This document shows positions 1 through 64,000 of a stretch of DNA of 64,000 nt, piece after piece; the first letter of the stretch is position 1, and each line of letters starts with the position of its first letter. The DNA is taken from NCBI RefSeq assembly GCF_003851125.1, contig NZ_BGOW01000014.1, positions 124,001 through 188,000 on the forward strand. Direction: 5' to 3'. A program made the translations under genes and the position numbers. The notes under the pieces are model-generated. The model was not told the origin of the DNA. It searched no databases and was given only the letters and a program-made list of their open reading frames with translations. The stretch is from Sulfuriferula multivorans. Its GTDB lineage: Bacteria > Pseudomonadota > Gammaproteobacteria > Burkholderiales > Sulfuriferulaceae.

Positions 1-81
1 GACTATATCGCCGGGATGACAGACCGCTATGCCATGCGCGAGTACCGGCGGCTGTTTACGATTGAGGAAGTAAGCTTGTAG
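1..81 (+). CDS. C-terminal end of a dGTP triphosphohydrolase-like protein (partial)
   Basis: Only the last 26 codons are in the window; the gene begins upstream. The tail reads DYIAGMTDRYAMREYRRLF and ends in TAG at 79-81. This matches my memory of the C-terminus of deoxyguanosinetriphosphate triphosphohydrolase-like HD proteins, where a D-Y-I-A-G-M-T-D-x-Y-A motif precedes the end. The catalytic HD domain lies outside the window, so the assignment rests on this motif alone. Confidence 0.6.
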   Translation, partial: DYIAGMTDRYAMREYRRLFTIEEVSL

Positions 82-140
82 GCTTCCGGTCTTGGGTTGT
101 TCGTAGCATTTTGAGGCATTAAACGAATGGCAAGTCTTGT

Positions 141-162
141 ATTGGACCGTTCGGTCCGTTAT
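141..162. promoter_or_regulatory. Operator 1 of the NemR-like repressor
   Basis: GGACCG-TT-CGGTCC (144-157) is a perfect 6+6 inverted repeat with flanks TT and GTTA. The same architecture recurs at 812-833. It lies just before the start of the TetR-type gene, where autorepression would be expected. Its position also argues against starting the regulator at the upstream ATG at 127. Confidence 0.7.
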
Positions 163-192
163 GGTTGTGTATCTTCCCCAAGCAAGCAAATT

Positions 193-789
193 ATGCCCCG
201 CTGTCGCGAATTCGATATCGACCATGCCCTTGACCAGGCGCTCAACGCGTTCTGGCTCAAGGGGTATGAAGCAACCTCGATGACGGATCTGATGGCTGCC
301 ATGGGCTTGAGCAAAAGCAGCTTTTACGAATGTTTCGGGAGCAAGCGTGAGGCGCTGCTGGCGGCATTGAGCCGTTACAGCGAACGCGAGATGGCCGAAA
401 CGCGACGTCATTTCAGCGCCGCTGAGCCGGTTGCGGTGCTGCTTGCCGAGTGGGTCAGGCACAGTATCGATCCGGCGGCGTGTCGTCCCAGCCAGCGCTG
501 CGGCTGTCTGATCGTGAATATTGCCGTGGAACTGGCGCCGCATGATCGTGAAATTGAAGATGCGGTGCGCCATCACCTCGACATGCTTGCCGCATTTCTG
601 GCAGAAACCATCCAGCGTGGAAACGCGGATGGCTCGATACCGTCCGGGTTTGAGCCAGCCCACAGCGCCGACATGCTGCTTAATTTGATTGCCGGTATTC
701 AGGTGCTGGCCAAAGGAGGTGTGGAAACGCACAGACTGGCGGCAATCATTGATGTGCAATTGGAATGCTTGCTAGGTTCTACGCATTAA
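193..789 (+). CDS. nemR: TetR-family transcriptional repressor, NemR-like
   Basis: This 198-residue protein has an N-terminal TetR helix-turn-helix (about residues 10-55, including TSMTDLMAAMGLSKSSFYECF) and a C-terminal ligand-binding region. Members of the NemR group sense reactive electrophiles through cysteines and control an old yellow enzyme. Here a Cys pair (RCGCLI) sits near residue 100, and the next gene is such an enzyme. I chose the ATG at 193 rather than the in-frame ATG at 127. The earlier start would place the operator palindrome inside the coding region, and the family motif begins at MPRCREF. Regulation is probably autogenous, because matching palindromes lie before this gene and before the reductase. 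TetR membership is secure; the NemR subfamily is inferred from context. Confidence 0.82.
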   Translation: MPRCREFDIDHALDQALNAFWLKGYEATSMTDLMAAMGLSKSSFYECFGSKREALLAALSRYSEREMAETRRHFSAAEPVAVLLAEWVRHSIDPAACRPSQRCGCLIVNIAVELAPHDREIEDAVRHHLDMLAAFLAETIQRGNADGSIPSGFEPAHSADMLLNLIAGIQVLAKGGVETHRLAAIIDVQLECLLGSTH

Positions 790-811
790 GTAATCCGGTT
801 TTTTTAACCAT

Positions 812-833
812 TTTGGACTGTTCAGTCCGTAAC
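812..833. promoter_or_regulatory. Operator 2, upstream of the old yellow enzyme gene
   Basis: GGACTG-TT-CAGTCC (815-828) is a perfect inverted repeat with the same TT centre, TT left flank and GT(A/T)A right flank as the site at 141-162. It lies between the regulator stop and the nemA start, 20 bases before the ATG. A bound repressor there would block transcription or elongation into the reductase gene. Confidence 0.7.
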
Positions 834-847
834 TACAGGAGCCAGTA

Positions 848-1966
848 ATGACTATCCAGCACCAAAGTAATCCCGATGTAACAGCCATGAGCGATCTGTT
901 CCAGCCTTACAAGCTGGGCGCCCTGACGCTGGCCAACCGTATTGTCATGGCGCCGCTTACCCGCAGCCGCGCACTGGCTGGCGATGTGCCCGGCCCGCTC
1001 GCGGTGACGTATTACACGCAGCGCGCCAGCGCCGGATTGATTATCAGCGAGGCGACGCAGATTTCCCAGCAGGGCAAAGGCTATATCCAGACACCAGGCA
1101 TCTATAGCCCGGAACAGATTGCGGGATGGCGCAAGGTGACGGATGCGGTGCATGGAGCGGGCGGAAAAATATTCCTTCAGCTCTGGCATGTCGGACGCAT
1201 TTCGCACCCCGATTTTCAGCCTGACGGCGGACTGCCCGTTGCGCCTTCGGCGATCAAACCCGAAGGCACGGTGTATACGAGCAAAGGCAAGGAAGACATG
1301 GTCACCCCACGGGCCCTGGAAACTGCCCAGATTGCCGGCATCGTTGCCGATTACCGCAATGCGTCACAGAATGCCCGCGACGCTGGTTTCGACGGCGTGG
1401 AGATACATGGCGCGAACGGCTACCTGCTCGATCAGTTCATGCGCGACAAAACCAACCAGCGTACCGATATTTACGGCGGCAGCATTGAAAACCGCGCGCG
1501 CCTGTTGCTCGAAGTCACCGATGCCGTGCTCTCGGTTTGGGATGCCGATCGTGTGGGGGTGCGCCTGTCGCCGCTGAGCACGTTCAACGACATCGACGAC
1601 AGTGATCCGGCAGCGCTGTATGGCTATGTCGCTGACCAGTTGGCAGCGCGCAAACTCGGCTTCCTGCACATGATCGAAGGCAATACCGGCGGCCCGCGCG
1701 AAACCGGCCGCGATTTCGATTTCAAAGCCATGCGCAAGCGCTTCCCGAATACTTACATGGCCAATAATTGCTACACACGCGAGATGGCGCTTGCTGCAAG
1801 GGCTGACAATACTGTTGATCTCGTCGCCTTCGGCCGGCCGTTCATTTCCAACCCGGACCTGGTCGAGCGCTTGCGCCGCAATGCGCCGCTCAATGAGCTG
1901 GATCCCGCGACGCTATATGGTGGTGATGAGCATGGCTACACCGACTATCCTTTTCTGGATCATTAA
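848..1966 (+). CDS. nemA: Old yellow enzyme family alkene reductase (N-ethylmaleimide reductase-like)
   Basis: This 372-residue FMN-dependent TIM-barrel enzyme would reduce activated C=C bonds of toxic electrophiles using NAD(P)H in the cytoplasm. The N-terminal motif FQPYKLGALTLANRIVMAPL and the substrate-binding pair H187-x2-N190 (in VEIHGANGYLLDQF) are diagnostic. DIYGGSIENRARLL and a C-terminal FGRPFISNPDLVERL complete the family pattern. The ATG at 848 has an AGGAG-like site 7 bases upstream; an internal ATG at 887 (MSDLFQPY) is the main alternative. It follows its likely repressor, with an operator in between. A small uncertainty is whether it is NemA or another OYE paralogue. Confidence 0.9.
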   Translation: MTIQHQSNPDVTAMSDLFQPYKLGALTLANRIVMAPLTRSRALAGDVPGPLAVTYYTQRASAGLIISEATQISQQGKGYIQTPGIYSPEQIAGWRKVTDAVHGAGGKIFLQLWHVGRISHPDFQPDGGLPVAPSAIKPEGTVYTSKGKEDMVTPRALETAQIAGIVADYRNASQNARDAGFDGVEIHGANGYLLDQFMRDKTNQRTDIYGGSIENRARLLLEVTDAVLSVWDADRVGVRLSPLSTFNDIDDSDPAALYGYVADQLAARKLGFLHMIEGNTGGPRETGRDFDFKAMRKRFPNTYMANNCYTREMALAARADNTVDLVAFGRPFISNPDLVERLRRNAPLNELDPATLYGGDEHGYTDYPFLDH

Positions 1967-1996
1967 GCGGGACTGAGCGATAGCCGGGCAGTGACG

Positions 1997-2707
1997 TCAG
2001 AAACCATGCTGCAATGCCCGCGCAATCACCCAGCATTGCACTTCCAGCGCGCCGGCTTTGAGCAGGGTTTCGGCCAGCGCATCCAGTGTGCTGCCGCTGG
2101 TCATTACGTCATCCACGATGGCGACGCGTCTGCCTTGAATGCTGGGGTCGCAGGCAAAAGCACCGCGCAGATTTTTGCGTCGTTCCTGGAGCGGCAAGCT
2201 GGCTTGCGGCGGCGTGTCGATGACGCGCGTGGCGGCGTGAGGCAATACCGGCAGATGCAGATTGCGGGCGACATGCCGGGCGATTTCATGCGCCTGATTA
2301 AAGCCTCGCTGCCTGAGCCGGTTGGGGTGCAACGGCATGGGAATCAGCGCATCCGGTAAAGGCTGGCCATTCACCTGAGTTGCCAGGGTGTCTGCAAGCA
2401 GGGAGACGACGGCGAAATTGTGGCTGTATTTGAGTGACTGGACCAAACGATCCAGCGGAAAAGCATAGGTAAAGGCAGCAAATGTATGGGCAAAGTGGGG
2501 CGCACGTTTTAGGCAGTGCCCACATACTTTTCCATCCAGCGTGGGGAGTGCACACACCGGGCAACACGCCTGGTTATGGTAGGGCAAGTCAGCAGCACAG
2601 CCAGCACATAGCTTGCGGCGACCGGAGAATGCACCGCAGAGCAGGCAATCCTGCGGCAGCAAGGTTTGCATAAATTTTGTGCAGATGTTCAATATTGGCA
2701 CAGACAA
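1997..2707 (-). CDS. comF: ComF family phosphoribosyltransferase-like protein
   Basis: This 236-residue protein has the double zinc-ribbon N-terminus of ComF/GntX (CLLCG, CAGC, CPVC, CGHC, about residues 20-70) followed by a phosphoribosyltransferase fold. The PRPP-binding signature is VAIVDDVMTSGST near residue 195, preceded by the RGFNQA motif. Family members take part in DNA uptake or use of external DNA. The gene converges on nemA with a 30-base gap and stands alone. The exact substrate of ComF proteins is unsettled. Confidence 0.88.
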   Translation of the reverse strand: MSVPILNICTKFMQTLLPQDCLLCGAFSGRRKLCAGCAADLPYHNQACCPVCALPTLDGKVCGHCLKRAPHFAHTFAAFTYAFPLDRLVQSLKYSHNFAVVSLLADTLATQVNGQPLPDALIPMPLHPNRLRQRGFNQAHEIARHVARNLHLPVLPHAATRVIDTPPQASLPLQERRKNLRGAFACDPSIQGRRVAIVDDVMTSGSTLDALAETLLKAGALEVQCWVIARALQHGF

Positions 2708-2767
2708 AATTGACTATCCACCTCAAATAAAAGACAATTCAACCCATTCTAACGCGCCCACTCGTGC

Positions 2768-3154
2768 ATGAAAGTAAAGAAGCTTATTACCGCCGAGCAA
2801 TCGCGATTTTCGGCACAGCTGTTCAGCATCGCCAGCGTAACGGCCACGCTGATTCCACCTTTGCTGATGATCTGGATTGCTGCATCCATTTTTGTATATG
2901 CCTCGATCGCCCATCATCCGAACCCGCGCACGGCTGAGTACAACCGCTTTTCCGGCTATCGATTCTATGGCGCAGCCGGGTCGATGATGGTGTTCGGTCA
3001 GCCAATTTATGTCCTGTTTGGCAACTGGCATGGCCTAGTGGCGATATGGGCGATACTGGCCATTGTGGTGGTGCCGTGGGGGGTGTGGAGCATTTACAAG
3101 GCGGGCCATGAGCAATGGCAGGATATGACAATAGAGGTAGACACCAATGAATGA
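2768..3154 (+). CDS. Small membrane protein of unknown function preceding bioB
   Basis: I do not recognise this 128-residue protein. It has two hydrophobic segments, about residues 20-45 ([20 protein letters not shown]) and 83-108, joined by a polar loop rich in Tyr, Arg and Asn. The C-terminus is acidic (TIEVDTNE). Its stop overlaps the bioB start by 8 bases, so the two are probably co-transcribed and translationally coupled. That position could hint at a role in biotin or precursor traffic, but it may equally be a passenger gene. It diverges from comF across a 60-base gap that must hold both promoters. Confidence 0.75.
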
Positions 3155-4133
3155 CATGACCCAAGCCGCAGCCTTGATCGAATCGGCAAACGAAAAATGG
3201 CGCGTGGCCGAGGTGGAGGCGCTGTTTGCGCTGCCTTTCAATGATTTGATGTTTCGCGCGCAGAGCGTGCACCGCGAGCATTTCGACCCCAACACCGTGC
3301 AACTGTCCACCCTGCTTTCCATCAAGACCGGCGGCTGCTCCGAGGATTGCGGCTACTGTCCGCAAGCCGCGCGCTACGACACCGGGGTAGAAAATCAGGG
3401 CCTGCTGGAAATGAATGCAGTGCTGGACGCAGCGCGCGCTGCCAAGGCTGCCGGTGCGACGCGCTTTTGCATGGGCGCCGCCTGGCGCGGGCCCAAACAG
3501 CGCGATCTGGATCCGGTGCTGGACATGGTGCGCGAGGTCAAGGCGCTCGGGCTGGAAACCTGCGCCACGCTGGGCATGCTGAAAGACGGTCAGGCCGAGC
3601 AATTGAAAGATGCCGGACTGGACTACTACAACCACAATCTCGATACCGCGCCCGAGTTCTACGGCGAGGTCATCACCACGCGCGCCTATCAGGACCGACT
3701 TGACACGCTGGATCGCGTGCGCGGCGCCGATCTGCATGTATGCTGCGGCGGTATCGTCGGCATGGGTGAATCACGCACCCAGCGCGCCGGGCTGATTGCA
3801 CAGCTCGCCAACCTCGACCCGCAGCCGGAATCGGTCCCGATCAACATGCTGGTGCAGGTGGAAGGCACGCCGTTGCAGGACACCGAGGCGCTCGACCCGC
3901 TCGAATTCGTGCGCACCATCGCGGTGGCGCGCATCGCCTTGTCGAAGAGCTATGTGCGGTTGTCCGCAGGACGGCAGGAAATGTCTGAAGCCATACAGGC
4001 GCTGTGTTTTCTGGCGGGCGCCAACTCGATTTTTTATGGCGAAAAACTGCTGACCACCGGCAACCCGGATGTGGCACGCGACCGTAATCTGCTGAACAAG
4101 CTGGGAATACGGCCGCAGGGCGAAGCGCATTGA
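3147..4133 (+). CDS. bioB: Biotin synthase
   Basis: This 328-residue radical-SAM enzyme inserts sulfur into dethiobiotin in the last step of biotin synthesis. The CxxxCxxC cluster for the [4Fe-4S] centre is C64-SED-C68-GY-C71. YYNHNLDT, the [11 protein letters not shown] segment and the [11 protein letters not shown] motif, whose Arg is a ligand of the second [2Fe-2S] cluster, are present. Length is normal. The start overlaps the upstream membrane gene by 8 bases. It leads the bioB-F-H-C-D cluster, in which every later junction except bioB-bioF overlaps. Confidence 0.98.
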
Positions 4134-4207
4134 TACAGGCAGGTTGAAGGCCGCATGCGGCTGGATGTTCTGAATCCTGTCACTCTGTTGGTTTCATAGA
4201 TCAAGCG

Positions 4208-5389
4208 ATGACAACGCCTCCCCCCTTCAATGCGCTGGAGCGCATTCGTACTGAATTGGCACACCTCGAGGCGCAAAGCCTGCGGCGTAACCGGCGTTTG
4301 CTCGAATCACCGCAAGCCGCGCACGTGCGTGTTGACGGCCAAAACCTGCTGTCATTTTGCAGCAATGACTATCTTGGATTGGCCAATCATCCTGCGCTGA
4401 TTGCTGCGGCCAGTCAGGCTGTACTCAGCACGGGTGTGGGGGCGGGTGCTTCGCATCTCATCACCGGTCATCATGCATTCCACCATGGGTTGGAAATGCG
4501 TATTGCCGGATTCGTCGGCTTGCCTGCCGCGTTGCTATTTTCCACAGGTTACATGGCCAATATCGGCGTGGTGACGGCGCTGATCGGACGCGATGGCGAG
4601 GTGTTTGCCGACCGTCTCAACCATGCCTCGCTCAACGATGCCGCGCTGTTGTCGCGCGCAAAATTGACGCGTTACCCGCACAACGATATGGCCACGCTGG
4701 AAACCCAACTGTCATCCAGCCGCTCAGTGCAAAAGCTGGTGCTGGTGGATGCGGTATTCAGCATGGACGGCGATTTGGCGCCGTTGCCTGATTTGCTGGC
4801 GCTGTGCGAGCGTTACGACGCCTGGCTGCTGGTGGATGATGCGCACGGCTTTGGTGTGCTGGGCGCGGGTGGGCGTGGGGCGTTGGCGCACTTCGGCTTG
4901 GCATCGCCGCGCATCATCTACATGGCCACTCTGGGCAAAGCCGCCGGTGTATTCGGGGCGGTCGTGGCAGGCGAGGCAGAGGTGATCGAATGGCTGCTGC
5001 AAAAAGCGCGCACCTATATTTACACGACCGCGACGCCGCCGCTGCTGTCGGCGGCTTTGCTCGCCAGCATTGATCTGATCGAAGCGGGTGACGGCTTGCG
5101 TGTGCATTTGCAAAACCTGATCAAACAATTGCGTGCCAGCCTGCGCACCCCAAACTGGCAGCTGATGGATTCCGCCACCCCCATCCAGCCTGTGCTGATC
5201 GGTAGCAACGATGCGGTGCTGGCAGCCAGTCAGCGCTTGCTCGAGCGCGGCATCCTGGTACCGGCGATCCGTCCTCCTACGGTGCCTGCCAACAGCGCGC
5301 GTCTGCGCATCTCGCTGAGCGCGGCACACACTGAAGCCGATGTGGCGCAGCTGGTGGACGCACTTAACAGTATTCATGCAGCGGGCTGA
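4208..5389 (+). CDS. bioF: 8-amino-7-oxononanoate synthase
   Basis: This 393-residue PLP enzyme condenses pimeloyl-ACP with L-alanine. FCSNDYLGLANHP near residue 50, HASLNDAAL near 139, the D-D-A-H motif (VDDAHGFGVLG, near 212) and the PLP lysine in TLGKAAGVFGA (about residue 240) mark the fold-type I alpha-oxoamine synthase family. The gap from bioB is 74 bases and includes the 12-base palindrome at 4150-4161. The ribosome site before ATG 4208 is weak. Its 3' end overlaps bioH. Confidence 0.97.
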   Translation: MTTPPPFNALERIRTELAHLEAQSLRRNRRLLESPQAAHVRVDGQNLLSFCSNDYLGLANHPALIAAASQAVLSTGVGAGASHLITGHHAFHHGLEMRIAGFVGLPAALLFSTGYMANIGVVTALIGRDGEVFADRLNHASLNDAALLSRAKLTRYPHNDMATLETQLSSSRSVQKLVLVDAVFSMDGDLAPLPDLLALCERYDAWLLVDDAHGFGVLGAGGRGALAHFGLASPRIIYMATLGKAAGVFGAVVAGEAEVIEWLLQKARTYIYTTATPPLLSAALLASIDLIEAGDGLRVHLQNLIKQLRASLRTPNWQLMDSATPIQPVLIGSNDAVLAASQRLLERGILVPAIRPPTVPANSARLRISLSAAHTEADVAQLVDALNSIHAAG

Positions 5390-6149
5390 TTTGCATATCG
5401 AAATACGTGGACAGGGCGCGCCGCTGGTGCTGCTGCACGGCTGGGGCATGCACGGCGGTGTGTGGGCGGGTGTGACCGACGAACTGGCTCGGCATCATCA
5501 ATTGCATGTTGTGGATTTGCCCGGCTATGGCGGCAGTGCAGCGCTCACTCCTTACACGCTGGAAACGCTGGCAGCGCGTTTGATCGATGCATTGCCGGCG
5601 CATTTCGATGTATGCGGCTGGTCGCTGGGTGGTCAGCTGGCGCTGAGCATGGCGCGGTTATATCCGGCGCAGGTGAGCAGACTGGTTACCGTGGGTACCA
5701 ATCCATGCTTTGTGACGCGTGCCGACTGGCCGCAGGGCATTCAGCGTGAAGTATTGCAACTCTTCGCGGAAAGCCTGGTGAATGATTATGAAGGCACGCT
5801 GAAGCGTTTCCTTGCATTGCAGGCCAGAGGAGACGAGTCGGCGCGAGCAGTGCTGGCACGACTGCGCGAGTTGCTGTTTGTGCGCGGCAGACCGGACCAG
5901 GCAGTACTCGAAGCTGGACTGATTATTTTGCTCAATGCCGATCTGCGGAGCTCTGTTCCGGACATCACTCAACGCGCATTGGTGATACATGGCAGTCACG
6001 ATGCCCTGGCTCCGATGGCTGCGGGCGAATGGCTTGCGCAACACTTGCCGGATGGACATCTGTGTCGTATTTCCGGCGCTTCGCACGCCCCCTTTCTCTC
6101 GCATCGTGTCGAGTTTGTTTCGGCGCTGACGGATTTTTTGCATGACTGA
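5376..6149 (+). CDS. bioH: Pimeloyl-ACP methyl ester carboxylesterase
   Basis: This 257-residue alpha/beta-hydrolase removes the methyl group from pimeloyl-ACP methyl ester. That releases the finished pimeloyl chain from fatty-acid synthesis for BioF. The oxyanion segment LLHGWGMHGGVW and the nucleophile elbow C-G-W-S83-L-G-G match E. coli BioH, whose Ser is residue 82. The C-terminal catalytic His lies in GASHAPFLSH. I start it at ATG 5376 (MQRADLHIEIRGQG), which overlaps the bioF stop by 14 bases. The longer frame from 5340 would add a non-homologous N-terminus. Confidence 0.95.
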   Translation: MQRADLHIEIRGQGAPLVLLHGWGMHGGVWAGVTDELARHHQLHVVDLPGYGGSAALTPYTLETLAARLIDALPAHFDVCGWSLGGQLALSMARLYPAQVSRLVTVGTNPCFVTRADWPQGIQREVLQLFAESLVNDYEGTLKRFLALQARGDESARAVLARLRELLFVRGRPDQAVLEAGLIILLNADLRSSVPDITQRALVIHGSHDALAPMAAGEWLAQHLPDGHLCRISGASHAPFLSHRVEFVSALTDFLHD

Positions 6150-7041
6150 CGCCATTTACGATCTCGACAAAAAACGGGTGCGTGCAGCCTTCGACCACGC
6201 TGCCGCCAGCTATGACGCGCATGCCGTATTGCAGCGCGAAATTTGCGACCGCATGCTGGAGCGGCTCGATTATGTGAAGCACACGCCCAACACCTTGCTG
6301 GATGCCGGTGCGGGCACAGGCTATGGCGCCGCCAGGTTGCGTAGCCGTTACCCGGAAGCGCATCTGGTGGCGCTGGATCTGGCTGAATCCATGTTGCAGA
6401 TCGCCCGGCCCAAACCCAGCCTGTGGCAGCGCATCAGTCGAGCTGCGCCGTTTAGCGCGGTATGTGCGGACATTGACCGGCTGCCGCTGAAAACTTCCAG
6501 CGTGGACATGGTGTGGTCCAATCTCGCGCTGCAATGGTGCAACGACCTGAATGTGAGTTTCGCGGAAATGCACCGGGTGCTGGCGCCCAATGGTTTGCTG
6601 ATGTTTTCCACCTTCGGCCCGGATACGCTCAAGGAATTGCGTCAGGCGTTCAACACGGTGGATGGTTACAGCCACGTCAACCGTTTCGTCGATATGCACG
6701 ACATCGGCGATGTGCTGGTACATGCGGGGTTCAGTACGCCGGTGATGGACATGGAATACATCACGCTGACTTATGACGATCTGAAAACGCTGATGCGGGA
6801 GCTCAAGGCAATCGGCGCGCACAACGTTACGGCAGGGCGCAATCCCGGACTGATGGGGCGCGCACGCTGGCAGGCGCTGGAAACGGCGTATGAAAAATTT
6901 CGCCAGCAAGGCCGCCTGCCGTCAACTTACGAAGTGATCTATGGCCACGCCTGGGTGAACCAGAAAACCCGTACCGCCGATGGCCAGCAAATCATCCAGA
7001 TGAATATCCAGAGGCGCCGCACGGAGAAAGGCCTGCCATGA
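6142..7041 (+). CDS. bioC: Malonyl-ACP O-methyltransferase
   Basis: This 299-residue SAM-dependent methyltransferase caps malonyl-ACP so that fatty-acid enzymes can extend it to the pimeloyl methyl ester. The N-terminal RAAFDHAAASYDAHAVLQ segment is typical of BioC. SAM motif I is LLDAGAGTGYGA (about residue 53), and DMVWSNLALQWCND is the conserved motif near residue 125. The gene overlaps bioH by 8 bases and bioD by 4. With bioH next door, the operon encodes the complete BioC-BioH pimelate route. Confidence 0.96.
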   Translation: MTDAIYDLDKKRVRAAFDHAAASYDAHAVLQREICDRMLERLDYVKHTPNTLLDAGAGTGYGAARLRSRYPEAHLVALDLAESMLQIARPKPSLWQRISRAAPFSAVCADIDRLPLKTSSVDMVWSNLALQWCNDLNVSFAEMHRVLAPNGLLMFSTFGPDTLKELRQAFNTVDGYSHVNRFVDMHDIGDVLVHAGFSTPVMDMEYITLTYDDLKTLMRELKAIGAHNVTAGRNPGLMGRARWQALETAYEKFRQQGRLPSTYEVIYGHAWVNQKTRTADGQQIIQMNIQRRRTEKGLP

Positions 7042-7718
7042 CAGCGCGGGGCTACTTCGTCACCGGCACCGACACCGGTGTGGGCAAGACGCTGATATCG
7101 GCTGCCCTGCTGCGCTATTTTGCCCAGCGCGGATTGCGCGTGGCCGGAATGAAACCGGTGGCGGCGGGATGCGAGTGGCGTGATGGGGTAGCGTATTGGG
7201 ATGATGTGGAGCAACTGCGCGCTGCAGCCAATGTGGATGCAGCGCAAGCGCTGGTGAATACCTACCGTTTCGAGGCCGCCGTCGCACCGCACATCGCAGC
7301 TGCGCAGGCCGGGATGACAATCCAGCTGGATGTGATCGCGCGGGCGTGTGATGCGTTGCACGCGCAGGCTGATGTCGTGATAGTGGAAGGCGCAGGTGGT
7401 TTTCGCGTGCCGTTGAATGATCATCAGGACATGTCCGACCTCGCGCGCAAGTTGTCCTTGCCGGTGATACTGGTGGTTGGAATGCGCCTGGGTTGCATCA
7501 ACCATGCGTTGCTTAGCGCCGAAGCCATCCGCCAGGCCGGGCTGCCACTGGCGGGTTGGGTGGCCAACCGGATTGATCCCGCCATGGCGCAATTTGACGC
7601 CAATCTGGCGACGCTACAGCAGCGCCTCAATATGCCTTTATTGGGCGTAGTGCCGTGGCTGGCCAGTATGGATTTTTCAGCGCTTTCCACCTATCTCGCG
7701 TTCGAAAAATTACTCTAA
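7038..7718 (+). CDS. bioD: ATP-dependent dethiobiotin synthetase
   Basis: This 226-residue P-loop enzyme forms the ureido ring of dethiobiotin from diaminopelargonic acid, CO2 and ATP. The P-loop is GTDTGVGKT (residues 10-18), followed by the substrate Lys motif GMKPVAAGC and EGAGGFRVPL. It starts in an ATGA overlap with bioC and ends the operon. No bioA (the aminotransferase before BioD) is in this cluster, so that gene must lie elsewhere. An AT-rich gap follows, without a convincing terminator. Confidence 0.97.
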   Translation: MTARGYFVTGTDTGVGKTLISAALLRYFAQRGLRVAGMKPVAAGCEWRDGVAYWDDVEQLRAAANVDAAQALVNTYRFEAAVAPHIAAAQAGMTIQLDVIARACDALHAQADVVIVEGAGGFRVPLNDHQDMSDLARKLSLPVILVVGMRLGCINHALLSAEAIRQAGLPLAGWVANRIDPAMAQFDANLATLQQRLNMPLLGVVPWLASMDFSALSTYLAFEKLL

Positions 7719-7884
7719 CAGCAAATTCGAATAGTGTTATTTAATTAATAAATTACATAGATATTTCAAATGCTTGCATAATATATTTGATTGTTTTCGC
7801 CGTTATGCTGTGCTACTTTAGCCAGCGCGACAAAAGGTCGCAGGGCATCCGACTTAAAACGACAATAAGCGGGATTTGCACAAA

Positions 7885-8367
7885 ATGTACGGCGGCATAC
7901 AAATCACTCAGACTGGCCCAGTGGATTGCTGTATCACTGCACGGCCCAATTGCTCGCTGTCGCGGTCGGGCAAAATTCTTGTTTTAGCTTCCCTCTTTCT
8001 GATTCTGTCGGGCACCGCCTGGGTGTTTGCCATGATGGGCGCCTGGCCGATTCTGCCTTTTGCCGGGCTGGAAATGCTGGTTGTCTTGCTGGCGTTTTAT
8101 CAAATTTCCTGTCACGAGCGCGACTACGAGCGCATTACCATTGTAGGTAACAAACTGGTGCTGGAGCGACGCGATAATGTGCGCGTCATGCGTTCCGAAT
8201 ATAACCGTTGCTGGGCGCAGGTCGTGCTGCAGTGTCGGACGGTCGGTCAGCAGTGTCGGGTGGCGCTACGCACACACGGCGCCGAGCAGGAATTGGGACG
8301 TCATCTTAACGATGAGCAACGTACCGAACTGGCACACCAGCTGGAATGGCGGCTTGGGTGTCAATAA
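7885..8367 (+). CDS. DUF2244 integral membrane protein of the cytochrome oxidase cluster
   Basis: This 160-residue protein has two close transmembrane segments (about residues 31-75, ILVLASLFLILSGTAW and the following stretch) and a soluble C-terminal domain with the DUF2244 pattern SCHERDYERITI. In betaproteobacteria DUF2244 genes regularly stand just before the aa3 oxidase genes, as here, but no biochemical role is established. I start at ATG 7885; a TTG at 7876 is also in frame. An AT-rich gap upstream (7719-7884) probably carries the promoter of the whole oxidase cluster. Confidence 0.85.
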   Translation: MYGGIQITQTGPVDCCITARPNCSLSRSGKILVLASLFLILSGTAWVFAMMGAWPILPFAGLEMLVVLLAFYQISCHERDYERITIVGNKLVLERRDNVRVMRSEYNRCWAQVVLQCRTVGQQCRVALRTHGAEQELGRHLNDEQRTELAHQLEWRLGCQ

Positions 8368-8399
8368 ATAAGCAGAATCACGAGGATAGGGGAGAAGGC

Positions 8400-9521
8400 A
8401 TGAAAATAAAACGAATGTTGGGATCGGCCACAGGCATGGTGCTGGGTTTGGCGACGAATTTGGCGCATGCGGCCTATGAGCTGAATCTGCAAAGTCCGGA
8501 AACACCCATCGCTGGGCAGATTTATCATCTACACACGTTGATTATGTATGTGATTCTGGCGATATTCGTGGTGGTGTTCGGCGCCATGTTTTATTCGATC
8601 TATGCGCACCGCAAGTCCAAGGGCCACCAGGCTGCGCATTTCCATGAAAACACCACGGTTGAGGTTATCTGGACAATCATTCCGTTTTTTATCCTGATAG
8701 GTATGGCGTTTCCCGCGACCAAGACGGTACTGGCCATGAAGGATACGGCGAGTCCGGACATGACGATTAAAGTCACCGGCTATCAGTGGAAATGGGAATA
8801 CGATTATTTGCAGCAAGGAATACATTTTTTCAGCAATCTATCTACACCCAGAGACGAGATTGACAATAAGGCCACCAAGGATGCGCACTATCTGCTTGAA
8901 GTGGACCATCCTCTGGTGGTGCCGATCGGCAAAAAAATCCGCATGCTGGTTACCGCCGATGACGTGATCCACTCCTGGTCCGTGCCGGCCTTTGGAGTAA
9001 AGCAGGACGCGATACCGGGGTTTATCCGCGATACCTGGTTCAAGGTTGATAAACCGGGAATTTATCGCGGCCAGTGTTCCGAGCTATGCGGTAAGGATCA
9101 TGGCTTCATGCCTGTCGTGGTCGAGGCTAAAACGCCTGAAGACTATGCCAAATGGCTTGCCGATCAGAAAGCAAAAATGGCCGCGGTGGTAGAGGATCCG
9201 AATAAGGTCTATACCCTGGATGAAATGAAGAGCAAAGGCGAAAAGGTATACACCACCCATTGCGCAGCCTGCCATCAGGCATCCGGAATGGGTATCCCGG
9301 GCGCATTCCCGGCACTCAACGGTTCCAAGATTGCCACCGGGGATAAGGCGGCACACATTGATCGGGTGATGAACGGAAAGCCGGGGACCGCGATGGCAGC
9401 ATTTGCAGCGCAATTGTCCGATACCGAGATTGCAGCGGTGGTCACATATGAACGTAACGCCTGGAACAACCATACAGGCGATGTGATCCAGCCGTCTGAA
9501 ATCAAAGCACTGCGTAAATAA
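8400..9521 (+). CDS. coxB: Cytochrome c oxidase subunit II with fused cytochrome c domain
   Basis: This 373-residue precursor has a signal peptide (cleaved about AHA-AYE, residue 24), two transmembrane helices (about residues 40-65 and 90-115), a cupredoxin CuA domain and a C-terminal cytochrome c domain. The CuA ligands lie in HSW and in [12 protein letters not shown]; the heme c motif is CAACH near residue 304. Such fusions are typical of caa3-type oxidases, where electrons enter through the tethered cytochrome. The start at 8400 has a strong GGGGAGAAGG site. The gene is followed after 28 bases by coxA. Confidence 0.96.
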
Positions 9522-9549
9522 TCAAGCGAGCAAGAAGAGGAGACTCGAT

Positions 9550-11124
9550 ATGGATGCGACACACGCTCACGACCATGGTCATGATCATCACCCCAGCGGT
9601 TTGATGCGCTGGATAAAAACCACCAACCATAAGGATATCGGTACGCTCTATCTGTGGTTTGCGCTGATCATGTTCTTCGTTGCCGGTAGCATGGCGATGA
9701 TGATCCGTGCCGAACTGTTTGAGCCGGGCATGCAGTTTATGCATCCGGAGTTCTTCAACCAGCTTACAACGATGCATGGCCTCATCATGATTTTTGGTGT
9801 GATCATGCCTGCTTTTACCGGGTTTGCGAACTGGCAGGTGCCCTTGATGATTGGGGCGCCGGACATGGCTTTCCCGCGCATGAACAACTGGAGTTTCTGG
9901 CTGCTGCCGGTGGCTGCGATCTTCCTGATTGGCGAGTTCTTCCTGCCGGGTGGCGCTGTCGCTGGTGGCTGGACCATGTATCCGCCGCTGTTCATTCAGG
10001 GCGGCATGTCTTATGACCTGAACATCTTCGCCGTACACATCATGGGCGCCTCGTCCATTATGGGTTCGATCAACATCATCACGACCATCCTGAACATGCG
10101 TGCTCCTGGCATGACCATGATGAAGATGCCGATGTTTGTGTGGACCTGGCTGATAACCGCCTACCTGCTGATTGCTACCATGCCTGTGCTGGCCGGCGCG
10201 GTGACCATGCTGCTGACCGACCGCCATTTCGGCACGCATTTCTTTAATGCGGCAGGCGGTGGTGATCCGGTCATGTTCCAGCATATTTTCTGGTTCTTCG
10301 GACACCCTGAAGTGTACATCCTGATATTGCCGGCCTTTGGCATCATCTCCCAGATTATTCCAACGTTTGCACGCAAGCCGCTGTTTGGTTATGCATCGAT
10401 GGTGTACGCCACCGGTTCCATCGCCATTCTGTCGTTCATCGTCTGGGGACACCACATGTTCACTGTGGGCATGCCTGCAGCAGGACAGCTGTTCTTCATG
10501 TATTCCACCATGCTGATTGCGGTGCCCACCGGGGTGAAGGTGTTCAACTGGGTAGCCACCATGTGGAAGGGTTCGATGACTTTCGAGACACCAATGCTGT
10601 TTGCAGTGGCCTTTGTTTGTCTGTTTACCATGGGAGGGTTCTCCGGACTGGTATTGGCGATTACGCCTGTCGATATCCAGTTGCAGGATACCTATTACGT
10701 GGTTGCGCATTTTCACTATGTACTGGTATCCGGGGCGCTGTTCTCCATTTTTGCCGGTGCATATTACTGGCTGCCAAAATGGACCGGGCACATGTATGAC
10801 GAAAAGCTGGGCAAGTTGCATTTCTGGCTCTCGGTCATTTCCATGAACATTCTGTTTTTCCCCATGCACTTCCTCGGGCTGGCCGGCATGCCAAGGCGGA
10901 TTCCGGACTATGCGCTGCAATTCACCCAATTCAATCAGATTGCCTCGATTGGCGGATTTATCTTTGGCGCCAGCCAGTTGATTTTTCTGATCGTGGTGTT
11001 GAAGGCGGTGCGTGGCGGAGCCAAGGCTACCGACAAAGTATGGGAAGGTGCGGAAGGGCTGGAGTGGACGCTGCCATCACCTGCGCCTTATCACACGTTT
11101 GAGACGGCGCCGATGGTGAAGTGA
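9550..11124 (+). CDS. coxA: Cytochrome c oxidase subunit I
   Basis: This 524-residue subunit, predicted to have 12 transmembrane helices, holds the low-spin heme and the heme-CuB centre that reduces oxygen. Visible landmarks are TTMHGLIM (a heme ligand His), [17 protein letters not shown] with the CuB His and the Tyr of the H-P-E-V-Y cross-link, VWGHHMF (the two further CuB His) and VAHFHYVL (heme ligands). The His-rich N-terminus [11 protein letters not shown] is notable. RBS AAGAGGAG precedes ATG 9550. With the cytochrome c-bearing subunit II it forms an aa3/caa3-type enzyme, although no heme A synthase gene is in this cluster. Confidence 0.98.
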
Positions 11125-11167
11125 ATGTTTGCAGAGCAGGGCGTTCGCCCTGCTCGAACGGGAATAG

Positions 11168-11272
11168 GTGAACAAATTGAACAATGAAGGTAAAAAATAT
11201 TTAACGGCGATCTCGCTTGCATTGATAGCGGTCGGCTTGTTTCTTTACACCATTATTAACCACTGGCAATGA
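11168..11272 (+). CDS. Small single-helix protein between coxA and ctaG
   Basis: A GTG-started frame of 34 codons encodes one hydrophobic helix (TAISLALIAVGLFLYTII) after a charged N-terminus (NEGKKYL). Its TGA overlaps the ctaG ATG in an ATGA junction, which supports real translation. Betaproteobacterial oxidase operons commonly carry a tiny 'cytochrome oxidase small assembly protein' gene at this spot, and this fits by size, topology and position. The ribosome site is weak (GGAA). Confidence 0.65.
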   Translation: MNKLNNEGKKYLTAISLALIAVGLFLYTIINHWQ

Positions 11273-11829
11273 GCGCGACGCAAGCTAACCGGGTAATGCT
11301 GAAAAAACTGGGCATTGTTGCCGTTGCAATGTTCGGGTTCGGTTTTGCGCTGATACCGTTTTACAACAAGCTTTGCGAAGTCAGCGGCCTCAACAAGGGT
11401 GGTGAGCAGGAGCTCGCCAAAAATACCCAGGTAGACATGAGCCGAAAAATACGACTTGAGCTGGATGCCAACCTCAACGAAAACATGCCATGGAAATTTT
11501 CCTCCATGAAGCCCATCGTTGAAGTGCACCCGGGGCAATTGATGCAGGTGGATTACAAGGCGGTCAATAACAGTGATGTGCCGATTACCGGACAGGCGAT
11601 CCCGAGTTATGCCCCTGCCCTTGCCGTGCAATATTTCAAGAAAATTGAGTGTTTTTGTTTCACCAAACAGATGCTTAAACCGCATGAAACCAAAATCATG
11701 CCGGTACTGTTTGTGATTGACCCAGCTCTGCCTAAGGATGTAAAAACTATTACCCTGTCGTATACGTTTTTCAATCTGAACCCGAATGCACAAGCCGTCG
11801 CAGCAAACGATAAGGGCGCACGTGGTTGA
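11269..11829 (+). CDS. ctaG: Cytochrome c oxidase assembly protein CtaG (Cox11 family)
   Basis: This 186-residue membrane-anchored copper chaperone builds the CuB site of subunit I. A single N-terminal helix (about residues 12-32) leads into a periplasmic Cox11 domain. The copper-binding motif is IECFCFTKQ, a C-x-C pair near residue 130, followed by MPVLFVIDPALP. Another conserved Cys lies in NKLCEVSGL after the membrane segment. The gene starts in an ATGA overlap with the small helix gene and is followed by the DUF2970 gene. Confidence 0.96.
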   Translation: MSATQANRVMLKKLGIVAVAMFGFGFALIPFYNKLCEVSGLNKGGEQELAKNTQVDMSRKIRLELDANLNENMPWKFSSMKPIVEVHPGQLMQVDYKAVNNSDVPITGQAIPSYAPALAVQYFKKIECFCFTKQMLKPHETKIMPVLFVIDPALPKDVKTITLSYTFFNLNPNAQAVAANDKGARG

Positions 11830-12028
11830 GGATGGGCAACGTAAAACACTTTCCGGCTGGCGCGCGGCCAAGACGGTGTTCTGGAGTTTTCTGGGTATCC
11901 GGCGCAAGTCGGATTACCAGTCGGATGTAACCCATCTGAAGCCCGTGCAGGTTATCGTGGCCGGGTTGATAGGTGCTGCATTATTGGTAGGTGCGATTTT
12001 ATTTTTGGTCTATCTGGTGACCAAGTAA
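11822..12028 (+). CDS. DUF2970 small membrane protein
   Basis: The family is recognised from TVFWSFLGIRRKSDYQSDV followed by one C-terminal helix (VQVIVAGLIGAALLVGAILF). DUF2970 genes sit between ctaG and coxC in many betaproteobacteria; their function is unknown. I prefer the GTG at 11822 because AAGGG lies 7 bases upstream. The ATG at 11786 lacks a ribosome site and would overlap ctaG by 44 bases. With the GTG start the protein has 68 residues and overlaps ctaG by 8 bases. Confidence 0.8.
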   Translation: MVEDGQRKTLSGWRAAKTVFWSFLGIRRKSDYQSDVTHLKPVQVIVAGLIGAALLVGAILFLVYLVTK

Positions 12029-12079
12029 AATAATTTTTAGGCGTGTAAAAAAATAAAACAGTGAAGGAGGAGCACAGTC

Positions 12080-12931
12080 ATGGAAACGCATCAGGATAGA
12101 TATTACCTCGCACCACCATCGCATTGGCCGATTGTCGGGTCGATTGCATTGATGCTGCTGGCATTTGGATTTGTCATGGATCTCAATGGTATGGGCAACG
12201 GCAAGCTCGTCATGCTTGCCGGAGCGGGTGTGCTGCTGTTCATGCTGTTTGGCTGGTTTGGCACAGTCATACGCGAGAGCGAAGCAGGCAAATACAACGA
12301 TCAGGTGGATTTGTCATTTCGCTGGAGCATGAGCTGGTTCATTTTCTCCGAAGTGATGTTTTTCGCTGCTTTTTTCGGCGCACTGTTCTATACGCGCACA
12401 ATCTCGGTTCCCGGTCTGGGCTCGGGCGAAACCATGCTGCAGTTGTGGCCGCACTATACGGCCACTTGGCCGACAGCCGGTCCGGGGCTGGCCTCGAAAT
12501 TCACTCCGATGGAAGCTTGGGGCATCCCCGCGATCAATACTTTGCTGTTGCTGACTTCAGGTTTGACCGTGACCTGGGCGCACTGGGGATTGAAGAAAAA
12601 CAATCGCACCCAGCTGGTGCTTGGCCTGATCTTGACCGTCGCGTTGGGTATGTGCTTCCTCGGTTTGCAGGCATATGAATATCACGAAGCCTATACCAAA
12701 CTGGGCCTGACGCTGGGAGCGGGTGTATATGGCGCCACGTTTTTCATGCTGACCGGGTTTCACGGTTTTCATGTCACCGTCGGCACCATCATGTTGATTG
12801 TGATTCTGTTTCGTTCGATGGCTGGGCACTTCAAACCAAGCCATCATTTTGCGTTCGAGGCAGTGTCCTGGTATTGGCACTTTGTGGACGTGGTATGGTT
12901 GCTGCTGTTTGTGGTGGTGTATTGGTTATAA
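12080..12931 (+). CDS. coxC: Cytochrome c oxidase subunit III
   Basis: This 283-residue protein with seven predicted helices stabilises the catalytic core of the aa3 oxidase. FRWSMSWFIFSEVMFFAAFFGALFYTR and YEYHEAYTKLGLTLGAGVYGATFFMLTGFHGFHVTVGTIML are quoted here only in part: the key points are E in SEVMFF, the E-Y-x-E pair and the FHGFHV motif. SWYWHFVDVVWLLLF ends the protein, as is typical. The RBS is GAAGGAGGAG. A good terminator follows at 12957-12986. Confidence 0.97.
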   Translation: METHQDRYYLAPPSHWPIVGSIALMLLAFGFVMDLNGMGNGKLVMLAGAGVLLFMLFGWFGTVIRESEAGKYNDQVDLSFRWSMSWFIFSEVMFFAAFFGALFYTRTISVPGLGSGETMLQLWPHYTATWPTAGPGLASKFTPMEAWGIPAINTLLLLTSGLTVTWAHWGLKKNNRTQLVLGLILTVALGMCFLGLQAYEYHEAYTKLGLTLGAGVYGATFFMLTGFHGFHVTVGTIMLIVILFRSMAGHFKPSHHFAFEAVSWYWHFVDVVWLLLFVVVYWL

Positions 12932-12956
12932 GAGCAAGGCGGGGATAAAGGGGACT

Positions 12957-12986
12957 GCGCCGCACGCGCAAGTGTGCGGCGCTTTT
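12957..12986 (+). terminator. Rho-independent terminator after coxC
   Basis: GCGCCGCAC (12957-12965) pairs perfectly with GTGCGGCGC (12974-12982) across an 8-base loop and is followed by TTTTATT. It stands between coxC and the convergent DUF2909 gene, so it most likely ends the coxBA-ctaG-coxC transcript. Confidence 0.8.
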
Positions 12987-12994
12987 ATTCCGGG

Positions 12995-13192
12995 TTACAC
13001 ACTGCGTTGAGGCAACCAGCCAAAATGGAAGCCGAGCATCAGCAGGGCGAACAAAGTGAGAGACAATATGATCCGTACCGTAAGCGCCTTGACGGTACGT
13101 TCGGACTGGCCTTTATCTTTGATGAGATAGTAGAGTGCACTGAACAGGCTGGCGAGAATCAGAAAAATAAAAATCAATACAATAATGCGCAT
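12995..13192 (-). CDS. DUF2909 twin-transmembrane small protein
   Basis: This 65-residue protein consists of two hydrophobic helices (about residues 1-20 and 37-58) joined by a charged loop, LIKDKGQSERTVKALTVR. The pattern matches the DUF2909 'twin transmembrane' family found between coxC and SURF1 on the opposite strand in betaproteobacterial oxidase clusters. I start at ATG 13192 (MRIIVLIF); longer in-frame starts reach 13264 but run into the region before SURF1. Function unknown. Confidence 0.8.
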   Translation of the reverse strand: MRIIVLIFIFLILASLFSALYYLIKDKGQSERTVKALTVRIILSLTLFALLMLGFHFGWLPQRSV

Positions 13193-13265
13193 GACTGGCC
13201 TCCGCGATACAATTTTTTTCAGTCTATCCCAGCCTACCGAGACATGCCAGCGAGACACTAGCAAG

Positions 13266-13976
13266 ATGAGATTTGGAGCCTATCAATTCAAGCCGACGTT
13301 GGTGCCCACTTTGGCCATGATAGTGATGATCGCGCTGACCTTGTTTTTAGCCAACTGGCAACTGAATCGGGCAGATCAAAAAAGCGCATTGCAAGCGCGC
13401 TATGACCTGATGCAGCGAGACCCCGCCGTGACGCTGCCGGTTCGAGGGGGCGATGGCACAAACCTGTTGTACCAAAAAGTGGCTTTGCATGGCCATTTTG
13501 ATTTTTCCCGCCAGATTTACATCGATAACAAACTCTACCAGGGGCGTGCAGGTTACTATGTCATTGCACCGTTTCGCGACGACTTTAGCGGAAGCTATGT
13601 GCTGGTCAATCGGGGCTGGCTGGGTGCCGGTAATCGCGCCATTCCTCCGCACGCAGAACAGGCGCCCGGCGAGGTGCGTATTGAAGGTATCGTGACCAAC
13701 CCGATTAGCCGTTTCCTGGAATTGTCGACAGCAACGGTACAGGGACAGGTATGGGAAAACCTGCATTTTAAGCATTACACTGCGACGCTTCCCTACGCTG
13801 TACAGCCCATTTTGATCCAGCAGATCAATGACACCAGGGATGGTCTGGTTAGGGTATGGGATCGCCCCGATGCCGGTGCGGCGATGAATATGGGTTATGC
13901 CGTACAGTGGTTCGCAATCGCAACGGCAATTTTAATTATTTATCTGGTGCTCAATGTCAAACGTATCTCAGCCTGA
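13266..13976 (+). CDS. SURF1 family cytochrome oxidase biogenesis protein
   Basis: This 236-residue protein has the SURF1 topology: a helix near each end (about residues 12-32 and 213-232) and a periplasmic domain between. YVIAPFRDD, VLVNRGWLGAG and GEVRIEGIV are the family hallmarks. SURF1 proteins help deliver heme to subunit I. The start is ATG 13266 (MRFGAYQFKPTL); an in-frame upstream extension has no homology. It diverges from the DUF2909 gene and overlaps the next gene by 23 bases. Confidence 0.93.
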   Translation: MRFGAYQFKPTLVPTLAMIVMIALTLFLANWQLNRADQKSALQARYDLMQRDPAVTLPVRGGDGTNLLYQKVALHGHFDFSRQIYIDNKLYQGRAGYYVIAPFRDDFSGSYVLVNRGWLGAGNRAIPPHAEQAPGEVRIEGIVTNPISRFLELSTATVQGQVWENLHFKHYTATLPYAVQPILIQQINDTRDGLVRVWDRPDAGAAMNMGYAVQWFAIATAILIIYLVLNVKRISA

Positions 13977-14538
13977 AAACAAAATTTCCCGCATCAAGCT
14001 ATTGTTGCTATTCGGACTTTTTGCGTTGCCCTTGGCGGCTTCATATATTGCGTATTATTTCTGGACGCCCAGTGGGAAAACTTCCAACTATGGCGAATTG
14101 CTGCCGGTGCAGATGCTGACTGGCGTGGCTGGTACTGAGGCGAGTGGATCTGCATTCAGTCAGAAACAATTAAAAGGCAAGTGGGTAATGGTGATGTTTG
14201 ACAGCGGCAGGTGCGATGCGTCTTGCCGCGAGAAACTTTATACCATGCGCCAGGTACGCACAGCGCAGGGTGCGGAGCGCGACAGGCTGCAGCGTCTTTG
14301 GCTGGTCACCGATAATGTAGCGCCCACCTCTGAATTGATGGTCGATTATCCGGGCACGATTGTGGTGACAGCGAGCAAAGAGATGAGCGCAAAATTCCCT
14401 GCGAACGGACAGGTAGCGGATTATATTTATCTGGTCGACCCGTTGGGTAACCTGATGATGCGTTTTCCAAAAAAACCGAACCCCAGTGGCATGATCAAAG
14501 ACATCAAGCATTTGCTCAAGACATCACAAATTGGCTAG
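13954..14538 (+). CDS. Membrane-anchored Sco-like thioredoxin-fold protein of the oxidase cluster
   Basis: This 194-residue protein has one N-terminal helix (about residues 15-36) and a periplasmic domain with thioredoxin-like segments: GKWVMVMFDSGRC, then YIYLVDPLGNLMMRF. C87-x3-C91 has the spacing of the copper motif in Sco proteins. Proteins of this type occur between SURF1 and the heme synthase genes in betaproteobacteria and are usually unnamed. A role in copper or redox assembly of the oxidase is inferred from motif and place. It overlaps SURF1 by 23 bases. Confidence 0.8.
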   Translation: MSNVSQPENKISRIKLLLLFGLFALPLAASYIAYYFWTPSGKTSNYGELLPVQMLTGVAGTEASGSAFSQKQLKGKWVMVMFDSGRCDASCREKLYTMRQVRTAQGAERDRLQRLWLVTDNVAPTSELMVDYPGTIVVTASKEMSAKFPANGQVADYIYLVDPLGNLMMRFPKKPNPSGMIKDIKHLLKTSQIG

Positions 14539-14589
14539 AAAATTAAAACTGAAGGTGCGTACAGCGTGCCCAACGGACGGAGGTAAAAT

Positions 14590-15504
14590 ATGACTACCAG
14601 CCTGATTTTGCAAATAAGCGCTTGCCGCTGTCAGCAATTTTTGCGGCTTTGCAAATTGCGCGTTGTATCGTTGATCGTATTTACTGCTGTGATTGGCATG
14701 TTCCTCGCGGTGCCCGGCTGGCCACCCTTGGTGCCGATGCTGGCCGCTACGCTTGGTATTGCCATGGTGGCAGGTGCGGCAGCTGCATTCAACTGCCTGG
14801 TGGAGCAGAAGATAGACGCCAAAATGGCGCGTACGCGTGCCCGGCCGCTTCCCACCGGGGAAGTCAACAGTGCACAAACACTGGTGTTCTCTGGTTTGGT
14901 AGGCGGCGGCGGGATGTATTTGCTGCATGCATATGTCAATCCGTTGACGGCATGGTTAACCTTGGCCACGTTTGTGGGCTATGCGGTGGTCTATACTATA
15001 TTTCTAAAACCGGCCACTCCGCAGAATATTGTGATCGGGGGGGCATCAGGTGCCATGCCGCCGGTGCTGGGATGGGCGGCGGTCACTGGCGAGGTGAGCA
15101 GTGATGCACTGCTGTTATTCCTGATTATTTTTGTGTGGACCCCGCCGCATTTCTGGGCGCTGGCCCTGTATCGCAGCAAGGAATATGCGAAAGCCGGATT
15201 GCCCATGCTGCCGGTAACCCACGGTGAAGAATACACGCGCTTGCAAGTGCTGCTCTATACCGTGGCGCTTACCGCAGTGACGCTGCTGCCATTCGTTACG
15301 GGCATGAGTGGATTGATCTACCTTGGCGGTACGCTGATATTGGATGGCATCTTCCTCTATTATGCGATTTCCATTTATCGGCATTACAGTGATGCCCTGG
15401 CGCAAAAGACATTTCGCTATTCAATCCTGTACCTCAGTTTGCTGTTTGCATTGTTGCTGGTTGACCATTACTGGATGATCAAATTCATGCGGCCGGTGGG
15501 TTAG
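14590..15504 (+). CDS. ctaB: Protoheme IX farnesyltransferase (heme O synthase)
   Basis: This 304-residue UbiA-family membrane enzyme attaches farnesyl to heme B, giving heme O. Nine hydrophobic segments are visible. The first Asp-rich motif is represented by [20 protein letters not shown], and the second region is [19 protein letters not shown]. In relatives a heme A synthase gene (ctaA/cox15) normally sits immediately upstream. Here only 51 bases separate ctaB from the Sco-like gene. An RBS, GGAGG, precedes ATG 14590. Confidence 0.97.
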
Positions 15505-15608
15505 CGCACCATATATTTTCATCATTCGGACAGCAGGAATACAATCCTGGTTTGCCCGCTATAAACTTGCGGCAAACTTTCCCTTGTGGGTATGTTCGAA
15601 GAGGCAAT

Positions 15609-16202
15609 ATGGTCAGCCGGCATCCAGTTCATTTCCTTTTTTTGTTTGTGGCGCTTGTTTTCAGTGGCTGCAGTCAGAAACAGGCACCGCATTATCAAGC
15701 TACCGATATCACCGGCGCCGATTATGCGCGCGATTTTCGGCTGACTGACCAGACCGGCAAGGTGCGAACCCTGGCCGATTTTCGTGGCAAGGTCGTTGCA
15801 ATCTTTTTTGGGTATACGCACTGTCCGGATGTTTGTCCGACCACATTGTCGGATTTCGCCATGGCGATGAAACTGCTTGGCAAGGATGCCGCCAGGGTAC
15901 AGGTCATTTTTGTGACGGTGGATCCGCAACGGGATACACGCAGCGTGCTTGCCCAGTATATGCCTGCCTTCAATCCCGGTTTCCTGGGAATGTATGCCAG
16001 CCCGGAAGAAACTGCCGTACTCGCCAAATCATTCAAGGTTTTTTATCAAAAGCAGCCGCCAGATGCGCGTGGCAATTATACGGTGGACCACAGTGCCGGG
16101 ACCTATATCTACGACACACAAGGCCGGTTGCGACTCTACATGCCCTATGGGGAAGGGCCTCATGCAATCGCGCACGACATTTCATTGTTGCTCAGGAACT
16201 GA
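15609..16202 (+). CDS. SCO1/SenC family copper chaperone lipoprotein
   Basis: This 197-residue protein carries a lipoprotein signal (lipobox LVFSGC, about residue 18) and a thioredoxin-like Sco domain. The copper motif is THCPDVCPTTL (CxxxC). The distal His is in YTVDHSAGTYIYD. Sco proteins deliver copper to the CuA site of subunit II. I start at ATG 15609, after GAAGAGG, not at the in-frame ATG at 15552, because the signal peptide then begins properly. It closes the aa3 assembly cluster, 112 bases before ccoN. Confidence 0.93.
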   Translation: MVSRHPVHFLFLFVALVFSGCSQKQAPHYQATDITGADYARDFRLTDQTGKVRTLADFRGKVVAIFFGYTHCPDVCPTTLSDFAMAMKLLGKDAARVQVIFVTVDPQRDTRSVLAQYMPAFNPGFLGMYASPEETAVLAKSFKVFYQKQPPDARGNYTVDHSAGTYIYDTQGRLRLYMPYGEGPHAIAHDISLLLRN

Positions 16203-16314
16203 ACATATCTTGCGCGCGGCAACCTGTCGCTGGTAAAATCCGAAAATTCGTAATATTCCAATTTACTAACACTAGCTAATTTTAATTAAGACTAGGCGAC
16301 GTAGGAGAGTCCTC

Positions 16315-17784
16315 ATGGCGGTTACGGCACTGAGCAGTACCGAGCAATACAATTTCGATATTGTGAAGAAGTTCTCCATCATGACCATGGTGTGGGGTGT
16401 GATTGCCATGACAGCGGGCGTATATATTGCGTCAGAACTGGCATGGCCGTTCCTGAATTTCGATATTCCATACATCACATTCGGACGACTCCGTCCGGTG
16501 CATACCACCAGCGCGATTTTCGGTTTCGGCGGCAGCGCATTGTTTGCAACCTCCTATTACATTGTGCAGCGCACCTGCCAGTCGCGCCTGTTCAGTGACG
16601 GTATGGCAAGCTTCACCTTCTGGGGCTGGCAAGCGATTGTTGTGCTGGCGGATATCAGTTATATGCTGGGCCACACCCAATCGCGCGAATACGCGGAAAT
16701 GGAATGGCCGATCGATATCCTGATCGAGATTGTATGGGTCACTTATCTTGCCGTGTTTGTCGGCACCATCATGCGCCGCAAGCAGCCACATATCTATGTG
16801 GCCAACTGGTTCTTCCTGTCCTTCATTCTTGCCACTGCGCTGCTGCACACCTTCAACAATCTGGCGGTGCCGGTCAGCCTGTTCTCGATGAAGTCATACA
16901 GCCTGTTTTCGGGTGTGCAGGATGCGATGACGGAATGGTGGTACGGGCACAACGCGGTTGGTTTCTTCCTGACAGCGGCGTTTCTGGGCATGATGTACTA
17001 CTTCGTGCCCAAGCAGGCCGGTCGTCCGATTTACTCTTACCGTTTGTCCATCGTCCATTTCTGGGCACTGTCTTTCCTGTACATGTGGGTCGGCGCACAC
17101 CACCTGCATTGGACCGCGCTGCCGGACTGGACTTCCACTCTGGCGGCGACATTCTCCATCATGCTGCTGCTGCCATCCTGGGGCGGCATGATCAACGGCA
17201 TCATGACCCTGTCCGGTGCGTGGGATAAGCTGCGTACCGATCCGATCATGCGTTTCCTGATCGTGGCGCTGTCGTTCTATGGCATGGCTACTTTTGAAGG
17301 CCCCCTGCTGGCGCTGAAAGACGTGAACGCGCTGTCGCATTACACGGATTGGACTGTTGGTCACGTGCACTCAGGCACGCTGGGCTGGGTGTCAATGATT
17401 ACCTTCGGTTCCATGTATCACATGATACCCAAGCTGTGGGACACCAAAATCTGGAGCCAAAAACTGGTGGGCATACATTTCTGGTTTGCCAGCATTGGCG
17501 TGTTGCTATACATCACTGCGATGTGGATTTCCGGCATTCTGCAAGGGCTGATGTGGCGTGCATTCGATCAGTACGGCAATCTTCAGTACTCATTCGTTGA
17601 GTCTGTTGCAGCCATGCACCCGTTCTATGCGATGCGTGCGATTGGCGGCATGTTCTTCCTGACCGGCATGGTGATGATGTTCGTTAACGTTGCCATGACC
17701 ATTCGCCAAGCCAGAGGCGAGGCAGCAGAGCTGGAAGCAAAAATGTCCGCCAAAATGGTCAAATCCGGCATGGCCGGCGCTTAA
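16315..17784 (+). CDS. ccoN: cbb3-type cytochrome c oxidase subunit I
   Basis: This 489-residue, 12-helix catalytic subunit binds heme b, heme b3 and CuB for microaerobic respiration. [17 protein letters not shown] holds a heme-ligand His. [22 protein letters not shown] carries the cbb3-specific CuB His and cross-linked Tyr region. [13 protein letters not shown] and [13 protein letters not shown] give further His ligands. The RBS is TAGGAGAG. I looked for an FNR/ANR box in the 112-base gap upstream and saw none. It begins the ccoNOQP operon. Confidence 0.98.
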
Positions 17785-17802
17785 AAGTACAAGGAAACAG
17801 AA

Positions 17803-18546
17803 ATGTTCAATTTCAAGCACGAATGGATTGAGACCAATGTGGGCCTGCTGCTGGTGCTGGTCATGCTGGCCATCAGTATTGGCGGCCTGGTAGAAATCGC
17901 TCCGCTATTTCTTATCAAGAACACCGTGGAGAAAGTGGATGGCGTACGTCCCTACACCCCGCTGGAATTGCGGGGCCGTGATATCTATCAGCGTGAAGGT
18001 TGCTACCTGTGCCATTCGCAGATGATCCGTCCGTTCCGCGATGAAGCGCTGCGTTATGGACACTATTCGCTGGCAGCCGAGTCGGAATACGATCATCCAT
18101 TCCAGTGGGGTTCCAAGCGTACCGGACCGGATCTGGCGCGCGTCGGCAAGAAGTACTCCAACGAATGGCAGGTTGCTCACCTGACCAGTCCACGCTCCAT
18201 GGTTCCAGAATCAGTCATGCCCAATTTCCCCTGGCTGGAAAAGAATGAACTGAATATTTCGGATATCAAGGAACGCATGGAAGCCTTGCGTAAAGTCGGC
18301 GTACCCTATTCGCTCACCAAATCCGAATATCAGGCTAACGTCAAACAGTTCGGGGCAGCAACAGCCGAGATGTTGAGCATCCCGGATGCGCGCAAAAATC
18401 TTATCGCTCAGGCAGAGTCGGGCAACTATGATGGTGACCCCAGCAGAATTACGGAGATGGATGCGCTGGTGGCGTATTTGCAGGTGCTTGGCACCATGGT
18501 TGATTTCAGCAAATATGACGACGACGCGTTTGTGAAATACCGTTAA
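17803..18546 (+). CDS. ccoO: cbb3-type cytochrome c oxidase subunit II (monoheme cytochrome c)
   Basis: This 247-residue subunit has one N-terminal membrane helix (about residues 14-36) and a periplasmic cytochrome c domain with the heme motif C-YL-C-H near residue 68. [21 protein letters not shown] and [16 protein letters not shown] are the classic CcoO signature, with a likely Met ligand in [10 protein letters not shown]. It lies 18 bases after ccoN and before ccoQ. Confidence 0.97.
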
Positions 18547-18565
18547 TCAATAATTAGGCCGGCCC

Positions 18566-18760
18566 ATGGACATGAAATGGTTGAGTTGGTTTGCTTCATA
18601 TGAGAATACCAAGCCGCTGGCGCTGGTGATTCTGTTTGTCACTTTCGTGCTGATTGTGCTGTATGTGTACGGCAGCAAAAAGCGCGGTGAGCGGCTGGAA
18701 ACCTACAAATACATGCCATTCATGGACGATGAATCTGAAAGCAAGGAAGACAAGAAATGA
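18566..18760 (+). CDS. ccoQ: cbb3-type oxidase subunit CcoQ
   Basis: This 64-residue single-helix protein (about residues 16-36, LALVILFVTFVLIVLYVYG) has the CcoQ/FixQ C-terminal pattern KKRGERLETYKYMPFMDDE. CcoQ stabilises the oxidase complex. The stop overlaps the ccoP start by 4 bases. Position between ccoO and ccoP makes the call firm despite the small size. Confidence 0.93.
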   Translation: MDMKWLSWFASYENTKPLALVILFVTFVLIVLYVYGSKKRGERLETYKYMPFMDDESESKEDKK

Positions 18761-19677
18761 GCCAGGAAAAATTACAGTCCCACACGGTACAGACTACCGG
18801 TCACGCATGGGACGGTGACCTGCAGGAATACAACAATCCGATCCCGGACTGGTGGCTTTATGCGTTCTATATTAGCGTGCTCGCGGCGGTTGCATATTGG
18901 TTTACTTATCCCGCGTGGCCGATAGGTAATGGATTTACCACGGGTTTTGATCAGATCACCTACGTTAACGACAAGGGTGTGACCAAGACCACACACTGGA
19001 ATACCCGTGCTCTGCTTATGCATGAAACCAACGAGGCGGTCGCTGCGCAGAAACCCTATTTCGATAAGGTTGCGGCGATGCCGTTTGAACAGATTGCCAA
19101 GAATCCGGAACTCAACAGCTTTGTATTATCCGCAGGCAAACAGTTGTTCTCGGACAACTGCGCAGCCTGCCATCAGCAGGGTGGTGGCGGAAAAATGGAT
19201 TTCGCACCGAATTTGACCGACGACGACTGGCTCTACGGTGGTCATTACGCAAACATTCAGCAGACCATCACCGATGGCCGTCATGGCTACATGCCGCCGT
19301 TTGCCGAGGTGTTGACTGATGCGCAAATGACCCAACTGGCTGATTATGTGTTGAGTCTTTCGCATAACGCCGTAAATCCGGAGAGCGCCAAGGCGGGTGA
19401 CGTGCTGTTTCATTCCGAAACGGCAGCCTGCTACTACTGTCACGGGGTTGATGCCAAAGGTCGCCAGGCACACGGTTCAGCCAACTTGACTGACAGCATC
19501 TGGCTGTGGGCAGACGTGCCCGATGCCAAAACCATACCGCTGAAGGAAGCCGCAGTGAAGAATGTCATTCGTACCGGCCTGAATAAAGGCGTCATGCCTA
19601 GCTGGAAAGATCGACTGTCGGCTGAACAAATCAAGTTGTTGACCGTCTACGTACACGAATTGGGTGGTGGTAAATAA
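18757..19677 (+). CDS. ccoP: cbb3-type cytochrome c oxidase subunit III (diheme cytochrome c)
   Basis: This 306-residue protein has an N-terminal CcoP helix (about residues 30-50, after NNPIPDWWLYAFYISV) and two cytochrome c domains. The heme motifs are CAACH (about residue 138) and CYYCH (about 226). Met ligands are likely in GYMPPF and GVMPSW. It receives electrons from soluble cytochrome c. ATGA overlap with ccoQ; a terminator follows. Confidence 0.97.
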   Translation: MSQEKLQSHTVQTTGHAWDGDLQEYNNPIPDWWLYAFYISVLAAVAYWFTYPAWPIGNGFTTGFDQITYVNDKGVTKTTHWNTRALLMHETNEAVAAQKPYFDKVAAMPFEQIAKNPELNSFVLSAGKQLFSDNCAACHQQGGGGKMDFAPNLTDDDWLYGGHYANIQQTITDGRHGYMPPFAEVLTDAQMTQLADYVLSLSHNAVNPESAKAGDVLFHSETAACYYCHGVDAKGRQAHGSANLTDSIWLWADVPDAKTIPLKEAAVKNVIRTGLNKGVMPSWKDRLSAEQIKLLTVYVHELGGGK

Positions 19678-19728
19678 GTAGCTATTGACCCCTGATCCGG
19701 TTCCGGCCGGTCTCGCGGCCTAAACAAA

Positions 19729-19755
19729 ACCCCTGCCATACTGCGGGGGTTTTTT
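19729..19755 (+). terminator. Terminator after ccoP
   Basis: ACCCCTGC (19729-19736) pairs with GCGGGGGT (19743-19750), with one G-T wobble and a 6-base loop, and a T-run continues to 19755. It lies between ccoP and ccoG, so the structural and assembly genes may be separate transcripts or only partly read through. Confidence 0.78.
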
Positions 19756-19769
19756 CATGGAGAATATGT

Positions 19770-21206
19770 TTGAACGTTGGTATTGAAGAACCGCGGGCGC
19801 TATACCAGAAGCGCATCCCAATTGTTACCCGTTCAGTTAAAGGGCGTTTTCGCAATTTCAAATGGGGTGTGATGGTATTGGCCTATGCGGTGTTCTTCGG
19901 GTTGCCCTGGCTACCCTGGACGCGACATGGCGTGGTTTCCCAAGCGGTCATGTTCGACCTGGCTGAACGCCGCTTCTTCATTTTCGACCTGGTCATGTAT
20001 CCGCAGAATATCTTCTGGCTGGCCTTGTTGTTATTCATTGCCGCCGTTCTGCTCTTTTTTGCCACTTCATTGATAGGCCGTGCATTTTGCGGCTACTTCT
20101 GCTTTCAGACTTTATGGACAGATATATTTATCTGGATTGAAAAGCTGGTGCAGGGTGAGCGTCCCGCGCGTATTCGGTTGCAGCGGCAACCGTGGAACGG
20201 CGAGAAGATTCTCAAACTGGGCGTGACGCACGGTCTGTGGCTGCTGATTTCATTCTGGACCGGTATGACTTTCGTGCTCTACTACGGCTATGCTCCGGAT
20301 CTGCTGGTGCGGTTTTTTACCGGCCACGCAGTCTATGCCGCCTATGTCACGGTATTTTCGCTGACACTCACCACCTACGCCGCGGCAGGCCTGATGCGCG
20401 AGCAAATCTGCGCATATATATGCCCGTATGGGCGCTTCCAGAGTGTGATGTACGACCCCGAAACGCTGGCTGTCGCCTATGACGCCAAGCGGGGTGATGG
20501 CAGCATGGGACGTGCAGCGCCCAGGGCAGAATTGAAAATACACGAAATACGCCAGCAGAAGGGTTATGGCGACTGCATTGATTGCGGGTTCTGCGTGCAG
20601 GTGTGCCCGGCTGGGATCGATATTCGGGACGGCTTGCAATACCGTTGCATATCCTGTGGTTTATGTATTGATGCCTGCAACACCATTATGGATTCGGTGG
20701 GTTATCCGCGCGGCCTGATCCGTTACGATTCGGAAGCCAATCTGGCGCTGCCTGAGCCGGCCAAGCCGCATATTCACTGGAAACGAATTAAGGTTGTGGG
20801 ATATTTCGTGGCTCTCAGCGTTATGACAGGTGCGCTGATATACAGTATCGCCACGCGTACCAATTTCGAACACGATGTGCAGCAAATACGCCAGCCGTTA
20901 TACGTAGTGCTCTCCAATGGCGACATCCGCAATCGTTATCAGATTCATCTCACCAACAAGAGCGGTGCTGATATGGAATATCGCATCAGCACGCAGGGCT
21001 TGCCGCCGGGGGCTCTGGCTATGGATGAGTCGCAGACCGTCAAGGTGCGCAGTGGCAATAGCGTGCTCGTGCAGGCAAGTATCATACTCACGCCGCAGCA
21101 AGTCGGAAAATATCCCCGATTTGATTTTGTGATCACCCCAATATCTGAACCGGATGGGCGGGTGGTAGAGCAGGTAAACTTTTATTCAAGGACGAACGAA
21201 CAATGA
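19770..21206 (+). CDS. ccoG: Cytochrome c oxidase accessory protein CcoG (FixG, ferredoxin-type)
   Basis: This 478-residue membrane protein carries two [4Fe-4S] ferredoxin motifs (CIDCGFCVQVCP at about residues 269-280 and CISCGLCIDAC at about 293-303). It has an NapH-like four-helix N-terminal part with CGYFCFQTLW and ICAYICPYGRFQS, and an Ig-like C-terminal domain. CcoG is thought to reduce copper during cbb3 assembly. The start is a TTG at 19770 with GGAGA upstream; no ATG is in frame nearby. Its stop overlaps the next gene by 4 bases. Confidence 0.95.
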   Translation: MNVGIEEPRALYQKRIPIVTRSVKGRFRNFKWGVMVLAYAVFFGLPWLPWTRHGVVSQAVMFDLAERRFFIFDLVMYPQNIFWLALLLFIAAVLLFFATSLIGRAFCGYFCFQTLWTDIFIWIEKLVQGERPARIRLQRQPWNGEKILKLGVTHGLWLLISFWTGMTFVLYYGYAPDLLVRFFTGHAVYAAYVTVFSLTLTTYAAAGLMREQICAYICPYGRFQSVMYDPETLAVAYDAKRGDGSMGRAAPRAELKIHEIRQQKGYGDCIDCGFCVQVCPAGIDIRDGLQYRCISCGLCIDACNTIMDSVGYPRGLIRYDSEANLALPEPAKPHIHWKRIKVVGYFVALSVMTGALIYSIATRTNFEHDVQQIRQPLYVVLSNGDIRNRYQIHLTNKSGADMEYRISTQGLPPGALAMDESQTVKVRSGNSVLVQASIILTPQQVGKYPRFDFVITPISEPDGRVVEQVNFYSRTNEQ

Positions 21207-21994
21207 GCTTGCTGGAAACGCTGTTTGGCGGCACCGTAATCGTGGTGATATTGCATTGGCTGCTGGGGCGTGCAGGGCTGGCAAATTATTGGCGTGGCGT
21301 GATTTCCGGTGCGGTTCCCACTATCGGTTATGCCGTCTATGCCATTATGAATGGCGATCAGCTTGATGTGATAGCCATTCACGTCGCAATCTATCTCGCC
21401 ACCGCAACTGTACTCAGCCTGCTCGCAAGCGATAAACGCAACTCGGGAAAACGCATGCACTGGGCACCCAAAGCAATGGTCGTGTTCTTCGGATTGCTGA
21501 CGGTGATCGATGGCACATTCGTGGCTGTTTCCACCCAGGGCGTGCCGCCCTGGGTGGCCAGCCTGATCATGCCACGTGCCAAGAATCACCCGGTATATTC
21601 CGGGTTCTCGGGAGTTACCGAGCACGACGAGCAGGCGGCCAAGGCGGTCAACGAGCATCTTAAAACACTCTCGGATGAACAAAAGTTGGGCTGGGACGTA
21701 GAAATGGAAGGCCTGGATACGCTGAAGTCAGGACCGTCAGCAGTGAATAATCTCACCATGCGCTTACATGACAGGCTGAAGCAGCCTATGCAAAATGCCG
21801 TTGTCACCTTGAATTTCTTTCGTCCCGGCTATGTGCAAATGCTTCCTCCACTCCGCCTGCTTGAGGGTAAGCCAGGTGAGTACGGCGGCAGTATCAGTAT
21901 TCCCGGTACCGGCTCGTGGGTGGTCAAGCTGGTGATCGAGGCCAATGGTCAACGCGTCGAGCGCGAACACGATGTGAGCGTGCCTGCCTCCTGA
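21203..21994 (+). CDS. FixH/CcoH-like protein with a long multi-helix N-terminus
   Basis: The C-terminal ~100 residues (NLTMRLHDRLKQPMQNAV onward, with TLNFFRPGY and a terminal beta-rich GEYGGSISIPGTGSW) look like the FixH domain. The first ~130 residues form three or four membrane helices. Ordinary CcoH/FixH is about 150-180 residues with a single helix, so at 263 residues this is an extended form. It sits exactly where ccoH belongs, between ccoG (ATGA overlap) and ccoI. A role in cbb3 assembly is therefore likely. The FixH call is from pattern and context. Confidence 0.75.
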   Translation: MSLLETLFGGTVIVVILHWLLGRAGLANYWRGVISGAVPTIGYAVYAIMNGDQLDVIAIHVAIYLATATVLSLLASDKRNSGKRMHWAPKAMVVFFGLLTVIDGTFVAVSTQGVPPWVASLIMPRAKNHPVYSGFSGVTEHDEQAAKAVNEHLKTLSDEQKLGWDVEMEGLDTLKSGPSAVNNLTMRLHDRLKQPMQNAVVTLNFFRPGYVQMLPPLRLLEGKPGEYGGSISIPGTGSWVVKLVIEANGQRVEREHDVSVPAS

Positions 21995-22001
21995 GTAATG
22001 C

Positions 22002-24413
22002 ATGACGGCATCTGAATCTTGCTATCACTGTGGTCAGGCCGTCCCTGGCGGCGCAGAATTTAGCGTTAACATCGCACGCCAGTCGCGCGCTATGTGCTGT
22101 CGTGGTTGTCAGGCAGTCGCCCAGGCGATTGTGGACAATGGTCTAAGCGAGTATTACTCGAATCGCACTGCTTTGCCGGGGCAAGGGCATGAAATATTGC
22201 CGGATGAGCTGAAAAAGCTTGCCCTGTACGATCATCCGGATATCCAGCGCAGCTTTGTGATCGACAGCGGCGTGAATCAGCGCGAAGCGGTGCTGATCCT
22301 GGAAGGAATCACCTGCGCTGCCTGTGTCTGGCTAAACGAACGCCATCTCAAACAACTGCCGGGCGTGAACTCGGTACAGGTTAATTACGCTAATCATCGT
22401 GCCAGGATTGCCTGGGATAGCCGTGAAATCTCCCTGTCGCGCATCCTCCAGGAAATCCAGTTGCTTGGCTATAACGCGCATCCCTACAGCGCTTTGCAAG
22501 CCGATGCGTTGCGCCAATCCAGGCGTAAAAAGGATTTGCAGAGGCTTGCCATTGCCGGGATAGGCGCGGCGCAGACGATGATGTTGTCGGTCGGTCTCTA
22601 CGCAGGGAACTGGGATGGCATTGCTCCCAGTACAGTGGTGCTGCTGCGCTGGTTCGGTCTGCTGCTGACGCTGCCGGTGGTGACGTTCTCTGCCATGCCG
22701 TTCTATCGCGCAGCATGGAGTGGCATCAAGTCCAGGCATCTGAATATGGATGTGCCGGTGGCGCTGGCGATTATTACAGCATTCATCGGGAGCGTGTGGG
22801 TCACCCTGTTCGGTGGAGCGCATGTTTATTACGATTCTATCGGCATGTTTACCCTGTTCCTGCTGGGTACGCGTTTGCTGGAAGCTGGCGCCCGCGGAAA
22901 GTCGATTGAATCGGCAGAAAACCTGCTCAAGCTTCAGCCCACCATGGCCATCCGGTTGCGGGCTGGCCTGCAAGAATATGTACCGGTGCTGGATCTGCTG
23001 CGCGGTGACAGTATCCTGGCCAAACCGGGTGAGACGATCGCAGCGGATGGCACGGTTGCGGAAGGGATGTCGACGGTAGATGAAGCGCTATTGACCGGCG
23101 AACCGCGTCCGGTGCTTAAAAAGCCTGGCGATAGCGTGATCGCCGGCAGCATTAATCTGGAAGGCCCGCTCACATTGACAGTGACTGGCGTGGGTGAAAA
23201 TACCGTCCTGGCTGGCATTGTACGTATGGTGGATAAGGCGCAGGCCGAAAAACCGCATATCGCCACACTCGCGGATCGCACCGCTTCCTGGTTCACGCTT
23301 GCACTGCTTGTTTTTACCGCTGTGGTCGGGCTGGCGTGGCTATTCATAGACCGCACGCAGGTGCTGGATATCGTACTGGCAGTGCTGGTGGTGACTTGCC
23401 CCTGCGCATTGTCGCTGGCAGTACCGGCTGCACTGGCAGCGGCAGGCTCACATCTCATTAAACGCGGTATTCTGGTGACGCGCGGCCATGCATTGGAAAC
23501 ACTGGCACGAGTGAATCATGTGGTATTCGACAAGACCGGGACGCTGACGCAAGGTAAACCGGCGGTGATGGATGTGATTGTTCTAGCAGATTTGACCGCG
23601 GCGCAGTGTGATGTGCTGGCTGCGAGTCTCGAGCAAGCCTCGGAACACCCGTTGGCAGCGGCATTCAAGGGGCGCGTATTGGCGTCTGATTTACCGGCCG
23701 TGCAAGCGGCACGAAATCACCCGGGACAAGGTGTGTCCGGTGTAGTGGATGGGCAAACTTATTCTCTGGGTAATCAGGATTTTTCGCCTGCAAGCCGTAT
23801 CCTGGCTGAGAATTATTCCACCCGCTATCCCGGTGCAACTTTGGTATGGCTGTGTGATGCGACGCGAGCGCTGGCCGTGTTTGTACTGGAAGATCCGTTG
23901 CGGGATGATGCCAGGCAGACAATTGCGACACTCAGGACGCGTGGCATTGGCATCAGTATTTTAAGTGGAGATAACGAAACCACCGTGCGCCATGTCGGCG
24001 CTGCGCTGGGTGTCAGCGATCTCCACTGGCAGCAAAAACCTCAGGACAAACTGGCTGTTTTGCAGGCGATACAACGCGATGGCGCTATCGTCGCGATGGT
24101 GGGGGATGGCATCAACGATGCGCCAGTCCTGGCTGCGGCCCAGGTATCGTTTGCCATGGCGGCGGGCACTAACGTGGCCAACCAGAGTAGCGACATCGTT
24201 TTGCTCTCCAACCGCTTGGACGATGTGCCGCAGGCACTGGAAACGGGACGTGACACGTTGGGAGTGATGCGCCAGAACCTGTTCTGGGCGGTGGCGTATA
24301 ATGTGATCGCATTACCTTTTGCCGCGCTCGGTTATGTCTCGCCGTGGCTGGCAGCGCTGGGTATGTCCATCAGTTCCATGGTGGTGGTGTTGAACGCTTT
24401 GAGGTTAAGATGA
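22002..24413 (+). CDS. ccoI: Copper-exporting P1B-type ATPase of the cbb3 assembly set
   Basis: This 803-residue P-type ATPase delivers copper to cbb3 oxidase. The N-terminal Cys-rich region (CYHCGQ, MCCRGCQA) precedes an HMA-like domain with GITCAACVW. Membrane motif C466-P-C468, phosphorylated D510 in FDKTGTLTQGK and MVGDGINDAPVLAAA are all present. The gene lies between the FixH-like gene and ccoS, the standard ccoGHIS order, which favours CcoI over a detoxifying CopA. Confidence 0.95.
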   Translation: MTASESCYHCGQAVPGGAEFSVNIARQSRAMCCRGCQAVAQAIVDNGLSEYYSNRTALPGQGHEILPDELKKLALYDHPDIQRSFVIDSGVNQREAVLILEGITCAACVWLNERHLKQLPGVNSVQVNYANHRARIAWDSREISLSRILQEIQLLGYNAHPYSALQADALRQSRRKKDLQRLAIAGIGAAQTMMLSVGLYAGNWDGIAPSTVVLLRWFGLLLTLPVVTFSAMPFYRAAWSGIKSRHLNMDVPVALAIITAFIGSVWVTLFGGAHVYYDSIGMFTLFLLGTRLLEAGARGKSIESAENLLKLQPTMAIRLRAGLQEYVPVLDLLRGDSILAKPGETIAADGTVAEGMSTVDEALLTGEPRPVLKKPGDSVIAGSINLEGPLTLTVTGVGENTVLAGIVRMVDKAQAEKPHIATLADRTASWFTLALLVFTAVVGLAWLFIDRTQVLDIVLAVLVVTCPCALSLAVPAALAAAGSHLIKRGILVTRGHALETLARVNHVVFDKTGTLTQGKPAVMDVIVLADLTAAQCDVLAASLEQASEHPLAAAFKGRVLASDLPAVQAARNHPGQGVSGVVDGQTYSLGNQDFSPASRILAENYSTRYPGATLVWLCDATRALAVFVLEDPLRDDARQTIATLRTRGIGISILSGDNETTVRHVGAALGVSDLHWQQKPQDKLAVLQAIQRDGAIVAMVGDGINDAPVLAAAQVSFAMAAGTNVANQSSDIVLLSNRLDDVPQALETGRDTLGVMRQNLFWAVAYNVIALPFAALGYVSPWLAALGMSISSMVVVLNALRLR

Positions 24414-24595
24414 CATCTACATTGGTATTTCTGCTGGGTTTGACGGTCATATTTATTTTATTGATTGGTTTCGGTATTTTCTGGGCAATCAAAAGCGGCC
24501 AGTTCGAAGATATGGAAGGGCCGGCACAACGCATCCTGATGGATGAGGATGACCCGATGCTGCCGTCGAATCAATTGAGCGACAAAACGAAATAG
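24410..24595 (+). CDS. ccoS: cbb3 oxidase maturation protein CcoS
   Basis: This 61-residue protein has one N-terminal helix (about residues 4-27) and the CcoS signature WAIKSGQFEDMEGPAQRIL followed by an acidic DEDDP. CcoS is needed for heme and copper insertion into cbb3 oxidase. It starts at ATG 24410 in an ATGA overlap with ccoI; a longer upstream frame is not supported. Confidence 0.93.
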   Translation: MTSTLVFLLGLTVIFILLIGFGIFWAIKSGQFEDMEGPAQRILMDEDDPMLPSNQLSDKTK

Positions 24596-24638
24596 TTTAA
24601 AATGGATTCAATTTTATATATTCATGTAAGGATGGATC

Positions 24639-24740
24639 ATGACTCAGCTGTTCAATAAAACCAATCTGCCGATGACCGTTATCGTGAGTCTCATTGTGTT
24701 TGCCTGGCTCAGCTTCTTCTCGGTTCTCCTGTTTGCGTGA
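24639..24740 (+). CDS. 33-residue single-helix membrane peptide after ccoS
   Basis: ATG 24639 opens a frame of 33 codons ending in TGA at 24738-24740. It has a GTAAGGA ribosome site 6-7 bases upstream. The product is a polar start (TQLFNKTN) followed by one hydrophobic helix (TVIVSLIVFAWLSFFSVLLF). A strong terminator follows directly. Size and topology resemble tiny oxidase subunits such as CcoM of Pseudomonas, but I cannot show homology. Being the last gene of the cbb3 assembly run is the only functional hint. Confidence 0.6.
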   Translation: MTQLFNKTNLPMTVIVSLIVFAWLSFFSVLLFA

Positions 24741-24752
24741 CACGCAAATGTG

Positions 24753-24792
24753 ACCCATAAAAAACCCCGCAAATGCGGGGTTTTTTATGGGT
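24753..24792. terminator. Bidirectional terminator between the cco genes and rpoH
   Basis: An 18-base perfect inverted repeat (24753-24770 with 24775-24792) has a 4-base AAAT loop. The GC core CCCCGC/GCGGGG is flanked by A-runs and T-runs, so it can end transcripts from both sides: the plus-strand cco genes and minus-strand rpoH. Confidence 0.9.
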
Positions 24793-24813
24793 CAGGGCAA
24801 ATCTGATAACAAC

Positions 24814-25662
24814 TTAAACCAGCGCAGCCTTCATTTTCTGAAATGCCTTTTGTTCGATCTGACGTACACGCTCGGCAGAAATATTATATTCCGCAGCCAG
24901 GTCGTGCAGGGTGGCGTTTTCATCTTCACGCAACCAGCGTGCTTCGACGATGTGGCGACTGCGAGCATCCAGACTGCCCAGTGCAGACATCAGGCCCGTA
25001 CTAGTGCGCTGTTCGTTTTCGTTACGCGCCAGAATCTTCGATGGTTCATCTTCGGCATTACTCAGATATGCCAAGGGGCCATAACCGTCCTCACCGTCTT
25101 CGCCCAAAGGCTCCAGCGTAACGTCCTGCCCGGAAAATCGCGCCTCCATTTCCAGCACTTCTTCGCGCTTTACGCCCAGTTCCTTAGCCATGGCGCTGGC
25201 CTCGTCCGGACTCAGGCTATTGAGACCGGTCTTGTGACTGCGCAGGTTGAAAAACAGTTTGCGCTGGCCTTTAGTCGTGGCGATTTTTACCATGCGCCAA
25301 TTGCGCAGAATGTATTCGTGCATTTCAGCCTTGATCCAGTGCATGGCAAATGACACCAATCGCACACCGCGTTCCGGGTCGAAGCGTTTGACCGCTTTCA
25401 TCAGGCCAATGTTACCTTCCTGAATCAGGTCGGCCTGGGGTAATCCGTAGCCGACGTATTTGCGGGCGATACTTACCACCACGCGTAAGTGTGACATCAC
25501 CAGGTGGCCGGCTGCTTCCAGATCGTTATCGTCACGCAGGCGTCGTCCCAGTGAAATTTCTTCTTCCAGGCTCAACATCGGATAGCTATTGATGGTGTGG
25601 ATATAGCTGTCCAGACTGCTGGCACTGTTGCTTAATGCTGGCAATGCAAAAGTAGGTGACAT
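24814..25662 (-). CDS. rpoH: RNA polymerase sigma-32 (heat-shock) factor
   Basis: This 282-residue sigma factor directs RNA polymerase to heat-shock promoters. Region 2 contains DLIQEGNIGLMKAVKRFDP and VSFAMHWIKAEMHEYI. The RpoH box QRKLFFNLR, diagnostic for sigma-32, follows. Region 4 ends with NISAERVRQIEQKAFQKMK. The RBS is AAGGAGG. It is the last gene of ftsY-ftsE-ftsX-rpoH, as in many proteobacteria. A CIRCE palindrome lies 25 bases before the ATG, suggesting repression by HrcA. Confidence 0.97.
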   Translation of the reverse strand: MSPTFALPALSNSASSLDSYIHTINSYPMLSLEEEISLGRRLRDDNDLEAAGHLVMSHLRVVVSIARKYVGYGLPQADLIQEGNIGLMKAVKRFDPERGVRLVSFAMHWIKAEMHEYILRNWRMVKIATTKGQRKLFFNLRSHKTGLNSLSPDEASAMAKELGVKREEVLEMEARFSGQDVTLEPLGEDGEDGYGPLAYLSNAEDEPSKILARNENEQRTSTGLMSALGSLDARSRHIVEARWLREDENATLHDLAAEYNISAERVRQIEQKAFQKMKAALV

Positions 25663-25686
25663 GGCATATTCCTCCTTGAATCCATT

Positions 25687-25713
25687 CTAGCACTCTACAT
25701 AAGAGAGTGCTAA
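25687..25713. promoter_or_regulatory. CIRCE element (HrcA operator) upstream of rpoH
   Basis: TAGCACTC (25688-25695), a 9-base spacer and GAGTGCTAA (25705-25713) match the CIRCE consensus TTAGCACTC-N9-GAGTGCTAA, with only the first T replaced by C. It lies 25-51 bases upstream of the rpoH ATG, where it would overlap the promoter or transcript start. The HrcA gene itself is not in the window. Confidence 0.88.
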
Positions 25714-25740
25714 TCATGTAAAGTTCACCGGATTTCTTGA

Positions 25741-26649
25741 TTATCTGGATTCTATCAGGCGCAGACTGCGGTTCACCGCCAGATAAGCGCCCAGCCAGCC
25801 CAGTGCGGCGGCAATCGCCAGCAGTATTGCCACTTCTATCAACCCGAGGCCGGTCAAATGAAAGCTTGAGGCGTAGAGTGCGGCCAACTTGCTGGCCTGC
25901 TGGTCGAGCAGCAGCACAGAAACCACTAGAATCAACCAGGCAATGAGTCCGCCAAATAGTCCCTGTACTACGCCGAAATACAGGAATGGACGACGTATAT
26001 AGCGGTCGGTGGCACCGATCAGTCGACTGACTTCAATTTCCTCGCGACGGGTAAGAATTTGCAGTCGGATGGTATTTCCGGATACGGCTACCAGCGCAGC
26101 GCCCAGCAGGCTTGCCAGTACCCATACGAGATCGCGGCCCAAACCTAGCAGAGCGGTGAGGCGCTGCGCCCACTGACTGTCATCCCGGACTTCGGCGATC
26201 TGCGGCCAGCCGCGAATAGCAGCGGCGATACGCGCCATATTTTGGGCGTCGGCTTGCGCAGGGACGATGATCCAGGCATCCGGCAACGGATTGTCAGTCA
26301 AGCCCGCAGTCAAGTCGCTGACGCCGGCTTGCTTCGACAAAGCTGCCAGCGCCTGCGCACGTGGTACGAAGTGAAAACCGGCTAAATCGGTGCGTGCCTG
26401 CAGGCGTTGGCGTATCACGGTGATATCGGCATCGTTCGCGTTCTGTTGCATGAAAACGCTGATCTCGGGTTGAGCGGGCAGATCAGCGGCCAGCCGGGTG
26501 ATGTTTTGAAGTAATACAAACAGTCCTGCCGGCAGGCTTAATGCGACGCCGATAGCGATAATGGCAAACAGGGTAGCGTAAGGGGCTTTCCCCATGCGCG
26601 CCAGGGTTGCGATGAGTGCCTGGCGATGGTGCGCGAGCCAGGTCATCAT
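25741..26649 (-). CDS. ftsX: Cell division protein FtsX
   Basis: This 302-residue protein has an N-terminal helix, a large periplasmic loop (about residues 50-170) and three C-terminal helices in the FtsX permease layout. The cytoplasmic NTIRLQILTRREEIEVSRLIGATDRYIRRPF segment (core EEIEVSRLIGAT) is the signature. FtsX pairs with FtsE to control peptidoglycan hydrolases at the septum. The start overlaps ftsE by 4 bases. Confidence 0.95.
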   Translation of the reverse strand: MMTWLAHHRQALIATLARMGKAPYATLFAIIAIGVALSLPAGLFVLLQNITRLAADLPAQPEISVFMQQNANDADITVIRQRLQARTDLAGFHFVPRAQALAALSKQAGVSDLTAGLTDNPLPDAWIIVPAQADAQNMARIAAAIRGWPQIAEVRDDSQWAQRLTALLGLGRDLVWVLASLLGAALVAVSGNTIRLQILTRREEIEVSRLIGATDRYIRRPFLYFGVVQGLFGGLIAWLILVVSVLLLDQQASKLAALYASSFHLTGLGLIEVAILLAIAAALGWLGAYLAVNRSLRLIESR

Positions 26650-27299
26650 GACAGTAATGCCCCGTGTTCGAGATGGATTACCCGGCTACCATAGGCGCTG
26701 ATGGCGTTTTCATCGTGTGAGGCAATGACCAGTGTGACACCCACCTGGTTGAATGCCTTGAACATGTCCATGATGTCGCGTGCGTAATCTGCATCCAGGT
26801 TGCCGGTGGGTTCATCGGCCAATACCAGGCTGGGGCGCGACACCACGGCGCGGGCAATACACAGGCGCTGTTGCTCGCCTCCGGAAAGGGTGATGGGGTT
26901 GGCCTTTTCGCGTTTGAGCAGGCCAACCTTGTCGAGTGCCGCGCGTGCGCGGCCAGCTGCCTCGTGGCGCGGAAACCCGGCGATCTGTAAAGGCAGGAGC
27001 ACGTTCTGCATGACGCTGCGGTCGAATAACAATTTGTGATCCTGAAATATCAGGCCGATATTGCGGCGCAGATAGGGAATTGCAGCGCGGCGCATTTTGC
27101 CGACATTCTGACTATTGACCGTCACGGTTCCTAGCGTAGGGCGTTCAATAGCAGCGATAAGTTTAAGCAGTGTGGATTTGCCTGCACCCGAGTGGCCGGA
27201 GAGAAATACCATTTCGCCGCTGGCGATTTCAAAGGAAGCATTGGACAGGGCCTCATGACCGCCTGGATAGCGCTTGGTCACGGCATCAAAACGAATCAT
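26646..27299 (-). CDS. ftsE: Cell division ATP-binding protein FtsE
   Basis: This 217-residue ABC ATPase has Walker [10 protein letters not shown] (about residues 35-43), the signature [14 protein letters not shown] and Walker [13 protein letters not shown]. FtsE energises FtsX at the divisome. The start overlaps ftsY by 4 bases and the stop overlaps ftsX by 4, a tight operon. Confidence 0.97.
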
Positions 27300-28333
27300 G
27301 GCGCAGGTCCCTCAAATAAAGCGTCAACAAAATCCTGTGCTACGAACGGACGCAAATCTTCCAGGCTTTCTCCCACACCAATAAAGCGGATCGGGTGCGG
27401 ACGGGTTTTGGCGATGGCCGCAATCACGCCACCCTTGGCCGTACCGTCGAGCTTGGTGAGCACCAGGCCGGTAACACCCAGCGCATCATCAAACGCTTTG
27501 ACCTGTGTAACCGCGTTTTGTCCGGTGTTGGCGTCGAGCACCAGCAAGACTTCATGCGGGGCAGTGGGTTCAGCCTTCTGGATGACACGCTTGACCTTGC
27601 GGATTTCCTCCATCAGGTTGAGCTGGGTGGGCAGGCGGCCAGCAGTGTCGGCCAGCACGATATCAATGCCGCGGGCACGGGCGGCAGCAATGGCATCAAA
27701 AATCACCGCCGCCGAATCGCCGCCATCCTGCGCGATCACCGCCACATTGTTACGCTCACCCCACACCATGAGTTGCTCGCGTGCCGCGGCGCGGAACGTA
27801 TCCCCCGCTGCCAGCAGCACGGATTTGCCTTGCGCCTGATAGTATTTGGCCAACTTGCCGATGGTGGTGGTTTTGCCGGCGCCATTTACCCCTGCCAGCA
27901 TGATCACATAGGGTTTGTGGGTGCTTACGTCCAATGCTTGTTCGAGGGGTGAAAGCAAGGTGCACAATGTGTCGTGCAGTGCAGCCTGTAATTGGGTAGC
28001 GTCGGTGAGCCGGTCTTTTTTGACGCGCTGGCGCAGGCTGTCGAGCAGATACTGGCTGGCATCCACGCCCACATCAGCGGTGAGCAGAATGGTTTCCAGT
28101 TCGTCATACAAGTCTGCGTCTATTTTCCCGCCGCGCGAAAACAGGTTGCTCAGCTGTTTGCCAAATTGTTCCCGGGTGCGACTTAAGCCCTGTTTCAGGC
28201 GCTGCGTCCAGGATGATTTGGGCACAGCCTCCACTGCAGGCACTGGCGCGTCAACGACGGCCGATTTGGTCGGCGTAGGGGGGGCTTCGGCAGGGATGGG
28301 CTTGTCGCCGGATTTCTTGAAGAAACTAAACAC
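27296..28333 (-). CDS. ftsY: Signal recognition particle receptor FtsY
   Basis: This 345-residue GTPase docks SRP-ribosome complexes at the membrane. It has a short acidic/Pro-rich A domain (about residues 1-40), an N domain and a G domain with GVNGAGKTTTIGKLA, DTAGR and TKLDGTAKGG. The A domain is much shorter than in E. coli. The gene begins the minus-strand ftsYEX-rpoH operon and diverges from the M16 protease genes over 95 bases. Confidence 0.97.
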   Translation of the reverse strand: MFSFFKKSGDKPIPAEAPPTPTKSAVVDAPVPAVEAVPKSSWTQRLKQGLSRTREQFGKQLSNLFSRGGKIDADLYDELETILLTADVGVDASQYLLDSLRQRVKKDRLTDATQLQAALHDTLCTLLSPLEQALDVSTHKPYVIMLAGVNGAGKTTTIGKLAKYYQAQGKSVLLAAGDTFRAAAREQLMVWGERNNVAVIAQDGGDSAAVIFDAIAAARARGIDIVLADTAGRLPTQLNLMEEIRKVKRVIQKAEPTAPHEVLLVLDANTGQNAVTQVKAFDDALGVTGLVLTKLDGTAKGGVIAAIAKTRPHPIRFIGVGESLEDLRPFVAQDFVDALFEGPAP

Positions 28334-28428
28334 AGTGTGGGCAGTCTTTAAACGGTGTGCGGAAACACAGCATATAATTGCGACAGCTATTTTATCATGC
28401 GCCTTAGCCTAACTCATTCCGGGATTGT

Positions 28429-29808
28429 ATGAACTTTATAAAACAAGCGCTTGTCATCGGCATTTTATGCCTGGCGACCCCAGCCCTGGCCTCCGTACAG
28501 GAATTTCACCTTGCCAATGGTTTGCGCGTCCTGGTCAAGGAAGACCATCGTGCGCCGATTGTGGTATCGCAGGTGTGGTACCGCGCGGGCAGTCTGGATG
28601 AATTCAACGGCACCACCGGGGTTGCCCATGTGCTCGAACACATGATGTTCAAGGGTACCAAAGACGTGCCGGATGGGCAGTTTTCCAAATTGATTGCAGC
28701 AGCGGGTGGCCGTGAAAATGCGTTCACCGCCCGGGACCACACTGCCTATTTTGAACAATTGCAAAAAGACCGGCTGGGACTGGCGCTCAAGCTGGAAGCC
28801 GACCGCATGCAAAATCTCATCCTGTCTGACGCCGCTTTTGCCAAAGAAATCCAGGTGGTGATGGAGGAGCGTCGCATGCGTACCGACGACAAGCCGCAGG
28901 CGCTGGTGTATGAGCAGCTGATGGCCACCGCGTTTCAGGAAAGCCCCTACCGGCGCCCGGTCATCGGCTGGATGAGCGATTTGCAACACATGACAGTGGA
29001 GGACGCGCGCGACTGGTACCAGCGCTGGTATGCGCCCAATAATGCCACGCTGGTGGTGGTGGGCGACGTCCAGGCGGACGCGGTGAAACAGCTGGCTGAG
29101 CGCTATTTCGGACCCATTCCCGCCAAGCAGCTGGCGCTGCGCAAGCCCCAGCCAGAACCGGCGCAAACCGGCATCAAGCGCGTGACGGTTAAAGCGCCCG
29201 CCAAGCTGCCGTATCTGATCATGGCATACCACGCGCCGGTACTGCGCGATGTCGACAAGGACTGGGAGCCCTATGCGCTGCAAGTCTTGGCGGCAGTGCT
29301 GGATGGCGGCGATGCCGCGCGCCTGACCCGCAACCTGGTGCGCGGGCAGCGTGTGGCCAGCGAAGCAGGCGCCGATTACGATGCCGTGGCGCGTGGCCCC
29401 GGGCTGTTCCTGCTCGATGGCACGCCTTCCGAGGGCAAGAGCGCTGCCGATCTGGAAGCCGCCCTGCGTGCCCAGATCGAACTCATCAAGCGCGATGGTG
29501 TGAGCGCCGACGAGTTGAAGCGGGTCAAGGCGCAGGTCATCGCGAGCGATGTATATCAGCGCGATTCGACTTTTTACCAGGCCATGCAACTGGGCGAGTA
29601 CGCCACTGCAGGTTTGCCCATATCCGAAATTGAGGCGCGCGTGAAAAAATTGCAGGCGGTGACCCCCGAGCAGGTGCGCGATGTGGCACGCAAATATCTG
29701 GTGGATGACGAACTGACTGTGGCGACGCTGGATCCGCAACCGTTCGACAACAAGCCTCCGCGCCCCGACATGCCGGGGATGCGTCATACCGGTGGAGAAC
29801 TTCGATAA
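28429..29808 (+). CDS. M16 family zinc peptidase, catalytic subunit
   Basis: This 459-residue precursor has a signal peptide (cleaved about ALA-SVQ, residue 22), so it acts in the periplasm. The inverted zinc motif HxxEH is H-V-L-E-H near residue 68, followed about 70 residues later by the third-ligand region. It resembles the mitochondrial processing protease/PqqL-like group. The stop and the start of the next gene overlap as TAATG. The partner gene lacks the zinc motif, so the two probably form a heterodimer. Confidence 0.92.
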   Translation: MNFIKQALVIGILCLATPALASVQEFHLANGLRVLVKEDHRAPIVVSQVWYRAGSLDEFNGTTGVAHVLEHMMFKGTKDVPDGQFSKLIAAAGGRENAFTARDHTAYFEQLQKDRLGLALKLEADRMQNLILSDAAFAKEIQVVMEERRMRTDDKPQALVYEQLMATAFQESPYRRPVIGWMSDLQHMTVEDARDWYQRWYAPNNATLVVVGDVQADAVKQLAERYFGPIPAKQLALRKPQPEPAQTGIKRVTVKAPAKLPYLIMAYHAPVLRDVDKDWEPYALQVLAAVLDGGDAARLTRNLVRGQRVASEAGADYDAVARGPGLFLLDGTPSEGKSAADLEAALRAQIELIKRDGVSADELKRVKAQVIASDVYQRDSTFYQAMQLGEYATAGLPISEIEARVKKLQAVTPEQVRDVARKYLVDDELTVATLDPQPFDNKPPRPDMPGMRHTGGELR

Positions 29809-31111
29809 TGCGTATCCTGTTTGCACTGTTTGCAGTTTTCGCCACATTGAGCGCACATGCCAGCCTGCCCATCCAGCACTGGGTGTTGGCCAATGGCGCC
29901 AAGGTGTATTTTGTGGAAAGCCACGATTTGCCGATCCTGGACGTCAGTGTCGATTTTCCCGCCGGTACGGCGCTGGAGCCCGCCAACCAGGGCGGCGTGG
30001 CCAATCTCACGCGCCACCTGCTGGGCTTGGGTGCGGGCGGACTGGATGACAACCTGATCGCCAGCGGCATGGCCGACGTGGGTGCGGAGTTGGGCGGACG
30101 TTTCGATGCGGATCGCGCCGGCATTACGCTACGCACCCTGAGCAGCCCCGAGCAGCGCGATGCAGCACTGTCGATATTGGCTAAGGTATTGCAGCAGCCG
30201 ACCTTCCCTGCGCCTGTATTGGAGCGGGAAAAGGCGCGTGTCATCGCTGGTTTGCAAGAAGCCGAAGCCCGGCCTGAGAGCCTTGCCGCCAAGGCATTCC
30301 AGACTGCGGTGTTTGGCAGCCATCCCTATGCGCGGCGTGACAGCGGCGAGATCGACAGCGTAAGCAAGCTCAAGGTGGCCGATTTGCAGGCCTTTTACCG
30401 TAGTCACTACGCCGCCTCGGGGGCGGTGGTGGCATTGATGGGCGATATCAGTCGTGCCGAGGCGGATCGCATTGCCCATCAGCTTACTGACCAACTGCCA
30501 CCAGCCAGTGGCGAGGCAAGTTTGACCATACCGCCGGTGCCTGCATTGCAGCAGGCGGTGTCGCGCACCATTCCCTTCCCCGCCAAGCAGAGCCAGGTGC
30601 TCATCGGGCAGCCCGGTGTAAAACGCGGCGATCCGGATTATTTTGCACTGTATGTGGGCAACTACATCCTGGGGGGTGGCGGCTTCGATTCGCGCCTGCT
30701 CAACGAAGTGCGGCAAAAGCGTGGTCTGGCCTACAGCGTGTACAGTTATTTCATGCCCATGCGCGAGGCTGGCGCGTTTCAGATCGGGCTGCAAACCCGC
30801 ACTGACCAGACCGATGAGGCGCTGCAGGTAGTGCGTCAGACGCTGGCGAATTTTGTCACCAACGGGGTGACCGACGCGGAGCTGACCCAGGCCAAGAACA
30901 ACATTGTGGGAGGGTTTCCGTTGCGTATAGACAGCAACAAGGAAATCCTCGAATATCTCGCCGTGATCGGTTTTTATGATCTGCCACTGAATTATCTGGA
31001 CGAGTTCCCGAAGCGGGTCGAAGCGGTCACTGCAGAACAGATTCAAGCTGCGTTCAAACGCCATATCGATCCGGACAAACTGGTTACCATCGTGGTGGGT
31101 GGCAGCGGAAA

Positions 31112-31115
<4 letters not shown>
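29808..31115 (+). CDS. M16 family peptidase-like protein, non-catalytic subunit
   Basis: This 435-residue protein has a signal peptide (about residue 19, SAHA-SLP) and the two-lobed M16 fold. The position of HxxEH reads N-L-T-R-H-L-L instead, so the catalytic Glu and first His are missing. The C-terminal Arg/Tyr-rich lobe (EVRQKRGLAYSVYSYFMP) is intact. Such inactive partners of an active M16 subunit are known in bacterial and mitochondrial pairs. It overlaps rsmD by 4 bases. Confidence 0.9.
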
Positions 31116-32168
<1,053 letters not shown>

Positions 32169-32179
32169 AGGATAATTAA

Positions 32180-32434
<255 letters not shown>

Positions 32435-32443
32435 GATGGCCTC

Positions 32444-32481
32444 CCAAATAAAAAGCCCCGCTTGCGGGGCTTTTTATTTGG
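32444..32481. terminator. Bidirectional terminator after the ferredoxin gene
   Basis: CCAAATAAAAAGCCCCGC (32444-32461) is repeated exactly in inverse at 32464-32481. The GC core is flanked by A and T runs, so it works in both directions, for the ferredoxin operon and for the minus-strand dynamin gene. Confidence 0.9.
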
Positions 32482-32496
32482 CGATAGAAGCCAAGT

Positions 32497-34458
32497 TCAG
32501 GCTACAGCAGCGCTGACTTCAGTCAGGCCTGGGTTGAGCACCGTCGTGACATGTGACTGCATCCCATCCAGCTCGTCCAGTTGTCTGCGCAGGGTGACCT
32601 GCATCTGCTGCAGTTCGGCGATACGGTCTTCCAGCGTGTCGGTGGCCTTATGGATGCGCTTGATGCTTTCCAGCCGACGACGCAGCTGCATCTGGTGTTC
32701 GCGGACTTGCGTTTCCATGGGGGCCATCACTGCCTTGAGCCAGTTGTCGGCTTCGCGATTGGCTACTTCATAAATATTGACCACGCGGCTTGCCAGCGTC
32801 TCGAAGAATTTGGTGGTCAGCGTGTACTGCTCGTTGGTCAGCATGTTGATCAAGGTGTTGAAATGCTCGTTGTAGCTTTTTTCCAGGCGCTCCATTTCCT
32901 TTTTATATTTGAAAGTGGAGTAGTTCGGCGGAGTGATTTCGATCAGGCCATGTTCCTCGTTGAACTTCTTGTACATCGCCGTCATCATGGATTTGATTTC
33001 TTCGATCTGTTCCGCTGAGTGGGTAATATTAGCGTCCACATGGATGAAGAAAGCACTCATCGCCTCGCGCAGGCCTTTGGTGAAGCGGCTGTTTTCCATG
33101 GCAATGCGGGTTTCACGGACCTCGCTCTTGATGCGATCCATACCCAGATAATCGAACAGTGCATTGGATTGCTGCGAGAACACGCTGCGCAGCGCCTGGA
33201 ACTGCTGCAGGCCTTTTTCAAAGTGGGTTTTTTCTTCCTCCACTTTGGTCATCATATGCTGCACGACTTCTTCGTTTTTGCCGCGCAGGCCGGTCAGTTC
33301 ACCCAGCTGTTCGTTGATATTGGTCATCCGCGCAGTGAGCAAGGCGCGCGTGCCGGACATCAGGTCCTGCATTTCGTTTTCGGTATTGTCGCGCACGATT
33401 TCGCGTTTGGACGGGATCAGCTCATCGCTTAACGCTCGTTCAAATTCGCTCAGACGGCTTTTGGCCAGCAGGGCTGCATCGCCATTAACCTTGGCAAGCA
33501 GGCCCTTCTGGGCGGAGATTGGATAAATCTGGGAGGCATCCAGCCCCAGCAGGTTGGCGCAGCTGTTGATCTGGCTGGTGAGTTCCTGCTCGATCGCATC
33601 GGCCTGTTTGAGATCGTCCCACAGCCCATCGATCTTGTTGAGCACAACCAGCCGCCCTTTATTGCGGCTGTGCAGCGTGGCAATATGGTCGCGCCACACT
33701 TCGATATCGGATTTGGTCACGCCGGTATCCGCGGCAAGAATGAACACGATGGCGTGGGCGTTGGGCAGCAGGTTGAGGGTAAGTTCCGGTTCGGTACCGA
33801 TGGCGTTCAGTCCCGGCGTGTCGAGGATGACCAGGCCTTTTTTCAGCAGCGGATGCGGAAAGTTGATGATGGCGTGACGCCAGCGCGGAATTTCCACACG
33901 GCCATCCGCATCCACGGTGAGCAGGGCATCCACATCTCCTTCGTGATAAAGGCCGTATTTTGTCGCTTCATCCTTGGAGACCTTGCGGGTTTCACCAACT
34001 TGCAGCATGGCCGCAGTCATTGCGTCAGCCGAATCAACATTCAACGGCGTGGTGATCCATTCCTCCGGATAGCGTTTGTACTCGGCGGTGGTCACGCTGC
34101 TGCCGCGGGTCTCGATGGGCAACAGCTGGATTGAGGGCGGCCGTTCCGGGTCGTAGAGCAGTTCGGTCGGGCACATGGTGGTACGCCCGGCTGTAGAAGG
34201 CAGGAGCCGCTGCTTGTAGTCGGCAAAGAAGATCGCGTTGATCAATTCTGACTTGCCGCGCGAAAATTCGGCGACAAAAGCCACATTCAGCTTGTCCTCG
34301 GCCAGCCGGTCCAGCAGATGCTGCAAGCGCAGATCAATCTGGCCATCGTTGATTTCCTGTTCGCTGAGCCAATCGTGGTAACCCGCGATGCTCTGGGCCA
34401 GACGTTCGCGCCAGGAACTGTAATGCTCGAACTGTTCGACCAGGGTATTGTTGGACAT
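32497..34458 (-). CDS. Dynamin-family large GTPase
   Basis: This 653-residue protein has an N-terminal GTPase domain (roughly residues 60-330) and long helical regions behind it. G1 is EFSRGKSELINA (near residue 65), G3 is DTPGLNAIGTEPE and G4 is LNKIDGLWDD. Coiled-coil-rich segments rich in Glu, Gln and Leu fill the C-terminal half. Bacterial dynamin-like proteins remodel or protect membranes. No clear transmembrane paddle is seen, so its membrane contact is uncertain. I start at ATG 34458 (MSNNTLVEQF) with AGGAGAG upstream; the frame extends to 34572 without a ribosome site. Confidence 0.85.
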   Translation of the reverse strand: MSNNTLVEQFEHYSSWRERLAQSIAGYHDWLSEQEINDGQIDLRLQHLLDRLAEDKLNVAFVAEFSRGKSELINAIFFADYKQRLLPSTAGRTTMCPTELLYDPERPPSIQLLPIETRGSSVTTAEYKRYPEEWITTPLNVDSADAMTAAMLQVGETRKVSKDEATKYGLYHEGDVDALLTVDADGRVEIPRWRHAIINFPHPLLKKGLVILDTPGLNAIGTEPELTLNLLPNAHAIVFILAADTGVTKSDIEVWRDHIATLHSRNKGRLVVLNKIDGLWDDLKQADAIEQELTSQINSCANLLGLDASQIYPISAQKGLLAKVNGDAALLAKSRLSEFERALSDELIPSKREIVRDNTENEMQDLMSGTRALLTARMTNINEQLGELTGLRGKNEEVVQHMMTKVEEEKTHFEKGLQQFQALRSVFSQQSNALFDYLGMDRIKSEVRETRIAMENSRFTKGLREAMSAFFIHVDANITHSAEQIEEIKSMMTAMYKKFNEEHGLIEITPPNYSTFKYKKEMERLEKSYNEHFNTLINMLTNEQYTLTTKFFETLASRVVNIYEVANREADNWLKAVMAPMETQVREHQMQLRRRLESIKRIHKATDTLEDRIAELQQMQVTLRRQLDELDGMQSHVTTVLNPGLTEVSAAVA

Positions 34459-34578
34459 GGTGCGCTCTCCTGAATGGGCGTTTTTGTATTTTGCCGGGTC
34501 ATTATCGGCCAAATATTTAGCCGCTTCAATGGTTTGTAAATTTATCCATGAATAAAGCATAGCAAAGCCCATGCCTGG

Positions 34579-35394
34579 TCAAGTCTGGCAACACGGACAG
34601 TAAAATGTGGAGCGTTGCCCCTGGCGTATTTGTTTGATGGAACTGCTGCATACCCGGCATGATTCTCCAGCTCGTCCATACACCGTGTATTGTTGCTGGA
34701 AATAGCCAGCCTCGCCTGCGCTGTTGACGAAATCGCGCAGCGTGCTGCCGCCAGCCTCAATTGCACGTGCCAGGATCGTGCGGATGGCCGCTGTCAGCCT
34801 GGCATAACGGGCCAGCGAGAGCCGCCCGGCAGGCATGGTGGGACGGATGCCGGCGAGGAACAGCGCCTCGTTGGCATAAATATTTCCCACCCCCGCCACC
34901 ACATGGCTATCCATCAGAAACGTTTTGATGGGTACTTTGCGCCCGCGTGAATAACCATGCAGGTAGGTCTCATCGAACATTTCCGACAAGGGTTCCGGCC
35001 CCAGATTCTCCAGCAGGGGGTGACGTAAAACGTCGCTTTGCGTCCACAATACGGCACCAAAGCGGCGCGGGTCGCGCAGGCGGATACAGGTGTCATTATC
35101 GAGCACCAGATCAATATGGTCATGAACGCCTGCCGGGGAATTGCTGTCCATGATACGCAGGCTGCCCGACATACCCAGATGCAGGATGATGGCGCCATGC
35201 TGCAGCGTCATGATCAGGTATTTGGCACGCCGGCTCAGGTTCAGAATAGGCTGTCCGGCGACTTGTTGCGCGAGGTCGGCGGGTACCGGCCAGCGTAATT
35301 GTGTGTTGCGCACCAAGGCTGTAACGATGTTGCGCCCAACGCAATGCGGGGCCAGCCCGCGACAGGTGGTTTCAACTTCCGGAAGCTCGGGCAT
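34579..35394 (-). CDS. mutM: Formamidopyrimidine-DNA glycosylase
   Basis: This 271-residue repair enzyme removes oxidised purines (8-oxoG) and nicks the strand. The start MPELPEVETTCRGL gives the catalytic Pro2 and Glu3. YANEALFLAGIRPTMPAG follows, and the C-terminal zinc finger is CRVC-x16-CPCC. I take ATG 35394 because the Pro must follow the initiator; the frame opens 12 bases earlier. It is probably a separate transcription unit from the GTPase gene downstream. Confidence 0.96.
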   Translation of the reverse strand: MPELPEVETTCRGLAPHCVGRNIVTALVRNTQLRWPVPADLAQQVAGQPILNLSRRAKYLIMTLQHGAIILHLGMSGSLRIMDSNSPAGVHDHIDLVLDNDTCIRLRDPRRFGAVLWTQSDVLRHPLLENLGPEPLSEMFDETYLHGYSRGRKVPIKTFLMDSHVVAGVGNIYANEALFLAGIRPTMPAGRLSLARYARLTAAIRTILARAIEAGGSTLRDFVNSAGEAGYFQQQYTVYGRAGESCRVCSSSIKQIRQGQRSTFYCPCCQT

Positions 35395-35539
35395 GAATGA
35401 AAGCAAGCGTTACCATGAAAAAACAGCAGTGCATGGAGTGATTGGATAATTTTTCAAGTTTAACGCGAAATTTCGATTTTTGGCGCCTCTCTTGATGGAT
35501 GGGCTGCATTATTAACAAATCAGATGAAAGGAGAAAATC

Positions 35540-35926
35540 ATGCGCATGTTGCACACCATGCTGCGCGTCGGTGAACTGGAACGTTCGATCCGTTTTTACA
35601 CCGAAGTGCTGGGAATGAAATTGTTACGCCGCAACGATTACCCGGAAGGCCGGTTTACCCTGGCGTTTGTCGGCTACGGCGATGAGTCGGACCATACCGT
35701 GCTGGAACTCACGCACAACTGGGACACACCCGCCTACGATCTGGGAAACGGTTTTGGCCATATCGCCGTGGAAGTGGATGATGCCTATCAGGCCTGCGCC
35801 GAGGTCAAACGCTTGGGCGGCACGGTCAGCCGCGAAGCCGGGCCGATGAAGCATGGCAGCACGGTGATCGCATTTGTGGAAGATCCGGACGGTTACAAGA
35901 TCGAATTCATTCAGAAAAAATCCTGA
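35540..35926 (+). CDS. gloA: Lactoylglutathione lyase (glyoxalase I)
   Basis: This 128-residue VOC-fold enzyme converts the methylglyoxal-glutathione adduct to lactoylglutathione. Metal ligands are visible as His in [12 protein letters not shown] (residue 4), Glu in LELTHNW, His in FGHIAVEV and Glu in YKIEFIQ. The RBS is AAAGGAG, 7 bases before the ATG. It stands alone, with its own promoter expected in 35407-35539. Confidence 0.95.
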
Positions 35927-36018
35927 TTCAGCAGGAGGGCTGTAACAAGCTGAATGGCTGCGACGGGTAGTCGCGGAGAGGGTGCCTTTGTCCGCGCTTG
36001 TGCAAACCAGTCATGAGG

Positions 36019-36780
36019 TCACGAAGGTGTGGGTGTGCGTCGTATCACGTCGCAATCGCTTTGCAGGTGCTGGCCGCCGTCCACGGTAAGGAGTTGGCCG
36101 GTAATCCAGCGCTGTTGCAACAAAAACAGCACGGCGCTGGCAATATCGTTTGGGGCGAGTCCCGCGCCCAGAGGAAACGCAGCTTGCGCAGTATGGAAGT
36201 CAGCGTCCGTCTGCCCCCCGCTGGGCAGGGTCAGCCCGGGCGCTACGCCATTCACGCGTAGCTGCGGTGCCAGCGCCTGCGCCAGAAACGGGATGCTGGC
36301 AGCGAGGTTGAGTTTGCTCAGGGTATAGGCGTAATGATCCGGGTTGAGGCGTTGCACTTTTTGATCCACCAGCGCCACAAACGCGCCGCGTTGTGCGGCA
36401 TCGGCGCATTGCAGCCAGGCGCTGGCGGCGGCGACAAAACTGTCGTAATTGATGCGGCGGTGCGCTTCGATGGCTGCCCATGAACTGGTGGCGGCGGTGT
36501 CGTGCTCAAACAGGGAGGCAGCGTGTACCAGCGCTTGCGGCAGACGTCCGCAGCGCGCACGCAGACTTGGCCAGAGTTCAAACCACACTGCGGGATCGGC
36601 AATATCTTGCTGGATGATGTGCACGGGCTGACCTGTTGCGGCCAATGCGTTGAGTGCAACACTGGGGTGACGCACCAATGCAAGAATTTCCCAGTTGTTT
36701 TCCAGCAGTGTGCGGGTAATAGCCAGTCCGAGGCGCTTGCCCGCCCCGGTGACCACGGCCAGAGGAGGCTGCGTGCTCAT
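36019..36780 (-). CDS. Short-chain dehydrogenase, possibly a FolM-type pteridine reductase
   Basis: This 253-residue Rossmann-fold SDR has VVTGAGKRLGLAI (NADP-binding, about residues 9-21), VHAASLF (NAG-like position) and the Y-x3-K pair in YAYTLSK. The QKVQRLNPDHYAYT segment resembles pteridine/dihydromonapterin reductases. Its start overlaps folB by 4 bases, which supports a role in pterin reduction in the folate pathway. Without FolA or pathway genes beside it, the exact substrate is an inference. Confidence 0.75.
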   Translation of the reverse strand: MSTQPPLAVVTGAGKRLGLAITRTLLENNWEILALVRHPSVALNALAATGQPVHIIQQDIADPAVWFELWPSLRARCGRLPQALVHAASLFEHDTAATSSWAAIEAHRRINYDSFVAAASAWLQCADAAQRGAFVALVDQKVQRLNPDHYAYTLSKLNLAASIPFLAQALAPQLRVNGVAPGLTLPSGGQTDADFHTAQAAFPLGAGLAPNDIASAVLFLLQQRWITGQLLTVDGGQHLQSDCDVIRRTPTPS

Positions 36781-37163
36781 GCTGCGCCCCGGCTGGCGCG
36801 CAACTGCTGGTAATCAGCGCGCGTTACGCGCATGCCTACGCCTACCGCATTGGCTTGCGCGATGACAGTGGGTTTGAGGATTTCCACATCGACCCGCGTG
36901 ACGCGGGCATCGGCAAAGCAGAATTCCACCACATCGAACAGCAGGGTTTCCACCAGTTCGGTATGCGGGCGGTCTTTCCAGGCGCGGACGAAATCACACA
37001 TGAGCGTGTAGTCGAGACACTCTCCGATGTCGTGCGGGCGATACGGCAGCGTGGCCTCGGCTTCCACGTTGACAATCACCGTCTGCGGCGTCTGGTATTC
37101 AAAATCGCAGATACCGACATACATTTCCACCGCAATGCCACGGGCGATCATGCGCAGCGACAT
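36777..37163 (-). CDS. folB: Dihydroneopterin aldolase
   Basis: This 128-residue folate-pathway enzyme cleaves dihydroneopterin to 6-hydroxymethyl-dihydropterin. FolB features are the VEMYVGICDFEYQTPQ opening, ECLDYTLMCDFV, the catalytic-site motif LVETLLFDVVEFCF (E in VETL) and the C-terminal VEILKPTVI, where the Lys is the catalytic residue. A 12-base gap separates it from ybjN upstream. Confidence 0.9.
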   Translation of the reverse strand: MSLRMIARGIAVEMYVGICDFEYQTPQTVIVNVEAEATLPYRPHDIGECLDYTLMCDFVRAWKDRPHTELVETLLFDVVEFCFADARVTRVDVEILKPTVIAQANAVGVGMRVTRADYQQLRASRGAA

Positions 37164-37175
37164 ATCTTCAACTGC

Positions 37176-37646
37176 CTATTTGATGACGACCTTGGTGGGG
37201 CCGTCTATGGCTTCCAGCGCCGTTTTGGCATCGCTGCCATCGATCACCGCGCGGATGCCGGGCAGGTAGCGGTTGGCACATTCCATGGCGAATACCAGCA
37301 GGGTTTTCACCATCGCTTCAGTCAGCGCGCCGCCGCTGACATCGATGCTGTTCTTGAAATTCATTTCACCGTCGTTCATGTCGATTTCCCAGTTGCCCAA
37401 GGGCAGGCCGTAGTTGGCGCGGGTGAGGAATTCGGCCATGGCCGGGATGCGTTCGATCGGCACCAGCATGTCCTGCGGGCGCGCATAAACGAAGACGCGT
37501 TCGGCATCCTCATGCGCATGGATGAAAATATTCAGCTTGCCGTTCTCGATTTCCACCGGCAGGTTGACGACAGGCAGGTTGGGTACGCGGGTGGCAGGCA
37601 GCTGCATGTGTTCCAGGCAGGCCTGGACGATATCTATCAGGTTCAT
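37176..37646 (-). CDS. YbjN domain protein (bacterial sensory transduction regulator fold)
   Basis: This 156-residue protein reads as a YbjN/T3S-chaperone-like fold: [24 protein letters not shown] and [18 protein letters not shown], with the catalytic residues of no enzyme visible. Its start overlaps rsmA by 4 bases. YbjN affects stress and motility in enteric bacteria, but function here is unknown. It is part of the lptD-to-SDR run. Confidence 0.75.
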
Positions 37647-38425
37647 TTGACTTCCTTACCATGTAAATAATTGGCGATGCATACGAAATCTTCTACTGCG
37701 AGCGTCTCGGCGCGACGGCCCGGGTCGATACCGATTTGTTCAAATCCGGCCGCGGACAACATGCCGCCCAGCGTGTTGCGCAAGGTTTTGCGACGCTGGC
37801 TGAAAGCGCTGGCCACCACTTTTTCCAGCAATTCGATGCTGGCTGCTGCCATCATGTCCGGCGCGCGTGGCAGCATGCGCACGATCGCGGAATTGACCTT
37901 GGGCGGCGGGTCGAAAGCATCCGGCGGCACGTCGAACAATGCTTCCATGTCAAAGCGGTATTGCAACATCACGGTGAGGCGGCCAAAGTCGTGGGTGCCG
38001 GGACTGGCAGTCATGCGCTCGACCACTTCTTTTTGCAGCATGAAGTGCATGTCGACAATATGGGGCGCGAATTCTGCCAGGTGAAATAGCAGTGGCGTAG
38101 AAATATTGTAGGGCAGGTTGCCGACGATGCGCAGCTTTTCACCCAGGCTGGCGAAGTCAAACGCCAATGCGTCGCCGGCATGGATGGACACGCGTTCCGG
38201 AACATGCTCGCGCGCCAGCCTGGTAATGATGTCGCGGTCGAGTTCGACCACATGCAGATGATCCAGATGCGCCAGCAAGGGTCGCGTCAGCGCGCCCAGG
38301 CCAGGACCGATTTCCACCATGTTGTCAGTACGCTGCGGACGGATGGCATGAACGATCGCGGCGATGATGTCGGGGTCGCGAAGGAAATGCTGACCGAAGC
38401 GTTTGCGCGGGATATGTCGGGACAT
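37643..38425 (-). CDS. rsmA: 16S rRNA (adenine(1518)-N6/adenine(1519)-N6)-dimethyltransferase
   Basis: This 260-residue KsgA enzyme dimethylates two adenines near the 3' end of 16S r[20 protein letters not shown] motif [15 protein letters not shown] and the catalytic NLPY ([14 protein letters not shown]) are all present. I start at ATG 38425 ([12 protein letters not shown]); the upstream frame lies over pdxA. Only 10 bases separate it from pdxA. Confidence 0.97.
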
Positions 38426-38435
38426 GCCGGTGTGC

Positions 38436-39422
38436 CTAGCTGGCCTGGCTGTGCGCCACCAGCTGAGCCGCAAGATCCAGCGCCGCTTGCAGACTGCCGG
38501 AATGGACTTGCCCGCTGCCCGCCAGGTCGAGTGCGGTCCCGTGATCAACCGAGGTGCGGATGATGGGCAGGCCAAGGGTGATATTCACCCCGCCACCAAA
38601 GCTGGCGTATTTGAGCACCGGCAAGCCCTGGTCGTGATACATCGCCAGCACGCAATCAGCATCCACCAGGCGCGCCGGATTAAATAGCGTATCGGCGGGC
38701 AAGGGGCCGGTCAGGCGCATACCTTGTGCGCGTAACTCATCCAGTACCGGATTGATGATGCCGATTTCTTCATGCCCGAGGTAGCCGGATTCTCCCGCGT
38801 GCGGATTGAGTCCGGCGACCAGGATATGCGGTTGTACGATGCCGAAACGCCGGACCAGATCATGGTGCAGGATATGCAATGTGGTGGTAAGTGATTCGCG
38901 GGTAATGGCGGCGGCGACTTGCGCGAGCGGCAGGTGAGTGGTGGCGAGCGCGACGCGCATGCCACCGCCAGCCAGCAGCATTACCACGTGCGGGGTATCG
39001 GTTTCTTCGGCAAGAAACTCGGTATGGCCGGTAAAGGGGATGCCGCCGTCATTGATGACGGCCTTGTTGACGGGCGCGGTGACCATGGCGGCGAATTCGC
39101 CATCCATACAGCCTTGTACCGCAAGTTTCAGGGTTTGCAGCACATAATGGCCATTGGCCGGGTTAAGCAGCCCAGGGGTGGTATGCGCATGCTGCGGTTC
39201 ATGCAGAACGGTAAGCGTTCCGGCTGCATGGCTGACCGGCGTACTGCCATAGTGCTGCAGCGCCAGCGGCAGGCCAAGCATGGCGGCACGCTGCGCCAGC
39301 AGATCGTGATCGGCAATGACCACCCAGGCTTGTTCCCGTGACTGCTGGGCCAGCATCACGCACAGGTCGGGACCAATGCCGGCGGGTTCGCCCGCGGTGA
39401 TGGCGAGGATGGGCGCAGTCAC
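38436..39422 (-). CDS. pdxA: 4-hydroxythreonine-4-phosphate dehydrogenase
   Basis: This 328-residue enzyme acts in the DXP-dependent pyridoxal phosphate pathway. [13 protein letters not shown] opens the protein; [26 protein letters not shown] and the metal His in [12 protein letters not shown] are diagnostic, as is [23 protein letters not shown] (core RTSVDHGTA). The gene is in the usual surA-pdxA-rsmA order with an 8-base gap to surA. Confidence 0.97.
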
Positions 39423-39430
39423 GGCCTGAA

Positions 39431-40798
39431 TTATTCCGCGTTACGGTATTCGACGTAAGCGCTGTCGCGCAGCTGGCGCAGCCATTCTTCCTGCGCTTCC
39501 TCGATCTTGCGCTGGCGCAGCGCCTGGCGCGCCAGCAGGCGTTGGCGTTCCTTGGTGACATCCTGATCGCGTCGTGCCAGCACCTCGATCAGATGGAAAC
39601 CGAACGGTGATTGCACTGGTTGGCTGATTTCGCCGGGTTTCAGCGCATTCATCGCGTGTTCGAATTCTGGCACAGTTTCGCCGGGCGACACCCAGCCCAG
39701 ATCGCCCCCCTTGGCAGCCGAGCTGTCGTCCGAGTACTGGCGTGCCATATCTGCGAATTTGGCGCCATTGAGCAGGCGTTCACGAATTTGCAGCAAGCGG
39801 TTTTTGGCGTCGGTTGCCGATACCAGTTCGTTGGTCTTGATCAGAATGTGGCGTACATGAGTCTGCTGGACCACCATTTTGGAGTTCTGCCCGCGCTTGT
39901 CGACCAGTTTGAGGATATGAAAGCCATTGCTGCTGCGGATAATGTCGGATACCTGGCCGGGCTGCATCTTGGCCAGAATATCGGCAAACACGGTGGGTAA
40001 TTGCGAACCGCGCCGCCAGCCTACATTACCGCCATCCAGCGCATTGGAGGCGTCGGAATAACTGGCTGACAGCTGGGCGAAATCAGCGCCTTTCCTGAGT
40101 TCGTCGAGCACCTTCTGGGCACGAGCGCGCTGCTTCTGAATTTGCTCTGTGGTGGCGGCCTCGGGAATGCGAATGAGGATGTGGTCAAAGTTGTACTCGT
40201 CCTCCTGACCTTGTTTGGCCTGGTTTTCCAGATACGCATCGACCTCGGCTTCAGTGACGTTGACTTTGCTGTCCACATCACGTTCGTGCAGACGCTGCAG
40301 GATGATTTCATCGCGGATGTCGTTGCGGAATTTGTTGAACGCCATGCCTTCCTTGGCCAGGGCGGCGCGGAACTGTTCCAGGTTCATGTTGTTCTGGGCG
40401 GCGATGCGGTTCAGTGCTTTATCCAGTGTAGGCCCGTCCACGCGGATACCGGTCTGGTTGGCATATTGCAACTGGATACGGTCGTTGATCATGCGTTCCA
40501 GCAGCTGTTTTTCCAGCACCGCACGCGATGGCAGCGGTATTTTGCGTGCCTTCAATTGCTGTACGGCGCGATCGTAGTGCTCATCGAGATCGTAACGAGT
40601 AATGACGTCATCGTTGACCACGGCGACGATGCTGTCGAGCGGCTTGATAGGCGGCGCAGCGTGCTTGGCTGTAGAGCCACTGGGTGTGCCGGATGCTGGT
40701 TGGGCAGCGTCGTCTTGCGCCGCATGGACCGCGCCCGGTAACAAAGCGGCAAGCAGGGTAATGACGTGCAGGATGCGATTAAGGGTTTTGAAGTTCAT
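39431..40798 (-). CDS. surA: Periplasmic peptidyl-prolyl isomerase and outer-membrane protein chaperone SurA
   Basis: This 455-residue precursor has a signal peptide (cleaved about VHA-AQD, residue 27). An N-terminal chaperone domain ([16 protein letters not shown]) follows, then two parvulin domains, with DNVGWRR-like ([13 protein letters not shown]) and [16 protein letters not shown] segments and HVRHILIK. SurA escorts beta-barrel proteins, including LptD, to the outer membrane. Its start overlaps lptD by 20 bases. Confidence 0.95.
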
Positions 40799-43025
40799 TG
40801 GTATTCACGTAGCCGGAAATGCTTTGTTTGAGGACATCGAGCGGATTAGAGCCGAGTCGGCCAATACCGTTCAATTCGAGCTGGATGAAAAAAGAATTGC
40901 TGGCACTGCCAGTGGCGGTGGCAATGCGCTGCAGTACGCCGCGGATTGCCCAGCAGCCGGCATTGTATTCCAGCCCCGCCAAACCTTGCACCAGGCGGCC
41001 ATCCACAAAAGAATAATTATAACGCATCAGGCCATACCAGCGCGGTGCAAGGGGCCATTGCGCGGAGATGTCCACCTGTCGGATGGTATCGAGATTGGAT
41101 GCTCCCAGGCTGTTATAGGTGCCGCGAATACTACGATAGCTCAGATTGAGTGTTTTCCCCGGCTCCGGATGATAGTTCGCAGAGATGCTGTTGCGGATAC
41201 TTTCGCCCAGACCCGTATTGAATTGTACCGCCGCCTCGGCGCGCCACGCCTGGCTGAGCTGGCCGCCGATACTGGCGAGTACGTCGGAAGATGTGCTATT
41301 GCTGGGTGTGCCCCCGGGCAACACGACTTTCTGGGGAGCGAAATAAAAACGCTGGCCCAGCGAAACGCGCAGGCGTTCCAGGCCGCTTTCAGGCTCGATC
41401 AGGCGGGAGGTCACTGCCGTAGTGAGCTGGTTGGCGTCATTGATGCGGTCGCCACCGGCGAAGCGGTTTTCGGTGAACATCTGGGCAAAATTGAAATCGA
41501 CCTCGCCGCTGTCGAAATTGGGAATCTGGCTCTGGTCGCGATAGGGGATGTAAACATAAAAAATTCGCGGTTCCAGCGTTTGATGGTAATTGTGGCCAAA
41601 CAGCGTGGTAGTGCGGTCCATGTAAAAGCCGCTATCCACGCTGGTGATCGGCAAGGTGCGCACGGTATTCGGCAGCGTGCTCGAATCCAGATAGTAATTG
41701 GTCTGGCTCACGCCGAATTTGGGAGTGAGGTAGGCGAAATCATTCGCCATCGGCAGGCTGAAGCTGGGGTAAGCCGATACCCGTGTACCGGTGACCAGGG
41801 TTGGATGGTCGAAGTGCACGGCTTCGCCGGCGAAACTGAAATCCACGCCGTGCCAGTCGTAGAGATTGGCGTTAAGGGTGAGCTGGGGCAGCACATTATA
41901 GGGCGGCACGATGGGCGCCAGCGGATCCTGCAGGGTCTGGAATTTTTGCGCGCGGATACCGGCGTTCCACCAGCCCGCGCTGTAGTTGATGCTGCCATCC
42001 TGCGACAGGTTGGTAATCGAAGTGGTGTTGATCTGATTGGACAAGTCCCGGTAATAGTTGTTGTCGGAGACCCGCTCATAATGCAGGTGGCCGCTCCATC
42101 CCGGAGCGAAAGTCTGGTCGTGGTTGACAAACACGCTCCAGCGATTGGTTTTGGTGGCCTGGTCAGCCAGAAACTCACCATTGAGTAAGCCGCGATAACT
42201 TTCACCCAGATAACGGAACTCTCCGCCCAGCTGCAGCCCGCGTTTGCTCATGATGCGCGGACTGATGGTGGCGTCGTAATTCGGTGCGATGTTCCAGTAA
42301 TACGGAAGGCGAAACTCCAGGCCGCTACTACCCGTGGTGCCGAAGGTGGGCGCGAGCAGGCCTGATTTACGCTGGTTATTGAGCGGGAAATCTATGAATG
42401 GCGTATACAGAATGGGCACGCCCTTGAATTCCAGATAAGCATTGCGTGCAGTACCCACCTCACGCCCCCGATCGATGTTCAGATCCTTGACGTGCAGATA
42501 CCAGTCATCATTATTGACCGGGCAGGTCGTATAAGTAGCGTCTTTGAGACGGTACTGGTTTTTCCCCTCAAAATCCAGCACTCGCGCCTCGCCGCGCGCC
42601 TTGCGAGTCAATGCGGTGGCCTGGGTATGCGTAATCAGATCGCTCAGGCTGTATACCGGCTGTTGCATCTGCCCCACCTGATCGGTCAGGCGCAGACGCA
42701 GTTCCGGGCCGCGCACATTCAGTCCCGGTTGCTCTAGTGTGACATCGCCAGTGGCGTAGGCCTGGTCGGTATCAAATGTGTATTGCAGGTAATCGCTGGT
42801 CAACACGCCGTCGTTGCGTTGCAACTCAACGTGGCCTTTAGCTTTCACTTGCTGGTTTGCAATGCCTTCTATCTGGTCGGCATGCAGGTACAGCGGGGCG
42901 TCTTCGGTTTTTTGTGGGGGGAGGACTGAACTGGTTTGCTCAGCAGGTGGATCTTCTGCCAGCGCGATATCGCAAAACAGCATCAGGCAGGCAGCTAGGT
43001 AACATTTGAATTGGGATGGCGGCAT
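40779..43025 (-). CDS. lptD: LPS-assembly protein LptD
   Basis: This 748-residue precursor has a signal peptide (about residue 23), an OstA/LptA-like periplasmic domain (about 45-160) and a large C-terminal beta-barrel. LYLHADQIEGIANQQVKAKGHVEL and LRLRLTDQ match the jellyroll portion, and YNAGCWAIRGVLQRI matches the conserved barrel end with its Cys. LptD inserts LPS in the outer leaflet. It begins the lptD-surA-pdxA-rsmA run and diverges from amgK. Confidence 0.96.
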   Translation of the reverse strand: MPPSQFKCYLAACLMLFCDIALAEDPPAEQTSSVLPPQKTEDAPLYLHADQIEGIANQQVKAKGHVELQRNDGVLTSDYLQYTFDTDQAYATGDVTLEQPGLNVRGPELRLRLTDQVGQMQQPVYSLSDLITHTQATALTRKARGEARVLDFEGKNQYRLKDATYTTCPVNNDDWYLHVKDLNIDRGREVGTARNAYLEFKGVPILYTPFIDFPLNNQRKSGLLAPTFGTTGSSGLEFRLPYYWNIAPNYDATISPRIMSKRGLQLGGEFRYLGESYRGLLNGEFLADQATKTNRWSVFVNHDQTFAPGWSGHLHYERVSDNNYYRDLSNQINTTSITNLSQDGSINYSAGWWNAGIRAQKFQTLQDPLAPIVPPYNVLPQLTLNANLYDWHGVDFSFAGEAVHFDHPTLVTGTRVSAYPSFSLPMANDFAYLTPKFGVSQTNYYLDSSTLPNTVRTLPITSVDSGFYMDRTTTLFGHNYHQTLEPRIFYVYIPYRDQSQIPNFDSGEVDFNFAQMFTENRFAGGDRINDANQLTTAVTSRLIEPESGLERLRVSLGQRFYFAPQKVVLPGGTPSNSTSSDVLASIGGQLSQAWRAEAAVQFNTGLGESIRNSISANYHPEPGKTLNLSYRSIRGTYNSLGASNLDTIRQVDISAQWPLAPRWYGLMRYNYSFVDGRLVQGLAGLEYNAGCWAIRGVLQRIATATGSASNSFFIQLELNGIGRLGSNPLDVLKQSISGYVNTNELQNP

Positions 43026-43088
43026 GGGGTCTGGTCAGCGAATAATGCTAGAATCGTGGCTCAATATATATCATCGTCCGGAGATCGT

Positions 43089-45208
<2,120 letters not shown>

Positions 45209-45216
<8 letters not shown>

Positions 45217-46510
45217 CACGACTCCCTTTAGCGCACGCCGTAGCCGACTGATGCAACAAATGGGCACTGGTGTTGCAGTGCTCGCTACTGCACCGGAGCA
45301 ACTGCGTAATCGCGACAGCCATTATCCGTATCGCTTTGACAGCCATTTTTACTACCTCACCGGATTCGGCGAGCCGGAGGCCGTCGTCGTGTTGCTGGCG
45401 GCCACGCAACGCACGGTACTGTTCTGCCGCGACAAGGATATGGAGCGCGAAATTTGGGATGGTTTCCGTTACGGACCGGAGGTGGCGCGCACTGCTTTCC
45501 ATTTCGACGAAGCCTATTCCATCAGCGAGCTCGACACACGCCTGTCCGGCCTGCTGGCCGATCAGCCCACGCTGCATTATGCGCTCGGACAGGATGCTGC
45601 GTGGGATGCGCGCGTGCTGGGCTGGCTCAACAGCGTGCGCGAGCAGGCGCGCAGTGGCGTGACCGCACCCGGCAGTTTGCGCGATGTACGCGAGCTGGTG
45701 GACGAGATGCGCCTGTTCAAAGACGATGCGGAGCAGGCTATCATGCGCAGCGCTGCCGCGATTTCCTGTGCGGCGCATCGCCGCGCCATGCAGGCGACTG
45801 CACCGGGACGTTACGAGTACGAGGTCGAAGCAGAACTGTTGCACCACTTCCGCGCCCATGGCAGCCAGGCGCCGGCCTACACTTCGATAGTCGCCGGGGG
45901 TGCCAATGCCTGCGTGCTGCACTATGTGGGCAATAATGCCCAGCTGCATGCAGGAGATTTGCTATTGATCGATGCCGGCTGCGAACTCGATGGCTATGCG
46001 TCCGACATCACCCGTACCTTCCCGGTCAGTGGCAGCTTCAGCGCCGCGCAAAAGGACGTGTACGAAATGGTGCTGGCCGCGCAATACGCCGCGCTGGATG
46101 CGGTACAACCCGGCAATCACTGGAACCAGCCGCACGAAGCGGCGCTGCGTGTGCTGGCGCAGGGCATGATTGATCTGGGGCTGTGTACCGGCAGCGTCGA
46201 TAGCGTGCTGGAATCCGGCGACTACCGGCGTTTTTACATGCACCGTACCGGCCACTGGCTCGGGCTGGACGTGCACGATGCGGGCAGCTACAAAAGCGAA
46301 GGCAGCTGGCGCGCATTGCAGCCCGGCATGGCCCTCACCATCGAGCCAGGCTGTTACATCCGCCCTGCCGACAACGTGCCGGAGGCTCTGTGGAATATCG
46401 GTATCCGCATTGAAGACGACGTGCTGGTAACGCCCAGCGGCTGCGAGGTGATCACCGCCGCCGCACCCAAAACCGTGGCCGAGATCGAGGCTGTAATGCG
46501 CCATGCGTGA
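45209..46510 (+). CDS. pepP: Xaa-Pro aminopeptidase
   Basis: This 433-residue M24 metallopeptidase removes N-terminal residues before proline. Metal ligands are seen in LIDAGCELDGYASDITRTF (two Asp), the His of HRTGHWLGLDVHD, the Glu of LTIEPGCY and the Glu of IRIEDDVLV. SHYPYRFDSHFYYLTGFGEPEA is quoted in part: RFDSHFYYLTGF marks the N-domain. I prefer ATG 45209 (MTNTTPFSARR) over the ATG four codons upstream. It overlaps ubiH by 8 bases, a pairing also seen in gammaproteobacteria. Confidence 0.94.
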
Positions 46511-47651
46511 ACACAGCGACATCGTCATCGTCGGCGGCGGCCCGGTGGGCACCACGCTGGCGCTGCTGCTGGCGGATGGCGATTTCTCAGTCCAATTGCT
46601 GGAAGCGCGCGCCGATCTCACCCGCCCGGCACATCGCCGCACCCTGGCGCTGTCATACGGCAGCCGTCTGATCCTGGAACGGCTCGGGGTCTGGTCCGAC
46701 CTCAGCGAAGTGACGCCAATCACCACCATACACATCTCGCAGCGCGGCGGCCTGGGCATGGCGTGGCTGCGCGCAACGGAAGAAAAACTGCCGGCACTGG
46801 GTTATGTGGTGGACTATGCCGAACTCGATGCGGCCTTGCACGCGCGCCTGCGCGTCAGCGGGGCAGCCGTGGTGAGCGGTGCGCGCGTGGACGAAGTACG
46901 CGCCGCCAGCGGTTATGCCATGCTGAAAGTCAGCCGTGCGGGTGACGTTACGCCGGTTACCGCACGCCTCGCGGTGGTGGCCGACGGCGGTGCCGGTGCA
47001 GCGCAGCGGGTGAGCCGCGACTACGACCAGAATGCGCTGATTGCTGCAGTGACCACCGAATTGCCTCATAACGGTTGCGCTTATGAGCGCTTCACCCCCG
47101 ACGGCCCTGCCGCGTTGTTGCCGCAGGGCGCGGGTTTTGCGCTGGTATGGACCGCCAGCCCGGCGCGCGTGCAAGCCCTGCGGGCACTGCCGGATGCGGA
47201 ATTTCTGCACGCCCTGCATCAACATTTCGGCGACCGCGTGGGCCAGTTTCTAAGCGTTGCGCAACGCGCGAGTTTCCCGCTGGGATTGCGCTACGCCGCC
47301 CAGACTACGCGCCCGCACACAGTGCTGATCGGCAACGCCGCCCAAATGTTGCACCCGGTAGCGGGGCAGGGTTTCAATCTTGGGTTGCGCGATGCCTGGG
47401 AACTGGCTGCCCGGATACGCACCAGCACGCGTGAAACACTGGGCGATGCAGGCATGCTTGCCATGTACAGGAATGCGCGGCGGCTGGATACGCGCGGCGG
47501 GATTTTCTTCACCGATCTGCTGGTGCGCCTGTTTTCCAACGACAACACACTGCTGCACCATGGCCGCAGCGTTGGCCTGGCGGCGTTGCAGGCGCTGCCG
47601 CCGGTCAAGCGCTTCGTGGCGCGGCGCATGATCTTCGGAGCACGCGGATGA
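46503..47651 (+). CDS. ubiH: UbiH-family FAD monooxygenase (ubiquinone biosynthesis)
   Basis: This 382-residue flavoprotein hydroxylates the ring of ubiquinone intermediates. The dinucleotide motif is DIVIVGGGPVGTTLALLL, and the second FAD motif is LIGNAAQMLHPVAGQGFNLGLRD. It follows pepP with an 8-base overlap, matching the classic pepP-ubiH order. Of the two paralogues in this run, this one fits UbiH best by order. The substrate position is inferred. Confidence 0.88.
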   Translation: MREHSDIVIVGGGPVGTTLALLLADGDFSVQLLEARADLTRPAHRRTLALSYGSRLILERLGVWSDLSEVTPITTIHISQRGGLGMAWLRATEEKLPALGYVVDYAELDAALHARLRVSGAAVVSGARVDEVRAASGYAMLKVSRAGDVTPVTARLAVVADGGAGAAQRVSRDYDQNALIAAVTTELPHNGCAYERFTPDGPAALLPQGAGFALVWTASPARVQALRALPDAEFLHALHQHFGDRVGQFLSVAQRASFPLGLRYAAQTTRPHTVLIGNAAQMLHPVAGQGFNLGLRDAWELAARIRTSTRETLGDAGMLAMYRNARRLDTRGGIFFTDLLVRLFSNDNTLLHHGRSVGLAALQALPPVKRFVARRMIFGARG

Positions 47652-47669
47652 ACCTGAAAACAGCCATTG

Positions 47670-47790
47670 GCCACAGAGCGCACAGAGACCACCGAGAAAA
47701 AGCAAGGTATGGGTGGTTTTTGCCGACACACTTATCAGAAAAAAAACGATCTTCCTTAAAACCCGCGCCCGTTCTGTGTTCTCTGTGGCT
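47670..47790. repeat. CACAGAG inverted-repeat element, copy 1
   Basis: The left arm has CACAGAG at 47672-47678 and 47681-47687 and CACCGAG at 47690-47696, spaced exactly 9 bases. The right arm has TTCTGTG at 47772-47778 and CTCTGTG at 47781-47787, also 9 bases apart, with outer GCC/GGC ends. The arms are inverted and the interior (47697-47771) is unrelated to that of the second copy at 62118-62252. It separates the two ubi hydroxylase genes. Confidence 0.8.
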
Positions 47791-47808
47791 GCAACAGGTT
47801 TTTCCAGG

Positions 47809-48972
47809 ATGACCGCCGCGGCCTACGACATCATCGTGGTCGGCGCCGGCATCGTCGGTGCTACATTCAGTGCTGCGCTGAAAGGAAGCGGGCTCGAGGT
47901 GGCGCTGGTGGAACCGCATCCGCCGGCTGTACCGACGCCGGAATGGGACGCGCGCATTTATGCCATCAGTCCCGGCAGTGCGCGTTTTCTTGACGAGTTG
48001 GGTGTGTGGCAAGGTTTCGATGCGGCGCGTATCGCCCCGGTATACGGCATGGAAATCAGCGGCGACACCGGTGCTCAACTTGAGTTTGATGCCTATGCGG
48101 CAGGTTTGCCGCAACTCGCCTGGATCATGGAGAGCAATCGCATCCAGCATGGTTTGTGGACTGCATTGCAGCAGCAATCCAATCTGACGCTGTTTGCCGG
48201 TGCCCGCTGTGCCGAACTGGACTGGTCGGCCGCGGGAGCGCGGCTGGCGCTTGCAGACGGCACGGTTTTGCAGAGCCAGCTCATTGTAGCGGCGGATGGC
48301 GGGAATTCATGGGTGCGCCAGCAGGCGGATATCGGGGTCACCCGACGTAATTATGGACAACTGGGTGTCGTCGCCAATTTTGAATGTAGCCGTTCCCACG
48401 CCAATATCGCGCGTCAGTGGTTCCGCCCTGGCGGCGTGCTGGCCTGGCTGCCATTGCCTGGCCGGCGTTTTTCCATGGTGTGGTCAACCGCCGAGGCGCA
48501 CGCGCAGACCTTGCTGGCATTGCCGGGTGCCGAACTGGCCGAACGTGTGGCGCAGGCTGGCGGCCATACGCTGGGCAAGCTTGATTTGTTGGGCGCGCCG
48601 GCTGCTTTCCCGTTGGCGCTCAGCCGTATGGATGCGCTGGTCAAGCCCGGTCTTGCACTGATCGGTGATGCCGCTCACGGTGTGCATCCGCTGGCCGGGC
48701 AGGGCGTTAATCTGGGTTTGCGCGATGCGCGCGAGCTGGCGCAAGTGCTACGCGCACGCGGTGCGGCAAGCTGTGGCGAACTGCCGTTGCTGCGCCGTTA
48801 CGAGCGCGCGCGCAAGGAAGACATTCTCACCATGCAGGGCGTGACCGACGGTCTGCATACGCTGTTTGGCAGCACCCAACCGGGATTGGCCCGGTTGCGC
48901 AATACCGGGCTCGACCTCACTAATCGGCTGGGTTTGATCAAAAACCTGTTGATACAACACGCGCTGGTCTGA
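47809..48972 (+). CDS. Second UbiH/UbiF/COQ6-family FAD monooxygenase
   Basis: This 387-residue flavoprotein has DIIVVGAGIVGATFSAAL at its start and LIGDAAHGVHPLAGQGVNLGLRD near residue 285, the FAD-binding motifs of the ubiquinone hydroxylase family. It is a paralogue of the gene just upstream and probably acts at another ring carbon (UbiF- or UbiI-like). I start at ATG 47809 with AGG upstream; the frame extends to 47713 but that part lies within the repeat element. Confidence 0.86.
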   Translation: MTAAAYDIIVVGAGIVGATFSAALKGSGLEVALVEPHPPAVPTPEWDARIYAISPGSARFLDELGVWQGFDAARIAPVYGMEISGDTGAQLEFDAYAAGLPQLAWIMESNRIQHGLWTALQQQSNLTLFAGARCAELDWSAAGARLALADGTVLQSQLIVAADGGNSWVRQQADIGVTRRNYGQLGVVANFECSRSHANIARQWFRPGGVLAWLPLPGRRFSMVWSTAEAHAQTLLALPGAELAERVAQAGGHTLGKLDLLGAPAAFPLALSRMDALVKPGLALIGDAAHGVHPLAGQGVNLGLRDARELAQVLRARGAASCGELPLLRRYERARKEDILTMQGVTDGLHTLFGSTQPGLARLRNTGLDLTNRLGLIKNLLIQHALV

Positions 48973-49002
48973 GCCATTTACTTTCAAAATTCTGGAGCAA
49001 AC

Positions 49003-49725
49003 ATGTTTAAACGTATTCTGTTGTCCACCGTACTTCTGATCAGTGTGCTGGCGTGTACGGCCAACGCGGATGAGACGGCCATCAAGAAAACCCTGCTGGA
49101 AAAATTTCCCGGCGCAGCCATCGCCAGTATTACCAAAACCCCGTATTCCGGGTTGTACGAAGTGCTGATTGACGGCCAGATCGCCTATACCGATGAAAAT
49201 GCCCATTATCTGTTTGTGGGCAGTGTGGTGGACCTCAAAACCCGCCAGAATCTGACCAATGAGCGCCTGGACAAGCTCAATGCCGTCAAGTTCGATAGCC
49301 TGCCCTTCGCTGACGCAATCAAAACCGTAAAGGGTAACGGCAAACGTAAACTGGCGATTTTTTCCGATCCGGATTGCCCCTATTGCAGGAAGCTGGAGCA
49401 GGAGTTGACCAAGGTCAGCAATGTCACCATCTATACTTTTCTTTATCCCATCGTCAGCCTGCATCCGGATGCCAATGCCAATGCCAAAGCCATCTGGTGT
49501 GCACCGGATCGCAACAAGGCCTGGGATGATGCCATGCTGCGCGGCGTGATGCCGAAAAACAACGGCAGCTGCAAAAATCCGGTCGAGTCCAATATCGCGC
49601 TCGGCAACAAATACCGCGTCACCGGCACCCCCACGCTGATTTTTGAAAACGGTCAGCGCGTTCCGGGCATGGTACCGGCGGACAAGATTAACGAGATGCT
49701 GGATGCGGCAGGAAAGGAAAAATAA
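49003..49725 (+). CDS. dsbC: DsbC-type periplasmic thiol:disulfide isomerase
   Basis: This 240-residue precursor has a signal peptide (about residue 22) and the DsbC layout: a dimerisation domain and a thioredoxin domain with C125-PY-C128 in FSDPDCPYCRKLE. RVTGTPTLIFENG supplies the cis-Pro. A second Cys pair is seen in IWCAPDRN and GSCKNP. It would reshuffle wrong disulfides in secreted proteins. Its stop overlaps the methyltransferase start as TAATG. Confidence 0.92.
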   Translation: MFKRILLSTVLLISVLACTANADETAIKKTLLEKFPGAAIASITKTPYSGLYEVLIDGQIAYTDENAHYLFVGSVVDLKTRQNLTNERLDKLNAVKFDSLPFADAIKTVKGNGKRKLAIFSDPDCPYCRKLEQELTKVSNVTIYTFLYPIVSLHPDANANAKAIWCAPDRNKAWDDAMLRGVMPKNNGSCKNPVESNIALGNKYRVTGTPTLIFENGQRVPGMVPADKINEMLDAAGKEK

Positions 49726-50339
49726 TGGCGACATTCTGGGATGAACGTTACGCGGTCGAAGGGTATGTTTTCGGCACTGCACCCAATGTTTTTTTAGCGT
49801 CGCACGCTGCGCGCCTGGATGCCGGCCAGTCCGCACTGGCTGTGGCCGACGGCGAAGGACGCAATGGTGTGTGGCTGGCGCAACAGGGTTTACAGGTACT
49901 GTCAGTGGACAGTTCCGGCGTGGCGCAGGCCAAGGCCAGAAAACTGGCAGATGAACGCGGCGTGACGCTGCAGTTTGAAACCGCCGACATGCTGGCGTGG
50001 GATTGGGGCGATGCGCGTTTCGACGTCATCGTCGCCATTTTCATCCAGTTCGCAGATCCGGCCGGACGCGCATGCCAGTTCGAAGGCATCCGGCGCGCAC
50101 TCAAGCCGGGCGGTTTGTTGCTCTTGCAGGGCTATACGCCGCGCCAACTGGAATACAAGACCGGCGGGCCGTCAGCCCTGGAAAACCTTTACACCGAGCC
50201 GATGCTGCGCGAATGGTTTGGCGACTGGGATATTCAGCATTTGTGCGAGCACGATGAGGTCATCAACGAGGGCAGCCATCATTCCGGGATGTCGGCGTTG
50301 ATAGATATGGTGGCGTATAAGCCTGCAACAAGCAGTTAA
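49725..50339 (+). CDS. SAM-dependent methyltransferase (TehB/thiol methyltransferase-like)
   Basis: This 204-residue class I methyltransferase begins [18 protein letters not shown], typical of the tellurite/thiopurine-like group, with SAM motif [16 protein letters not shown] and [16 protein letters not shown]. The substrate is unknown. It follows dsbC at TAATG. Its stop shares bases with the trpC stop on the other strand (50336-50339). Confidence 0.83.
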
Positions 50340-51127
50340 TCGCCAAACAGCCGCGCCAGTTCCACCCCCGGGTCTGCGGCGCGCATGAATGCCTCGCCCA
50401 CCAGAAACGCGTTGACGCCATGTGCGCGCATCAGCGCTACATCATCGCGACTGTGGATGCCGCTCTCGGTTACGGCGATGTGCTGATCTTCCAGCATGCC
50501 CAGCAGATCGAGCGTGGTCTGCAATGAGGTTTCAAAAGTGCGCAGGTTGCGGTTGTTGATGCCCTGCAGCGGGGTGGCGAGTTGCAGCGCCCGTTCCAGT
50601 TCGGTGGCGTTGTGCGATTCCACCAGCACCGCCATGCCGAGCTCCTTCGCAATGCCTTCCATATTTTGCATCTCGGACAGACTCAACGCTGCCACGATGA
50701 GCAGGATACAGTCGGCGCCCATGGCGCGCGCTTCATACATCTGGTAAGGATCGATCATGAAATCCTTGCGCAATACCGGCAGCTTGCACGCGTTACGCGC
50801 TTCGATCAGATAGTCCGCACTGCCCTGGAAATACTGCATGTCCGTGAGCACCGACAAACACGCCGCACCATGCCGGGCGTAACTGGCTGCGATTGCTGCG
50901 GGCTGAAAATCGTCGCGCAGCAGCCCTTTGGAGGGGCTGGCTTTCTTGATCTCGGCGATCACCGCAGCTTGCCCAGTCTCCATCCGGCCGCGCATCGCGC
51001 CGATGAAATCACGTGCAGGTGCAGTGTCGCGGGCAGCGGCTTGAACTTCAGCCAGGCTGGAACGAATAAGGGCCGCGCTGATTTCTTCACGCTTGGTGGT
51101 GAGGATACGATTGAGAATGTCTGACAT
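50336..51127 (-). CDS. trpC: Indole-3-glycerol phosphate synthase
   Basis: This 263-residue TIM-barrel enzyme closes the indole ring in tryptophan synthesis. [37 protein letters not shown] (core [10 protein letters not shown]), [11 protein letters not shown] and [12 protein letters not shown] are all intact. It is the last gene of trpG-D-C and ends 4 bases into the convergent methyltransferase gene. One base separates it from trpD. Confidence 0.98.
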
Positions 51128-51128
51128 G

Positions 51129-52154
51129 TCAGGCGGGCCGTTGCGTAAACGCGATGAGTTGATCGAGCTTGGCGCGTGCGGCGCCCGAGGTGATTTGCTG
51201 ACGCGCCAGAGAAATCCCGTCTGCCAGCGTGGCCGTCAACCCGGCGACATAAATTGCCGCACCCGCATTGATTGCCACAATGTCGGTAGCTGCAACGTGG
51301 CGATTTTCCAGCGCTGCCAGCAGCATCGCCTTGGCCTCGGCCACACTGTGCACCGCCAGATCCGCGGCATCGCAACGTGCGCAACCGAATTCTTCGGGCG
51401 TAACGGTATATTCACGAATCGCACCCTCCTTCAACTCTGCGATGAAGGTCGCACTACCCAGGCTGATTTCGTCCATGCCGTCGGCGGCATGCACCACCAT
51501 TACATGCCGGCTACCGAGAGTTTTCAGAACCTGGGCGAGCTTGCCGGTGAGATCGCGCGCGAATACGCCCATCACCTGATTCGGCGCCCCGGCAGGGTTG
51601 GTCAGCGGCCCCAGCAGGTTGAACAGGGTGCGCACACCCAGTTCGCGCCGCACCGGGGCAGCGTGTTTCATCGCGCTGTGGTGATTGGGCGCGAACATGA
51701 AGCCCACGCCGATTTCGCGTACCGCCTGCGCCACTCTGTCCGGGGTGAGATTCACGTTCACTCCCAGAGCTTCCAGCACATCCGCGCTGCCCGAAGTGGA
51801 CGACACCGAGCGCCCGCCGTGCTTGGCGACTTTGGCCCCGGCTGCGGCAGCTACCAAAGCAGCAGCAGTGGAGATGTTGAAAGTGTGTGCACCGTCGCCG
51901 CCGGTGCCGCAGGTATCCACCAGATGCGCGACATCAGTGAGAGGCACTTTGGTAGATAACTCGCGCATGACTTCTGCGGCAGCAGCGATTTCGGACACGC
52001 TCTCACCCTTGCAACGCAGCGCCACCAGCAAGCCGGCGATCTGTACGGGAGCGAGTTCTCCGCCCATGATGGCGCGCATCAACGCCAGCATATCCTCGTG
52101 TTCGAGGTCGCGTTTTTCCAGCAGATGATTCAGCGCCTCGCGCGGGTTCATCAT
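51129..52154 (-). CDS. trpD: Anthranilate phosphoribosyltransferase
   Basis: This 341-residue enzyme joins anthranilate to PRPP. The signature [20 protein letters not shown] (residue ~80) and [21 protein letters not shown] are diagnostic. Length is normal. The start overlaps trpG by 4 bases. Confidence 0.98.
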
Positions 52155-52747
52155 GCGCTTTTTCCCTTGGCCGGAGAGGCAGGAAATTCGGACAGGAAAT
52201 TCGCCAGCATCTCATGCCCGTATTCGGTGAGGATGGATTCGGGGTGGAACTGCACGCCTTCGATGGGCAAGGTTTTGTGACGCACTCCCATGATCTCGCC
52301 GTCCTCGGTCCAGGCAGTAATTTCCAGACAGTCGGGCAGGCTGTCGCGCTCGATCACCAGCGAGTGGTAACGTGTGGCGCGAAACGGATTGGGTAATCCA
52401 TGAAACACACCCACATCTTTGTGATGAATCATCGAGGTCTTGCCGTGCATCAACTGTTTGGCGTGGACAATCTTGCCACCGAATGCCTGGCCGATACTCT
52501 GATGGCCGAGGCACACGCCGAGCAGCGGGGTTTTCCCGGCAAACGCCTTGATCAGCGGCACTGATACGCCTGCTTCATTGGGTGTGCACGGTCCCGGAGA
52601 AATCACGATATGGTCGGGCTGCAGAGCGGCAATCGCGGCAAGGTCGATTTCGTCGTTGCGGAATACCCGCACGTCCTCACCCAGTTCGCCAAAATACTGC
52701 ACCAGATTGTAGGTGAAGGAATCGTAGTTATCGATCATCAATAGCAT
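52151..52747 (-). CDS. trpG: Anthranilate synthase glutaminase component
   Basis: This 198-residue class I amidotransferase supplies ammonia to TrpE. It has [16 protein letters not shown], the nucleophile C79 in [13 protein letters not shown] and the terminal His-x-Glu in [13 protein letters not shown]. It could also serve PabB. Its partner trpE lies 7 kb away, upstream on the same strand, beyond the bufferin island. That break from the usual trpE-trpG adjacency is notable. Confidence 0.97.
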
Positions 52748-52859
52748 GTCGTCACCAACTCATCGAGGTTCATGAATTCCGCATGTGAATACCGCTGATT
52801 GATATCAGGCGATATTCGCGTGGGTATTTTGCCGGCCTGGCGGCATCAGAGAACTTGAG

Positions 52860-52888
52860 ATTATCCCTTGCCTGCCGGGTGCAGACAA
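52860..52888 (-). promoter_or_regulatory. Candidate sigma-70 promoter for trpGDC
   Basis: On the minus strand TTGTCT (52883-52888) and GATAAT (52860-52865) are separated by 17 bases, 112 bases before the trpG start. The match is 4/6 and 5/6 to the standard boxes. It is the best candidate I saw in the 267-base gap, and trpG would need its own promoter given the intervening island. No Trp-rich leader peptide was seen. Confidence 0.4.
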
Positions 52889-53014
52889 GAAAAATGAAAA
52901 GAACCGCAAAAACGCGGCAACCAAGGTAAGTCTGTTCAGTTGCCGAGTAGTCTGGGATGGTTTGGATAAACGACGGGATCCATTTATTACCCGGTAAATA
53001 ATCCGGATCGAATC

Positions 53015-53464
53015 CTATCGCATCCATTTTCTGCGAATGAAATGGTCAATCGACAATTTCCCCGGCCCATGCAGCAGGAATATCAACAGGAACATCCCCC
53101 AATAAAGGTGCAGTTCGCGGCCTGCGTCGGAGAGGTCCGGATAAGAGGTAGCCGCCACTATGTTGAGTATGAATAATGCGGCGGTCCCGAACCGGGAGGC
53201 TAAACCAAGCGCCAGCATGACTGCGCCACCGAGTTCGACCATGGTTGCCGAGGTGGCCGCCATCTCGGGAGACAGAACCGGTACACTATAAAGATTGGTG
53301 AATAGATAGACGGTGCTGTCCCAATTGGCGATTTTCGTTAATCCGGATTTCCAGAAAATATTGGCGATATACAGGCGGATGACCAGATCAGCGACAGGGC
53401 TGATATCTTCCAGTCGGAGTATGGCGAATTTTGCCATGTGTAGTAGCTTGCGGATCACGCTCAC
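53015..53464 (-). CDS. DoxX family membrane protein of the bufferin operon
   Basis: This 149-residue protein has four helices and the DoxX pattern: DLVIRLYIANIFWKSGLTKI, VELGGAVMLALGL and a C-terminal HLYWGMFLLIFLLHGPGKLSIDH (core LIFLLHGPGKLS). DoxX genes often end bufferin operons (position D). It is 13 bases after the DUF2063 gene and probably in the same transcript. Its role may be redox or quinone-linked; this is not established. Confidence 0.85.
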   Translation of the reverse strand: MSVIRKLLHMAKFAILRLEDISPVADLVIRLYIANIFWKSGLTKIANWDSTVYLFTNLYSVPVLSPEMAATSATMVELGGAVMLALGLASRFGTAALFILNIVAATSYPDLSDAGRELHLYWGMFLLIFLLHGPGKLSIDHFIRRKWMR

Positions 53465-53477
53465 GAGTCTCTCCTTA

Positions 53478-54254
53478 TTATGCCGAAATACTGAAATCCA
53501 CCAGTATCGCTTCCTCTACCCACCGTCTCAGCGCCGCACCCGGGTCCAGGTCCGGGTCGATCTGGAGTGCGACATCGCAAGCTGTCGCAAAAGTGTGCCC
53601 GGTGGATAGTGCATGCAGTCCGCACCATTCGCTGCGGGGCAGCGCGTTAACGGCAACGCGATACATCTCCCGCTTCACCACGACAGTGGCGGCTCCGCTG
53701 GATAAATCCAGGGCCTGGTCGCCGGTGTGGTGATCTTGATTGACTTGCCATATCCGATCGACCGGAAACGCAGACTCGAACAGGGCGCAGGCAGGGTTGA
53801 GCCTGAATTGCAAGCGACCATAGTGTTCAGGCGCCACCTGCTTCAATCTGTCCAGTGCAAACGGTGCGTGGTCAGCCGCAAAGTAAGCCTTGTGGCACAG
53901 CCATTCCAGCCTGGCGACATCGGGCAGATAGGGCAGCTGTGCTGCGGGTGGAAAGGGCGCGAGAAACGCTCCAAATGCTTCGCCAAAAACATGCAGATCC
54001 CCGCTGACTGAAGGGTACCGGGAGATATATTCCTGCGCGGCATAGCGGAAAAATTCCGCGCCGACCAGTTTGACGATGACAGGATAGGCAGATTCGAGCG
54101 CGCTACTTAGGTTGCTGACGGCATTGTTGCGATAAATATCGATGCGCCACGCTCTCTCGGATGCTGTGCCAACCAAGTGCCGCGCCAACGCGGCTTTTTT
54201 TGCGCTGAAGACGGCCGTCATGAAGTCCTGCTGTAGGTCACGCAGAGCGCTCAC
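53478..54254 (-). CDS. bufC: DUF2063 (BufC/HvfC-type) partner protein, copy 1
   Basis: This 258-residue protein starts with the DUF2063 putative DNA-binding domain pattern LQQDFMTAVF and IDIYRNNAVSNLSSALESAYPVIVKLVG (core YRNNAVSNL). In bufferin systems such proteins assist the MNIO enzyme in recognising the precursor. I start at GTG 54254, which has an excellent ACAGGAGG site. The ATG at 54278 has none and would overlap the upstream gene further. The gene overlaps the DUF692 gene by 17 bases. Confidence 0.88.
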   Translation of the reverse strand: MSALRDLQQDFMTAVFSAKKAALARHLVGTASERAWRIDIYRNNAVSNLSSALESAYPVIVKLVGAEFFRYAAQEYISRYPSVSGDLHVFGEAFGAFLAPFPPAAQLPYLPDVARLEWLCHKAYFAADHAPFALDRLKQVAPEHYGRLQFRLNPACALFESAFPVDRIWQVNQDHHTGDQALDLSSGAATVVVKREMYRVAVNALPRSEWCGLHALSTGHTFATACDVALQIDPDLDPGAALRRWVEEAILVDFSISA

Positions 54255-55101
54255 GGCGGACCTCCTGTAACAGCGCATCGGCTTTCCGCGCTTCTTCCAG
54301 CAACACGGGTAAAGCGGGAATGTCTGTGTCCCACTCGATCAGCGTCGGAACATTTCCGACATGCGCCAATGCGTGGCCATATAGCGTCCACACGTCATCG
54401 CAGACCGCTGTTGCGTGCGTGTCGATCAGGCATTCGCCACTGTTGTCGAATCCGGCAAGATGGATTTCCTGCACCGCGCCTGCGGGTATGGCGTGCAGGT
54501 ATGCCAGCGGATCGAAGCGGTGATTCACTGCGCTGACATGAATATTGTTGACGTCCAGCAGGATGCCGCAACCGGAACGCGCCGAAATCTCGGCCAGAAA
54601 CTCCCATTCAGGAATTGTGGATTGCCGGTACTGAAGATAACTCGATACGTTTTCAATCAGGATCTGACGGCTCAGGAAATCCTGTACCTGCATGATGCGA
54701 CAGATGACATGCGTGAGCGCCTCCTCGGTATAAGGCAACGGAAGCAGATCGTTGAAGTAGCGTTCAGACACCGAGCCCCAGGACAAATGTTCCGATACCA
54801 AGCCCGGTTCGAAGCGCTCGATCAAAGATTTAAGTTTGCGCAAATGCGCGATATTCAATGAGTCGGTTGAGCCGAGCGACAAGCCGACGCCGTGCAGGCT
54901 CAAGGGGTAATCGGAGCGAATTCGTTCCAGGTAGTAAAGAGGCAATCCTCCTTCGGCGAAATAGTTTTCGCTATGCGCCTCGAACCAGCCGACGGCCGGC
55001 GGTGCAGACAGAATGTCCAGATAATGCCTGGCGCGCAGGCCAATTCCGGCATTGGACGGAATTGGCCTAGCTACCCGGCCGCGCAGTTTTTTTGCGATCA
55101 T
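54238..55101 (-). CDS. bufB: DUF692 family multinuclear iron oxidase (MNIO, BufB-type), copy 1
   Basis: This 287-residue TIM-barrel protein has GIGLRARHYLDIL, LHGVGLSLGSTDSLN, EHLSWG, LIENVSSYL, LLDVNNIHVSAVNH and EIHLAGFD. These carry the His, Glu, Asp and Asn ligands of the di/tri-iron centre in MNIO enzymes. In bufferin pathways the MNIO converts precursor cysteines to metal-binding heterocycles. The start is 6 bases after the precursor gene's stop, with no ribosome site of its own, so it is translationally coupled. Confidence 0.93.
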   Translation of the reverse strand: MIAKKLRGRVARPIPSNAGIGLRARHYLDILSAPPAVGWFEAHSENYFAEGGLPLYYLERIRSDYPLSLHGVGLSLGSTDSLNIAHLRKLKSLIERFEPGLVSEHLSWGSVSERYFNDLLPLPYTEEALTHVICRIMQVQDFLSRQILIENVSSYLQYRQSTIPEWEFLAEISARSGCGILLDVNNIHVSAVNHRFDPLAYLHAIPAGAVQEIHLAGFDNSGECLIDTHATAVCDDVWTLYGHALAHVGNVPTLIEWDTDIPALPVLLEEARKADALLQEVRRERSA

Positions 55102-55107
55102 CTGGTG

Positions 55108-55383
55108 TTATGCATGGCCTGGTATGCCGCCAACGATCTTGGCGCAAGTCCCTTTTGGCAACAGCACGAAGGAATCTTTCTGCCCATCTTTTGTTGCCGT
55201 CCCTGCACAGGAGTTCGCGCTACCTTTACCTCCGGCGCAATCGTTTTTACCAGCTTTGGCAATGCCATAGCACTGTTCCATTTTAGGCTTGTCTGCCGCA
55301 ATAGCCGGAGTAGTGAGCGCCAGGGAGCCAAAGGCCAGAAGGCTGGCGACCGCGGACTTAACCAGAATATCCTGCTTGTTCAT
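55108..55383 (-). CDS. bufA1: Bufferin-type precursor, DUF2282 family (BufA1-like)
   Basis: This 91-residue secreted peptide has a signal sequence (LLAFGSLALTTPAIA, cleaved about residue 29) and four Cys in the mature part: EQCYGIAKAGKNDCAGGKG, NSCAGTA and GTCAKIVGG. This is the DUF2282 pattern. Bufferins of this group are Cys-modified, copper-binding RiPPs. The RBS is AAGGAG before ATG 55383. A promoter-like motif lies at 55486-55511, about 105 bases upstream. Confidence 0.9.
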   Translation of the reverse strand: MNKQDILVKSAVASLLAFGSLALTTPAIAADKPKMEQCYGIAKAGKNDCAGGKGSANSCAGTATKDGQKDSFVLLPKGTCAKIVGGIPGHA

Positions 55384-55485
55384 GTGTGTAACTCCTTGCT
55401 GTGTGTATAAAAAGCGAGACGGAAACCACGTTTCCAATCGGAGTTGCGCCCGCTTCGAGCGACTGAATGATTCGCTTGCTGTTTA

Positions 55486-55511
55486 GTCTGGCGGGCCTGC
55501 TTTTTCTTACA
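55486..55511 (-). promoter_or_regulatory. Putative ECF-sigma promoter upstream of bufA1
   Basis: On the minus strand TGTAAGAA (55504-55511) is followed, 13 bases later, by CAGAC (55486-55490). The same left box with the same 13-base spacing precedes bufA2 and the ECF sigma gene. The right box differs in one base from CCGAC. Confidence 0.7.
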
Positions 55512-55600
55512 GAACAGGCTTGTTCGATGGCCGGTGCCGTCGCAGACGAAGTCATAGCTGTGCGACTTGTTTGTCTTCAGGCAATGATTGAGGAAATTGC

Positions 55601-56386
55601 TCAGGTCTTGAAATGCACGCTACGAATCATGCCGCTTTCCAGCCAGCCTTTGAGCAGTCCTGCCGCGTGTTGAGAGGCGTGAAGTTCGTCCACCCATTCG
55701 CACAGGCCGGTACAGATTTCCGCGAAGTTGACGCCGTGTAGCAGGCTGTCGATAGCCCAGGCTTCATCTTTATCCAGCGATCGGAAATAAACGCTCAGAT
55801 TCTGTCGCCAGATGATCCAGGACAGTGGTTCCTCTGTGTATGAGGGTTGCGGTGGATCGGCCGCGGCCGCCACGGCTTTCCAGATCAGCGGAGCATTGGA
55901 AAAAAAATCCAGCCGCTGCACCGACGGATGCGTCTGGAACGTCATGCGCCCCCAATCTGCGCCGGGTATGGCCGCCATATCCTGGATGGTCAGGCGGTCT
56001 TCGTCCGCTGCATCGAAAGTAAGCCCCTTGGCCCATTCAAAACTGGCCAGTTCAGCCAGTACGGGGATGTCCAGGTATGGTGGCGTCGCCTTGAGATAGG
56101 CATCCATGTTGGCGCCGAACCAGCGCAGATTGGGATAGGTCGAGGGAAAGGCAGCGATAAAAGCAAAGCATAATTGCTCGAAGTCTTCATCCCCCAAGGC
56201 GGCATGCAGCGCTGTGTAATCGGTTTGCAGCGCCTCCAGCAGGCGCAATCGATAAGCGGTGGAATAGATGCCCAGGCGCTCGGTGGCCGGCGCCAGTGGT
56301 GTGCCGGTGATCGCCTGTTGGATGGCATCATTCGCATGCAATATATGGGTCTGAAATGCCCGCTGCAGGGCGGCTAACTGGCTCAT
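55601..56386 (-). CDS. bufC: DUF2063 (BufC-type) partner protein, copy 2
   Basis: This 261-residue protein opens LAALQRAFQTHIL and LGIYSTAYRLRLLEALQTDY, the DUF2063 N-terminal pattern, and ends in a second helical domain. Overall similarity to copy 1 is low by eye, suggesting old divergence rather than recent duplication. It overlaps the DUF692 copy 2 by 4 bases. As in copy 1 it probably binds the precursor or the enzyme. Confidence 0.86.
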   Translation of the reverse strand: MSQLAALQRAFQTHILHANDAIQQAITGTPLAPATERLGIYSTAYRLRLLEALQTDYTALHAALGDEDFEQLCFAFIAAFPSTYPNLRWFGANMDAYLKATPPYLDIPVLAELASFEWAKGLTFDAADEDRLTIQDMAAIPGADWGRMTFQTHPSVQRLDFFSNAPLIWKAVAAAADPPQPSYTEEPLSWIIWRQNLSVYFRSLDKDEAWAIDSLLHGVNFAEICTGLCEWVDELHASQHAAGLLKGWLESGMIRSVHFKT

Positions 56387-57240
56387 GCGTCGGCTATCTG
56401 TGTGAGCGCCTGCTTGGCGATATGGCGAGCCCGATCCAGTTCGGCCAGCAACTCCTCCAGTGGCGGAATATTATCGTCGCGCTCGATCATGGTGGAAACC
56501 GCGCCGAAGCGTCGCACCGCATGTTCGTAGAGTTCCCAAACCCGGTCGATGACCGGCTCATCGTGGGTATCGATAATGCAACCGCCCTGGTTGCGATGGC
56601 CGGCGAGGTGAAATTGCTGTACCCGGTTCACTGGGATGGCGTCAATGTATTCAACCGGGTCGAAACCATGATTGAAACTGCTGACGTAGATGTTGTTTAT
56701 GTCGAGCAGAAGCAGGCTGTCCGCCCGTTGTGCAACTTCGCGCAGAAAATCCCACTCGCTCATCTCGCTGTGTTTATACGTGACATAGCTCGACACGTTT
56801 TCCAGCAGCAAGCGGCACCCGAGGATGTCCTGCACTGCGCTCACCCGGTCCACGACATGCTGCAGGGCTTCCTCGGTATAGGGAAGCGGCATCAGGTCGT
56901 GCAGATTGGTACTGTCCACCCCGGTCCAGCACAGGTGATCCGATATCCAGCGCGGCTCGATTTGATCGGTCAGTGTTTTCAACTGCTTCAGGTAATCCCG
57001 ATTCAGTGGATCGCTGCTGCCGATCGACAGTGAAACCCCGTGCATCACAATCGGATAATTTTCGCGAATGCGGTCGAGGTAATGACGCGGCTTGCCCCCC
57101 GGCACCATGTAGTTTTCCGAAAGCACTTCGAACCAGTCGACGGCTGGCCGCGACTCGAGAATTGCTTCGTAGTGGGGTATCCGCAAACCCAGACCAAATC
57201 CCAGGGGGGGATGGAGTAACTGCTCAGCATGATGTGGCAT
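56383..57240 (-). CDS. bufB: DUF692 family multinuclear iron oxidase (MNIO, BufB-type), copy 2
   Basis: This 285-residue protein has GLGLRIPHYEAIL, MHGVSLSIGSSDPLN, DHLCWTG, LLENVSSYV, LLDINNIYVSSFNH and QFHLAGH, matching the MNIO ligand set. Its precursor gene lies 94 bases upstream, and a strong hairpin stands between them. I start at ATG 57240 (MPHHAEQL). The frame reaches 57273, but that part runs into the hairpin and has no homology. Confidence 0.93.
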   Translation of the reverse strand: MPHHAEQLLHPPLGFGLGLRIPHYEAILESRPAVDWFEVLSENYMVPGGKPRHYLDRIRENYPIVMHGVSLSIGSSDPLNRDYLKQLKTLTDQIEPRWISDHLCWTGVDSTNLHDLMPLPYTEEALQHVVDRVSAVQDILGCRLLLENVSSYVTYKHSEMSEWDFLREVAQRADSLLLLDINNIYVSSFNHGFDPVEYIDAIPVNRVQQFHLAGHRNQGGCIIDTHDEPVIDRVWELYEHAVRRFGAVSTMIERDDNIPPLEELLAELDRARHIAKQALTQIADA

Positions 57241-57269
57241 TTGAAGTACGCCTTGCCAAATAAGTGGAA

Positions 57270-57302
57270 ACATTCGAAGCCGGCGAGCCGGTCTTCGAAT
57301 GT
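57270..57302 (-). terminator. Intercistronic hairpin between bufA2 and its MNIO gene
   Basis: ACATTCGAAG-CCGG (57270-57283) pairs with CCGG-T-CTTCGAATGT (57288-57302) with one bulged base and a 4-base loop. It is a near-perfect 14-bp stem. Minus-strand sequence beyond it is moderately T-rich, TTTCCACTTATTTGG. It could act as a partial terminator or a 3' stabiliser that keeps the precursor mRNA in excess over enzyme mRNA. Confidence 0.65.
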
Positions 57303-57334
57303 ACTGCGGCGCAGGATTGTTGTTGCAAATCCGT

Positions 57335-57592
57335 TTACTTCATCATCTGTGCTTTGGCCTTGTCGCATTCAGATTGACTCATGGTGAGAAACCCGTGACC
57401 CTTGCAAGCGTTCATCCCTTTACAAGCGTTGTTGGCCGTCTTGCAATCGGATTTTCCCTTACAGGAATTCACCCCCTCGCAGTGGATCGCGGCTTCGGCG
57501 GCTACCGCCGTGGTGGCCACACCTACAGTCATGAACATGCTCGCCGCGGCAGCAGCAAGGGCTATTCCAGTCATTTTTTTTACAGCGCTCAT
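57335..57592 (-). CDS. bufA2: Bufferin-type Cys-rich precursor, BufA2-like
   Basis: This 85-residue secreted peptide has a long Ala/Met-rich signal sequence (cleaved about AVA-AEA, residue 32). Its mature part has six Cys in near-periodic spacing: HCEGVNSCKGKSDCKTANNACKG and NACKGHG (key unit C-K-G and N-x-C-K-G), plus ECDK near the end. This Cys-Lys-Gly-rich type differs from the DUF2282 type next door. Its partner enzyme follows after a hairpin. The RBS is GAGGAGGC, and a promoter-like motif lies at 57713-57738. Confidence 0.88.
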   Translation of the reverse strand: MSAVKKMTGIALAAAAASMFMTVGVATTAVAAEAAIHCEGVNSCKGKSDCKTANNACKGMNACKGHGFLTMSQSECDKAKAQMMK

Positions 57593-57712
57593 CGTAAAGC
57601 CTCCTCTTGATTAAAAAACCCGATTTACCGTGCGGAATTTGCTACGGGTGATTCAAAGTGCGGATTCGGGTATCCGCAATTTACGCCCACGAAAATCATG
57701 GGTTACTGCTTT

Positions 57713-57738
57713 GTCGGGATCAGCCGCCAATTCTTACA
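57713..57738 (-). promoter_or_regulatory. Putative ECF-sigma promoter upstream of bufA2
   Basis: On the minus strand TGTAAGAA (57731-57738), 13 bases, then CCGAC (57713-57717). Both boxes and the spacing equal those before the ECF sigma gene at 59309-59334. It lies about 120 bases upstream of the bufA2 start. Confidence 0.75.
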
Positions 57739-57813
57739 CATCGAATTGTAACGATGAGTGCGCTTTGTACAGAGGGCATCATTTGCGACTGTTTCTTATC
57801 AGGGCCCGTATTC

Positions 57814-58260
57814 TTATTCGGTCACGGCTTTGGCGATCGAGGCCTGCAATCCATCCAGTTTCTTCGCCAATTCGTCCTGGCCCTTGATGTCATGCCGGGC
57901 GACAACCCAGGTCAGAGAGTTGTAGCTCATGAACACGTTTCCTGCCGCGTCCTCCCAGACCAGGGCCTTGAGCGGGAAATCAATCGCTGCTTCCGGTGCT
58001 GCCACCATGAAAGGCGTGCCGCCCTTGGGGTTGCCGAAAATCGTTACCGTAGCGGGCTGCATTTTCAACCCTGCTTTTCGTGCGCCTTCCGCGTGGTCGA
58101 TTGTGGCGAACACGGTCAAGCCTTTTTCTTTCAGTACCGCTTCCAGCCGGGCCTGCGTATCCTGAAATCCGTGTTTGCTTGCCAGAGTTTTCATGCCTTC
58201 ATCCGCGCTTGCCGTGAACGAGACCATCAACATGCTCAATGCGATCCATACATATTTCAT
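57814..58260 (-). CDS. Secreted DUF302 domain protein
   Basis: This 148-residue precursor has a signal peptide (WIALSMLMVSFTASA, cleaved about residue 20) and a DUF302 domain with ATIDHAEGARKAGLKMQPATV and FGNPKGGTPFM. DUF302 proteins are small and poorly understood, often near redox or metal genes. I start at ATG 58260 because its GGAG site is 7 bases away; the ATG at 58266 would be too close to it. It lies between the anti-sigma gene and bufA2. Confidence 0.85.
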   Translation of the reverse strand: MKYVWIALSMLMVSFTASADEGMKTLASKHGFQDTQARLEAVLKEKGLTVFATIDHAEGARKAGLKMQPATVTIFGNPKGGTPFMVAAPEAAIDFPLKALVWEDAAGNVFMSYNSLTWVVARHDIKGQDELAKKLDGLQASIAKAVTE

Positions 58261-58341
58261 TTTCATTCTCCTGGTGATGGGGTTTCGAAATGCTTGCCAT
58301 AACTGAAATCATCGAATGCAACCTCCGGGGCGGAAGGGCTA

Positions 58342-58359
58342 GTATCTGCTTGCAGATAC
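58342..58359. repeat. 18-base palindrome upstream of the DUF302 gene
   Basis: GTATCTGC-TT-GCAGATAC is a perfect inverted repeat 82 bases before the DUF302 start, in the 203-base gap after the anti-sigma gene. It could be a dimeric repressor site. I do not recognise the sequence as a known operator. Confidence 0.5.
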
Positions 58360-58463
58360 CATACAGACTATAGGTGACTAACATTTGAAGAGCTTTGTTT
58401 GTTGCCACGGCATTGTACCGTTGCGCCCGCAGCGCATCCGTGCAGACCTGCAACCGGCATCTT

Positions 58464-58682
58464 TCATCCCTTGTCGCGAGATTCAGGCTCGTGTTTATTT
58501 TTTTCATTGGTGCCTTTCGCAAACGCTCTCATCGTCAATCGCAGGGAGGCCATGTTTTTCTCATAGTTGCTGCAACCCGAGCACATCATTACATGCGTTC
58601 GCAGGGAGATTTTTTCGCGCAGCGTGAGTGGGCGCTCCTGTGATTCCGAAACAAGACGGATGATTTCCTGACAATTCAACAT
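58464..58682 (-). CDS. Short zinc-type (zf-HC2) anti-sigma factor
   Basis: This 72-residue protein has C4, H30, C34 and C37 (the last three in THVMMCSGC), the H-x3-C-x2-C zinc anti-sigma motif. There is no membrane helix, so it is cytoplasmic. It starts 7 bases inside the end of the ECF sigma gene, the usual sigma/anti-sigma coupling. Zinc anti-sigmas often release sigma on oxidation or metal exchange, which fits a copper-linked regulon. Confidence 0.85.
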   Translation of the reverse strand: MLNCQEIIRLVSESQERPLTLREKISLRTHVMMCSGCSNYEKNMASLRLTMRAFAKGTNEKNKHEPESRDKG

Positions 58683-59299
58683 AAGCGTTCCCCGTTTGAA
58701 TACCATTTGTTTCCAAGGCATACCTGTAATCGCAAACGGGCCCGGTGCAGCAACACAAACAGATTGCTGGGCGTGATACCCGTTGCCGCGCAGATGTCAT
58801 CGGTTTCCAACTCGATAAATTCGCGCATCATGAAGACGCGCGCCTGTTTTGCTGGCAGATTTTCAAGGCAAGCTTCAAATACATGCCAGAATTGTTGTTG
58901 CCGGAAGGAAGCCTCCGGGTTACCCCAAAGGGTGGGTCGTCCATCCGCCTGCCAATGTCTTCTCTGGTCAAACAGAAGGTCTGCGAAATCCTCGTTCTCC
59001 TCATCGTCCTGCGGCAAACTGCTGGCATTGACCAGGCGCTGCTTATGTCGCAATACATCGGCGATCTTGTTTTTGAGAATGGCAAATATCCAGGTTTTCA
59101 GCGCCGAGCGCCCCGCGAAGTGCTCTGCGCTGGCCAGCGCGCCGGCAAGCGCTTCCTGCACGGCATCTTCGGCAAGATGGACGTCACTGAGTTGCAGGCT
59201 GGCAAATCTGATCATCTGGCGCCGCAAATCCTCAATGAAAACGCCATCATTCAGTGTCGTTTCCGCTAACAAAGTGTCGCGCTTCTTCTTGGCATCCAT
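58676..59299 (-). CDS. ECF-type RNA polymerase sigma factor
   Basis: This 207-residue sigma-70 family protein has region 2 (LRRQMIRFASLQLSDVHLAEDAVQEA, then ALKTWIFAILKNKIADVLR) and region 4 (LPAKQARVFMMREFIELETDDICAATGITPSNLFVLLHRARLRLQ; core GITPSNLFVLLHRA). It is followed by its zinc anti-sigma. A matching promoter motif stands at its own 5' end, suggesting autoregulation. ATG 59299 has no ribosome site and lies only about 10 bases after the -10-like box. Translation may be leaderless or begin at the internal TTG 59272, which follows AAGAAGAAG. Confidence 0.9.
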   Translation of the reverse strand: MDAKKKRDTLLAETTLNDGVFIEDLRRQMIRFASLQLSDVHLAEDAVQEALAGALASAEHFAGRSALKTWIFAILKNKIADVLRHKQRLVNASSLPQDDEENEDFADLLFDQRRHWQADGRPTLWGNPEASFRQQQFWHVFEACLENLPAKQARVFMMREFIELETDDICAATGITPSNLFVLLHRARLRLQVCLGNKWYSNGERLC

Positions 59300-59308
59300 C
59301 AGTACTGA

Positions 59309-59334
59309 GTCGGAAAGAGCGGAAGTTTCTTACA
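59309..59334 (-). promoter_or_regulatory. Putative autoregulatory ECF promoter
   Basis: On the minus strand TGTAAGAA (59327-59334), 13 bases, CCGAC (59309-59313). The motif is shared with the bufA1 and bufA2 upstream regions. It is within 36 bases of the annotated sigma start. Confidence 0.75.
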
Positions 59335-59499
59335 CATGAAGCGACATCTTATCCAGCAGGCAGATCAGATACGATTTGATGCTGAGTTTGAGCAGGGTGC
59401 CGGGCAATCGATTGGGCACTGCAAATGCGGTCGCATAGGTGGCGTGTCATGGTGAGGTGCACTATTGCTGGATCGGCTTAAGGTGTCGCCGCTGACCTT

Positions 59500-59742
59500 C
59501 TATTTCTGCAATGCCGCGTCCAGTTTGGGTCGTTGGTCCTGGAAGGTGCCGTAAAAAAATGCATCGCCTAGCACCGTGATCGGAGCAATCCGTACGCCAT
59601 AACGCGTTTTTGCTTCCTGCGCCACATCGGGATGGCTAATGTCGCGCTCTTCAAAAGCGATACCCCGTTCGTGCAGGAATTGTTTGACTGCGGCGCAATC
59701 CGGGCAACCGGGAGCAGTGTAGACAATCACGGTTTGCTGCAT
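59500..59742 (-). CDS. Glutaredoxin-like protein
   Basis: This 80-residue protein is a small glutaredoxin: VIVYTAPGCPDCAAVKQFL with a C-P-D-C centre (about residues 13-16), RGIAFEERDISH and the cis-Pro in RIAPITVLGD. I start at ATG 59742 (MQQTVIVY), which has GGAGGAGAG upstream. It lies 57 bases beyond trpE, between trpE and the ECF gene. Confidence 0.85.
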   Translation of the reverse strand: MQQTVIVYTAPGCPDCAAVKQFLHERGIAFEERDISHPDVAQEAKTRYGVRIAPITVLGDAFFYGTFQDQRPKLDAALQK

Positions 59743-59799
59743 GTCGCTCTCCTCCAAACCGATACGCCGGACTGACCTGATGAGCAGTCCGGCAGGCAG

Positions 59800-61275
59800 C
59801 TATTCTTCCAGCCCGTCCAGGCCGGCCTGCGCCAGTTCCGCTGCGCGGATCACGGCGCGCGCCTTGTTCTGGGTTTCCGTCCATTCGTTCTCGGGTACCG
59901 AGTCGGCCACGATGCCTGCGCCCGCCTGCACGTACAGCATGCCGTCCTTGACCACCGCAGTACGGATGGCGATCGCCAGATCCATGCCGCCGCCAAAGCC
60001 GAGGTAACCTACTGCGCCTGCATATATGCCACGCTTGCTGGGCTCGAGTTCGTCGATGATTTCCATCGCACGCACCTTGGGCGCACCGGACACGGTGCCG
60101 GCGGGGAAAGTGGCGCGCAGCACGTCCATTGCCGACAGGCCCGGCTTGAGCTTGCCCTCCACATTGGAGACGATGTGCATGACGTGCGAATAACGCTCGA
60201 TCAGCATGTTCTCTGTCACCTGAATGCTGCCGGTGACCGCCACGCGCCCCGCGTCGTTGCGTCCCAGATCCAGCAACTGCAAATGTTCGGCGCATTCCTT
60301 GGGGTCAGCGAGCAGTTCGGCGGCCAGTTGCGCATCGTGCTCGCGATTGGCGCCGCGCGGGCGCGTACCTGCGATGGGGCGCACGGTGACGGTGTCATCT
60401 TCCAGCCGTACCAGGATTTCCGGCGACGCGCCCACCACGTGAAAACTGCCCATGTCGTAATAGAACATATACGGCGACGGGTTGAGGCTGCGCAACGCGC
60501 GGTACAGCGTGAGCGGGCTGGCGTCGAACGGGCGCGACATGCGCTGGCTCAACACCACCTGCATGATGTCGCCTTCCACGATATATTGCTTGGCGCGCAA
60601 TACCGCCTGCTTGAACGCGGTTTCACCGAATTCGGAGGTGGCTTCGGCGCTACCGACCTTTTGTGGCATGGGAGCAGTGTATGGCGCCCTGATCAGTGTG
60701 CATAACTCGTTCAGGCGGCGGTAGCCTTCGGCATATGCATCCGTCTGCATCGGGTCGGCATAGACAATAAGGGTCAGTTTGCCGGTGAGATTGTCCACCA
60801 CCGCCAGCTCGTCGGTGAGCAGCAGCAGGATGTCGGGGGCATGCAGCACATCGGGCTGGCGCGTCGCCTGCAGGCGTTTCTCGATGTAGCGCACTGTGTC
60901 ATAGCCGAAATAACCTGCCAGGCCGCCCGCGAAACGCGGCAGGCCCGGCACGACAGCCGCCTTGAAACGCCCCAGAAATTGTTCGACAAACGCCAGCGGG
61001 TCGGCGACTTCTTCCTGCTCGAGCTTGACGCCGTCGGTTTCCACGCTGACCAGATGGCCGTATACGCGCAGCACGGTATGGGCAGGCAGGCCGATGAACG
61101 AGTAGCGCCCGAAGCGTTCCCCGCCCACGACCGATTCCAGCAGGTAGGAGTAGGGCGCGTCGGCGAGTTTGAGATAGACCGATAGCGGGGTGTCGAGATC
61201 GGCCGGCAATTCCCGCGTGAGCGGGATGCGGTTATAGCCTTCGCGGGCGAGTTGGTTGAATTCCTGTTCAGTCAT
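59800..61275 (-). CDS. trpE: Anthranilate synthase component I
   Basis: This 491-residue enzyme converts chorismate to anthranilate with TrpG's ammonia. [15 protein letters not shown] gives the Trp-feedback region. [45 protein letters not shown] and [14 protein letters not shown] cover the catalytic core. It is separated from trpG by the 7-kb island and lies 141 bases after gph, which carries a possible weak hairpin on the minus strand. Confidence 0.97.
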
Positions 61276-61416
61276 GATTTCACCATTAAGTCATAGAAGC
61301 ATAGCGAGGTACGGCACGAAATGTATCGCACCACCAAAAAAAGCCGGCGTATCAGCGCCATCGCCATGACAGGCGCTTTTCGCTATGTATTTCCACGTTT
61401 AAGGGATTCATGCTGT

Positions 61417-62097
61417 TCAGGCTTTGGTAATCAGTTTCGAGGCTTCCGGCAGGCTGGGCACCACTGCATCCAGATCCAGTTCCGCCACTGGCCGTCCACG
61501 GTTGTAGCCGTACGGCACGCAGAACACCGGGCTGCCAGCCGCGCGCGCGGCCTGGGTGTCGTTGAGCGAATCGCCGATCAGCAGCAGTTCGCCGGGCTCG
61601 ACGCCAAAGTGCTTGCAGGCATGCAGCAGGGGCAACGGGTCGGGCTTGCGTTTGGGGAGCGTATCGCCCGACAGTACCAGTTCGAAATAATCCAGCAGGC
61701 CGGTATCGCGCAGCAGCGGAATCGTGAACACTTCTGCCTTGTTGGTAATGCAGGCCACATGCATATCCATTGCCCGCAACGCCTGCAGGCCTTCCACCAC
61801 GCCGGGGAAAGGGCGCGAATACAGAGAAACATGGGCACCATAGTGCTTCTGGTAAATCGGATAGGCGCGGGCAAACAGTGCGGCATCCGGTTCGGCATCC
61901 ATGCTGCCGGTCAGCACGCGCTTTACCAGACGCGAAACGCCGTTGCCGATGTAGGTTTTGATGGACGCCAGCGGCACTGGCGGCATGCCGAGTTCGGCCA
62001 TCATCAATTCTGCCGCGTGGGCGAGGTCGGGTGCGGTGTCGAGCAGCGTGCCGTCGAGGTCGATCACCACGGCCTTGATTTTGATTGGGAATTTCAT
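61417..62097 (-). CDS. gph: Phosphoglycolate phosphatase
   Basis: This 226-residue HAD hydrolase has the nucleophile motif VIDLDGTLLDTAPDL (about residue 11), NKAEVF (motif II region TN), KRKPDPLPLLHA and IGDSLNDTQAARAAG. It salvages 2-phosphoglycolate. In relatives the order rpe-gph-trpE is common. The 225-base gap to rpe holds CACAGAG repeat copy 2. Confidence 0.93.
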   Translation of the reverse strand: MKFPIKIKAVVIDLDGTLLDTAPDLAHAAELMMAELGMPPVPLASIKTYIGNGVSRLVKRVLTGSMDAEPDAALFARAYPIYQKHYGAHVSLYSRPFPGVVEGLQALRAMDMHVACITNKAEVFTIPLLRDTGLLDYFELVLSGDTLPKRKPDPLPLLHACKHFGVEPGELLLIGDSLNDTQAARAAGSPVFCVPYGYNRGRPVAELDLDAVVPSLPEASKLITKA

Positions 62098-62117
62098 ATG
62101 GTCTTAAAAAGTCAGTT

Positions 62118-62252
62118 AGCCACAGAGAACACAGAGTTCACAGAGGCAATGGAGTTCACATGGTTATCGTAAATACCGGCTTCACCCATCAGATGAACCG
62201 GAAAATATGCGGAACACGCTTCATCTCTGTGTGCTCTGTGATCTCCGTGGCT
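62118..62252. repeat. CACAGAG inverted-repeat element, copy 2
   Basis: The left arm has CACAGAG at 62121-62127, 62130-62136 and 62139-62145 (9-base period, preceded by AGC). The right arm has CTCTGTG at 62225-62231 and 62234-62240 and CTCCGTG at 62243-62249, followed by GCT. The arms are inverted; the middle (62146-62224) shows no coding potential and is unlike copy 1 inside. It lies between gph and rpe. Confidence 0.85.
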
Positions 62253-62322
62253 TGAATTGCGGTTTTAGGTTTAATGTCTAATCTCGTTTACGTCATGCCG
62301 GATCAAGCAGCAGCGGCTTGGG

Positions 62323-63009
62323 TCAGGCTTTAGCCAGTTCCGCGCGCATTGCCGCCACCACGCTATCGTAGCGGTGCGCGTCGCTGTCCCTGGCTGCGCC
62401 GAAAATGGCAGAGCCGGCTACGAATACGTCGGCGCCCGCGCGGGCTACTTCGGCAATGTTGTCGACTTTCACGCCGCCGTCCACTTCCAGCCAGATATCG
62501 CGGCCCGAGGCATCGATACGCTGGCGCACGGCACGCGTCTTGTTGAGCGTTTCCGGGATGAATTTCTGTCCGCCGAAGCCGGGGTTGACCGACATCAGCA
62601 GGATCATGTCCACCTTGTCCATCACATAGTCCAGATAGCTCAGCGAAGTGGCCGGGTTGAACACCAGGCCAGCCTTGCATCCGCATTCCCTGATCAGCGA
62701 CAGGGTGCGGTCGATGTGTTCGGACGCTTCCGGATGGAAGGTGATGATGTTCGCCCCGGCCTTGGCGAAATCGGGGATAATACGGTCTACCGGCTTGACC
62801 ATCAGGTGTACGTCGATGATTGCATCCGTCACCGGGCGCAGCGATTCGCACACCAGCGGACCGATAGTCAGATTGGGCACGTAATGGTTATCCATCACAT
62901 CAAAGTGAATGATGTCCGCACCGGACGCGATCACATCAGTGACTTCCTGTCCCAGCTTGGCGAAGTTTGCAGATAAAATGCTCGGTGCGATACGGAATTG
63001 CCTGGACAT
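62323..63009 (-). CDS. rpe: Ribulose-phosphate 3-epimerase
   Basis: This 228-residue TIM-barrel enzyme interconverts ribulose- and xylulose-5-phosphate. [46 protein letters not shown] and [10 protein letters not shown] give the metal and catalytic residues. I start at ATG 63009 ([12 protein letters not shown]). It diverges from apaG across about 95 bases. Confidence 0.97.
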
Positions 63010-63104
63010 GGTGACCCTTTCAACAAGCCTTTGGATAAAGAAGCCAATTTTACCCGGAATCGCGCCGGGGTAACAGCGCGACCGGCTCAAGGACAGACAC
63101 GCAA

Positions 63105-63488
63105 ATGGGCGACAGCAGAAAAAATCACGTAACCGTAGTCGTCGAGACGGTATTCATTCCCGACCAATCCGATCCGCACATGGATCGCTATGTATTTGCC
63201 TACACGGTCACCATTACCAACACCGGCACCATTCCGGCGCAACTCGTTTCGCGCCATTGGGTGATTACCGACGCGGAAAACAAGGTGCAGGAAGTACGTG
63301 GTCTGGGTGTGGTGGGCGAGCAACCTTTGCTCAAGCCTGGCGAGAGTTTTGAATACACCAGCGGCACCGCGATCACGACGCCGGTAGGCACCATGTACGG
63401 CAGCTACCAGATGGTGGCGGAAGACGGCGAGCACTTCGACGCGGAGATTCCCGTGTTTACTCTTGCCATGCCGCGCGTATTGCATTGA
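63105..63488 (+). CDS. apaG: ApaG protein
   Basis: This 127-residue protein has the ApaG beta-sandwich pattern: [28 protein letters not shown] (core YTVTITN), [19 protein letters not shown] and GTMYGSYQM. Its role is unsettled, linked in some reports to magnesium/cobalt resistance. It diverges from rpe, a conserved neighbourhood. Confidence 0.95.
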
Positions 63489-63497
63489 TGCACGGGC

Positions 63498-64000
63498 ATG
63501 CCGCGCCCAGCCGATCTTCAGGAACCTGAACTCAGCCCGGCCATGCAACGCGTGGTGGCCGCCATGTCCATCTCCATTGCGGCACATCTGGCACTGATCG
63601 GCCTGCTGCGCGTTAATCCTGTTGCGGCACCGGTAGCCGCCGCTATTCCGGTGATCGAGGCGCGCCTGCAGCCCGCTGCGCCGCCACCAATACCGGCGCC
63701 ACCCAAAATGGCGGTACCAGCCACAGCACCTGAAACGGCGCCAGAGCCAGCACCCGAAGCGCCTCCCCAACCCGCCCCGCCTGCACCAGAGGAGCGTGCT
63801 TCGCCACCAGCGCCCGCCGCGTCTGATGCGCCGCCGGTAGTGCCCAGAGCCCCCAATCCTGCGCCGCAGCCCAGCAGCGCGTTGCCGGCAGTCAATGTGC
63901 CGTTACTGGTTGACCCTACTTATTACACCGCCAAACAATTGGATGTTCAGCCGCGCGCATTGGCCGCCATCAGCCCGGTTTACCCGCCAGACGCAGTCGC
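63498..64000 (+). CDS. TonB-like energy transducer, N-terminal part (cut by window end)
   Basis: An open frame of 167 codons runs from ATG 63498 off the end. One membrane helix (about residues 20-38, VVAAMSISIAAHLALIGLL) is followed by a Pro/Ala/Glu-rich stretch (about 50-130, many P-A-P and P-E-P repeats). It then reaches LDVQPRALAAISPVYPP, which resembles the start of a TonB C-terminal domain. TonB proteins couple the proton gradient to outer-membrane transport. Only the visible part is annotated. Confidence 0.75.
   Translation, partial: MPRPADLQEPELSPAMQRVVAAMSISIAAHLALIGLLRVNPVAAPVAAAIPVIEARLQPAAPPPIPAPPKMAVPATAPETAPEPAPEAPPQPAPPAPEERASPPAPAASDAPPVVPRAPNPAPQPSSALPAVNVPLLVDPTYYTAKQLDVQPRALAAISPVYPPDAV

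Follow-up and report, generated by a model that had tools for sequence, protein, structure and literature searches.

A candidate ECF sigma factor promoter before two bufferin operons and a sigma factor gene of Sulfuriferula multivorans

The bufferins and oxazolin-type peptides, which bind copper, were recognised as a class only recently, and few bacteria are known in terms of how they regulate them. A 64,000-nucleotide stretch of Sulfuriferula multivorans DNA, the whole of which is here called the window, carries two bufferin gene clusters and a gene for an ECF sigma factor, and an earlier note on this DNA had proposed that one promoter motif, TGTAAGAA-N13-CMGAC, ties the sigma factor to both clusters and to itself. 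Is this motif a promoter of that sigma factor, and which genes would it serve? A promoter signature predicting co-regulation across many genera would give a direct test of what the peptides respond to, and further members could be found by promoter instead of by protein family.

The sigma factor locus and three copies of the motif

All the genes of the locus are on the minus strand. The product of 58676..59299 was assigned to the ECF sigma factors by two NCBIfam models, PRK12544 (score 295.1, cut-off 287) and TIGR02943 (244.7, cut-off 162.2). The gene at 58464..58682, for a predicted anti-sigma factor of the zf-HC2/antisigmaE family, overlaps the end of the sigma gene if translation starts at MLNC; counted from there, the protein has 72 aa and the arrangement C4-X25-H30-X3-C34-X2-C37, whose four residues, given this start, are invariant across 6 sequences. 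With the same start it carries both the H-X3-C-X2-C zinc motif and the cysteine at position 4 that mark MseR-type ZAS anti-sigma factors in the available part of PMC2893595. A DUF302 protein gene (57814..58266), without a site of its own, lies 3' of the anti-sigma gene and 5' of the bufA2 promoter. The predicted bufA2 operon comprises the precursor gene (57335..57592, NF050166 above cut-off), bufB for an MNIO maturase (56383..57273, NF050167 above cut-off) and bufC (DUF2063, 55601..56386); the predicted bufA1 operon comprises the precursor gene (55108..55383, PF10048, DUF2282), its own MNIO maturase gene bufB (54238..55101, NF050167 above cut-off), bufC (DUF2063, 53478..54278) and, as final gene of the cluster, one for a DoxX-family protein (53015..53464). 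Both sets have the composition of a bufferin cluster, in which MNIO and DUF2063 genes accompany a precursor gene of either the BufA1 (DUF2282) or the BufA2 type.

All three copies of the motif were found where they had been reported, on the minus strand, each on the strand of its own gene and 5' of it; the left box and the spacing are indeed identical, with TGTAAG, 16 nt and MGAC in the sigma, bufA2 and bufA1 copies. The predicted promoter of the sigma gene (59306..59334) has TGTAAG at 59334-59329 and CGACTCA at 59312-59306, with a predicted start at 59299; the one predicted for the bufA2 operon (57710..57738) ends in CGACAAA, with its start at 57703 (A), and the one for the bufA1 operon (55483..55511) in AGACTAA, with its start at 55476 (A). 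The right box is better written as CGAC followed by NNA, from which the bufA1 site deviates by its AGAC. The Neisseria sigmaE promoter, as given in the available part of PMC2893595, consists of a -35 GTMAGBWTT, a spacer of 12-13 and a -10 CGTCTAAH, with a start A six bases on. By this rule, the start for the sigma-gene copy, which hugs the ATG at 59299, is the A of that ATG, and the site would imply a leaderless message or force the use of a downstream start codon.

Could three short strings simply be alike by chance? The left box by itself is unremarkable, being only mildly enriched (3 observed in the window against 0.62 expected, a number attained in 2 of 100 shuffles); however, TGTAAGAA-N11..15-CMGAC occurs 3 times in the window and 0 times in each of 100 shuffles.

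Sites in the rest of the genome and in the same genus

A genome search for further sites, suggested as a check in the earlier note, yielded three more, outside the window. The wording TGTAAGAA-N13-CMGAC is absent from the rest of the 3.62 Mb genome, and TGTAAGAA-N10..16-CNGAC gave 3 matches in the whole genome, all of them the window copies, vs 1 for the backwards pattern. The better wording TGTAAGR-N15-MGACNNA gave exactly 6 matches (reversed-pattern control 3), and still 6 when widened to TGTAAGR-N15..16-MGACNNA, every one with 16 nt from TGTAAG to MGAC; the three additional sites had been missed by the earlier wording because they have a G at position 7. All 6 sites point to related genes downstream: the sigma gene, bufA2, bufA1, an HvfA-type MNIO operon (hvfA), msrPQ and dsbG-gor. 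The predicted start base is A in 4 of the 6 and G at hvfA and msrPQ. Thus, the regulon first proposed, with three targets, was understated. An antisense N16 match within msrP (G000:C26:47659-47684), in which the NNA extension is absent, was dropped as a promoter.

Raw numbers are less telling. TGTAAG-N15..16-CGAC is not enriched, with 11 matches vs 23 for the reversed pattern in this genome and 6 vs 13 in a genome of the same genus (G001), and for the looser TGTAAG-N12..18-CNGAC the reversed control, both strands summed, was commoner in 12 of 12 genomes, so that the signal is swamped by chance. The case for the motif depends on spacing, place and conservation, not on the raw own-genome number; moreover, these counts come from exact pattern searches, which weaker sites escape.

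G001 carries the closest ortholog of the sigma factor, 77% identical, and has 5 matches to TGTAAGR-N15..16-MGACNNA with 0 for the reversed pattern; 4 of them, with N16, precede hvfA, bufA1, msrPQ and a gene resembling dsbG, the last about 350 nt downstream of its site. No such site was found before its sigma gene, which is located in an nrtS-like operon. Self-regulation is thus not conserved in the nearest relative and is the weakest part of what had been proposed.

Conservation around sigma relatives and MNIO genes

Of 491 confirmed relatives of the sigma factor, the best 80 served to evaluate conservation, and removal of one duplicate (L232, the same as L231) left 79 named loci. In these 79 loci (1.366 Mb, both strands), TGTAAG-Nn-CGAC occurs 33 times with n=16 and 65 times with n=17, against 18 times in total for all 23 remaining values of n between 6 and 30; with the left box reversed, no match was found at N16 or N17. 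A is the commonest base at the expected start in both spacing classes (0.42 and 0.48). Among these best 80 of 491 loci, a site lies at most 450 nt before 16 of 20 precursor genes, and before 16 of the 18 that adjoin an MNIO gene. Precursor starts were partly over-extended in the precursor typing, whose per-type site tally is too low, and the precursor types alone were used. Several sigma genes have a TGTAAGGA...CGAC string 420-590 nt into the gene or shortly after its end; it mostly encodes region 4 residues and was kept out of the per-locus tally given below. That codon usage can yield the same string inside sigma genes, and that the loose pattern is no more frequent in the genome than its reverse, would favour a chance resemblance; nevertheless, conservation is spacing-specific, and the chance reading is already contradicted by the placement of the sites before related genes (6 of 6) and by the spacing in the 79 loci (best 80 of 491). 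We give it hardly any weight at all.

The same motif could, instead, serve as the operator of a transcription factor that responds to metals or redox state and acts on ordinary sigma-70 promoters. Such regulators exist for copper, and the targets in this genome are stress genes; yet the two boxes are asymmetric, the spacing is a choice between 16 and 17, all six own-genome sites are directed towards genes, A is favoured at the expected start, and a simple consensus scan of the minus strand just upstream of the three window genes did not find a sigma-70-like site. We consider this explanation very unlikely.

As for promoters of an ECF sigma factor, does the site follow the neighbouring sigma family or a different one, with the neighbour as a mere passenger? 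In the regions preceding MNIO genes, taken from genomes that encode a close sigma (22 genomes with at least 187 bits, G001 and the S. multivorans genome), GTAAG-Nn-CGWC was found 15 times at N16, 5 times at N17 and 7 times at the other 23 spacings together, with 2 and 0 at N16 and N17 in the opposite-strand control; 13 of the 31 MNIO loci in these genomes are without a GTAAG site, and 9 of these 13 without even a weaker form. The TGTAAG site was present at 16/31 loci with a close sigma, 8/15 with a distant one and 3/32 with none found (close vs none, Fisher p=2.7e-4, loci treated as independent); GTAAG alone occurs at 4/32 loci without a detected sigma. This per-locus tally leaves out hits in or beside sigma genes and thereby also loses L140, where a site beside a divergent sigma gene may be real. 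The distant set is 15 of 30 further MNIO loci (L156, L159 and L183 among the 30 repeat loci of the first set), in genomes whose sigma matches at E<=1e-30 are solely below 187 bits; the set of 32 consists of the other 12 of the 30 and 20 hand-picked MNIO loci, in genomes without a match at E<=1e-30, some of them drafts (G276 is 70% complete). L155, a 31-bit MNIO fragment, was excluded.

The persistence of the site at 3 of the 32 loci, its occurrence with distant family members and the six further, more distant sigma matches in the S. multivorans genome would fit a different sigma factor. Against this, sites track the presence of the sigma family and cluster around its genes (79 loci, best 80 of 491); two MNIO loci examined from same-genus genomes without the sigma (L160, one of two in G011, and L186 in G004) have no site; and the Neisseria system, as published in the available part of PMC2893595, has an equal left core and geometry. 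We regard a different sigma factor as unlikely. The reading of the motif as a probable ECF promoter, one that would link the sigma factor with both bufferin operons and, least firmly, with itself, is favoured by the exact spacing, the conservation before bufferin operons of many genera that have this sigma, the agreement with Neisseria sigmaE and the lower frequency without the sigma.

Proposed regulon and comparison with known systems

Sites, spacing, rarity, conservation and protein families can be read from the sequence, and suggest the following model. The three window copies would be promoters for RNA polymerase carrying the sigma factor encoded at 58676-59299, which its partner, the small, zinc-binding, MseR-like anti-sigma factor (58464-58682), would hold and then release, possibly when a metal or an oxidant acts on Cys4 or the zinc site. 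The freed sigma would transcribe its own operon, bufA2-B-C and bufA1-B-C-doxX, and, outside the window, hvfA-B-C, msrPQ and dsbG-gor. In a periplasmic response to soft metals and thiol damage the modified Cys-rich peptides would bind copper-like ions, DsbG and Gor would deal with disulfides and glutathione, and MsrPQ would mend oxidised methionine. Since the same promoter stands at three window units, at three operons elsewhere in the genome and around sigma relatives in many other bacteria, a single response to metal and thiol stress is probably what it marks. On this evidence it is probable, at about 0.88, that Buf1, Buf2 and HvfA-type metallophores belong to one periplasmic soft-metal/thiol regulon, run by an ECF sigma that has a zinc-type anti-sigma.

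We lean slightly towards a broader reading, in which TGTAAGRW-N14/15-CGACTAA marks a conserved soft-metal/thiol regulon under TIGR02943 sigmas in beta- and gammaproteobacteria. Such a regulon would unite the three families of Sec-exported MNIO metallophores, Buf1, Buf2 and HvfA-type, with the repair of disulfides and methionine in the periplasm; in relatives it would also take in genes for ArsS-type radical SAM, ArsM-like, TIGR03169 oxidoreductase, EgtB and glutaredoxin proteins. If so, uncharacterised Cys-rich proteins behind such a promoter would be new metallophores. Our literature searches, conducted outside subscription papers, did not find a printed description of the TGTAAG/CGAC motif among the matches listed, and one joining ArsS, radical SAM and ECF sigma factors had nothing on this sigma family among the matches listed. 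A 2025 survey reports, in its available part, sigma and NrsF genes in Buf1 clusters and not in Buf2 clusters (PMC12452194); the present sites would extend sigma control to Buf2 clusters.

In Cupriavidus metallidurans, an ECF sigma, RpoQ, is likewise encoded beside the copper- and gold-induced gig operon (gigPABT), but its anti-sigma is predicted to be membrane-bound, and the paper reports no evidence that initiation at gig depends on RpoQ (PMC10304878, available part). Caulobacter crescentus sigmaF resembles our model in that one ECF sigma governs two DUF2282 (Buf1) operons and YedY/MsrP, and in that the sigF promoter bears the motif of its regulon; that motif, GTAACC-N16-CGAA, differs from the window boxes, TGTAAG and MGAC. 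Its anti-sigma NrsF is a six-helix membrane protein (DUF1109), whereas the adjacent gene here encodes a zf-HC2 protein of 72 aa from MLNC, and the sigmaF regulon table is without Buf2 (PMC3511200, available part). Haemophilus influenzae RpoE2 is also similar, with a small cytoplasmic anti-sigma (HrsE), an RpoE2-dependent DoxX/DUF2063 operon and periplasmic methionine-sulfoxide reductases, although a promoter motif and a Buf1 or Buf2 operon are not described in the available part of PMC7907618.

In Neisseria meningitidis, as far as the available parts of the sources go, sigmaE (NMB2144) is autoregulated, is paired with a small ZAS anti-sigma, MseR, in which Cys4 is essential, and governs a DoxX-containing operon and methionine sulfoxide reductase (PMC2893595, PMC3240639); the remaining genes of that operon are called hvf homologues (PMC7907618). 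There are three precursor families here vs one such operon there, and msrPQ and dsbG-gor here vs msrAB there. The promoters differ in the -10 box, CGTCTAAH in N. meningitidis vs CGACTAA here; the window has CGACTCA, CGACAAA and AGACTAA. The Neisseria side was compared by sequence in Neisseria-like genomes (family f44), and N. meningitidis sigmaE by description: CGTC is present in four f44 loci, and three f44 sigmas also exceed the TIGR02943 cut-off. Common to the Neisseria promoter (PMC2893595) and those described here are the GTMAG core, the spacer length and the preferred start A; in fact, a GTMAG core 16-17 nt from a CGNC is found at the sigma gene and bufA2, with AGAC in its place at bufA1.

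Putative promoters in the window and in the genome

The genes concerned lie on the minus strand between 53 and 59.3 kb, in the order sigma, anti-sigma, DUF302, bufA2-bufB-bufC and bufA1-bufB-bufC-doxX, with the anti-sigma gene overlapping the sigma gene; the DUF302 gene (57814-58266) separates the anti-sigma gene from the putative bufA2 promoter. The sigma factor exceeds the NCBIfam cut-offs of PRK12544 and TIGR02943. The anti-sigma is recognised by zf-HC2 and the antisigmaE family, and each MNIO enzyme (bufB-type maturase) by the bufferin maturase model; the precursors BufA2 and BufA1 pass their own model and DUF2282, respectively. A glutaredoxin gene (PF00462; 59500-59757, minus strand) is found just upstream of the sigma gene, on the same strand and without its own site.

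The earlier note had placed a two-box putative ECF promoter, an identical left box with C(C/A)GAC 13 nt further on, before the sigma gene (59309-59334), bufA2 (57713-57738) and bufA1 (55486-55511), and these coordinates were exact. The full pattern matched three times in the window versus none in 100 shuffles, and the same three times in the whole genome (3.62 Mb), where the reversed pattern matched once. The left box taken by itself is not convincing as evidence; the three-site pattern is not chance.

Relaxing the pattern revealed that position 7 can be G and that the motif extends by three more bases, and the genome search for further sites proposed in that note gave, with TGTAAGR-N15..16-MGACNNA, six matches including the three in the window (reversed control, 3), all with a 16 nt spacing. 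All six lie upstream of genes with one theme, namely sigma, bufA2, bufA1, an operon with a precursor of the third, HvfA-type family, msrP with msrQ, and a DsbG-like gene followed by a glutathione reductase gene; HvfB and HvfC of the HvfA-type operon, and the products of the last four genes, exceed curated cut-offs. With the looser TGTAAG-N15..16-CGAC the genome gave fewer matches than with the reversed pattern, 11 versus 23: the six with N16 are five of these putative promoters and one antisense site inside msrP, and the five with N15 each fall within long open frames. Frames were called mechanically, and the hvfA site likewise overlaps two short ones.

The predicted start at the sigma site is the A of the ATG, which would mean a leaderless message or a translation start further in. 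The alignment to sigma begins only at residue 12 or later in 8 of 10 relatives, these being match limits and not gene starts. Two of the six sites lack an A at the predicted start.

In G001, the same-genus genome with the closest sigma ortholog (77% identical), the sites before hvfA, msrPQ and the dsbG-like gene are retained, bufA1 is preceded by a site of its own, and immediately before the matched portion of a sigma paralog there is a fifth match. The sigma gene of G001 comes after a gene that by eye is nrtS-like, and has no site; thus, the predicted self-regulation of sigma is not conserved there. A second sigma match in G001 (C1:2745089-2745481), 51% identical and with an internal TGA, lies some 5 kb away from the bufA1 operon of that genome.

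Conservation across the order

A search of 300 genomes of the order gave a sigma match at E<=1e-30 in 118 and a bufferin maturase match at E<=1e-40 in 143. An MNIO gene is present in 20 of 23 close-sigma genomes (22 with at least 187 bits, and G001), to which our own was added. In 31 MNIO loci, 28 from close-sigma genomes and three our own, GTAAG-Nn-CGWC occurred 15 times at n=16, five times at n=17 and seven times at 23 other spacings together, versus two and zero on the opposite strand at n=16 and n=17. Such a site is found in 18 of the 31 loci, or 22 counting weaker forms. When TGTAAG was required and strings in or beside sigma genes were excluded, sites remained in 16/31 loci with a close sigma, 8/15 with only a distant sigma and 3/32 with none found (18/31, 10/15 and 4/32 for GTAAG without this exclusion). 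The Fisher value for close versus no sigma, 2.7e-4, is a guide only because the loci are related, and the strict motif is absent from about half of the MNIO loci in sigma-bearing genomes.

Our genome does not stand alone, since in G135, a genome of another family, sites precede one Buf2 and two Buf1 operons. A distant sigma directly adjoins a bufA2 cluster in G040, and no such site lies just upstream of that sigma. Four loci with distant sigmas (L039, L041, L045, L048) apparently have, by eye, a common upstream element, TTTCAAG ... CTAGATTC-like, perhaps another promoter class.

Targets at named sigma loci

The best 80 of 491 relatives of sigma from a scan of named genomes, including Rhodoferax, Aromatoleum, Ralstonia sp., Candidatus Nitrotoga, Gallionella, Undibacterium and Microbulbifer, gave 79 loci after one duplicate was dropped. 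In these, TGTAAG-Nn-CGAC occurred 33 times at n=16, 65 times at n=17 and 18 times in all at other spacings from 6 to 30, and the reversed left box at neither 16 nor 17. The consensus is TGTAAGAAA, then CGACTA(A), with A the commonest base at the 14th position from CGAC. A site lies within 450 nt of 16 of the 20 precursor genes, the others being in L231, L248 and, for two genes without an MNIO neighbour, L269. Among the full set of 80 loci, a DUF302 match was observed only in L211, 5 kb from its sigma gene.

The same loci from the best 80 of 491 contain 87 TGTAAGR sites, two inside annotated genes; the target was taken as the longest frame starting downstream, and family names were checked on one member each, DoxX and bufferins being assigned by similarity to the window genes. 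The targets are TIGR03169-like oxidoreductases (17), bufferin or HvfA operons (16), ArsS-like radical SAM proteins (9), methylthioadenosine phosphorylase-like proteins (8), DoxX (5), a 151-157 aa family with no known name (4) and the sigma gene itself (2; L273 and L285); rarer ones include MsrAB, glutaredoxin, an ArsM-like methyltransferase (2 loci, below the curated cut-off) and EgtB (2 loci). Since each of the 17 oxidoreductase genes is followed by the sigma gene, on the same strand and 1.2-2.5 kb from the site, a site precedes sigma, directly or with that gene between, in 19 of the 79 loci. The targets have in common a relation to soft metals, to selenium or arsenic, and to thiols, and we infer an inducer of this kind.

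A 110 aa Cys-rich protein whose gene lies behind a site at L224:8067-8396 (minus strand) begins, judged by eye, like a signal peptide; it matched nothing in NCBIfam at E<=1e-8 and is a candidate metal-binding peptide. The member of the 151-157 aa family at L227:8155-8607, with a conserved site in front and relatives in L209, L223 and L268, had no match in Pfam or NCBIfam; in three of these four loci the gene and a methylthioadenosine phosphorylase-like gene diverge. In G028, where sigma is present with no MNIO match, L054:2105-2959 encodes a pair of Cys-rich proteins in which NPCAAK units recur, one of them cytochrome-like by eye; a TGTAAGGTT...CGAC site precedes the pair and another the preceding genes, which by eye are thioredoxin/DsbD-like.

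Comparison with known systems

MNIO peptide operons under the control of an ECF sigma have been described in Caulobacter (PMC3511200), Neisseria (PMC2893595) and Haemophilus (PMC7907618). As far as our searches show, the CGAC promoter variant and its breadth are new, as are the predicted control of Buf1, Buf2 and HvfA-type operons together by one sigma in our genome and the sigma gene beside a Buf2 cluster, an arrangement that a survey, in its available part, did not find (PMC12452194).

The published Neisseria sigmaE promoter has a -35 GTMAGBWTT, a 12-13 nt spacer and a -10 CGTCTAAH, and transcription starts at an A six bases on (PMC2893595). In this notation the window sites read GTAAGAAAC, GTAAGAATT and GTAAGAAAA at the -35, with a 12 nt spacer, and CGACTCA, CGACAAA and AGACTAA at the -10; they share the GTMAG core and the geometry, but have A after GTMAG, where the consensus is B, and A for T in the -10 core. 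Four loci of family f44 resemble Neisseria in gene order, hvfB-hvfC-sigma, with DoxX detected in two and an anti-sigma in three; three f44 sigmas score above the cut-off of TIGR02943, and GTMAG...CGTC boxes, one beginning CGTAAG, lie upstream. Aligned with three f44 and two other anti-sigmas, the window anti-sigma has C4, H30, C34 and C37 invariant. Together with the promoter agreement, these residues make likely, at the sequence level, a circuit in which stress would hit the zinc-thiol anti-sigma and set sigma free to transcribe its own operon and the metal-buffering and repair genes. The conserved ZAS cysteines and Cys4 are those that the Neisseria study gives as essential in MseR (PMC2893595).
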